A DNA stretch of 36,683 bases, taken from the NCBI GenBank assembly GCA_903917235.1, contig CAIWZS010000492.1, forward strand, positions 1 through 36,683. Reading direction: 5' to 3'. Below, one piece after another: positions 1 to 36,683 of this stretch (the first letter of the stretch is position 1; each line of letters opens with the position of its first letter). This DNA comes from an uncultured Planctomycetaceae bacterium. Its GTDB lineage: Bacteria > Planctomycetota > Planctomycetia > Pirellulales > UBA1268. Under the pieces are notes generated by a model. That model did no database searches and had not been told where the DNA came from. It saw only the letters and a program-made list of their open reading frames with translations. Made by a program: the position numbers and the translations under genes.

Positions 1-297
1 CGCGGCATCCCAGACACCCGGCCGGTGATCGACGCCCTCGCCCCACTGTTCCACGTGCGTAAGGACGCGCCGCCGATCCTGCTCGTCACCGGGGATCGCG
101 ACCGGGAGTTGCTCGGACGCTACGAGGAATGTGCGTACTTCGGCAGGATGATGCGGCTGGTCGGGCATCGCTCGACCGTGCTGCACGAGCTCGAGGGCTT
201 CGACCACGGCGGCATGCCGGAACCGGCGTTTCCGCTGCTCCTGCGGCTCATGCGGCCGCCACCGCGCCCCCCGTCCGCCGCGGCTCCGACCCCATGA
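1..297 (+). CDS. alpha/beta hydrolase, C-terminal part
   Basis: The reading frame is open from the first base, so the start lies outside the window and only about 98 C-terminal residues are visible. The segment LLVTGDRDREL fits the strand that carries the catalytic acid in esterase/lipase-type alpha/beta hydrolases. The later GFDHGGM fits the catalytic histidine loop, with about 50 residues between them as expected. The nucleophile serine is not in view. The stop overlaps the madL start (ATGA at 294-297), so the gene is probably translationally coupled to the malonate transporter genes. The substrate cannot be read from this fragment. A carboxylesterase that releases an organic acid for the downstream transporter is an inference from position only. 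Confidence 0.75.
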   Translation, partial: RGIPDTRPVIDALAPLFHVRKDAPPILLVTGDRDRELLGRYEECAYFGRMMRLVGHRSTVLHELEGFDHGGMPEPAFPLLLRLMRPPPRPPSAAAPTP

Positions 298-662
298 TCA
301 TCCACGGCACCGCGCTCGTCTCGCTCTGCCTGCTGGCGGGTCTCGCGACCGGCCGCCTCCTCGGCGGCGCCCTCGGCGTCGACGCCGACGTGGGCGGCGT
401 CGGCATCGCGATGCTGCTGCTGATCGGCGGCTGCCACCTGCTCGAACGCCGGGGCCTCCTGACCGCCCCGCTCGGTCATGGCATCACGTTCTGGGGGCAG
501 ATGTACGTGCCGATCGTCGTCGCCATGGCCGCGAGCCAAAACGTGCGCGGGGCCCTCGCCGGCGGCTGGATGGCGACCGCGGCCGGACTGGCGGCGACCG
601 CCACGGGCTTCCTGCTGGTCGGCATCATGGTGCGGTCGGGCGCCGGGACCCGCCCCTCATGA
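294..662 (+). CDS. madL: malonate transporter subunit MadL
   Basis: A small hydrophobic protein of 122 residues, matching the usual MadL length. The conserved stretches LGVDADVGGVGIAMLLL (about residues 24-40) and WGQMYVPIVVAMAASQNV (about 67-84) are characteristic of MadL, the smaller subunit of the two-component malonate transporter first described with MadM in Malonomonas rubra. Three or four membrane-spanning segments are visible, so it acts in the cytoplasmic membrane. The ATG at 294 overlaps the stop of the upstream hydrolase, and its own stop overlaps the madM start (ATGA at 659-662), so the genes are read as one operon. The family is known for sodium- or proton-coupled malonate uptake; the coupling ion cannot be told here. 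Confidence 0.9.
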   Translation: MIIHGTALVSLCLLAGLATGRLLGGALGVDADVGGVGIAMLLLIGGCHLLERRGLLTAPLGHGITFWGQMYVPIVVAMAASQNVRGALAGGWMATAAGLAATATGFLLVGIMVRSGAGTRPS

Positions 663-1408
663 CCGACGTGGTCCGGGACACCGTCGCCGCCAACGGCCTG
701 CTCGTGGCCTTCGCGGTCGTCGGCGCGACGATGCTCGTCTCGGGGTGGCTGAGCACGTGCTGCACCGGTGGCCGGGTGCACGGCAGTGCGATCGCCATCC
801 TGCTCGGGCTCGTCGCCGCGGCCGTCGCCGGAGGGCCGCGCGGCGTCGCCGACGTCCCGCTGCTTGCCGGAGTGGGACTCCTCGGGGGGCCGATGCTGCG
901 TGATCTGGCGATCGTGGCCACGGCGTTCGGGGTGCGACCGCAGGAATTCGTGCGCTCCGGCGCGATCGGCATCGTGTCGCTCGTGACGGGACTGTGCACC
1001 GCCTTCGTGGCGGGGGGCGTCATCGCATGGACCTGCGGCTACCGGGATGCGGTGAGCGTCACCACGATCGGAGCCGGTGCCGCGACCTACATCGTGGGTC
1101 CGGTGACCGGCAGCGCGCTCGGAGCGGGCAGCGACGTGATCGCCCTGAGCATCGCCGCGGGCCTCGTGAAGGCCGTCGCCGTCATGGTCGCCACTCCCCT
1201 GCTCGCATCGACGATCGGGCTGTCCACCCCGCGGGCGGCGATGATCTACGGCGGGATGATGGGCACCAACAGCGGCGTCATGGCGGGACTGGCCGCCACC
1301 GACCCGGCACTCGTTCCGTATGGTGCGATGACCGCCACCTTCTACACGGGCCTCGGCTGCCTGCTCGGCCCGTCCGTCTTCTTCATGATCGCCCGCGCGA
1401 TCGTCTGA
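659..1408 (+). CDS. madM: malonate transporter subunit MadM
   Basis: A polytopic membrane protein of 249 residues, the larger partner of MadL in malonate import. It shows the MadM signatures GRVHGSAIAILLGL (near residue 39), MLRDLAIVATAFGV (near 79), TTIGAGAATYIVGPVTGSAL (residues about 136-155) and YGAMTATFYTGLGCLLGPS near the C-terminus. Glycine-rich hydrophobic segments run throughout. The start overlaps the madL stop by four bases, and the matB start lies four bases beyond its stop. Both subunits are thought to be needed for transport. There are no signs of truncation or frameshift. Confidence 0.93.
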   Translation: MTDVVRDTVAANGLLVAFAVVGATMLVSGWLSTCCTGGRVHGSAIAILLGLVAAAVAGGPRGVADVPLLAGVGLLGGPMLRDLAIVATAFGVRPQEFVRSGAIGIVSLVTGLCTAFVAGGVIAWTCGYRDAVSVTTIGAGAATYIVGPVTGSALGAGSDVIALSIAAGLVKAVAVMVATPLLASTIGLSTPRAAMIYGGMMGTNSGVMAGLAATDPALVPYGAMTATFYTGLGCLLGPSVFFMIARAIV

Positions 1409-1412
1409 ACCG

Positions 1413-2927
1413 ATGCCCGATGTGCCACTCATCGCCCGGGGTCGCCTGCACGCCGACCGCGTCGCCTTTCGCGCCGACGACGGCACGCGGACCTACGGCG
1501 AACTGCTCGGCTGGTCCGCCGCCGTCGCCAGCGAACTGCTCGACGGGGGGAACGACCTGCGGCGCACGCGGGTCGCCCTCTTCGTCGCGCCCGGCGCCGG
1601 CTGGACGGCGGCCCAGTGGGGCGTGTGGCGGGCGGGCGGCATCGTCGTGCCGATCTGCCTGGCGGCGACGGAGCCGGAGTGGGACTACGCGCTTCGCGAC
1701 TCCGAGGCCCGGATCGTCGTCGCGGACGCGCCCCAGGCCGCGCGGATCGGCCCGCTCTGCGGTCGGCTCGGCCTGCGACTCGTCGTGCCGCCGGCGACAC
1801 CTCCCGGCGGCGACGCGGCGGCGCTGCCCGAGGTCGAGGTCGGCCGCCCGGCGATGATCCTCTACACCAGCGGCACGACGAGCACGCCCAAGGGGGTCGT
1901 GTCGACGCATGCGACCATCCGGGCCCAGATCGAGAGTCTCGTGCAGGCGTGGGAATGGACCGCGGACGACCGGATCCCGTTGTTCCTCCCGCTCCATCAC
2001 ATCCACGGCATCATCAACATCGCCGGCTGCGGCCTCTGGAGCGGCGCGGTCATCGAGCCATTTGGCCGCTTCGACCTGCCAGCCGTCCTCGATCGCGTCC
2101 GTGACGACGCCTACACGCTCTTCATGGCGGTGCCGACCATCTACGTGAAGCTCATCCAGGCGATCGACGCGGCGGGCGAGGAAGACCGCGCGGCCATCGT
2201 GTCGGCGTTCCGGCGGCTAAGGCTCATGGTGTCCGGCAGCGCGGCTTTGCCCGAAAGCGTGCACGCGCGCTGGAGCGAACTCACGGGACAGCGGCTGCTC
2301 GAGCGGTACGGCATGACGGAGATCGGCATGGCGCTCTCCACGGCCTACCGCGGGGAGCGGCGGCCCGGCTCCGTGGGCGTGCCACTGCCCGGCGTGGAGG
2401 TGCGGCTCAGGGGGGAACACGGTGGCACGATCGTGGCCGAGCAGGAGCCGGGGGAGATTCAGGTGCGCGGCCCCGGCGTCTTCACCGGCTACTGGAATCG
2501 GGACGACGCGACGGCTGCCGCCTTCGAGGACGGCTGGTTCCGCACGGGGGACGTGGCCGTGGTCGAGCGGGGCTCGTACCGGATCATGGGCCGGCTGAGC
2601 GTCGACATCATCAAGAGCGGTGGCTACAAGCTCAGCGCGCTGGAGATCGAGTCCGCCCTGCTCGAGCACCCGCGGATCAGGGAATGCGCGGTGGTGGGCC
2701 TGCCCGACGACACGTGGGGCGAGGCGGTCGCCGTGGCCTGCGTGCTCGAGGACGACGAGCCGCTCGACCTGCACGCACTGCGGGCGTGGGCGAAGGGGCG
2801 GCTCTCCCCCTACAAGGTTCCGCAGCGGCTCCTGACCGTGGTGAGCCTGCCGCGGAACGCGATGGGGAAGACCATGAAGCCCGACGTGAAGGCCCTCTTC
2901 AGCGTCTCGGCGTCGCGATCCGACTGA
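1413..2927 (+). CDS. matB: malonate--CoA ligase (malonyl-CoA synthetase)
   Basis: An ANL-superfamily acyl-CoA synthetase of 504 residues, the length of characterised MatB enzymes. It adenylates malonate with ATP and transfers it to CoA. The AMP-binding P-loop ILYTSGTTSTPKGVV lies near residue 149, RYGMTEIGMALS near 297, the GWFRTGDV motif near 375, and the C-terminal domain carries GRLSVDIIKSGGYKLSALEIE near 395 and the MGKTMK lysine motif near 484. The wording of the second and fourth motifs matches MatB and mammalian ACSF3 rather than general fatty-acyl ligases. The gene starts four bases after madM, so uptake and activation of malonate are encoded together. No malonyl-CoA decarboxylase is in the window, so the product may feed fatty-acid synthesis or a decarboxylase encoded elsewhere. 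Confidence 0.88.
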   Translation: MPDVPLIARGRLHADRVAFRADDGTRTYGELLGWSAAVASELLDGGNDLRRTRVALFVAPGAGWTAAQWGVWRAGGIVVPICLAATEPEWDYALRDSEARIVVADAPQAARIGPLCGRLGLRLVVPPATPPGGDAAALPEVEVGRPAMILYTSGTTSTPKGVVSTHATIRAQIESLVQAWEWTADDRIPLFLPLHHIHGIINIAGCGLWSGAVIEPFGRFDLPAVLDRVRDDAYTLFMAVPTIYVKLIQAIDAAGEEDRAAIVSAFRRLRLMVSGSAALPESVHARWSELTGQRLLERYGMTEIGMALSTAYRGERRPGSVGVPLPGVEVRLRGEHGGTIVAEQEPGEIQVRGPGVFTGYWNRDDATAAAFEDGWFRTGDVAVVERGSYRIMGRLSVDIIKSGGYKLSALEIESALLEHPRIRECAVVGLPDDTWGEAVAVACVLEDDEPLDLHALRAWAKGRLSPYKVPQRLLTVVSLPRNAMGKTMKPDVKALFSVSASRSD

Positions 2928-3045
2928 GTGACGCCCGAGGCCGCGACGGGTTGGGCCGGGCGAGTGGCAAAACCGGGCCGTCCGCACGGGACGAGACCTT
3001 CGCACAGGAGGCGGGGCGGCGGCAGTCTGCGCGGGCTCATCGGCC

Positions 3046-4671
3046 TTGGCGAATTGTGCCGATGAAATGGATCGTGCGGATTCGCGCGACGGGCACCGGC
3101 TGCGCCGGGGCCGCGCGCCGTGGAACGCGTTTCGTGGGGTCGTCGTGATCCTCGCCTGGGAGCATCGAGCGGGATGGCTCGCGCGGGTGGCTGCCTGCGC
3201 GTCGTGGGTGCTCGCATCTCCATGGCCGGCCGCCGCGCAGGTGCCGGTGATCCCCGAAGAGGTTCCGGCGCCGCCGCCGGTCATCGAGCGACTCGAGGCC
3301 GATATCCGTCGTCTCGAGCGCGAGATCGATTCGCTGCGAGACCGGCCGCCGGCGGACGAGCCGACGGACGGCGACAGCGGGACGATCGCCGACCGGCTCG
3401 GCGAGGTCGAACGGAGCCTCGGCGTGGTCGTGGGCGACGCGGAGAAGAGGGCCGAGGCCGACGCCCGGAAGCCTTCGTTCACCCTCAACGGCCAGATGCA
3501 GGCGGATCAGGTGTACTTCGGCCAGGGTCCCGCCAGCCGCGCGGCCGTTGGCGACCTCCAGGACGGCGCTCAGTTCCGTCGCCTCCGCATCGGCGCCCGC
3601 GGCACCGCGTTCGAGGTCTTCGAATACTCGCTCGGCGTCGACTTCGCGCTGGCGAACGTGCCGAGCTACCTCGACAACTACATCGAATGGAAACAGCTGC
3701 CCTGGCTCCAGAACGTGCGCGCGGGCCACTACTTCGAGCCCTTCTCGCTCGAGCGGGTCACGCAGAACCGCAACAACACGTTCATGGAGCGGTCGCTCGT
3801 CGACACGTTCGCTCCGGCGCGGAACATGGGGATCATGGCCTACGGCACGCTGTTCGACGACCGGTCCACGTGGGCGATCGGCACGTTCCGCACGAACAGC
3901 GACAACACCGGCAACGACACGTTCGACAGCGGGCAGGCCCTCACGCTCCGCGGCACGTGGCTGCCGTGGTGGGACGACGTGACCGACGGGAGCTCGTACC
4001 TCCATCTCGGTGCCGCCTACAGCTACCGCGACGCGTCCCTGAACCAGGTGCGCTTCCGCAACACGCCGGAAATCCGCAAGCAGCAGCCGGCCACCGTCTT
4101 CGGCCCCGTCGGGCCGCCGTCACCGAGCAACTATCAAAACGGCGTGCCGAGCCCCTTCGCGCCGATCTTCGTCGACACCGGCAACATCAAGGGCGTGGAC
4201 CATTTCCAACTCTTCGACCCCGAGTTCGCCCTCATCCTGGGACCACTGTCCCTCCAGTCGGAGTACGCGTTCGCTGCCGTGCACCGCTCCGGCCAGCCCG
4301 ACCTCTTCTTCAACGGTTACATGGCCCAGGCCAGCTACTTCCTGACCGGCGAGCACCGCCCCTACGACCGCAAGCAGGCCATCCACCGCCGGATCATGCC
4401 CTTCGAGGACTTCTTCCGCGTACGGACGCGGTCGCAGGGCGTCCAGACGGGCCTCGGGGCCTGGGAAGTCGCAGCGCGGTTCTCGAACATCGTCCTCAAT
4501 GACAAGGACGTGCAGGGCAACAACCTCACCGACTTCACCGTCGGCCTCAACTGGTATCTGAATCCGTATACCCGCTGGAAGTTCAACTACGTCCGCGCGT
4601 TCCTCGAGGACGACCGCACCGGCAACAGCCTCACCGATGCCTACGGCATGCGGTTCGACTACGACTTTTGA
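3046..4671 (+). CDS. OprP/OprO-type (phosphate-selective family) porin
   Basis: A predicted outer-membrane beta-barrel of about 541 residues. After a signal sequence ending near PWPAAAQ (about residue 65 from this start) comes a short coiled coil, ERLEADIRRLEREIDSLRD, as in many planctomycete and proteobacterial porins of this family. The barrel begins at FTLNGQMQADQVYF, followed by the family-typical RRLRIGARGTAFEVFEYSLGVDFA, NVRAGHYFEPFSLE and FMERSLVDTFAPARNMGI. It ends with the aromatic strand YGMRFDYDF. The start is uncertain: the first ATG gives an unusually long, charged leader, and the GTG at 3145 would give a conventional signal peptide. Members of the family pass phosphate, pyrophosphate or other anions; the specificity here is not known. 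Confidence 0.85.
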   Translation: MANCADEMDRADSRDGHRLRRGRAPWNAFRGVVVILAWEHRAGWLARVAACASWVLASPWPAAAQVPVIPEEVPAPPPVIERLEADIRRLEREIDSLRDRPPADEPTDGDSGTIADRLGEVERSLGVVVGDAEKRAEADARKPSFTLNGQMQADQVYFGQGPASRAAVGDLQDGAQFRRLRIGARGTAFEVFEYSLGVDFALANVPSYLDNYIEWKQLPWLQNVRAGHYFEPFSLERVTQNRNNTFMERSLVDTFAPARNMGIMAYGTLFDDRSTWAIGTFRTNSDNTGNDTFDSGQALTLRGTWLPWWDDVTDGSSYLHLGAAYSYRDASLNQVRFRNTPEIRKQQPATVFGPVGPPSPSNYQNGVPSPFAPIFVDTGNIKGVDHFQLFDPEFALILGPLSLQSEYAFAAVHRSGQPDLFFNGYMAQASYFLTGEHRPYDRKQAIHRRIMPFEDFFRVRTRSQGVQTGLGAWEVAARFSNIVLNDKDVQGNNLTDFTVGLNWYLNPYTRWKFNYVRAFLEDDRTGNSLTDAYGMRFDYDF

Positions 4672-4795
4672 TCCCTGCGACGTCGCCGGTGGACGCCACC
4701 GAGTCCCGAGCGGTGGTCCGGAGTATCGATCTGGTAGTCTCCAGTGCGGGCCGGTTCGTCCCATCGGCTCTGGCCACACGCCAGGACACCCTCCC

Positions 4796-6763
4796 ATGCG
4801 ACAGCGCCCACGTTCTTCGCGGACCGCCAGCGGCACCACGATCGTGCGTGCCGAGCGTCTGGAGGCACGGCACCTGCTCGCGGCGTTCGTGCCGGATGAC
4901 CCGCTGTTTTTTCCGGGGACCGACGCCGGTGCCGCCGCCGGCTACTACGGCCAGTGGCACCTCGAAAACCGGCTGCCGAGTTCGCCCGGTCTCAACGCGG
5001 GAATCGATGCCGGGCTCGCCGGCGCCTGGTCGCAGGGCCTCACCGGTGCGGGCGTGACGATCGGCATCCTCGACGACGGCACGCAGGGGGATCACCCCGA
5101 CCTCCGCGACGCCTTCCGGAACCAGACGAGCTGGGATTTCGGAGCCACCGCCGCGCGCAACCGGGCGAGCGCCACACGCGGGGCGCCGGTCATCGACACG
5201 CTCGGACCGGACGGCGACAACCACGGTACGGCCGTCGCCGGCGTGGCCGCGGCCCGGGGCGGCAACGGCATCGGCACGACGGGCGCCGCGCCGCAGGCCG
5301 GCATCGCCGCCCTGCGGGTGCTCGGGCGCATCGCGGGCGGACGCTCGTCGGACGAGGCGGAGGCCGCGGCGATCCGCTACCAGGGCCAGACGAACGCGGC
5401 AGGCCAGCCGGACCCATTCGCACCCGTCGACTGGTCCGCCGGCGTGCCGGTACGGGTGAAGAACCACAGTTACGGTCCGGAACATCCCTTCATGCCATCC
5501 GCCCGCGGCACGATCCTGCCGGCGCTCGCCGAGTCGGCCGGGCACGGCGTGATCCACGTCGTCTCGGCCGGCAACGAGCGCGGCACCTATCCCACGGCCG
5601 ACGCCAACAAGAGTGAACTCAACGCCGATCCGAACGTGATCACCGTCGCGGCGCTCGGCAGCGACGGCCGCTTCGCGGACTACTCGAGTTACGGCGCCAA
5701 CGTCTTCGTCACCGCGCCTTCGAGCAGCACCGGCATGTTCGCCATCTCCACGACCGATCGAGCGGGCTTCGACCGCGGCTACAACCTCGATCCGGACGGC
5801 ACCGATCCATTCCTCGCCGACGTCGCCGACGGCGATGCCACGAGCACGTTCGGCGGCACGTCCTCCTCCGCACCGCTCGTCTCCGGGATCATGGCTCTCG
5901 GCGTGGAGGCCAATCCCGCGCTCGACGTGCGCATGGCGAAGCATCTGCTCGTGCGCACCAGCCGCGTCGTCGATGCCGGCAACCCGTCTTGGACGACCAA
6001 CGCCGCGGGCTTCTCGTTCAGCGACGACTACGGCTTCGGCCTCGTCGATGCCACGAGGTTCACGCAGGCGGCGACCGAGGTCTCGTCGCTCTCGCCCGTC
6101 TCGACCTTCGCGTCGCCGGTGATCCGTGTCGGTGAACGATTCACCCGCGACGCGAGGGAGCTCACCGCCACCTACACCGTGCCCGACGACGCGGCGACGG
6201 CGCCGCTCGAGGCGGTGCGGGTCACGCTCAACGTGGGCAATCTCCAGACGAACCTCCGCGCGTATCGCAATGGCAGCGGGAGCGGCCGGGGCGCGATCAG
6301 CGGCGACCTCGAGGCGTACGTCACGTCGCCGTCGGGCACGCGGCATCGGCTCTTCTCAAACGACCGGTTCCTCGTCGGCACCGAGTCGCAGCGGGATCGC
6401 TACGGCGTGCCGGGTGCCCGCCCCCGCGCGACGCTCGCGTGGACGTTCACGAGCAACGCCTACTGGGGAGAGTCGGCCGCCGGCGACTGGGACATCGAAC
6501 TGGTGAACACGGCCGCCCGGTCGCAGCTCGTGGGGCGGACCGGCACCTGGCGGAACGTCTCGTTCCAGTTCGATACCGGCTCGATCGAGTTCGGCACGGC
6601 GGCGACGGCCGCCTCCGTCGAGTGGAGTCGCCAGGTCGGCGAGCGGGAAACTGGCTCAAAGGACCCCGTCGGCGTGTCGATCTGGCTCGCGTCCTACGGC
6701 CTGACGGCGGACGTCCACACCACCGACGGGACAAGCTCGCGCCCGCGTCGCGGCCGCGGCTGA
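4796..6763 (+). CDS. secreted kexin-like subtilase (S8) with P domain
   Basis: A protein of 655 residues. Near the N-terminus RLEARHLLA matches the LEPR-XLL motif seen on many planctomycete exported proteins. The S8 catalytic domain has Asp93 (GILDDGTQGDHPDL), His143 (DNHGTAVAG), the oxyanion-hole region SAGNE near residue 260 and Ser356 (GGTSSSAPLVSGIMA). After it comes a proprotein-convertase P domain, recognised by LEAYVTSPSGTRHRL and WTFTSNAYWGESAAGDWDIEL. This is the domain order of kexin/furin proteases. About 80 residues follow without a recognised domain. The ATG at 4796 was chosen because the LEPR-XLL motif then lies about 20 residues in. It probably processes or degrades proteins outside the cytoplasm; the target is unknown. 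Confidence 0.88.
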   Translation: MRQRPRSSRTASGTTIVRAERLEARHLLAAFVPDDPLFFPGTDAGAAAGYYGQWHLENRLPSSPGLNAGIDAGLAGAWSQGLTGAGVTIGILDDGTQGDHPDLRDAFRNQTSWDFGATAARNRASATRGAPVIDTLGPDGDNHGTAVAGVAAARGGNGIGTTGAAPQAGIAALRVLGRIAGGRSSDEAEAAAIRYQGQTNAAGQPDPFAPVDWSAGVPVRVKNHSYGPEHPFMPSARGTILPALAESAGHGVIHVVSAGNERGTYPTADANKSELNADPNVITVAALGSDGRFADYSSYGANVFVTAPSSSTGMFAISTTDRAGFDRGYNLDPDGTDPFLADVADGDATSTFGGTSSSAPLVSGIMALGVEANPALDVRMAKHLLVRTSRVVDAGNPSWTTNAAGFSFSDDYGFGLVDATRFTQAATEVSSLSPVSTFASPVIRVGERFTRDARELTATYTVPDDAATAPLEAVRVTLNVGNLQTNLRAYRNGSGSGRGAISGDLEAYVTSPSGTRHRLFSNDRFLVGTESQRDRYGVPGARPRATLAWTFTSNAYWGESAAGDWDIELVNTAARSQLVGRTGTWRNVSFQFDTGSIEFGTAATAASVEWSRQVGERETGSKDPVGVSIWLASYGLTADVHTTDGTSSRPRRGRG

Positions 6764-6791
6764 CCACCTCACCCAAGGGCATTCCGTTTCC

Positions 6792-8078
6792 ATGCGCCAC
6801 GATCCGATCGACCCGGCCGTCTTCGCCGCCCACCGTCGCCGGCTCGTGGAGCTCCTGCCGTCGCGAGCCATCGCGATCGTCCACGCGGCCGACATCCTGC
6901 CGACCAACGGGGACGGCACGCTGCGACTCCATCCCGCCGGCGACCTCTTCTGGCTCGCGGGCATCGAGCAGGAGGAGAGCGTCCTCTTGCTCGCTCCGCA
7001 CGCGGTCGACCCGGCGCAGCGCGAGACGCTCTACCTGCGGCAGCCCAACGAGCAGACCGCGCAGTGGGAGGGAGCGAAGCTCGACCAGGAGCGGGCCACG
7101 GCGGTGTCGGGCGTGGCGCGGGTGCGCTGGATCTCCGAATTGCCCGCCGCACTCCACGCGCTCCTCGCGGATGCCGACGTGGTGCTGCTCAACGCCAACG
7201 AGCATGAGCGGTCGTCCACCGACGTGGAGCCGCGCGACCTGCGCATGGCCCGGAGGCTCATGGAGCGGTATCCGCTGCACCGCTACGAGCGGCTCGCCCC
7301 GCTCCTGCGCCGGCTGCGAGCCGTGAAGGACGAGGTCGAGGTCGGCCTCATCCGCCACGCCATCGACATCACCGACGCCGGCCTGCGGCGGCTGTGCCGC
7401 GCGCTGCGGCCGGGCGTGATGGAGTACGAACTCGAGGCGGAACTGCTCCACGAGTTCACCCGCCGCCGGGCGTGGATGGGCTACGAGCCGATCGTGGCCT
7501 CCGGCGGCAATGCCTGCGTCCTGCACTACGTGGACAACATGGCGGCGTGCCGCGCGGGGGATCTCTTGCTCGTGGACGTGGGTGCCTCCTGGGCCAACTA
7601 CAGCGCCGACCTCACCCGCACCTATCCCGTCGGCGGCACCTTCACGGCGCGGCAGCGGGCGGTGTACGAGGCGGTGCTCCGCGTCCTGCGGGCATCGGTC
7701 GAACGCACGAGGCCGGGCGTGACGCTGCGGGAGTGGAAGCGGGCGGCGCAGGTGCAGATGGCGGAGGAGCTCGTCGGCCTCGGACTCATCACGGCGGACG
7801 AGGCTGCCGCCGACACGCCGGAAAAGCCGGCCTGCCGGAAGTACTTCATGCACGGCCTCGGCCACTCGCTCGGCCTGGGCGTGCACGACCTCGCGCCGCT
7901 CGACGGGCCGCTCGCGCCGGGCTGGGTGATGACCGTCGAACCGGGCATCTACATCCCCGAGGAGGGGATCGGCATCCGGCTCGAGAACGACGTGCTCGTG
8001 ACGGAGTCCGGGGCGGTCGACCTCTGCAGCCACGTGCCGATCGAGCCGGACGAGGTCGAGCGGCTCGTGGGGGCGTAG
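6792..8078 (+). CDS. pepP: Xaa-Pro aminopeptidase (M24B)
   Basis: A metallopeptidase of 428 residues that removes the N-terminal residue preceding proline, about the E. coli PepP length. The N-terminal AMP_N-type domain covers residues 1 to about 150 (LPSRAIAIVHAAD, FWLAGIEQEESVLLL). The pita-bread domain carries all five expected metal ligands: about Asp262 (LLVDVGASW), Asp273 (SADLTRTYP), His358 (GLGHSLGLGVHD), Glu383 (TVEPGIYIP) and Glu398 (RLENDVLV). The ATG follows a 28-base gap after the protease gene, so co-transcription is likely. A cytoplasmic location is inferred from the absence of a signal peptide. Confidence 0.92.
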   Translation: MRHDPIDPAVFAAHRRRLVELLPSRAIAIVHAADILPTNGDGTLRLHPAGDLFWLAGIEQEESVLLLAPHAVDPAQRETLYLRQPNEQTAQWEGAKLDQERATAVSGVARVRWISELPAALHALLADADVVLLNANEHERSSTDVEPRDLRMARRLMERYPLHRYERLAPLLRRLRAVKDEVEVGLIRHAIDITDAGLRRLCRALRPGVMEYELEAELLHEFTRRRAWMGYEPIVASGGNACVLHYVDNMAACRAGDLLLVDVGASWANYSADLTRTYPVGGTFTARQRAVYEAVLRVLRASVERTRPGVTLREWKRAAQVQMAEELVGLGLITADEAAADTPEKPACRKYFMHGLGHSLGLGVHDLAPLDGPLAPGWVMTVEPGIYIPEEGIGIRLENDVLVTESGAVDLCSHVPIEPDEVERLVGA

Positions 8079-8142
8079 CGTTCCCTCCCGCACCCGGGCC
8101 GGGTATGCTGCCCACCTCGTTCGCCCCACCCGGAGTTCCGCC

Positions 8143-8637
8143 ATGCGCCCGTTCGCCGCGTGCCTTGTCTCGCTCTGTGTCGTCTGCCCCGCACCTTTTT
8201 TCCAGGAGATCGCCGTGGCCCAGGAAGCGCAATCGCAGGACGTGCCCCACCCCAAGCTCCCCAAGGGGGCCGGAGCGATCGATGCCGACGCGCCGAAGGC
8301 GTTCACCGCGACGAAGTCGGGGCTCAAGTACCGCGTGCTGCGCAAGGGTGCGGGCGTCAATCCGAAGGCGACGAACACCGTGAAGGTGCATTACCACGGC
8401 TGGCTCGACAGCGAGAAGGTCTTCGACAGCTCCTACCAGCGCGGCGAGCCGATCGAGTTCGGTCTCAACCAGGTGATCCCCGGCTGGACCGAGGGCATGC
8501 AGCTCGTGGGGCAGGGGGGCATGATCGAGCTGTTGATTCCGAGCGATCTCGGCTACGGCAAGCGCGGCACGCCGGGCGGCCCGATCCCGCCAGACGCGAC
8601 GCTCCACTTCCTCGTCGAGCTGCTCGACGTGCGGTGA
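8143..8637 (+). CDS. exported FKBP-type peptidyl-prolyl isomerase
   Basis: A protein of 164 residues with an N-terminal signal peptide (hydrophobic core ACLVSLCVVCPAPFF, end near AVA-QEAQ), so it should act outside the cytoplasm. Residues about 60-164 form one FKBP domain: GLKYRVLRKGAG, VKVHYHGWLDSEKVFDSSY, VIPGWTEGMQLV, GYGKRGTPGGPIPPDATLHFLVELL. This is the form found in Mip/FkpA-like foldases, but the N-terminal dimerisation helices of those proteins are missing. It is expected to speed cis-trans isomerisation of prolyl bonds in envelope proteins. It lies 64 bases after pepP and is followed within ten bases by a strong hairpin. Confidence 0.92.
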   Translation: MRPFAACLVSLCVVCPAPFFQEIAVAQEAQSQDVPHPKLPKGAGAIDADAPKAFTATKSGLKYRVLRKGAGVNPKATNTVKVHYHGWLDSEKVFDSSYQRGEPIEFGLNQVIPGWTEGMQLVGQGGMIELLIPSDLGYGKRGTPGGPIPPDATLHFLVELLDVR

Positions 8638-8640
8638 CTT

Positions 8641-9030
8641 CACGTGGAAAAAGCCATCCATGGCCTTTTTCCACTGATGGAGGACGCTGCGTCGTGCAGC
8701 GACACGTGGAAAAGCCGTCCATAACGCCGCAGCCGATCGGCGGCGCAGGCGCTGAACCTTCGTAATGCACGCCTCCAGCCGCACGCATGCCCTCGTGGCG
8801 CACGCCTCGAAGCGTGCGAATGCGGCCCCACTGCCGTTCGACCCGAGTCCTCGGGCCCGACGTCCCCTCCAGCGGCACGCGTCTCCGTGCCACCCTGACG
8901 CTCGCTCGCTCGCACGCCTGGAGACGTGCGCCACGGACGGCAGATCAGGCACATGGTTGAAGGCACCGCATGCCACGCCCTCCGTGAGACGCAGCGGGCG
9001 CCACGGACGGTGCACTCGGGCGGGTGGCAC
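8641..9030. repeat. intergenic stretch with repeats and stem-loops
   Basis: No convincing gene lies between the FKBP stop and the alcohol dehydrogenase stop. It holds two near-identical 20-base direct repeats (8641-8661 and 8703-8722, differing by one A and one base change). It also has three short stem-loops with GCACG/CGTGC-type stems: 8799-8818 (7-bp stem), 8874-8891 (6-bp stem) and 8911-8930 (6-bp stem). The 13-base word gcgccacggacgg occurs twice, near 8929 and 8999. The repeats resemble the remains of dispersed palindromic elements rather than a coding region. Confidence 0.55.
8644..8674 (+). terminator. hairpin after FKBP gene
   Basis: GTGGAAAAAGCC at 8644-8655 pairs with GGCCTTTTTCCAC at 8662-8674 with one bulged base. 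The hairpin lies seven bases after the FKBP stop. The T-run lies inside the right arm rather than after it, so it could slow transcription in either direction or be part of a dispersed repeat. The left arm and its flank (8641-8661) recur almost unchanged at 8703-8722. Confidence 0.5.
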
Positions 9031-9039
9031 CGACGCGGA

Positions 9040-10071
9040 TCAGTCGTCGAGCTCGATGACGGCCTTGATCACGCCGCTGCCCGGCTCGAGGAGCCTCGGA
9101 AACGCGGCGGCGGCCTCGGCGAACGCGACACGATGCGTGATCCAGGGCGCCGTGTCGATCCGGCCGGCGTCGATGAGGCCGATGATCCGCGGAAAGTCCC
9201 GCGACAGCGCGTTGCGGCTCGCGAGGATCGACAGCTCGCGACGGTGCATGATCGCCGCATGCGAGAAGCGAAGCTCGGCCTGCGTGATCCCCACGTAGAC
9301 GAGGCGACCGCCGAAGGCACACGCCTCGAGCGCCCGCGACATGCTCGCGACGCTCCCGGTCGCGTCGATGACGACCTCCGCGAGGCGCCCGTCGGTGAGC
9401 CGCCCGAGCGCGTCGATGTCGCTCGCGGTGCCGTCGGCGAGGATCGTGTCCGCCACGCCCATCCTCGACCGCACGAATTCGAGCCGCGGAGCGGCGGTGT
9501 CCATCACGATCACCCGCGCCCTCGAGAGCTTGGCGAACTCCACGGCCGACAGGCCGATTGGACCCGCCCCGATCACGAGCACCGTCTCGGCGGGGGTCGG
9601 CCCGCCACGGTCCACGGCGTGGCAGCCGATCGCGAGCGTCTCGACGAGCGCGTTCTGCGCGTGGGAGAGGCGTGGCGAGGGGTGGAGCTTCCGGGCCGGC
9701 AGGGCATAGAGCCGCCGCAGACCCCCATCGCAGTGCACGCCGAGCGTCTGGTTGTGCTCGCAGCAGTTCGTCAGGCCACGCCGACACGCATGGCACCGCT
9801 GGCAGTTGAGATAGGGCTCGACGGAGCAGCGGTCGCCGGGCCTGACGTTCGTGACGCCATCCCCGACGGCCAGCACCTCCACGCCGAGTTCGTGTCCCGG
9901 GATGCGCGGGTAGTCGAAGTAGGGCATCTTGCCGAGGTAGCCGGCGTAGTCGGTGCCGCACACGCCGACGGCATGCACCCGCACGACCGCCTCTCCGGCC
10001 GCCGGCGCGGGGGGCTCGGGCACGTCGGTGTACGTGGCGTCATGGGGGGCGTCGAAGACGAGGGCCTGCAT
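9040..10071 (-). CDS. zinc-dependent alcohol/polyol dehydrogenase (MDR family)
   Basis: A medium-chain dehydrogenase of 343 residues. The GroES-like domain carries the catalytic zinc ligands Cys in HAVGVCGTDYAGY (about residue 36) and His-Glu in PGHELGVEV, and the four-cysteine structural zinc loop CQRCHACRRGLTNCC. The Rossmann domain begins at VLVIGAGPIGLSAVEFAK, followed by an acidic residue after the next strand (VIVMDTA), which usually means NAD preference. The ATG at 10071 was chosen because upstream sequence has no family similarity. It is the last gene of the minus-strand sugar operon, 46 bases after the amidohydrolase. It probably oxidises a sugar or sugar-acid intermediate; the exact substrate is unknown. 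Confidence 0.85.
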   Translation of the reverse strand: MQALVFDAPHDATYTDVPEPPAPAAGEAVVRVHAVGVCGTDYAGYLGKMPYFDYPRIPGHELGVEVLAVGDGVTNVRPGDRCSVEPYLNCQRCHACRRGLTNCCEHNQTLGVHCDGGLRRLYALPARKLHPSPRLSHAQNALVETLAIGCHAVDRGGPTPAETVLVIGAGPIGLSAVEFAKLSRARVIVMDTAAPRLEFVRSRMGVADTILADGTASDIDALGRLTDGRLAEVVIDATGSVASMSRALEACAFGGRLVYVGITQAELRFSHAAIMHRRELSILASRNALSRDFPRIIGLIDAGRIDTAPWITHRVAFAEAAAAFPRLLEPGSGVIKAVIELDD

Positions 10072-10117
10072 CGTGACGGCTCCAGGGTGGGTGATGATCG
10101 AGTCGGGGAAGGGCCCG

Positions 10118-10960
10118 TCAAGCCAGGCCGTAGAACCGCGCGGCCGTGCCGCCGAGGATCGCCTCGCGCTCCCCCTCCGCCAACGTCCCGATGAACGTCG
10201 TGACGATGTCCACGACCGCCGCATAGTCGCCCGAGAGCAGGCAGACCGGCCAGTCGCTTCCGAACATCAGCCGGTCGGGCCGGAACGCGGCCAACGCCAC
10301 GTCGAGGTAGGGCGTGAAGTCCTCACGCCGCCAGCGGCACCAGGCCGCCTCCGTGACGAGCCCCGAGAGCTTGCACGACACGTTGGGATGACGCGCGAGT
10401 GCCTCGATCTCGCGCCGCCACGACGCGAACTCGGGCGCCGCCGGGCCGAGTGTGATCCGCGGCTTGGCGAGGTGATCGAGCACGAAGGGCTGCTCCGGCA
10501 GGAGACCGGCGAGTTCGACGGCCGCCGGCAACTGCGGCGGGAAGAGGAGAAGGTCGTAGGTGAGGCCGAAGGCGTGGAGATGCCCGAGGCCCCGGACGAA
10601 GTCGGGCTCGAGGAGGAACTTCGGGTCGGGCTCGTCCTGCACGACATGGCGCACGCCGACGAATCGCTCGCGACGCGAGAGCGGCTCGAGCGTCGCCACG
10701 ACGTCGGGATCCCGCAGGTCGACCCAGCCGACCACGCCGCGCACGAACGGATCGGCGGCGGCGAGTTCGAGCAGCCAGCGCGTCTCCACGAGCGACTGCC
10801 GGGCCTGCACGGCGACGCTGCCACCGATGCCGTGCGGCCTGGCGACGTCGGCCAGATCACCCGGCAGGAAATCCCGCGCGATGCGTTCCATTCCGGCGCC
10901 GATCCACGGGTACTCCGCGGGTGCGTACCGCCAGAAGTGCTGATGGGCGTCGATCCGCAT
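10118..10960 (-). CDS. amidohydrolase, L-fuconolactonase-like
   Basis: A protein of 280 residues of the amidohydrolase 2 family. It starts directly with the metal-binding motif MRIDAHQHFWRY; later come GVRHVVQDEPD, FVLDHLAKPRI, NVSCKLSGL and the terminal Asp motif MFGSDWPVC. This pattern is the one seen in L-fuconolactone and related sugar-lactone hydrolases. The neighbouring FucU and fucose-dehydrogenase-like genes fit that role: the lactone made by the dehydrogenase would be opened here to L-fuconate. It lies eight bases after the aldo/keto reductase gene. Hydrolysis of a different aldonolactone is possible. Confidence 0.82.
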   Translation of the reverse strand: MRIDAHQHFWRYAPAEYPWIGAGMERIARDFLPGDLADVARPHGIGGSVAVQARQSLVETRWLLELAAADPFVRGVVGWVDLRDPDVVATLEPLSRRERFVGVRHVVQDEPDPKFLLEPDFVRGLGHLHAFGLTYDLLLFPPQLPAAVELAGLLPEQPFVLDHLAKPRITLGPAAPEFASWRREIEALARHPNVSCKLSGLVTEAAWCRWRREDFTPYLDVALAAFRPDRLMFGSDWPVCLLSGDYAAVVDIVTTFIGTLAEGEREAILGGTAARFYGLA

Positions 10961-10968
10961 GGGTCCCC

Positions 10969-11901
10969 TCAGTTGTTCTCGGCCAAACCTTCGACGTGCC
11001 CGACGTTTTTCACCGGGGCGAAGATCGCCTGCACGTCACGGACGAGGTCGGTGTCGAGCGGCTCGGCGGCCCATGCGGCCCACGCCCGCACGTTGGCGGG
11101 GTTGGCACTGCCCGCCACGGTCGTGGCGATGCGGTCGTCGGCCAGGGAAAACTGCAGCGCGAGCTTCGCGATCGACGAGCCGCGCGACCGGCACAGTTCG
11201 GCCGCACGGCGCGCCGCGGCCTTCACCGGTTCCGGCTCCTTGAGCCACGCCGGCAGCGGGGCGTCGGTGAGCAGCCGGGCGCTGAAGGGGCCGGCGTTCA
11301 TGACGCCGATGCCCCGCTCGCGGAGGAACGGGATGGTCTCGTCGGCCAGGCGGGTGTTCTGCAGCGTGTACTGGTTGTAGCTCAGCACGCAGTCCACGTC
11401 GGTCCGTTCACAGATCCAGCGGAAGATCTTCTGCGGATAGCCCGAGAATCCCACGAACCGCACCTTGCCGGCCGCCTGGATCCTCCGCAGCGCCGGCAGC
11501 GTCTCCTCGACGATCTGCACGAGCGGCACGAACTCGACGTCGTGGCAGAGCACGATGTCGAGGTGGTCGGTGCCGAGGCGGTGGAGCGACACGTCGACGC
11601 TCTCCGCCACCCGCCGGGCCGAGAAGTCGAAGTGGGCGAGGTCGTAACGGCCGAGCTTCGTGCAGAGCAGGTAGGAGTCGCGCGGCACGCCCCGCAGCGC
11701 CACGCCGAGGAGCACCTCGCTCATGCCCCGGCCGTAGAAGGGGCTCGTGTCCACGAGGTTCATGCCGCAGTCGAGGGCGGCACGGACGCTCGCGAGGGCC
11801 TCGTCGACCGTCACCTGCCGGAACTCCTGGCCGAGGGAGCTCGCACCGAAGGAGAGGATCGGGACGTCGAGGCCGGTGCGGCCCAGCGGACGCGTCTGCA
11901 T
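10969..11901 (-). CDS. aldo/keto reductase, L-fucose/L-galactose dehydrogenase-like
   Basis: A TIM-barrel oxidoreductase of 310 residues. It starts with MQTRPLGRTGLDV; a GTG two codons earlier is possible but has no ribosome binding site. Catalytic residues are visible as NLVDTSPFYG (Asp, Tyr), LLCTKLGRYD (Lys) and DIVLCHDVEF (His). The segments VRFVGFSGYP, GVMNAGPFSARLL and AWLKEPEPVKAAA resemble plant L-galactose dehydrogenase and bacterial D-threo-aldose/L-fucose dehydrogenases. The probable reaction is NAD(P)-dependent oxidation of the sugar pyranose to its lactone. Its position between fucU and a lactonase-like gene supports this reading. Confidence 0.85.
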   Translation of the reverse strand: MQTRPLGRTGLDVPILSFGASSLGQEFRQVTVDEALASVRAALDCGMNLVDTSPFYGRGMSEVLLGVALRGVPRDSYLLCTKLGRYDLAHFDFSARRVAESVDVSLHRLGTDHLDIVLCHDVEFVPLVQIVEETLPALRRIQAAGKVRFVGFSGYPQKIFRWICERTDVDCVLSYNQYTLQNTRLADETIPFLRERGIGVMNAGPFSARLLTDAPLPAWLKEPEPVKAAARRAAELCRSRGSSIAKLALQFSLADDRIATTVAGSANPANVRAWAAWAAEPLDTDLVRDVQAIFAPVKNVGHVEGLAENN

Positions 11902-11952
11902 ACGCACTCTCGGAGGGAATGTCGGGCGACGCCCAGGCGGCGCCCCGGTGTG

Positions 11953-12405
11953 TCAGAACGTCCGACAGCCGAGCGTCAGGAGGAGGTTGGCCCAGGGCTG
12001 GGTGTCGGCCGTCTGGATCGTGAGCACGTGGTCCGGCGACGCCACCGCCGCGTAGAAGTCCCACTTCACGATCGGCTCGAGGACGAGCCGCGTGCCGGCG
12101 GCGGCGATGATGCGGCGATACTCCTCCCACGCCGGCGGATCTCCCGGCGTGGCGGCGGCGTATGAGTCGCTCCGGTCGACGCCCATCGTGTGAACGGCGT
12201 CGATCCGCACGGTCGCGAGCACGGCCGCGAAGGCCTGCGCCACCGTCGGGATGCCCGGCGCCAGCTGGAGCGACACGAGCTCGGCTCGCGGCCCGCGCTT
12301 GTCGAGCGCGGGATAGTTGCCGTCGGCGATGAGCACCTTCGAGTGGTGCCCCGACCGGGCGAGGATCGCGAGGATGTCGGGGTGGAGCAGCGGTGTGTCG
12401 AGCAT
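11953..12405 (-). CDS. fucU: RbsD/FucU-family L-fucose mutarotase-like protein
   Basis: A protein of 150 residues, close to the 140 of E. coli FucU. It opens with LLHPDILAILARSGHHSKVLIADGNYPA, the active-site His/Asp region of the RbsD/FucU family, and ends with VLTIQTADTQPWANLLLTLG. The FucU branch (rather than RbsD) is favoured by this wording and by its neighbours. It interconverts alpha and beta anomers of the sugar, supplying the form that the dehydrogenase uses. It lies 51 bases upstream of the aldo/keto reductase and 75 bases after the isomerase gene. Confidence 0.85.
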   Translation of the reverse strand: MLDTPLLHPDILAILARSGHHSKVLIADGNYPALDKRGPRAELVSLQLAPGIPTVAQAFAAVLATVRIDAVHTMGVDRSDSYAAATPGDPPAWEEYRRIIAAAGTRLVLEPIVKWDFYAAVASPDHVLTIQTADTQPWANLLLTLGCRTF

Positions 12406-12480
12406 GGGGGAGTGCCTCGGGGCTGCGGGTGGACGTGGCAGGCCGTGTGGTGTCGTGGGGGGGCCATCTCCGCGCCGCCG

Positions 12481-13368
12481 TCACACGGCGACGAGCGATC
12501 GCACGCTCTCGACGCTCTGCCGTGCCGCCTCCAACGGCGTCGGCAGCGGAAACACCTCCGCCGAGAGATGCCCACGGTAGCCGATCCGCCGCAGCGCGGC
12601 GACGACGCGCGGCATGTCCGCGTGGCCGAAACCGACGGCGCGGCGGTTGGAGTCGGCCCAGTGCACGTGCCCCACGAGCTCGCCGCACGCCACGAGCGTC
12701 GCGGCCGGGTCCGCCTCCTCGATCTGCATGTGGAAGAGATCGCACAGGAGCCGCACCGTGGCACCGGACGAGAGGCGCGTGCGCAGGAACGCGGCCGCCT
12801 CCTCCTGCCGGTTGAAGAGATCGGTCTCGTACCGGTTGAGCGGCTCGTAGAGGAGGGGCTGCCCGTGGCCGGCGGCCCGCGCGCCGAGCTCGTCGAGCGC
12901 CGCCGCGAGATGTTCGAGGGCCGCCTCGCGGTCCACACCCTCGCCGGTGCGGCCCTGCATCGAGCCGAGAATCGCCGGCGCACCGAGACGGCCGGCGGCG
13001 TCGATGACCTCCGCGATGAAGGCGCGGGCCCGCGCCCGGATGCCCGCGTCGGCATGGCAGAGGTGCAGACCGTGCCTGATCCACCCCGCGCCGGTGCCCA
13101 CCGCCGCGAGGCCGAGGCCGAGATCACCGAGGAGGTCCCGGAGGAACGCCCCGGGAAACGCCTCGGCGCCCCCGCCGGCCGGGAAGATCTCGACCGCATC
13201 GAAGCCGAGGTCCGCGGCGAGCCGGCAGCAGGCCTCCAGCCCGCGCTCGAGCGCGGAGGTCGGCCCGGTCAGGCCCGGCGGCTCGCCTGCCGCGAACTCC
13301 CCGGCGTGGAAGACGAACGGGCCGCGACGCGCCTCGGGCACCAGGCAGATCGTGACGGCCGAGCGCAT
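12481..13368 (-). CDS. sugar isomerase/epimerase, hydroxypyruvate-isomerase-like TIM barrel
   Basis: A protein of 295 residues of the xylose isomerase-like TIM-barrel superfamily. Likely metal ligands are spread as expected: Glu in LLYEPLNRYE, Asp in RLLCDLFHMQIEE, His in GHVHWADSNRR and Glu in LSAEVFPLP. The FHMQIEE and HWADSN segments resemble hydroxypyruvate isomerase and D-psicose/tagatose epimerase relatives. The gene begins four bases after the stop of the upstream epimerase-like gene, so the two are almost certainly co-translated. The actual substrate is not known; a ketose or keto-acid sugar of this pathway is the natural guess. Confidence 0.8.
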   Translation of the reverse strand: MRSAVTICLVPEARRGPFVFHAGEFAAGEPPGLTGPTSALERGLEACCRLAADLGFDAVEIFPAGGGAEAFPGAFLRDLLGDLGLGLAAVGTGAGWIRHGLHLCHADAGIRARARAFIAEVIDAAGRLGAPAILGSMQGRTGEGVDREAALEHLAAALDELGARAAGHGQPLLYEPLNRYETDLFNRQEEAAAFLRTRLSSGATVRLLCDLFHMQIEEADPAATLVACGELVGHVHWADSNRRAVGFGHADMPRVVAALRRIGYRGHLSAEVFPLPTPLEAARQSVESVRSLVAV

Positions 13369-13372
13369 CGCG

Positions 13373-14620
13373 TCACCCGAGGAAGAGCGGACGCAGGTGC
13401 CGCTCGAGGATGTTGTCGGTGACCTGTCGGGCGACGATGGACCGGTTGGTCACGAGCAGGTCGGTGTAGCGACGGCCCTCTTTGGCCGCGAGCTTGAAGG
13501 CCACGTGGAGCAATTGGCGCACGTGCGGGTTGAAGTCGGGACAGGCGGGCACGTGGCGGATCGCCGCCGCCAGCCGCGGTCCGTCCCACGTGTTCACCTC
13601 GGCCGCGCTCGGCAGCCGTGACCGGTCGATGTCGATCACCGCGGCATAGGGCCCGCACAGCTCGTCGACGTGATCGAGCGCGGTCGCGTAGATCTCGCGG
13701 GCCAGTTCGAGGCCGTCGCCTCCCGCCTCCGCGAGGCCGATGAGCTCCTCGAGCCAGGTCGTGCCGGCCGTCTTCAGATGCACGCCGGCCCCGGTGCGCT
13801 CGAGCGTGCGACGGATGACGGGGTAGAGCGAGAACTTGTCGCTCCCGGAGTGCACCGAGAGCTTCGCGCCCGCGGGAAGCCCATAGCGCCTCGCCGCATG
13901 GCCGAGCACGGCGACGTCGTCGGAGAACTCCCGCTCGAACGCCGCCAGATCCCCCACGTAGTCCACCCCCTTGTTGAACCGTCCGGTGAACTTCGGCGCG
14001 ATCGTCGCGAGCGGCACGCCCTCGTCGGCGAGGAGGGCGAGGATGACGAGCAGGTCCGGCGGCGTCTGCGGCGCGTCGGTCTCGTCCATGCTCACCTCGA
14101 TCACCGCGTCCGACCCGCGGCGAGCGCGGATGTGGCGGAAGATCCGCCCCGCCTCGCGGCAGGCCGAGAGGTAGGTGCGGGTGATCGCCGCGAGCCGGTC
14201 CGGCGTGAGGACGAGCGGCGCGTCGATCCCGTCCACGGGCACGGCCGTTGCCAGCTCCGGGTGGCGGGCCGCGAAGGCGGCGATGTCGGCATCGGCGGGG
14301 GGCGTGCCGATCGCATCCGCCACGTCGATCGTGAAAAAGTCACTCGACTCGAGGTAGCGGTCCACCGTGTCGAGCCGGATGTGGTCGGCGTCGACGAACC
14401 AGGGATGCGGCCAGCCGCGCGCGGCCACCGCCGCGGCCGCAGCCGCCCGCACGCTCGCCGGCTCACTGCCGATGAAGGCGTGCTCGCGGTTCGACTTGTT
14501 CCACACCGGCGCGACGACGACGCCGTCGGCCGCGAGCCGCTCGAAGGCGGCCAGCTGCGCCTCCGCCTCGTGGGCGAAGCGGTCACCGACACCGAACGAC
14601 AAACGCGGCAGCTCGGGCAT
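13373..14620 (-). CDS. tagaturonate epimerase (UxaE)-family protein
   Basis: A protein of 415 residues. I recognise it, with moderate certainty, as a member of the UxaE tagaturonate epimerase family. The opening LSFGVGDRF, the central WFVDADHIRLDTVDRYLESSDFFTIDVAD, IEVSMDETD, APKFTGRFNKGVDYVGDL and KLSVHSGSDKFSLYP give Asp, His and Glu residues that could bind a metal in a TIM-barrel site. The family includes the archetypal D-tagaturonate C3 epimerase of Thermotoga, but many members sit in other sugar clusters. Here it is followed four bases later by a second isomerase and lies among fucose-type genes, so its substrate may be a ketose of that pathway. The start is fixed by the conserved N-terminus. 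Confidence 0.65.
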   Translation of the reverse strand: MPELPRLSFGVGDRFAHEAEAQLAAFERLAADGVVVAPVWNKSNREHAFIGSEPASVRAAAAAAVAARGWPHPWFVDADHIRLDTVDRYLESSDFFTIDVADAIGTPPADADIAAFAARHPELATAVPVDGIDAPLVLTPDRLAAITRTYLSACREAGRIFRHIRARRGSDAVIEVSMDETDAPQTPPDLLVILALLADEGVPLATIAPKFTGRFNKGVDYVGDLAAFEREFSDDVAVLGHAARRYGLPAGAKLSVHSGSDKFSLYPVIRRTLERTGAGVHLKTAGTTWLEELIGLAEAGGDGLELAREIYATALDHVDELCGPYAAVIDIDRSRLPSAAEVNTWDGPRLAAAIRHVPACPDFNPHVRQLLHVAFKLAAKEGRRYTDLLVTNRSIVARQVTDNILERHLRPLFLG

Positions 14621-14667
14621 GGGGGGCAGTGTACCGGCTCGACGCACGCGGTCACGGGCGGGGGCCG

Positions 14668-16119
14668 TCAGCCGATGATCGCGTCGATCGGGGTGCCGTG
14701 GTCGATCGCCAGCCGCTTGCGGCCCGGCACCTCGAGCCGTCGCGAGTCGAGGCCGAGGAGCTTCAGGATCGTGGCGTGGACGTCGGTCACGTAGTGCCGA
14801 TCCTCCACGGCATGGAAGCCGAGTGCGTCGGTCGCGCCGTGGGCGACGCCCCCCCTGATCCCCCCGCCGGCCAGCCACACCGAGAACGCGAAGGGATGAT
14901 GGTCGCGGCCGTCGGAACCCTGCGAGCCGGGCGTCCGGCCGAACTCGGTCGCGAAGACGACGATCGTCTCGTCGAGCAGGCCGCGCCGGTCGAGATCCGT
15001 GAGCAGCCCGCCGATCGGCTGATCGACCGCGAGCGCGTTCTTCTCGTGATTGGCCTTGAGGCCGCCGTGGGCATCCCATGCGCCCGCCCCGCCGCCGCCG
15101 TGCTGGATCTGGATGAACCGCACGCCGCGCTCGACGAGCCGGCGGCTGGCGAGCAGCTGCGCCGCGAACGCCTTGCAGTGCGGCAGGTCGAGGCCGTAGA
15201 GCCGCTTCGTCTCCTCCGTCTCGCCCGAGAAATCCATCACCTCGGGCACGCTGCGTTGCATCCGGAAGGCCAGCTCGTAGGAGGCGATGCGCGCCGCCGT
15301 GGCCGGGTCGTTCGGATACTCCACGGCGGTGAGTCCGTTCAAACGCTCCACGAGGTCGAAGCCGATCTCCTGCGCCTCGCGCGACATGGCCCGCTCCGGG
15401 CGCCCGAAGTCGAGCGGGTTGGCCGGATCGATCCGCAGGGGCACCGCGTCGTGCGCCGGCCCGAGGTAGTCGCCGTCCTTCCGGTTCCAGTATTCGCGCG
15501 TGCCCATCGAGATGAACTGCGGCAGGTCGTCGTTGAGCGAGCCGAGGCCGTAGTGCACCCAGCCCCCGAGCGTCGGCTGGGGCGGATCGAGCATGTGGCG
15601 GCCGGTGTGAAACTGCGTCTGGGCGCCGTGGTTCGAGTCGGTCGTCCACATCGAGCGGACGACGGCGATCCGATCGATGTTCCGCGCGGTGTGGGGAAAC
15701 CAGTCGCTCACCTCGATGCCGCTCTGCCCGTGCTTCCGGAACCCCACCTGGAGCGGAAAAAGGACGTTCCGCTGCTGGCCGTTGGCGTCGGGGACGGGAG
15801 CCCGCTCCTTCGCGAGCTTCTCGGGGCTCTGCACGTCGGCATATGGCGTCTGGGCGATCGCCGCGCCGGCGTACTTCGTGATCTCCGGCTTCGGGTCGAA
15901 GCTCTCCATGTGGCTCACGCCGCCGTTCATGAAGAGCCAGATGACGCTTCTGGCCTTGGGAGGTGCGTGCGGCCTGCCGTCGGGCGGCGTCCAGACGGCC
16001 GGACTCCCCGCACCCTCGCGGTGCAGGAGCGCACCGAGCGCGAGGCCGGTGAACCCGAGGCCGAGGTCGGCGAGACACGCGCGTCGATGCGGCATCGGCA
16101 TGGTTCGGTCTCCCGGCAT
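14668..16119 (-). CDS. DUF1501 family protein
   Basis: A protein of 483 residues of the DUF1501 family, related to the alkaline phosphatase/sulfatase fold and very abundant in planctomycetes. Typical segments are [75 protein letters not shown] and [23 protein letters not shown]. The N-terminus ([22 protein letters not shown]) looks like a short Tat-type leader with a degenerate twin-arginine. The start codon overlaps the stop of the cytochrome gene (TGATG at 16117-16121), and this pair is a standard planctomycete arrangement. The biochemical role of the family is not established. Confidence 0.9.
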
Positions 16120-18953
16120 CACCGGAGCGTCACAAAGTCGTTGTGGTTGAGCAGCGCCCACACGAGGAGCACCCGCGCCGGGTCGGCGGCTCCCGCCGCC
16201 GGCTTCGCCACCGCCCGCCATCTGCCGAGCGTGGCCTCACAGGCGGCCCGCTCGTCGGCCGACGGATCGCGCTGCAGGATCGTCTCGAAGGCCCGCTCGA
16301 GGAACGCCGTGTCGTCACCCGCCCCGACCGCGAGCCGCGCGGCGATCCCGGCCGCCGCATCATGCACGATCGCGGCGTTGGCCAACGCGAGCGCCTGCTG
16401 CGGCACGATGCTCCGCTCGCGCTCGTAGCACTCCTTCGCGGCGGCATCGTCGAACGTCGTCAGGAACAGGTTGCGGCTGATGTCGGAATGCCAGAAGTAC
16501 AGGCTCCGCCGACGGGAGGTCGCCTGCGCGGACTCCCGTACCGGCGGACCGCCCATCGTGAGGTCGAGCATGCCGGCAAGGGCGAGAACACCGTCGCGGA
16601 CGACCTGTGCCTCGAGCCGGATCGGCTCCCGCCGCCACACGAGCCGGTTGTCGGGGTCGATCGCCAGCGCGGCATCGGCGCCCGCGGTCGACGACCCCAT
16701 CCGGTAGGCGGCCGACGTGCAGATGAGACGGTGGAGGTGCTTCATGCTCCAGCCCGCGCCGCCCCGCGACCCCTCTTGCCGCGGCCCGTCCACCAGTTCG
16801 CTCGCGAGCCAGTCGACGAGTTCGGGGTGCGCGGGGGCCTCTCCCTTCCGTCCAAACTCGAAGACGGTCGACACGAGCGGCCTGCCCATGTGCCGCATCC
16901 AGAGATGGTTGGCGGCGACGCGGGCGGTGAGCGGATTCTGCGGGTCGGTGATCCAGCGGGCCAGGGCCGTGCGACGGCCGGTGCTCGTCGTGGGGAAGGG
17001 CACGGCGGGGTCGTCAGCCGTCGACGTCCTGAACCGCGTGGCCGTCCATCGCGCTCCGGCGAGCGGCATGAACGTCCCTTCGGCCGCATCGACGGCCTGC
17101 ACCGCCTTCTCGACCGCTTCACGAGCCGCGGCCAGTGCCTTCTCGGCCTCGCCCTTCTTCTCCGGGGCGGCCGTGGCGACCGTGTCCTCCACCTCGGCCA
17201 CCTTCCGCCGGGCGCGGGCGACGGCGAGTTGCCGTTCGGCACGGACGGCCGCCGTCGCCGCCTCCGTGCGGCGCTCGAGCGCGTCGTCGGCACCGCCGTC
17301 GGCGGCCGCCTCCCAGGCGGTGCGCGTCGCCGCGGCGCGGCAAACGACACTCTCGAGCGCGGCCTGCTCCACTGCGAGGCCAGCACGGGCGACGGCGAGC
17401 TGTCGCTCAGCCGTGGCCACGAGTGCCCGGGTGGCGTCGATCGACGGCACGGCCGGCGCCGAGACAGCCTCGCGCTCGGCCGTGGCGAGCGTCGTCCTCG
17501 CGGCAGACGCCTTCTCGACGGCCTTCGTCACCGCGGACTCGGCCGACTCGACGGCGCGGCGGGCCGTCGCCACGTGCGCCTCGAGGACCCACGGCCGGCG
17601 CTCGGGCTCGAACGCGGTCGGTGGCAGCGAGACGGGACGTACCTCGATCCCGCGAAACGCGAGCACCTCGGGCACGCCCGGCTCGAACGACCGTGACGTG
17701 TCGGGCTTCGTGTCCTCGCCACGGACGAACAGATGGGTGGGGCGATCGAGGTGACCGTCGAAGACCCGCGGGATGCCGTCCCTCTCGAGATCACCCTCGC
17801 CCGGCACCACGTCCACGCGGGTCTCGATCGGCTCGAAAAACGCCCGGAACCGGTAGTAGTCCTCCTGCCGGATCGGATCGTACTTGTGGGCGTGGCACTT
17901 CGCGCAGTTCAGCGTCAGGCCGAGCAGACCCTTGCCGACGTGCTCCACCGTCTCGTCGAGCCAGGGCGTGCGGTTGAAGAGGAACCAGTTGCGGGCGAGG
18001 AAGCCGGTGGCCCGCAGCCTGGCCGGATCGTCCGGATGGAGTTCGTCGGCCGCGAGCATCTGCCGCAGCATCTCATCGTAGCCGACGTCGGCATTGAGCG
18101 ACTCCACGATCCAGTCACGGAAGTGCCACATGTGCTTCGCGCTGTTGCGATGCTGGTCGCCCAGGCCCCACCAGTCGGCATACCGCCAGACATCCATCCA
18201 GTGCCGCGCCCACCGCTCGCCGTGCCGTGGGTCGGCGAGCAGTCTCTCGACGAGCCGTTCGTACCAGTCGGGGGAGGCGTCGGCCTCGATCGCGGCCATG
18301 TCCTCCGGCTGCGGCGGCAGCCCGACGAGATCGACGAAGAGCCGGCGGACGAGCACGTGCCGCGGGGCCTCCGGCTGCGGCGTGATACCCGCCAGGTCGT
18401 GGGCCCGCGCGAGAAACGCGTCGATCGGATTCCGCACCCGCGCGGCATCCTGCACCTGCGGCACTGCCGGGCGCGTCCGTGGCCGGAACGCCCAGTGGTC
18501 GCGGGGATCCGCCTCGGGCCGCTCGTCGGCCGGTGCGGGACATCCGGCTGCGATCCAGCCCGCGAGCGCCGCCACCTGCTCCGCGGAGAGCGGCTCCGCC
18601 TCGCCATCGGGCGGCATCCTCGTCGCGGCATCCGGGTCGGCGACGCGGGCGACGATCATGCTCGACGCGGGGTCGTTCCGCACCGCAGCCGGCCCCGACT
18701 CGCCTCCTGCGAGCAGGAGCGCCGCGGTGTCGAGCCGCAGACCGGCCTCCTGCCGCAGGGCGCCGTGGCATGAGACACAGCGTTCCGCGAGGAGCGGACG
18801 AATCGTCTCGACGTAGGCCGACTCGCTGACGGCCGGCGCCGAGTCGGTCTCGACCGCCCACGCCCGGCCCGCGACCACGAGAAGCAGGATCGGCAGGGCG
18901 ACGCCCGACACGCCCGGGATCGACGGGTGCGGCATGCGCGGCAGCGGTGGCAT
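16119..18953 (-). CDS. Planctomycete cytochrome protein, PSCyt1-DUF1549-DUF1553
   Basis: A protein of about 944 residues. After a signal peptide ([17 protein letters not shown]) comes a PSCyt1 domain with a c-type haem motif CVSCH near residue 60, then a DUF1549/PSCyt2 domain with a second motif CAKCH near 351 and typical [14 protein letters not shown]. The C-terminal DUF1553/PSD1 domain starts near residue 640 ([35 protein letters not shown]). Between them, about residues 454-624, is a long Ala/Glu-rich region of helical coiled-coil character. The start at 18953 was chosen because a GGGAG ribosome binding site lies about ten bases before it; ATGs at 18962 and 18935 are alternatives. It is probably periplasmic and haem-bearing, with an unproven role in electron transfer linked to polymer or sugar use. 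Confidence 0.88.
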
Positions 18954-18971
18954 GGGCGGCATGCTCCCGGA

Positions 18972-19010
18972 ACGCAATCAAAGCACGCAATCAACGCACG
19001 CAATCGAGGC
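18972..19010. repeat. three tandem 13-bp repeats upstream of cytochrome operon
   Basis: Three contiguous copies of a 13-base unit: acgcaatcaaagc (18972-18984), acgcaatcaacgc (18985-18997) and acgcaatcgaggc (18998-19010). The first eight bases are identical in all copies. They lie about 20 bases upstream of the chosen start of the cytochrome gene on the minus strand, so they fall in its promoter or leader. Direct repeats of this kind are often protein-binding sites, but no regulator is identified. Confidence 0.7.
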
Positions 19011-19111
19011 ACCGGCGTGCCCCGGAGCGAAGGCCCGAAGGATTGTACATCCCCGCGCAGGCGACTCCCACGCGCGCCTCGCGCTGCCCCGTTTCTTCCT
19101 GATGGATGACA

Positions 19112-19129
19112 GGGAGGCATGGGCCTCCC
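19112..19129. terminator. hairpin downstream of gyrB
   Basis: GGGAGGC (19112-19118) and GCCTCCC (19123-19129) form a perfect 7-bp stem with a four-base loop, 36 bases beyond the gyrB stop on the minus strand. There is no T-run after it, so termination by this hairpin alone is uncertain. The remaining bases of 18954-19164 hold only the 13-bp repeats and no visible gene. Confidence 0.4.
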
Positions 19130-19164
19130 CGACGCATGACGCGCGCGGGTCGTCTGGGGTCCGT

Positions 19165-21738
<2,574 letters not shown>

Positions 21739-22101
21739 TCAGCCGGCCTCGGCTCCCGCGTCGGGCAGGATCCGACAGCGGATGTCGGCGATGCCGGCAG
21801 CGGGCAGGATCTGCCGCAGCCGCTCGAGCACGCCCTGCTTGTGGAAGCCGAATTCCTGCACGAGGGCGGAGTGCCGCACGAACACCTCGAGCACGCCGCG
21901 CCGAACGAGGCCGGGCTGCGACTGCCCGCGAAACGCCTCGGGACACGCCTGTCTCCAGGCCTCGGCGAGGCCGTCGGCCGCCCGCTCCTCGGCATAGCCC
22001 GACCGCGCGAGCAGGCGGGACATCACCCTGCCGATAGGCAGCGGACCCGATGACGGCGCGGGGCGGGGCGGGATTCGTGCCATGCACACCTGCTCGAGCA
22101 T
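21739..22101 (-). CDS. dciA: DUF721 protein, DciA-like helicase loader candidate
   Basis: A small protein of 120 residues (114 if the second ATG at 22083 is used). The pattern AEAWRQACPEAFRGQSQPGLVRRGVLEVFVRHSALVQEFGFHK, followed by ILPAAGIADIRCRI, is that of the DUF721 family. DciA proteins of this family recruit or load the replicative helicase in bacteria lacking DnaC or DnaI. The N-terminal LPIGRVMSRLLARSGY fits the start of the family domain. Its ATG directly abuts the dnaN stop (TGAATG), so translation is likely coupled. In many bacteria recF stands between dnaN and gyrB; here only this gene does. Confidence 0.78.
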   Translation of the reverse strand: MLEQVCMARIPPRPAPSSGPLPIGRVMSRLLARSGYAEERAADGLAEAWRQACPEAFRGQSQPGLVRRGVLEVFVRHSALVQEFGFHKQGVLERLRQILPAAGIADIRCRILPDAGAEAG

Positions 22102-23220
22102 TCAGTCGGCCGCCAGCGGCATGATGACGTAGCCGTAGCCGTCCTCGGTGCGACAGACGCAGGCGCTCTGCGAGTCGGTGAGTTCGACCGTCACGGCCGT
22201 GCCGCCGTCGAGCACGCGGAGGAACTCGCTGACGAACCGGGGATCGAGCTTGATGCGCAGGGTCGGTCCGGCATGATCGATCGGCAGCTCGATCCGGCTC
22301 TCGCCACTCTCCGCCGACCGGCCCGAGACGATCAGCTGCCCCGGCTCGAACGTGAAGTCGACTCCCTTCGACTGCTCACTCGTGACGATCGCCGCCTGCC
22401 GCACGGCACCGAGGAACGGACCGGCGACCAGGCCGATGCGGGTCGCCTCGGGCCGCTCCGGAAACACGTCGCGCCACCGCGGAAAGCGCCCCTCCACGAG
22501 CCGCGCCGAGATCGTGGTCGGACCCGACGCGACGAGGATCTCGCTCTGCCGCACCGCGACCCGCACCGGCACGTCCGCCGCACCGAGGCAGCGTTCGACG
22601 AGCTGCATCGCCTTGGCCGGCACGATCGGCTGGGAATCCGCCGTCGGACCGCCGGCGCCCTGCGTCACCGCCGGCCCCTCCATCTTCGCCAGCCGACGGC
22701 CGTCGGTGCCGACCGCGATGACGCCCGCCGCACCGAGTTCCACGAGCACGCCGCCGAGCGCGTAGCGGCTCGACTCGCTGTCCGTCGCGAACACCGTGCG
22801 TCGCACGAGCTCGCGCACGAGCGGTGCCGCCATCTCGTAGCAGGGCGATCCGGGAAACGCCGACACCGACGGGAACTCGAGCGGGTCTTCGGCGGGAAGC
22901 CGAAAGGAACTGCGCGGAGCCTTGACGACGGCCGCACTGCCGTCGGAGTGGATGTCGAACACCGTGCCCGCCGCGCTCTCGCGGAGGATCGCCGTGAGCC
23001 GCCCACTGGGCAGGAGCACCGCGCCCGGCGCGGACACCTCGACGCCCTCCACCTCGATCCGGATGCCCACCTCGAGATCGGTGGCGGACAGCACCACGCC
23101 CTCGCGGGTCGCCTCGAGCTTCACGTTCGTGAGGACGGGCTTCGGAGATCGTGCCGGCACGACCGCCGATGCGGACTGCAGCGCCGCCAGCAGGGGCTCT
23201 CTCGGGCACCGAACGTTCAT
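22102..23220 (-). CDS. dnaN: DNA polymerase III beta subunit (sliding clamp)
   Basis: A protein of 372 residues, the normal beta-clamp length. Three repeats of the clamp fold are visible through VLTNVKLEATREGVVLSATDLEVGI, the middle-domain FATDSESSRYALGGVLVEL and VGTDGRRLAKMEG, and the third-domain GPFLGAVRQAAIVTSEQSKGVDFTF with the C-terminal YGYVIMPLAAD. The C-terminal MPL motif is part of the protein-binding cleft. The ATG at 23220 was chosen because the typical start (MNVRCPREPLLAALQ) begins there. The clamp confers processivity on DNA polymerase III. Confidence 0.96.
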   Translation of the reverse strand: MNVRCPREPLLAALQSASAVVPARSPKPVLTNVKLEATREGVVLSATDLEVGIRIEVEGVEVSAPGAVLLPSGRLTAILRESAAGTVFDIHSDGSAAVVKAPRSSFRLPAEDPLEFPSVSAFPGSPCYEMAAPLVRELVRRTVFATDSESSRYALGGVLVELGAAGVIAVGTDGRRLAKMEGPAVTQGAGGPTADSQPIVPAKAMQLVERCLGAADVPVRVAVRQSEILVASGPTTISARLVEGRFPRWRDVFPERPEATRIGLVAGPFLGAVRQAAIVTSEQSKGVDFTFEPGQLIVSGRSAESGESRIELPIDHAGPTLRIKLDPRFVSEFLRVLDGGTAVTVELTDSQSACVCRTEDGYGYVIMPLAAD

Positions 23221-23669
23221 GGACGCGTCGTCCCTCCCGGGCGGATCACGGCGGGCCGCCGTCACGGACGGGGCGTTCGCCGAATCCCCGATCATACCCG
23301 AAAGATGGGGCGATTGAATGCCCCGGCAGCTCGTGCATCCTGGCCGACGCTCCGCCCTTTCTGATCCGATTCATGAATTGAAAAGAGAGGGATAGCAGGA
23401 TGCGGACAGGAAGATGAGGAACAGGAGGACCCACCCCGCGATGACAGGTCACGGGCACGGCACGGGCATGCCGGTCGAACGGAGACGTCGTGCCGCCCCG
23501 ATTTTTCCGTGGTGCAGCGAGGCCGTCGAAGCCACCCGGCCCGGAGACGCGGTGGTGGAAATCCTGACGGTCTCGTGTCGTGGTCGTGATCGGCCCGTGT
23601 ATGTCCTCCTGCCGCTCGGTCGCCGGTGTGCCGCAATGGATGTCGCGATGCGCGTCGGGCTCTTGCCTG
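23221..23669. other. dnaA-dnaN intergenic region
   Basis: About 450 bases without a gene I can support. The stretch 23361-23400 is AT-richer than its surroundings and contains the perfect palindrome ATTCATGAAT (23369-23378). No sequence close to the standard DnaA box TTATCCACA is visible on either strand. A promoter for dnaN must lie here unless dnaN is read through from dnaA. A replication origin is possible by position but is not shown by the sequence. Confidence 0.4.
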
Positions 23670-24650
23670 TCACGCGGTCGATCGGCGGCGGGGCGTGCGT
23701 CGGGTGGAATGTCGTCTCGTCCGACGCGGCGTTCCTGTGGCCGGATCGACAGTCTGCCGACACCGAGTGTCACTGGAACCCGGGGCGGCGGCGAGTGAAC
23801 GGGAAAGGTGCGCGAGGTCGGCGGCGAATGCCGGATCCCGCGAGAGTCTCCTCTCGATGACGCGCACGCCGTGGAGCACCGTCGTGTGGTCGCGGCCACC
23901 GCAGGCATGGCCGATCGCGTAGAGGCTCTGGTCGGTGAGGTGCCGCGCGAGGTACATCGCGATGCTCCTCGCCTCGGCGACCGCGCGGCACCGTGACGGA
24001 CCGACGAGATCACCGGTCGTGAGATCGTGGTGGCGGGCGACGGCGGTCAGCAGGCGGCGCAGGGAGAGGGCCGGGCCCGCGGGTGCCGGGCCGGGCGCGC
24101 ACACGGGCGTCGGCACGTGCACGACCAGACCGCCGCACAGGCGCGACGTCAGCGCGGGCTCGAGGTCGCTCAGCATCGGGTGCGTCGCGAGCGTCAGGCA
24201 GAAGGCCGTGCCGGAATCGACGGCGGCGTCGAAGAGCTGGATGAACGCGTGCTGGAACCCCGGCGGTCCGATCTGGTCGATCCCCTCGATGAGGCAGCGC
24301 GGCGATGCCGCAAGACGGCTGTGAAGCGCGCCGAGGCGGTCGGAGCGGAGTGCGACCCCGATCGCCCGTCCGAGCTCCGGGCCGGTCCAATGCGTCAGCG
24401 ACGCACCGGCCGCGTCAGGCTCCCCGGCGGTCGCGTCCGGGAGCAGGCGTCGGACGACATCCGGCCGTGGCGAGACGATGACGAGCGGACCGAGCCGACC
24501 AGGCGGATCGCTGCATCCCTCCCCAGCGAACCGTCGCAGCGCGAAATCGACGAGCGTTTCCGCGGTTGGCCGCTCGGCGGCGGCGAGGCGTCGTTGTGCA
24601 GGGAGGGCGGCGTGCAGGGCACGGACCGATCGGGATGCGGACGCGGCCAT
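23670..24650 (-). CDS. dnaA: reduced DnaA homologue without Walker A
   Basis: A protein of 326 residues against about 450 for normal DnaA. Residues 197-286 are a clear DnaA domain IV: LLTAVARHHDLTTGDLVG, the basic loop RCRAVAEARSIAMYLARHLT and the signature GGRDHTTVLHGVRVIE. Upstream, an AAA+ core can be aligned but is degenerate. GPLVIVSPRPDVVRRLL (54-70) stands where PLFIYGGVGLGKTHLL belongs, so the nucleotide-binding loop is gone. CLIEGIDQI (119-127) replaces Walker B, and LTSRLCGGL keeps the arginine region. Domain I is absent, and the lid subdomain is replaced by a short proline-rich linker (180-196). The ATG has an AGGGG ribosome binding site about ten bases before it. The position before dnaN marks it as the syntenic dnaA, but ATP-dependent origin melting looks unlikely. 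Confidence 0.85.
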   Translation of the reverse strand: MAASASRSVRALHAALPAQRRLAAAERPTAETLVDFALRRFAGEGCSDPPGRLGPLVIVSPRPDVVRRLLPDATAGEPDAAGASLTHWTGPELGRAIGVALRSDRLGALHSRLAASPRCLIEGIDQIGPPGFQHAFIQLFDAAVDSGTAFCLTLATHPMLSDLEPALTSRLCGGLVVHVPTPVCAPGPAPAGPALSLRRLLTAVARHHDLTTGDLVGPSRCRAVAEARSIAMYLARHLTDQSLYAIGHACGGRDHTTVLHGVRVIERRLSRDPAFAADLAHLSRSLAAAPGSSDTRCRQTVDPATGTPRRTRRHSTRRTPRRRSTA

Positions 24651-24731
24651 GGGCACACCACCCCTGCCGACTCCGGCGTCCCTGCCGCGGATCTGCGAAC
24701 CGGCGGAGAATAGCCGCGTCGGCCGGCGTCG

Positions 24732-24780
24732 GAAAGGGTCGTGTGTCCTCGTCGCACGGTGACCCTTTCGCCACGTGGCG
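24732..24780. promoter_or_regulatory. inverted repeat and palindrome upstream of dnaA
   Basis: GAAAGGGTC (24732-24740) and GACCCTTTC (24761-24769) are a perfect 9-bp inverted repeat with a 20-base loop. The second arm runs into the perfect 12-base palindrome CGCCACGTGGCG (24769-24780). Both lie between the cysteine desulfurase stop and the dnaA start on the minus strand. They could be the terminator of the upstream gene, an operator of dnaA, or both; there is no T-run. A TATTCT sequence (24712-24707) could serve as a -10 element. Confidence 0.5.
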
Positions 24781-24783
24781 GCG

Positions 24784-25992
24784 TCAGGTCGCGCCGTGCC
24801 CGTTGGCGCGGGCGCAGCGGTGCAGCACGTCCGCGAGGCGGCTGCCGACCTGTTCGACGTCGGGCGGTCGCGTGTCGCGCCCGAGGCTGAACCGCACCGC
24901 CGAGCGAGTGACCGCTTCCTCCAGGCCCGCCGCCACGAGCGCGGGCGATGGCTCGCTCGAACCACTCGCGCAGGCCGTGCCGGTCGCCAGGCACACGCCC
25001 GCGAGGTCGGCCGCGATGACGAGCGTCTGGCGATCGACGCCCGGGAAGGCGATCGTCGTGATGTGTGCCACGCGTCGCGCCGTCTCCGCGACGATCACGG
25101 CCCGCAGGCCTGACGCTGCGGCAGCCGCCTGGATCGCCGTCTCGAGCCGCGTGCGGAGGTCCGTGATCCGGGCCGTTTCCGCCGCGCGTTCCGCCACCGC
25201 CAATTCGAGGGCCCGGGCGAACCCCACCGCGAGCACCACCGCCTCGGTTCCACCCCGGAGGCCCTCCTCCTGCGGTCCCGACACCACCGGCTCGAGGCCG
25301 CTGCCTCGGCGCACGAGCAGGCCGCCGATGCCCCGCGGACCGCCGAACTTGTGCGGCGCAAGCGTGAGCGTCGCGGCGGGCAGCCGGGACAGGTCGACGG
25401 GCAGGTAGGCGATCGCCTGCGTCGCATCCACGTGCACGGCGAGCCCGGGCGTGCGGGCGACGAGATGGGCGACGGCCGCCATGTCCTCCACCGCGCCCGT
25501 CTGGCCGCATGCGAGCGTCGTCGACAGGATGCGTCTCCCGCCCGTCGCGTCGGGCAGGAGGTCTGAAAGATCGGCGGGCAGGGCGAGCGTGGCGTCGGTT
25601 CGCAGGGGTATCTGGACCGCCGACCACCCGCCGCGCCGCGCGAGCATGTCCGTGGCCGCCCGGATGCTGCCGTGGTCGCGGGCCGAAGAGAGGATCGTCC
25701 CGCCCCCACTCCCCGCGAGGCCGACGATGCCGAGGACGTTGGCCTCCGTCGCCCCACCGGTGAAGACGAGTTGGTCACGCGCCCCGCCGACCACCCGGGC
25801 CCCGAGCAGCGTGAGGATCCGTTCGCGACAGTCCTCGAGCACGCGTCTCGCGTCGCGTCCGGCCGCGTGCAGGCTCGACGGGTTCGCGAAGGCCCGGACG
25901 GCCGCCTCGCGCATCGCCTCGTCGACCTCGGGCCGCACGCGGGTCGCCGCGGCATGGTCGAGATAGATCACGGCGGAGGGGTCGGCTGCCAT
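24784..25992 (-). CDS. cysteine desulfurase (NifS/IscS family)
   Basis: A PLP enzyme of 402 residues that takes sulfur from L-cysteine for iron-sulfur clusters or thiolation. It starts with the typical VIYLDHAAATRVRPEV. The cofactor-binding lysine is Lys215 in LAPHKFGGPRGIGGL, preceded by VHVDATQAIAYLPVDL. The persulfide cysteine is Cys341 in LATGTACASGSSEPS, which has the longer loop typical of group I enzymes. The ATG at 25992 was preferred to the GTG at 26010, which overlaps the upstream stop. No scaffold (iscU/nifU) gene is adjacent. It lies 14 bases after the aminotransferase and upstream of dnaA on the same strand. Confidence 0.92.
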   Translation of the reverse strand: MAADPSAVIYLDHAAATRVRPEVDEAMREAAVRAFANPSSLHAAGRDARRVLEDCRERILTLLGARVVGGARDQLVFTGGATEANVLGIVGLAGSGGGTILSSARDHGSIRAATDMLARRGGWSAVQIPLRTDATLALPADLSDLLPDATGGRRILSTTLACGQTGAVEDMAAVAHLVARTPGLAVHVDATQAIAYLPVDLSRLPAATLTLAPHKFGGPRGIGGLLVRRGSGLEPVVSGPQEEGLRGGTEAVVLAVGFARALELAVAERAAETARITDLRTRLETAIQAAAAASGLRAVIVAETARRVAHITTIAFPGVDRQTLVIAADLAGVCLATGTACASGSSEPSPALVAAGLEEAVTRSAVRFSLGRDTRPPDVEQVGSRLADVLHRCARANGHGAT

Positions 25993-26006
25993 GGGGGCAT
26001 CATGGC

Positions 26007-27221
26007 TCACGCCCCCGTGGTGGATGCGAGGAACCGTTCGATGCGATCGAGACCGGTGGCGAGCCGTTCCTCGGAGGCCGCGAAGGACATCCGCACATGG
26101 CCCTCGGCGCCGAAGGCGCTCCCCGCCACGGTCGCGACCTGTTCACGATCGAGCAGGGCCGTGCACCACTCGAGGCTCGTGCCGATGCCATGCCGGCGCG
26201 ACCGCTCGAGCGGCGCCCGGATGTCGCAGAAGGCATAGAAGGCGCCGCCGATCGTGGGCACCCGCACGCCCGGCATCCGGGCCAGCCGGCCGACCACGTA
26301 GTCGCGTCGGCGCTGGAACTCCCGGCACATGTCGGCCACGCAGGCCTGTGGCCCCTCGAGGGCCGCCAGAGCGGCGTGCTGGCTGACGCTCGAGGGGTTG
26401 CTCGTCTCCTGGCTCTGCAGGTTGCCGATCGCGCGGGCGAGCGGCTCGGGGGAGATCGTCCACCCGATCCGCCAGCCCGTCATCGAGTAGGTCTTGCTCA
26501 CGCCGGCCACGACGACGGTGCGCGCGGCGAGGCCTGGCCGCAGCGTGGGGAACGAGACCGCGCGGCGGCCGTCGAACACGAGCTGGTCGTAGATCTCGTC
26601 CGCCACGACCGCGAGATCGGCCTGGATGGCGACGTCGGCGAGGGCACCGAGTTCGTCGGGCGTGTAGACGACGCCCGTCGGGTTGCTCGGGGAACAGAGC
26701 AGCAGCATCCGCGTGCGCGGCGTCAGGGCGGACCGGAGGCCGTCGGGCGAGAGCTTGAAATCGTCCTCGATCCCGGTCTCGACGAGCACGGGCCTCGCGC
26801 CCGTCAGCTTCACGAGTTCCGCGTAGCTCACCCAGTAGGGCGTGGGCACGACGACCTCGTCGCCGGGATCGAGCAGCGCGGTGAAGACGTTGTGGAGGGC
26901 GTGCTTGGCACCATTGGAGACGACGACCTGGGCCGCGGTGGTGGCGAGACCAGAGCGCCGGGCGAAGTCCGCGGCGACGGCCTGCCGCAGCGCCGGAATC
27001 CCGGCGGCCGGCGTGTACTTCGTCTTCCCGGCACGGATCGCCGCCTCCGCCGCCTGACAGATGTGGGGCGGCGTGGGGAAGTCGGGCTCGCCGACGGAGA
27101 GGTCGACAACGTCGTGTCCGGCAGCGGCCATCTGGGCGGCCTTGGCCGCCATCGCGAGCGTGGCTGAGGGCTCCAGCGCGTGCATGCGACTGGCCAGCCG
27201 GAGGCTGTGTGACGACTCCAT
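26007..27221 (-). CDS. aspartate-type aminotransferase (class I/II)
   Basis: A PLP aminotransferase of 404 residues. It resembles the bacterial AspC/AatA subgroup Ib, with SVGEPDFPTP near residue 42, KYTPAAGIPALRQAVAADF near 68, LLLCSPSNPTGVVY near 174, the VADEIYDQLVF segment near 206 and the cofactor lysine Lys243 in VAGVSKTYSMTGWRIGW. The C-terminal VRMSFAASEERLATGLDRIERFL contains the carboxylate-binding arginine. It should transfer amino groups between aspartate (or a related amino acid, possibly prephenate-derived) and 2-oxoglutarate. The start at 27221 was chosen because sequence upstream is not family-like. The gene precedes the cysteine desulfurase by 14 bases. Confidence 0.9.
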   Translation of the reverse strand: MESSHSLRLASRMHALEPSATLAMAAKAAQMAAAGHDVVDLSVGEPDFPTPPHICQAAEAAIRAGKTKYTPAAGIPALRQAVAADFARRSGLATTAAQVVVSNGAKHALHNVFTALLDPGDEVVVPTPYWVSYAELVKLTGARPVLVETGIEDDFKLSPDGLRSALTPRTRMLLLCSPSNPTGVVYTPDELGALADVAIQADLAVVADEIYDQLVFDGRRAVSFPTLRPGLAARTVVVAGVSKTYSMTGWRIGWTISPEPLARAIGNLQSQETSNPSSVSQHAALAALEGPQACVADMCREFQRRRDYVVGRLARMPGVRVPTIGGAFYAFCDIRAPLERSRRHGIGTSLEWCTALLDREQVATVAGSAFGAEGHVRMSFAASEERLATGLDRIERFLASTTGA

Positions 27222-27581
27222 CGGGGTGTGGTGCGGCTCCTCGGGACGTGGTGAAGCGTGGGAGGTCTGCTGGCGGCGACGATGATACCGCGCGAATGTC
27301 GCGCGACCCTCGGCATGGCGCCGCACGACGTCGCGCATCGCGCGCGGTGGCTCCACCGGAGCACGGTGCGGGGAAAAAGCCCGGATCCACCGCCGATTTT
27401 TTTCGTGACTTCTCTTGACAGTTTTCCACGCCGGCGACCACAACCAAACCATCACGGCTCGAACAGGGCGCGTTTCGACGTGCACGAGCGGGTCGTGATA
27501 CCGTCGTCCGGACCTTGGAGGACACCCCGAGGGCCGGGCGTGTGATGCGTGTTCGGGTGTCCGATGGAAGGAGCCACATCG
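27222..27581. other. divergent intergenic region before the microprotein gene
   Basis: About 360 bases between the aminotransferase (minus strand) and the lysine-rich microprotein (plus strand). It should hold the promoters of both. Visible items are a T-run at 27397-27403, a perfect TTGACA at 27415-27420 without a convincing -10 partner, and TTTTCCACG at 27422-27430, one base from a DnaA-box consensus. No gene is supported in it. Confidence 0.4.
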
Positions 27582-27653
27582 ATGGCCAAGAAGAAGAAGA
27601 AGGCTGCCAAGAAGGTCGCCAAGAAGAAGACCAAGAAGAAGGGCCACGGCTGA
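27582..27653 (+). CDS. lysine-rich microprotein, 23 residues
   Basis: A very short frame: ATG at 27582, then Ala, five Lys, AAKKVAKKKTKKK and Gly-His-Gly, ending in TGA at 27651. Thirteen of 23 residues are lysine, all coded AAG. An excellent ribosome binding site, GGAAGGAG, ends eight bases before the ATG, which is the main support for translation. An in-frame ATG at 27564 exists but would place the site inside the gene. The composition resembles the lysine/alanine tails of histone H1-like or ribosome-associated proteins of planctomycetes and chlamydiae, without their length. Binding of nucleic acid is an inference from charge only. A structured, untranslated stretch and a terminator follow. 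Confidence 0.6.
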   Translation: MAKKKKKAAKKVAKKKTKKKGHG

Positions 27654-27671
27654 GTCCCTTCGTGAGGAGCC

Positions 27672-27816
27672 CGTCCGCGGGTTTCTCGCGAAGCCGCGTT
27701 CGCGGCGTGCCGCGGACGCGTGAGCCGACCGGTCCTCCGCTCGCGGAGGACCGAGGGCCGACCAGGCAGCCTTCTGTCCCGCGTTCCCGCCGCCGCAAGG
27801 GGGAGGAGGACGCGGG
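27672..27816 (+). other. structured GC-rich stretch, possible noncoding RNA or leader
   Basis: Several perfect stems follow one another. CGTCCGCGG (27672-27680) pairs with CCGCGGACG (27710-27718) and encloses GCCGCG/CGCGGC (27693-27706). CGGTCCTCCG (27730-27739) pairs with CGGAGGACCG (27744-27753) with a four-base loop. CCCGCGT (27778-27784) pairs with ACGCGGG (27810-27816). No good reading frame accounts for it. It does not match RNase P, SRP RNA, tmRNA or 6S RNA as far as can be judged by eye. It could be the 3' untranslated part of the microprotein transcript or an independent RNA. Confidence 0.45.
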
Positions 27817-27839
27817 GAGGCCACGCGATCAGACGAGAA

Positions 27840-27885
27840 AGGCCGGCCCGGGCACTTGGGCGCCCGGGCCGGCCTGATTTTTTTC
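27840..27885 (+). terminator. strong intrinsic terminator
   Basis: AGGCCGGCCCGGGC (27840-27853) pairs perfectly with GCCCGGGCCGGCCT (27862-27875) over 14 bp with an eight-base loop. It is followed by GA and seven T residues. This is a textbook plus-strand Rho-independent terminator. It ends the transcript carrying the microprotein and the structured stretch, and separates it from the methyltransferase gene. Confidence 0.93.
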
Positions 27886-27935
27886 GCCGGGCCCTGCGCC
27901 GTGGGAGCATGGCGTGCGACAGGGGCAAGCCATCG

Positions 27936-29045
27936 ATGTCAGACGTTCCACCCGCCTCCGCACCCGGCGCGGCCACGCCCAGCGCCGCGGCCATGGACTG
28001 GTTCCTGCTGGCGACCTGCCGGGGGGGCGCGGAAGCAGCCCTCGCCGCCCGGCAGGAGGCGGTCCTTCCGAGCCTGCGCCGCGGCGCGTGGCGGCGCGGG
28101 ATCGTCACCTTCCGCGTGCCGTCGGGTGAGCCGACCGATGCATTCGAGCACGACCTGATCTTCGCCCGCGCCTGCGTGCGGTCGCTCGGGCAGGTCGGCG
28201 GTGACAGCGATGAGGCGCGGGCCGCTGCGACCGCGGCCCTCGCGGGCCCGGCACCGTGGCGGGCGGTGCATGTCTGGCCGCGCGACGGGAAGGTGGAGGC
28301 CGACGTCGCGTCGATCGCGCGACGGCTCGGCGACGCGCTCGGTGTGGCGGATGCGGGCGGGGTCGCGCGTCCGGGCGACCTCGTGCTCGACTGCGTGGTC
28401 GATTCGGCTGAGCGGTGGTGGATCGGCCGTCATCGGGCCACGGTGCCGCCGACGACGTGGCCCGGCGGCATCGCCCCGTCGGTCCTGCCGGAGGGCACGG
28501 TGTCGCGGGCGTGGCTCAAGCTCGACGAGGCGATCGCCGTGTTTTCCCTGCGGCTCGAGCCGGGGCAACGCGCGATCGAACTCGGGGCCGCTCCGGGAGG
28601 CGCCTGCCAGCGCCTGCTCGCCGCCGGCCTCGATGTCGTGGGGATCGATCCGGCCGTCGTCGATGCCCGCGTCGCCGCGCACCCCCGCTTTCGTCAATTG
28701 CGGATGCGGGCCCGGGACGTGAAGCGACGGGCGTTCCGCGGCTGTGACTGGCTGGTGTGCGACATGAACATCGACCCGACGAGCACGATGGCGGCACTCG
28801 AGCGGATCCTGACGACGCCGGGCGTGCGGCCGGTGGGCGTGATCGCGACCCTCAAGCTGCCGGAGTGGTCCCGTGCCGAGGCCCTGCCTGGCTGGCTCGA
28901 CTCGTTCGCGGCATGGGGCTACACGCCACGGGCGCGGCAGCTCTCGACCGGAGGTCGCGAGGTCTGCGTGGCGGCCCTGCGGCGCGCGGGCCGGCAGGCC
29001 GGCCCTGGCGTCACGTCCCGCGCCACACCTCGTCCGCGGCGGTGA
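27936..29045 (+). CDS. RlmM-like (FtsJ-family) rRNA 2'-O-methyltransferase
   Basis: A protein of 369 residues. The C-terminal half is a Rossmann methyltransferase with the SAM-binding motif RAIELGAAPGGACQRLLAAGLDVVGIDP (near residue 210), preceded by SRAWLKLDEAI and followed by WLVCDMNIDPTSTM and GVIATLKLPEWSRAEAL. This is the RrmJ/FtsJ pattern; overall it resembles RlmM, which 2'-O-methylates a cytidine of 23S rRNA. The N-terminal half (FLLATCRGGAEAALAARQEAV and on) fits a THUMP-like domain. The start at 27936 was chosen because the terminator excludes upstream starts and an AGGGGC ribosome binding site lies before it; 27909 and 27993 are alternatives. The end overlaps the birA end by 35 bases on opposite strands. 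Confidence 0.8.
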   Translation: MSDVPPASAPGAATPSAAAMDWFLLATCRGGAEAALAARQEAVLPSLRRGAWRRGIVTFRVPSGEPTDAFEHDLIFARACVRSLGQVGGDSDEARAAATAALAGPAPWRAVHVWPRDGKVEADVASIARRLGDALGVADAGGVARPGDLVLDCVVDSAERWWIGRHRATVPPTTWPGGIAPSVLPEGTVSRAWLKLDEAIAVFSLRLEPGQRAIELGAAPGGACQRLLAAGLDVVGIDPAVVDARVAAHPRFRQLRMRARDVKRRAFRGCDWLVCDMNIDPTSTMAALERILTTPGVRPVGVIATLKLPEWSRAEALPGWLDSFAAWGYTPRARQLSTGGREVCVAALRRAGRQAGPGVTSRATPRPRR

Positions 29046-29838
29046 GACTGCCGGAGGCGAACCGCCTCAGGCCTGCGGGCGTGTCGAGGACGAGGCTCCC
29101 GTCGCTCATGATCCCGCTGCAGAGGCCCTCGTACCCGCCGCCACCGAGATGCAGCGTCACGCGATGGCCGGTGAGGCTGCACCAGGGGCGGTACCGCTCG
29201 ACGAGTGCGGCCGGGTCGGCGGCGAGCAGGTCGAGGAGTGCGCGGAGTCGCGGCAGGAACGCCGCGAGGACGGAGGTGCGCCCGAGGGGACGGCCGAGGA
29301 CATCGGGTATGGTGACCAGTCGCGCGCGCAGCGCGGGGGGCGCGTCGAGCGCGCGGCCGGCGGTGTTGACGCCGATGCCGAAGATCGCGCGGCCGTCGGC
29401 CACGGCCTCGACGAGGATGCCGGCGAGCTTCCTGCCGCCGACCTCGATGTCGTTGGGCCAGCGCACGCGTGGGCCGAGCGCTGGCTCGAGCGCGTCGAGT
29501 GCCTCGGCCAGTGCGATGCCGCACGCGAGGGACCACGTCGGGGGCGGGCCTCCGGTGCCGGCCCGTGCAACGACGAGGCTCGCGGCCAGGCTGTCGGGCG
29601 CGTGCCACCAGCGGGCACCCTGCCGACCGCGGCCGAGCGACTGCCGGTCGGCAACGACGACGGCCGGCAGGCACGGTGACGGCTCCGCAGCGACCCGCCG
29701 CGCTTCGTCCATCGTCGAATCGATCTCGGCGCGGTGGATCACCGTCGCATACCCAGCCTGGCGAAGCACCGCAGCATCGATGGGATCGGCACTTGTGGCA
29801 GGGTGAGCAGACGGCGCATGCATGGCGACGCGGGTCAT
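29011..29838 (-). CDS. birA: biotin--[acetyl-CoA carboxylase] ligase
   Basis: A protein of 275 residues that activates biotin with ATP and attaches it to the carrier lysine of biotin-dependent carboxylases. The biotinoyl-AMP loop appears as LGRGRQGARWW (about residues 68-78), with the catalytic region VRWPNDIEVGGRKLAGILVE near 124-143 and FGIGVNTAGRAL after it. A short C-terminal domain (LTGHRVTLHL, GIMSDGSLVLDTPAGLRRFASG) follows. There is no N-terminal helix-turn-helix, so it is a ligase only and not a biotin-operon repressor. An alternative ATG at 29823 exists. It converges on the methyltransferase gene with a 35-base overlap. Confidence 0.92.
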   Translation of the reverse strand: MTRVAMHAPSAHPATSADPIDAAVLRQAGYATVIHRAEIDSTMDEARRVAAEPSPCLPAVVVADRQSLGRGRQGARWWHAPDSLAASLVVARAGTGGPPPTWSLACGIALAEALDALEPALGPRVRWPNDIEVGGRKLAGILVEAVADGRAIFGIGVNTAGRALDAPPALRARLVTIPDVLGRPLGRTSVLAAFLPRLRALLDLLAADPAALVERYRPWCSLTGHRVTLHLGGGGYEGLCSGIMSDGSLVLDTPAGLRRFASGSLTAADEVWRGT

Positions 29839-30090
29839 CCAGACGTGGGACGTGCCGGGGATCGCCCTGGCCGGGCGGCGGGATGCTGCATTTATACGGC
29901 GGGAGGCTGGCCTCCCGCGGCGCTCGGTGTCGCATCGGGGGCATCCGCCGGCGGGCGGGCCGCCCCCGCACTTGACCGTGGTCGGCCGCGCGCGGTACCC
30001 CCCGTCCGGCTCCGCCGATTCCGGCCCGGATGCCGCCGCTCGCCGTCGGTCAGTCCCCGTCGGCGGTCGTCCCGCGGACGCGGCGTGGTC
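29839..30090. other. intergenic region with hairpin before outer-membrane gene
   Basis: About 250 bases between birA and the first outer-membrane gene, which diverge. A perfect 8-bp hairpin, GCGGGAGG (29899-29906) with CCTCCCGC (29911-29918), lies after an AT-richer patch (gcatttatac, 29888-29897). The hairpin resembles the GGGAGGC hairpin at 19112-19129. Promoters for both flanking genes are expected here, but none can be named. Confidence 0.4.
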
Positions 30091-31314
30091 ATGTCGGAGT
30101 GTGCGCCGATGCGGTGCCTTCTCATCGTCCTGCTCGCGGTCTTCGCGGCCGTCCCAGCGGCCCTCGGTCAGACCGCCGTGCTCCCGCCGCCGGCTGGATC
30201 GTCCCTCGATCGCCTCGCGCAGGCCTTCCCACCCGGCACAGGACTCGCGCCTCCACCCGCGGGCTGGGATCCCTACGCGCCGCAGGCCGGTCAGGTCTTC
30301 CCGGCCCCGAACGCGGCCTCCCCGTCGATGTGGGCGCCATCCGGGATCAACGGGCAGCCGGGCTATCCGGGCTCATCGACGGCGACGCCGTGGGTGGTGC
30401 CGACGCAGGGCACCGGCGGCTCGGCGTCCCTCGTGCCGCCGGGAGCCCCGCCCCAGCCGTCGACCTTCCAGCAGACGTTCTCGCAGACCATGCACGTCTA
30501 CCAGGGCGTGCGCGGCAGCTGGGCCTACCTGCTCGGCGATGGCGAGGGCACGCGGGTCGCCGTCAACGAGCTCGACACGACCGCGACCTTCGCGCTGCCG
30601 TTCTTCCACAACTCGCCCGCCAATCTCAACCATGCGCCGCTCCTGATCACGCCCGGATTCGGACTGCAGCTCTGGGACGGTCCGCAGACGACGACGACGA
30701 TGCGCGCCGACCTGCCCCCGAACACGTACGACGTGTTCATCGACACGGCGTGGAATCCGCAGTTCACGCCGCTCTTCGGCGCCGAGCTCGGGGTGCGCGT
30801 GGGGATCTTTACGAACTGGGACGTGTTCGTGACGGACAGCTGGCGCATCATGGGCCGCGCGATCGGCACGCTCCGGATGACGCCCACGTGGCAGGGCAAG
30901 CTCGGCGTCATCTACCTCGACCGCAACCAGGTGAAGATCCTGCCCGCGGTGGGTTTCACGTGGACGCCCAGCGCCGATGCTCGCTACGACATTTTCTTCC
31001 CCGCGCCGAAGGCCTCGAAGCGCCTCTGGAACACCGGGAAGCATGACTGGTGGGGTTACGTGGCGGGCGAGTATGGAGGGGGCGCCTGGACGTTTCGCCG
31101 CAATTCGAACGGCTTCACCGGCATCTCGCCGTTCGACTACAACGACATCCGCGTGGTGCTCGGCACCGAGTTCGTCCCGCGCTCGCCCACGGGGCTCGCG
31201 GGGAACTTCGAGGTGGGCTACGTCTTCTACCGGCAGCTCTATTACGTGAGCGGCCCGCCGCACATCCAGGACCTGCCGAGCACGATCATGTTCCGCTTCG
31301 GGCTGTCGTACTGA
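30091..31314 (+). CDS. outer-membrane beta-barrel protein (DUF6268-like), copy 1
   Basis: A protein of 407 residues with a signal peptide (LLIVLLAVFAAVPAALG) and a proline-rich leader of about 110 residues. A barrel-like region of alternating hydrophobic strands starts at MHVYQGVRGSWAYLLG. The segment KLGVIYLDRNQVKILPAVGFTWTPSADARYDIFFPAP is shared with the next gene. The C-terminus, TIMFRFGLSY, ends in the aromatic residue expected of outer-membrane proteins. I place it with moderate confidence in the DUF6268 outer-membrane family of planctomycetes. Function is unknown. ATG 30109 is an alternative start. Confidence 0.75.
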   Translation: MSECAPMRCLLIVLLAVFAAVPAALGQTAVLPPPAGSSLDRLAQAFPPGTGLAPPPAGWDPYAPQAGQVFPAPNAASPSMWAPSGINGQPGYPGSSTATPWVVPTQGTGGSASLVPPGAPPQPSTFQQTFSQTMHVYQGVRGSWAYLLGDGEGTRVAVNELDTTATFALPFFHNSPANLNHAPLLITPGFGLQLWDGPQTTTTMRADLPPNTYDVFIDTAWNPQFTPLFGAELGVRVGIFTNWDVFVTDSWRIMGRAIGTLRMTPTWQGKLGVIYLDRNQVKILPAVGFTWTPSADARYDIFFPAPKASKRLWNTGKHDWWGYVAGEYGGGAWTFRRNSNGFTGISPFDYNDIRVVLGTEFVPRSPTGLAGNFEVGYVFYRQLYYVSGPPHIQDLPSTIMFRFGLSY

Positions 31315-31344
31315 TGGTGGCGCAGCCTGTCCGTGCATGGGGTC

Positions 31345-31476
31345 GGTCGTGCCCTGGTCATGTCTCCGGACGTTCGCTTCGGCCCTCCGGGCCTTCGTTC
31401 ACTGCATGTCCGCGGCGCTCCGGCATCCATGCCTCCGCTTGCTTCCATAGCCCGGGGACATGACCAGGGCACGACC
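31345..31476. repeat. 25-bp inverted repeat flanking 82 bases
   Basis: The arms 31345-31369 and 31452-31476 are complementary at 24 of 25 positions, and the one mismatch would be a G-U pair in RNA. The left arm reads GGTCGTGCCCTGGTCATGTC before its last five bases. The interior holds a smaller stem, CGGCCC...GGGCC near 31381-31393. It lies between the two outer-membrane genes, beginning 30 bases after the first stop. No flanking target-site duplication or transposase is seen. Confidence 0.85.
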
Positions 31477-31515
31477 TTCCTGGACGGCCACCACGACGAC
31501 CGAGTGCACAAGGCC

Positions 31516-32607
31516 ATGGATCGTGTCCTGAAGCTCGTGAGACTGCTCGCGGTCGTGGCGATCGTCGCCCTGCGCGCGGTGCATGCCGCGGACGAGGTCG
31601 CGCCGCTGCCGCGCGGGGAGCGTGGACCAGGTCGCGACGGGGATGGGGTCGTGCCCCTGCCGCCGATCGACCAGGGATTCTTCGAGCGGATTCGCCTCGC
31701 CGCGCTCGGCGATCCACAGGACCTGACCGAGCCGCTCCTGCCGGACGACGTCGCGCCGCCGGGACAGCCACCTCAGGAGTTCGAGCCCCCTGCCGGCCGC
31801 AAGCTGCCGCCCGGTGCGAAGCCGGGTGCGCTGCAGCAGGCGATCGTCACCCTCACCGAACTCCCGCGGCTCGGAGCCAACGGACTCGGGCTCTCGACGA
31901 TCGATACGAGCGTCACGATCGGGCTGCCCGCTCCGACGGTCGATTCGCCGCTGCTCGTCACGTCGGGCTTCGGCACGACGTTCGTCGACGAGGTGGCCGG
32001 CCCGGGCGATCCGGGCCTGCCCGCGCAGCTGTCCGAGGCGTGGCTGCAGGCCCGCTGGCTCCGCAAGGTGGGCCGGCGACTCGGCGTCGATCTCGCGGTC
32101 TCGCCGGGCTGGTACTCCGACCTCGTCGCGGACATCCCGCAGGCACTGCGGATCACGGGCCACGGCTTCGGCGCGTGGGAGGCGCGCGACGACCTCAGGA
32201 TCGTGGCGGGTGTGATCTACCTCGACCGCTACGACGTCAATCTCCTGCCGGCCGGTGGCGTCCTGTGGACGCCGGGCGAGGATCGGCGGTTCGAGCTGAT
32301 CTTCCCGCGGCCGCGGCTCGCCTGGAGGGTCGCGGAAACCGCGCACGCCGCGCAGTGGGCCTACGTCGCCGGGGAGTTCGGCGGCAACCAGTGGGCGGTG
32401 CGTCGCGACAGCGGCGTCGAGGACGTCGTGGTCTACCACGACTACCGGCTGCTCGTGGGCTGGGAACGCCGCCCTGCCGACCTCGGTGCGAGCTGGCGCG
32501 TGGAGACCGGCTGGGTCACCGGCCGGCTCGTCGAGTACTACCTCACCGACTCCGGTGCGGTGCGGCCGTCCGACACGTTTCTCGTGCGGGCGGGGCTGTG
32601 GTACTGA
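31516..32607 (+). CDS. outer-membrane beta-barrel protein (DUF6268-like), copy 2
   Basis: A protein of 363 residues, a diverged paralogue of the preceding gene. It has a signal peptide (KLVRLLAVVAIVALRAVHA), a proline-rich leader and then the barrel. The segment RIVAGVIYLDRYDVNLLPAGGVLWTPGEDRRFELIFPRP corresponds closely to copy 1, as do WAYVAGEFGGNQWAVRRDSG and the C-terminal FLVRAGLWY. The start at 31516 was chosen because upstream in-frame sequence would read through the inverted repeat and delay the signal peptide. Function is unknown; the pair could form part of one envelope structure. Its stop is 12 bases from the stop of the converging Fur gene. Confidence 0.78.
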   Translation: MDRVLKLVRLLAVVAIVALRAVHAADEVAPLPRGERGPGRDGDGVVPLPPIDQGFFERIRLAALGDPQDLTEPLLPDDVAPPGQPPQEFEPPAGRKLPPGAKPGALQQAIVTLTELPRLGANGLGLSTIDTSVTIGLPAPTVDSPLLVTSGFGTTFVDEVAGPGDPGLPAQLSEAWLQARWLRKVGRRLGVDLAVSPGWYSDLVADIPQALRITGHGFGAWEARDDLRIVAGVIYLDRYDVNLLPAGGVLWTPGEDRRFELIFPRPRLAWRVAETAHAAQWAYVAGEFGGNQWAVRRDSGVEDVVVYHDYRLLVGWERRPADLGASWRVETGWVTGRLVEYYLTDSGAVRPSDTFLVRAGLWY

Positions 32608-32619
32608 CGCGACGCCGCG

Positions 32620-33096
32620 TCAGTCGCACTGCTCGCAGGTGCCCTTGAGGAGTACCTCGCTCACCGAGCGGATGCCACGGCGCCGACTCCCCGTCACGTC
32701 GGTCTTCTTCACGGACCCGCCCGCCGGTTTGGCACCGGGCTTCGGTGTGATCGCGACGTCGACATCGTCGAGGCACGAGACCTCGCCGCACGAGGTGCAG
32801 AGAAAGTGCGGGTGTTCCGCGACGCCACCGTGTCGCATCTCGAACCGCCAGACGTGGTCGCCGAGCTCGACGCGCGAAAAGATCTTCGCCTCGGTGAGCT
32901 CGGTCAGGTTGCGATAGATCGTGGCGCGGTCGAAGCCGCGGTCAGCGAGGGCATCGGCCACCTCGGCGTGGGTCCGCGGACCGCCCACCGCCCTGATGTG
33001 CTCGAGCACGGCGACCCGGGCCGGGGTACACCGCAGCCGGGCCTGGCGCAGCAGGCTGCGAGCGGCGTCCGACGGCTGTTTCTTGGGCGCTCCCAC
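32620..33096 (-). CDS. Fur-family transcriptional regulator
   Basis: A protein of 158 residues. The winged-helix domain is clear (RCTPARVAVLEHIRAVGGPRTHAEVADALADRGFDRATIYRNLTEL, residues 22-67). The metal-binding part has HPHFLCTSCGEVSCL (Cys100 and Cys103) and a C-terminal CEQC (Cys154 and Cys157), together a structural zinc site. Between them lies an unusual lysine/arginine-rich segment (about residues 119-142) in place of part of the dimerisation domain. Whether it senses iron, zinc, manganese or peroxide cannot be said. The gene is transcribed away from the DJ-1 gene's end and toward the outer-membrane genes; no Fur box was identified. Confidence 0.88.
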   Translation of the reverse strand: MGAPKKQPSDAARSLLRQARLRCTPARVAVLEHIRAVGGPRTHAEVADALADRGFDRATIYRNLTELTEAKIFSRVELGDHVWRFEMRHGGVAEHPHFLCTSCGEVSCLDDVDVAITPKPGAKPAGGSVKKTDVTGSRRRGIRSVSEVLLKGTCEQCD

Positions 33097-33150
33097 GACC
33101 CGAGTGTACCACCGCGCATACGGCGTGCGTCACGCGGTGGCCGCAGGCGG

Positions 33151-33756
33151 TCAGGTGGCGGCGACCCCGGCCAGCACGTCACACACCGCCGCCATGAAGG
33201 CGGGCAGGTCGGCGGGTCGGCGGCTCGAGACGAAGTGCCGGTCGACCACCACGGGCTCGTCTGACCAGATCGCACCGGCGTTGATCAGGTCGTCCTTGAT
33301 TCCCGGGCTGCCGGTGACCCGGACGCCACGATAGACGCCCGCGGATATCGGGATCCATCCGCCATGGCAGATCGCCGCCACGAGCCTGCCCTGCGAGGCG
33401 AAGGCGCGCACGACTGCGAGCACCTTGGGGTCGCGCCTCAGCGCGTCGGGCATCCACCCGCCTGGGATGACGATGCCGTGGAAGTCGGCCGCCTCCATGT
33501 CGGCCAGGCAGGCGTCGCTCGGGCAGGGATAGCCGTGCTTTCCTCGGTAGGTGCGGCCCGCCAGCATCCCGGCGACCGTCACGTGCCCCCCCGCTTCCTC
33601 GATCCTGAGCTTCGGGTACCAGAGCTCGAGATCCTCGTAATCGTCCCCCACGAGCGTGAGGACGCGGACTCCGTCGAGCGGCCGGTGGGCTGCCATCGAG
33701 CCCGTGAACGAAGGTGGGAACGAACCTGGGAACGAACCTGGGAACGAGGCGGTCAT
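33151..33756 (-). CDS. DJ-1/PfpI family protein
   Basis: A protein of 201 residues. The flavodoxin-like core shows VLTLVGDDYEDLELWYP (conserved Glu near residue 41), GIVIPGGWMPDALR near 94 and the nucleophile elbow AAICHGGW with Cys130. This matches the PfpI/YhbO group, whose members are described as peptidases, chaperones or deglycases acting on glyoxal-damaged molecules. The first 20 residues are a low-complexity run with FPGS repeats encoded by 12-base DNA repeats (33715-33750). The start at 33756 has an AGGAG ribosome binding site 11 bases before it; ATG at 33696 would remove the repeats. It is the first gene on the minus strand facing away from nrdJ. Confidence 0.85.
   Translation of the reverse strand: MTASFPGSFPGSFPPSFTGSMAAHRPLDGVRVLTLVGDDYEDLELWYPKLRIEEAGGHVTVAGMLAGRTYRGKHGYPCPSDACLADMEAADFHGIVIPGGWMPDALRRDPKVLAVVRAFASQGRLVAAICHGGWIPISAGVYRGVRVTGSPGIKDDLINAGAIWSDEPVVVDRHFVSSRRPADLPAFMAAVCDVLAGVAAT
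33715..33750. repeat. three 12-bp tandem repeats in DJ-1 gene start
   Basis: Units tgggaacgaacc (33715-33726 and 33727-33738, identical) and tgggaacgaggc (33739-33750). Because 12 is a multiple of three, the copy number can change without shifting the frame; each unit encodes a GSFP-like tetrapeptide on the minus strand. They may reflect slippage. Confidence 0.8.
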
Positions 33757-34250
33757 GGCTGGTGCTCCTGCCGGCGTGGCGTGAGGGGGTGGTCGATCTC
33801 GCTCGGGCGTTCTGGCCGGTCACGTTTCGGTCCGTCGCGACCATTGTCGCAGGCGGGCAGCACGCAGACGACGACACCCCCTCGCGAGAGCGGATCGGCC
33901 GATCGGCCCGGCCCGACACCGAGAGGCTGTTTCAGGCGGCTTTTTCGCCCACCGGCGCTGTTCCGGGGGACGACCCTTGACTCACCGGACCCTCACGCTA
34001 CATTCACGCCCCGGCCCACAGGAAGGGGTCGTGGCTCCGGCAACCACAACATCTTGCGATAGCACGCAGACGGACCTGCTTTCTCGAGATCGCCCGGGCT
34101 TCCGCCCGCACCGTCACCGGACCCCGACCCATGTCCTTCTGGAGGAAGCGGTCTTCCGCAGCCGATGGTTGAGGAAAACCTATACGCAAGTATAGTTTGA
34201 GAGTCCAACAGAGTCCGACACGCGAACGTCCCGAACGGAGGATGAACAGG
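33757..34250. promoter_or_regulatory. nrdJ upstream region with inverted and direct repeats
   Basis: About 490 bases without a supported gene between the divergent DJ-1 and ribonucleotide reductase genes. Near the nrdJ end is an AT-rich patch with the inverted repeat CTATAC-GCAA-GTATAG (34180-34195), extended by AAAC (34176-34179) and GTTT (34195-34198) with one unpaired base. The direct repeat gagtccaaca/gagtccgaca follows (34201-34220). These lie 30-75 bases before the ATG, where operators are expected. The palindrome does not fit the NrdR-box consensus, and no cobalamin riboswitch core is seen. Confidence 0.55.
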
Positions 34251-36683
34251 ATGACGCCCCACGACGCCTCGGCCACGCTGCCCGCGAATCCGGTCTCCTC
34301 GCAGGCTGCGGCCGGTTCCCGCGGGCCGGCGGCGGGCCGGACGCCCCTCGACGTGCGCCCCACGTTCTGTCCGGTCGACGTCGACAGCCCGTTCGACACC
34401 ACGGAATGGGAGCTGCGCACCGCGGCGATCAAGGGGGAGGATGGCAAGGTCCTCTTCGAGCAGCCCGCCTGTGAGATTCCGGCCGCCTGGAGCCAGCTGG
34501 CGACGAACGTCGTCGTGAGCAAGTACTTCTACGGAGAGATCCACACGCCGGAGCGGGAGCACTCCGTCAAGCAGCTCGTCCACCGCGTGGCGCGCACGAT
34601 CGCCGACTGGGGCATCCGCGACGGCTACTTCCGCACGAAGGCTGACGGCGAGCACTTCTACCGCGACCTGGCCTGGCTCTGCGTCCACCAGCACGGCGCC
34701 TTCAATTCGCCGGTGTGGTTCAACGTCGGCCTGCACGACCAGTACGGCGTGAAGGGCGCCCCGTGCAACTGGCGCTGGAACGAGGCCACCCGCGACGTGG
34801 TGATGCCTGACAACCCCTACGAGTATCCGCAGGGCAGCGCCTGTTTCATTCAGAGTGTCAAGGACACGATGGAAGACATCATGGAGCTCGCGCGGAGCGA
34901 GGCGATGCTCTTCAAGTTCGGCTCGGGCACCGGCACCGACCTCTCCACGCTGCGGAGCCAGCGCGAGAAGCTCGCGGGGGGTGGCAAGCCCTCGGGCCCG
35001 CTGTCGTTCATGCGGGTCTACGACCAGGTCGCCGCGGTGGTGAAGAGCGGGGGCAAGACGCGGCGTGCCGCGAAGATGCAGTCGCTCAAGGTGCATCACC
35101 CCGACATCATGGAGTTCATCGAGTGCAAGGCGAAGGAGGAGAAGAAGGCGCGGGTGCTCATCGAAAAGGGGGGCTACGACGCCAACTTCAACGGCGAGGC
35201 CTACGCGTCGATCCTCTTCCAAAACGCCAACCTCTCGGTGCGCGTCACCGACGAGTTCATGGAGGCCGTCGAGCGCAACGACACCTGGACCACCCGTTGG
35301 GTCACCGACTCGGCGAAGGCGGGGCCGAGCTTCAAGGCCCGAGACGTGCTCGGCCGGATGGCGGAGTGCGCCTGGCAGTGCGGGGATCCCGGGGTGCAGT
35401 ACGACACGACCATCAACCGCTGGCACACCTGCCCCAACTCGGGGCGGATCAACGCGAGCAATCCGTGCAGCGAGTACATGTTCCTCGACGACACGGCGTG
35501 CAACCTCGCGAGCGTGAACCTCATGAAGTTCCGCAAGCCCGACGGCGTCTTTGACGTCGAGCGGTTCGCCGCCGCCTGCCGGATCTTCTTCGTCGCGCAG
35601 GAGATCCTCGTGGACCACGCGAGCTATCCCACGGAGCGGATCGCCCGCAACAGCCACCTCTTCCGGCCGCTGGGCCTCGGCTACTCGAACCTCGGCAGCC
35701 TGCTCATGGCGGAGGGGCTCGCGTACGACAGTGCGGCCGGTCGGGGTCTCTGCGGAGCCCTGACGGCACTGCTGCACGGAGCCGCCAACCGCACCAGTGC
35801 GGAGCTTGCCGCCGCCGTCGGTCCCTTCGAGGGCTTCGCCGCCAATCGCGAGCCGATGCTCCAGGTGATGCAGATGCATCGCGACGCGGTGGAGCAGATC
35901 GACGCCGCCTGCCCGCGGTACCTCCACGACGCCGCACGGCGGATGTGGGACGAGGTGCTGGCCGGCGGTCGGCAGCACGGGTACCGCAACGCCCAGGCCA
36001 CGGTGCTCGCGCCGACCGGCACCATCAGCTTCCTGATGGACTGCGACACGACCGGCATCGAGCCCGACATCGCGCTCGTGAAGTACAAGCAGCTCGCCGG
36101 TGGCGGGATGCTCAAGATCGTGAATCAGACCGTCCCGTTGGCCCTGCGGACGCTCGGCTACCAGGAGCCCGCGATCGAGGCGATCCTCGCCTTCATCGAC
36201 AAGAACGACACGATCGAGGGGGCGCCCGGGCTGCGGAGCGAGCATCTGCCCGTCTTCGACTGCGCCTTCAAGCCTCGCCTCGGCGAGCGCAGCATCGCGT
36301 GGGAGGCCCACGTGAAGATGATGGCCGCCGCCCAACCGTTCCTCTCCGGTGCCATCTCCAAGACGGTGAACATGCCGCGGGAGACGACGCCGGAGGACAT
36401 CGCCAGGGCCTATGCCGAGGGCTGGCGACTCGGCCTGAAGGCGCTGGCCATCTACCGCGACGGCTCGAAGGAGAGCCAGCCCCTCTCCACGAGCACCGAG
36501 GGAGACAAGGCCGCGGCGAAGGTGACGCCCGCGCCACGGCGGGAGCGGCTCCCCGACACGCGTCGCAGCGTGACGCACAAGTTCAACGTCGGCGGTCACG
36601 AGGGCTACATCACCGTCGGGCTCTACGACGACGGCCGGCCGGGCGAACTCTTCATCACGATGGCGAAGGAGGGCAGCACGATC
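34251..36683 (+). CDS. nrdJ: adenosylcobalamin-dependent ribonucleotide reductase (class II), partial
   Basis: The frame is open to the window end, giving 811 residues; the C-terminus is missing. It reduces ribonucleotides to deoxyribonucleotides with a thiyl radical made from adenosylcobalamin, without oxygen dependence. Visible are SPVWFNVG, Cys198 (GSACFIQSV), FKFGSGTGTDLSTLR, SGGKTRRAAKMQSLKVHHPDI, the radical-site motif NPCSE (Asn404, Cys406, Glu408), Cys417 (TACNLAS) and LAPTGTISFLMDCDTTGIEP. The 11-residue gap between the two later cysteines equals that of the Thermotoga enzyme. The segment after about residue 760 begins a TSCPD-type domain. The ATG at 34251 is preferred to 34242 because GGAGG lies ten bases before it. 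Confidence 0.95.
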   Translation, partial: MTPHDASATLPANPVSSQAAAGSRGPAAGRTPLDVRPTFCPVDVDSPFDTTEWELRTAAIKGEDGKVLFEQPACEIPAAWSQLATNVVVSKYFYGEIHTPEREHSVKQLVHRVARTIADWGIRDGYFRTKADGEHFYRDLAWLCVHQHGAFNSPVWFNVGLHDQYGVKGAPCNWRWNEATRDVVMPDNPYEYPQGSACFIQSVKDTMEDIMELARSEAMLFKFGSGTGTDLSTLRSQREKLAGGGKPSGPLSFMRVYDQVAAVVKSGGKTRRAAKMQSLKVHHPDIMEFIECKAKEEKKARVLIEKGGYDANFNGEAYASILFQNANLSVRVTDEFMEAVERNDTWTTRWVTDSAKAGPSFKARDVLGRMAECAWQCGDPGVQYDTTINRWHTCPNSGRINASNPCSEYMFLDDTACNLASVNLMKFRKPDGVFDVERFAAACRIFFVAQEILVDHASYPTERIARNSHLFRPLGLGYSNLGSLLMAEGLAYDSAAGRGLCGALTALLHGAANRTSAELAAAVGPFEGFAANREPMLQVMQMHRDAVEQIDAACPRYLHDAARRMWDEVLAGGRQHGYRNAQATVLAPTGTISFLMDCDTTGIEPDIALVKYKQLAGGGMLKIVNQTVPLALRTLGYQEPAIEAILAFIDKNDTIEGAPGLRSEHLPVFDCAFKPRLGERSIAWEAHVKMMAAAQPFLSGAISKTVNMPRETTPEDIARAYAEGWRLGLKALAIYRDGSKESQPLSTSTEGDKAAAKVTPAPRRERLPDTRRSVTHKFNVGGHEGYITVGLYDDGRPGELFITMAKEGSTI

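Follow-up and report, generated by a model that had tools for sequence, protein, structure and literature searches.

The usual picture of DnaA is of a single conserved ATPase for each chromosome, with its gene often next to the origin that it serves. Hda, the factor behind regulatory inactivation of DnaA, lacks domain IV. It acts as an ADP form together with the clamp, and Arg285, the arginine finger of E. coli DnaA, is not needed for this regulation; Arg281 of box VII is needed for domain III contacts (PMC5742627). Besides its contact with ATP in trans, the arginine finger has a stabilising effect in cis on the AAA+ fold, and three Gram-negative DnaAs are able to separate strands with ADP in vitro (PMC8287927). 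DnaA paralogues are already in the literature: Chlamydiae have DnaA1 and DnaA3, described in a paper whose accessible text does not mention P-loop loss (PMC4989314), and Acidaminococcus has two neighbouring dnaA genes (PMC4403523). A literature search that was partial, and is thus no proof of absence, found no description of a P-loop-less DnaA beside dnaN or of a two-DnaA state in planctomycetes.

The window (the whole stretch of DNA analysed here, 36,683 nucleotides from an uncultured planctomycete) carries such a gene beside dnaN. Its product, the short DnaA, resembles the DnaA initiators of E. coli and B. subtilis (TIGR00362) in its domain IV signature, its arginine finger, its place beside dnaN and, in a structure model, its RecA-like core, but it is without domain I, P-loop, lid and sensor II and reaches 92.8 bits with the NCBIfam DnaA model, under the cut-off of 343.9. 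With Hda it shares a DnaA-derived AAA+ core as a possible partner of DnaA, and the Hda structures 3sc3 and 3bos are among its fold matches; unlike Hda, it keeps domain IV and shows no nucleotide site. Proteins consisting of DnaA domain IV only (PRK06030) have a related helix-turn-helix (E 1.5e-5), and the domain IV of the short DnaA finds matches at many loci of alphaproteobacteria, but the domain-IV-only models span 140 and 151 positions, leaving its AAA+ remnant and arginine finger outside the match. The chlamydial paralogues, which likewise show that a PVC bacterium can have several DnaAs, are set beside it by description only.

The short DnaA and its locus

The short dnaA gene (23670–24650, minus strand; 326 amino acids from ATG) adjoins dnaN, encoding the sliding clamp (22102–23295), across a gap at 23296–23669, and is followed on the same strand by dnaN, dciA (helicase operator, PF05258; 21739–22101) and gyrB (19165–21657). 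On the other side of dnaA, also on the minus strand, lies a class-V aminotransferase (nifS-like) gene at 24784–26010. Most homologous matches to the dnaN product start near residue 18–25. The window also carries a planctomycete cytochrome domain.

An earlier note on this DNA, made from the letters alone, had described a DnaA with a well-kept domain IV that has lost much of its ATPase, and in most respects that description holds. Residues 200–264 (23859–24053) match Bac_DnaA_C (PF08299) with an E value of 4.1e-22 and 81.8 bits, and the DnaA signature GGRDHTTVLHG is present in the helix-turn-helix. The Bac_DnaA ATPase domain (PF00308) gives no Pfam match up to a maximum E of 10, the only other match being a meaningless one at E 8.1. 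At the Walker A position (residues 54–70; 24441–24491) the protein reads GPLVIVSPRPDVVRRLL, with no P-loop, and at the Walker B position (residues 118–127, RCLIEGIDQI; 24270–24299) the acidic pair is altered to give the CLIEGIDQI already pointed out. A displaced Walker A was considered and rejected, as G-x4-GK[ST] is found nowhere in the ORF. Domain I is likewise absent, with only 254 residues between the ATG and the HTT of domain IV, compared with 433 in E. coli DnaA. The frame is open further upstream (402 residues, with a GTG at 359) but there enters the nifS-like gene, and in 11 of the 14 short proteins of the window's genus the open frame before HTT is no longer than 311 residues.

The lid is missing together with sensor II, as seen both in the alignment and in the structure model, and a proline-rich linker (residues 179–199; 24054–24116) stands in its place. 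The loss is smaller than the 80–90 residues first proposed: 85 residues separate R170 from HTT, as against 143–153 in nine lid-bearing short homologues (and 149 between arginine finger and HTT in E. coli DnaA), giving a net loss of about 64. The arginine finger motif itself, SRLCGGL (within residues 163–176; 24123–24164), on which the earlier note is silent, is intact, R170 corresponding to E. coli R285, and the position of box VII Arg281 is occupied by alanine (A166). GC content by codon position is 0.75/0.62/0.81 over the gene and 0.63/0.88/0.63 over the last 40 codons, coding statistics being weak in the C-terminal tail (23670–23783), which is poorly conserved.

An AlphaFold2 model of the short DnaA built from 32 sequences (mean pLDDT 83.2, pTM 0.59) has a confident five-stranded core that goes straight into domain IV, without a lid. 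Foldseek places DnaA structures first (8btg, 1l8q, 3r8f, 2hcb), with Hda appearing from rank 15 down; the rmsd is 0.9 Å for domain IV alone against 1j1v and 8.7 Å or more for the whole chain. An assembly or contamination artefact was also considered and rejected: the P-loop pattern is missing from 19 further proteins of 18 other genomes, so its loss is not a one-off assembly slip, and the domain IV of the second DnaA (below) is identical in the nearest congener (G006) and alike in the others.

The second DnaA and the fate of the short gene in relatives

The earlier note had offered two options: that a DnaA acting without ATP initiates here, or that a second full DnaA exists and the short one is a regulator. 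The window's genome (4.67 Mb in 553 contigs, 93.5% complete, 3.2% contaminated) encodes DnaA_C twice and the DnaA ATPase domain once. The ATPase domain is part of a second DnaA of 567 amino acids on a separate contig, C241 (PF00308, E 3.0e-36), with the Walker A sequence GPSGVGKT. This fits the second option as far as the second DnaA goes, regulation itself being a candidate role. With a second DnaA with a good ATP site encoded elsewhere, the short protein is probably a dnaN-linked helper or relic at the origin and not the initiator. The second DnaA too scores under the NCBIfam cut-off of 343.9 (294.5 bits). For domain I it gives a weak match of 15.2 bits, where the Pfam cut-off is 24.6; two of the five proteins of this type scanned pass that cut-off.

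The two proteins differ in the recognition helix, which in the second DnaA reads RSHSTV and not RDHTTV. Across the relatives RSH[ST]TV is found in 48 of 57 second-type rows and RDH[ST]T in none of them, whereas 43 of 50 short rows have RDH[ST]T. Residues 432–435 and 438–439 of this helix are listed among the base contacts (PMC5043019). In a quick tree, canonical DnaAs of other classes are separate (support 98), the RSHSTV type groups together in all but one row (support 99) and the short rows stand apart, on long branches; one RSHSTV-type row (G052) was cut at the wrong motif. A reading of the second dnaA as lying near the terminus fits G042 and G052 but was dropped because its positions are scattered in the one-contig genomes of family f21. 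In one congener without the dnaN-linked gene (G018, contig C34, L068) there is a 204-aa frame like the second type, possibly a truncated extra copy.

A DnaA_C match occurs in 59 of 60 related genomes and at least two occur in 46, among which G018 owes its place to a second-type fragment and G038 to a match that is weak and partial. Rows L052, L068 and one L029 frame were dropped before counting. Among 23 genomes from the order's other families, 22 carry a short frame of 360–473 aa by dnaN (in one, the linkage spans the ends of the record), with the P-loop in 22 of 22 and RDH[ST]T in 21, and a longer second DnaA (frames of 464–659 aa) is encoded elsewhere in all 23; in the remaining genome, G038, dnaN is at a contig end. 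The absence of domain I from these short proteins is judged by length, the model match in G042 starting at position 104 of 437. With its P-loop, the short protein of these families may be active. A contig search for named relatives gave matches mainly from other phyla. In a phylum-wide search, the best 30 loci of 244 genomes, all from other classes, encode long canonical DnaAs (frames of 440–596 aa), with the P-loop pattern in 26 and dnaN within the same 3-kb locus in 15. In families f51 and f77 some genomes carry many DnaA_C genes (seven in G210, nine in G268, twelve in G253).

Within the window's own family the picture is one of erosion. Outside the genus, nine genomes have the short gene, four with a P-loop (G022, G024, G028, G034) and five without; among the four only G022 keeps the lid, the other three being already lidless. 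In the genus the P-loop is found in none of 14 readable short proteins, all of which have an open ORF, and the fifteenth (G006) reads N there. One of the P-loop-less proteins (G030) still has GxxxxGK, followed by V. In five congeners (G005, G007, G010, G015, G018) and in G029 the nifS-like gene adjoins dnaN directly and the short gene was not found in these six loci, weak tblastn matches in three of them falling in the nifS-like stretch. G002 and five other genomes of the family have dnaN in different surroundings, without the short gene, and no dnaN was found in G019. Erosion in the family thus goes in steps: the lid, then the P-loop and then, in several congeners, the whole gene.

Two side observations belong here. 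At five gene-less loci of the family (L148, L151, L153, L154, L155) dnaN seems, by eye, to have moved, with a dciA-like stretch preceding it. One genome (G033; L098 and L105) has two separate short-dnaA plus dnaN loci, from either duplication or a mixed bin.

Origin position and origin motifs

GC skew places the replication origin of relatives at the dnaN locus, including that of a congener that lost the short gene. In G022 cumulative GC skew turns in the dnaA–dnaN gap (353247; 400 of 478 kb read), and in G018, the congener without the short gene, the minimum is at 74315 and the best split at 73001, with dnaN at 72491–73666. The split t values are 8.43 and 5.62 respectively, and none of 2000 block permutations was as high. 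A weaker turn is seen in G011 at 16830, in the start of dnaN (t 3.56; 6 of 2000 as high), and the two contigs carrying the second dnaA have no comparable turn (t 2.67 and 1.63). The window's own minimum, at 23367, lies inside the gap but lacks significance by itself, as 1164 of 5000 block permutations split just as strongly. For G042 (20 samples, four of the wrong sign) and G052 (10 samples, one near-zero value of the wrong sign) sampled skew is consistent with an origin close to the short gene, and in G041 it changes sign 0.3–1.1 Mb from the short gene.

With the skew origin at dnaN even where the short gene is gone, the remote DnaA is most likely the initiator at this origin. That the short protein is instead the working initiator, acting without ATP, we regard as highly improbable, and the first option of the earlier note, in which it initiates alone, is likewise unlikely: congeners without the gene keep dnaN, the skew origin stays there in one of them, the second DnaA is strongly constrained in congeners (omega 0.05–0.12), and the short DnaA has neither domain I nor a canonical box in its gap. 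What can be said for an ATP-free initiator is that the short gene lies at the skew origin of relatives and encodes a canonical GGRDHTTV, and that ADP suffices for some DnaAs in vitro.

When 8-mers were counted in 44 gap sequences, TTTTCCAC/GTGGAAAA ranked first (20 against 1.1 expected), and repeats of the CTACTACT type resemble DnaA-trios (consensus from PMC8287927 and PMC10721633). The box TTWTCCAC is present in the gap in 14 of 21 cases from other families, 6 of 8 from other genera and 0 of 14 from the window's genus, and three or more RCT trios in 10, one and none respectively. These counts draw on species that share ancestry, and G+C content is higher in the genus, but shuffles expect less than one box per set. 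L113, a duplicate of L005, was left out of the per-family box and trio counts and of later gap counts. The window's gap contains no TTWTCCAC box and no phased TGTYG pair (see below). Upstream of the second dnaA the box occurs in 16 of 23 genomes of the order (0.8 expected) and in 8 of 12 rows from the family's other genera (0.2 expected), but in none of 16 from the genus, nor in 587 bases of the window's genome. The TTTTCCAC-like site upstream of the second dnaA (for example in L048 and L094) is mostly single and is a possible autoregulation site.

These sites could mean that the short protein is an origin-bound transcription factor, regulating dnaA or dnaN by way of domain IV and TTTTCCAC sites with no part in the initiation complex. 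Outside the genus the box at dnaN does go with the gene (6 of 7 loci with it, 0 of 6 without; Fisher 0.0047), and the box upstream of the second dnaA shows a similar tendency (7 of 8 against 1 of 4; Fisher 0.067). Several gene-less dnaN loci are rearranged, however, so that the comparison is not clean; the sites are missing from gene-bearing genomes of the genus, and the one box among its six gene-less loci is at dnaN in G007. We consider a purely transcriptional role improbable.

Another motif, TGTYGRY, which was picked out by eye in the very sequences then used to count it, is in excess in the gaps of other families (67 against 10.3 expected), other genera (20 against 5.2) and the genus (26 against 7.4), and in the six gene-less loci (21 against 4.0). 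In 19 of 48 sequences there are TGTYG pairs with a spacing of exactly 11 bp, 29 in all, where 0.3 are expected and the maximum in 200 shuffles was two. L029, which is partly N and whose 'gap' starts inside the gene, was left out of the TGTYG counts and included in the 8-mer and TTWTCCAC gap counts. In G018 two of the three phased pairs in 99 kb sit just upstream of dnaN, but the gaps of G022 and G011, like that of the window, have none; the window's pair nearest dnaN, TGTCGGCAGACTGTCG (23747–23762, one of two in the window), falls in the part of the short gene that encodes the tail. Across the contigs scanned, dnaN is not the place where TGTYGRY is densest. The motif resembles the reverse complement of a DnaA box with one base changed, and we propose that the second DnaA may read these repeats.

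Put together, the two motifs suggest an origin with two initiators and split reading codes, the resident DnaA with its canonical helix reading TTTTCCAC and the remote RSHSTV DnaA reading TGTYGRY phased at 11 bp. In the window's genus the resident would have become a pseudo-ATPase keeping DNA binding and the arginine finger to control the ATP of the other, and would then have been lost with the origin staying in place. We offer this elaboration tentatively and think it rather unlikely.

Other motif candidates were set aside. Of canonical boxes the genome has one TTATNCACA against three for the reversed pattern; clustering of TTATCCACA at dnaA–dnaN was not seen in five relatives; and the dnaN gap and the second-dnaA upstream region share, within the genus, no 6-mer and two weak 7-mers. 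A TTTTCCAC cluster at 8643–8713 was rejected as a moved origin, since it is a palindrome also found elsewhere: the 31-bp palindrome GTGGAAAAAGCCATCCATGGCCTTTTTCCAC at 8644–8674, after an FKBP gene, contains TTTTCCAC in its arms. Such palindromes occur in the genus at two places in G000, 12 in G015, seven in G018 and eight in G019, with none or one in each of the other 18 genomes.

Selection on the remnant and its possible role

The earlier note had taken the short gene as selected rather than decaying, which is partly right. In six congener pairs (three of them drawn from only three genomes, and none including the window's own gene) omega is 0.26–0.39 over the N-terminal part, which includes the domain III remnant, and 0.10–0.53 over domain IV; two further pairs, from other genera and with saturated dS, give 0.17–0.20 and 0.05–0.10. 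Omega of the domain III remnant is thus below 0.4 in eight of eight pairs, whereas the tail after domain IV reaches 0.85–1.2 in four of the six congener pairs. Over seven pairs the second DnaA has 0.05–0.12 and dnaN 0.03–0.09 (0.04–0.09 in five of the congener pairs), and in five congener pairs the omega of the short gene is about two to seven times that of the second DnaA. The P-loop-less homologues (19 besides the window's) are, as judged from these sequence comparisons, under relaxed but real purifying selection, in a gene that is gone from five congeners.

Within the domain III remnant the 20 P-loop-less proteins all agree only at D141, R170, L171 and G174, R170 being kept in 10 of 12 P-loop-bearing short proteins of the same alignment, and SRLxxGL is retained in short proteins from which the P-loop has gone. 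The strict conservation of the arginine finger makes the earlier comparison with an Hda in reverse a fair analogy, although regulation is putative. Given the part that the arginine finger plays in cis in the stability of the AAA+ fold, it could be conserved without acting in trans, and action in trans is our inference.

Our preferred reading, to which we give a probability of roughly 0.6, is that the lineage has two DnaAs and that the short gene encodes the one resident at the origin, which has given up the initiator's role and become an ATP-independent accessory. The remote RSHSTV-type DnaA would fire the origin at dnaN and the short protein would bind origin DNA through domain IV, being unable to enter the filament as a nucleotide-bearing subunit. 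Its arginine finger would be offered to ATP held by the DnaA next to it, and the filament would in this way be capped, seeded or switched off, making the protein useful yet dispensable and, in parts of the genus, on its way out. Against this account, the binding and interaction of the short protein are what we infer from sequence, and gene loss and relaxed omega also fit plain decay. Further points that weigh against it are the alanine in place of Arg281, the dispensability of Arg285 for regulation by Hda, strand separation by some DnaAs with ADP, the low model scores of the second DnaA, the P-loop of the short protein in other families, the box of gene-less G007, the non-significant skew of the window and the deviating samples of G041 and G042.

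Decay is in fact the starting point of another explanation, which sees in the gene a former initiator whose job has passed to the second DnaA, leaving an ORF of little or no function. The stepwise loss of lid, P-loop and gene, the raised omega and the missing canonical boxes in the genus, both in the gap and upstream of the second dnaA, are all as a relic would have them. The ORF nevertheless stays open in every readable protein of the genus, the domain III remnant remains constrained in all pairs and SRLxxGL outlives the P-loop, and we find a mere relic a rather doubtful description.

Taken as a demoted accessory, the short DnaA and its origin look like a natural separation experiment, in which the origin stays, the resident DnaA sheds its ATPase stepwise and is at last gone, leaving a remote paralogue whose recognition helix differs. 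The system makes it testable which parts of DnaA an origin needs, and also whether an arginine finger can regulate a filament without a nucleotide site. It carries a practical caution as well: seven one-contig genomes of family f21 have records that start at a short frame of 340–345 aa, so that where a chromosome has been rotated to 'dnaA', its first gene may be the shorter of two.
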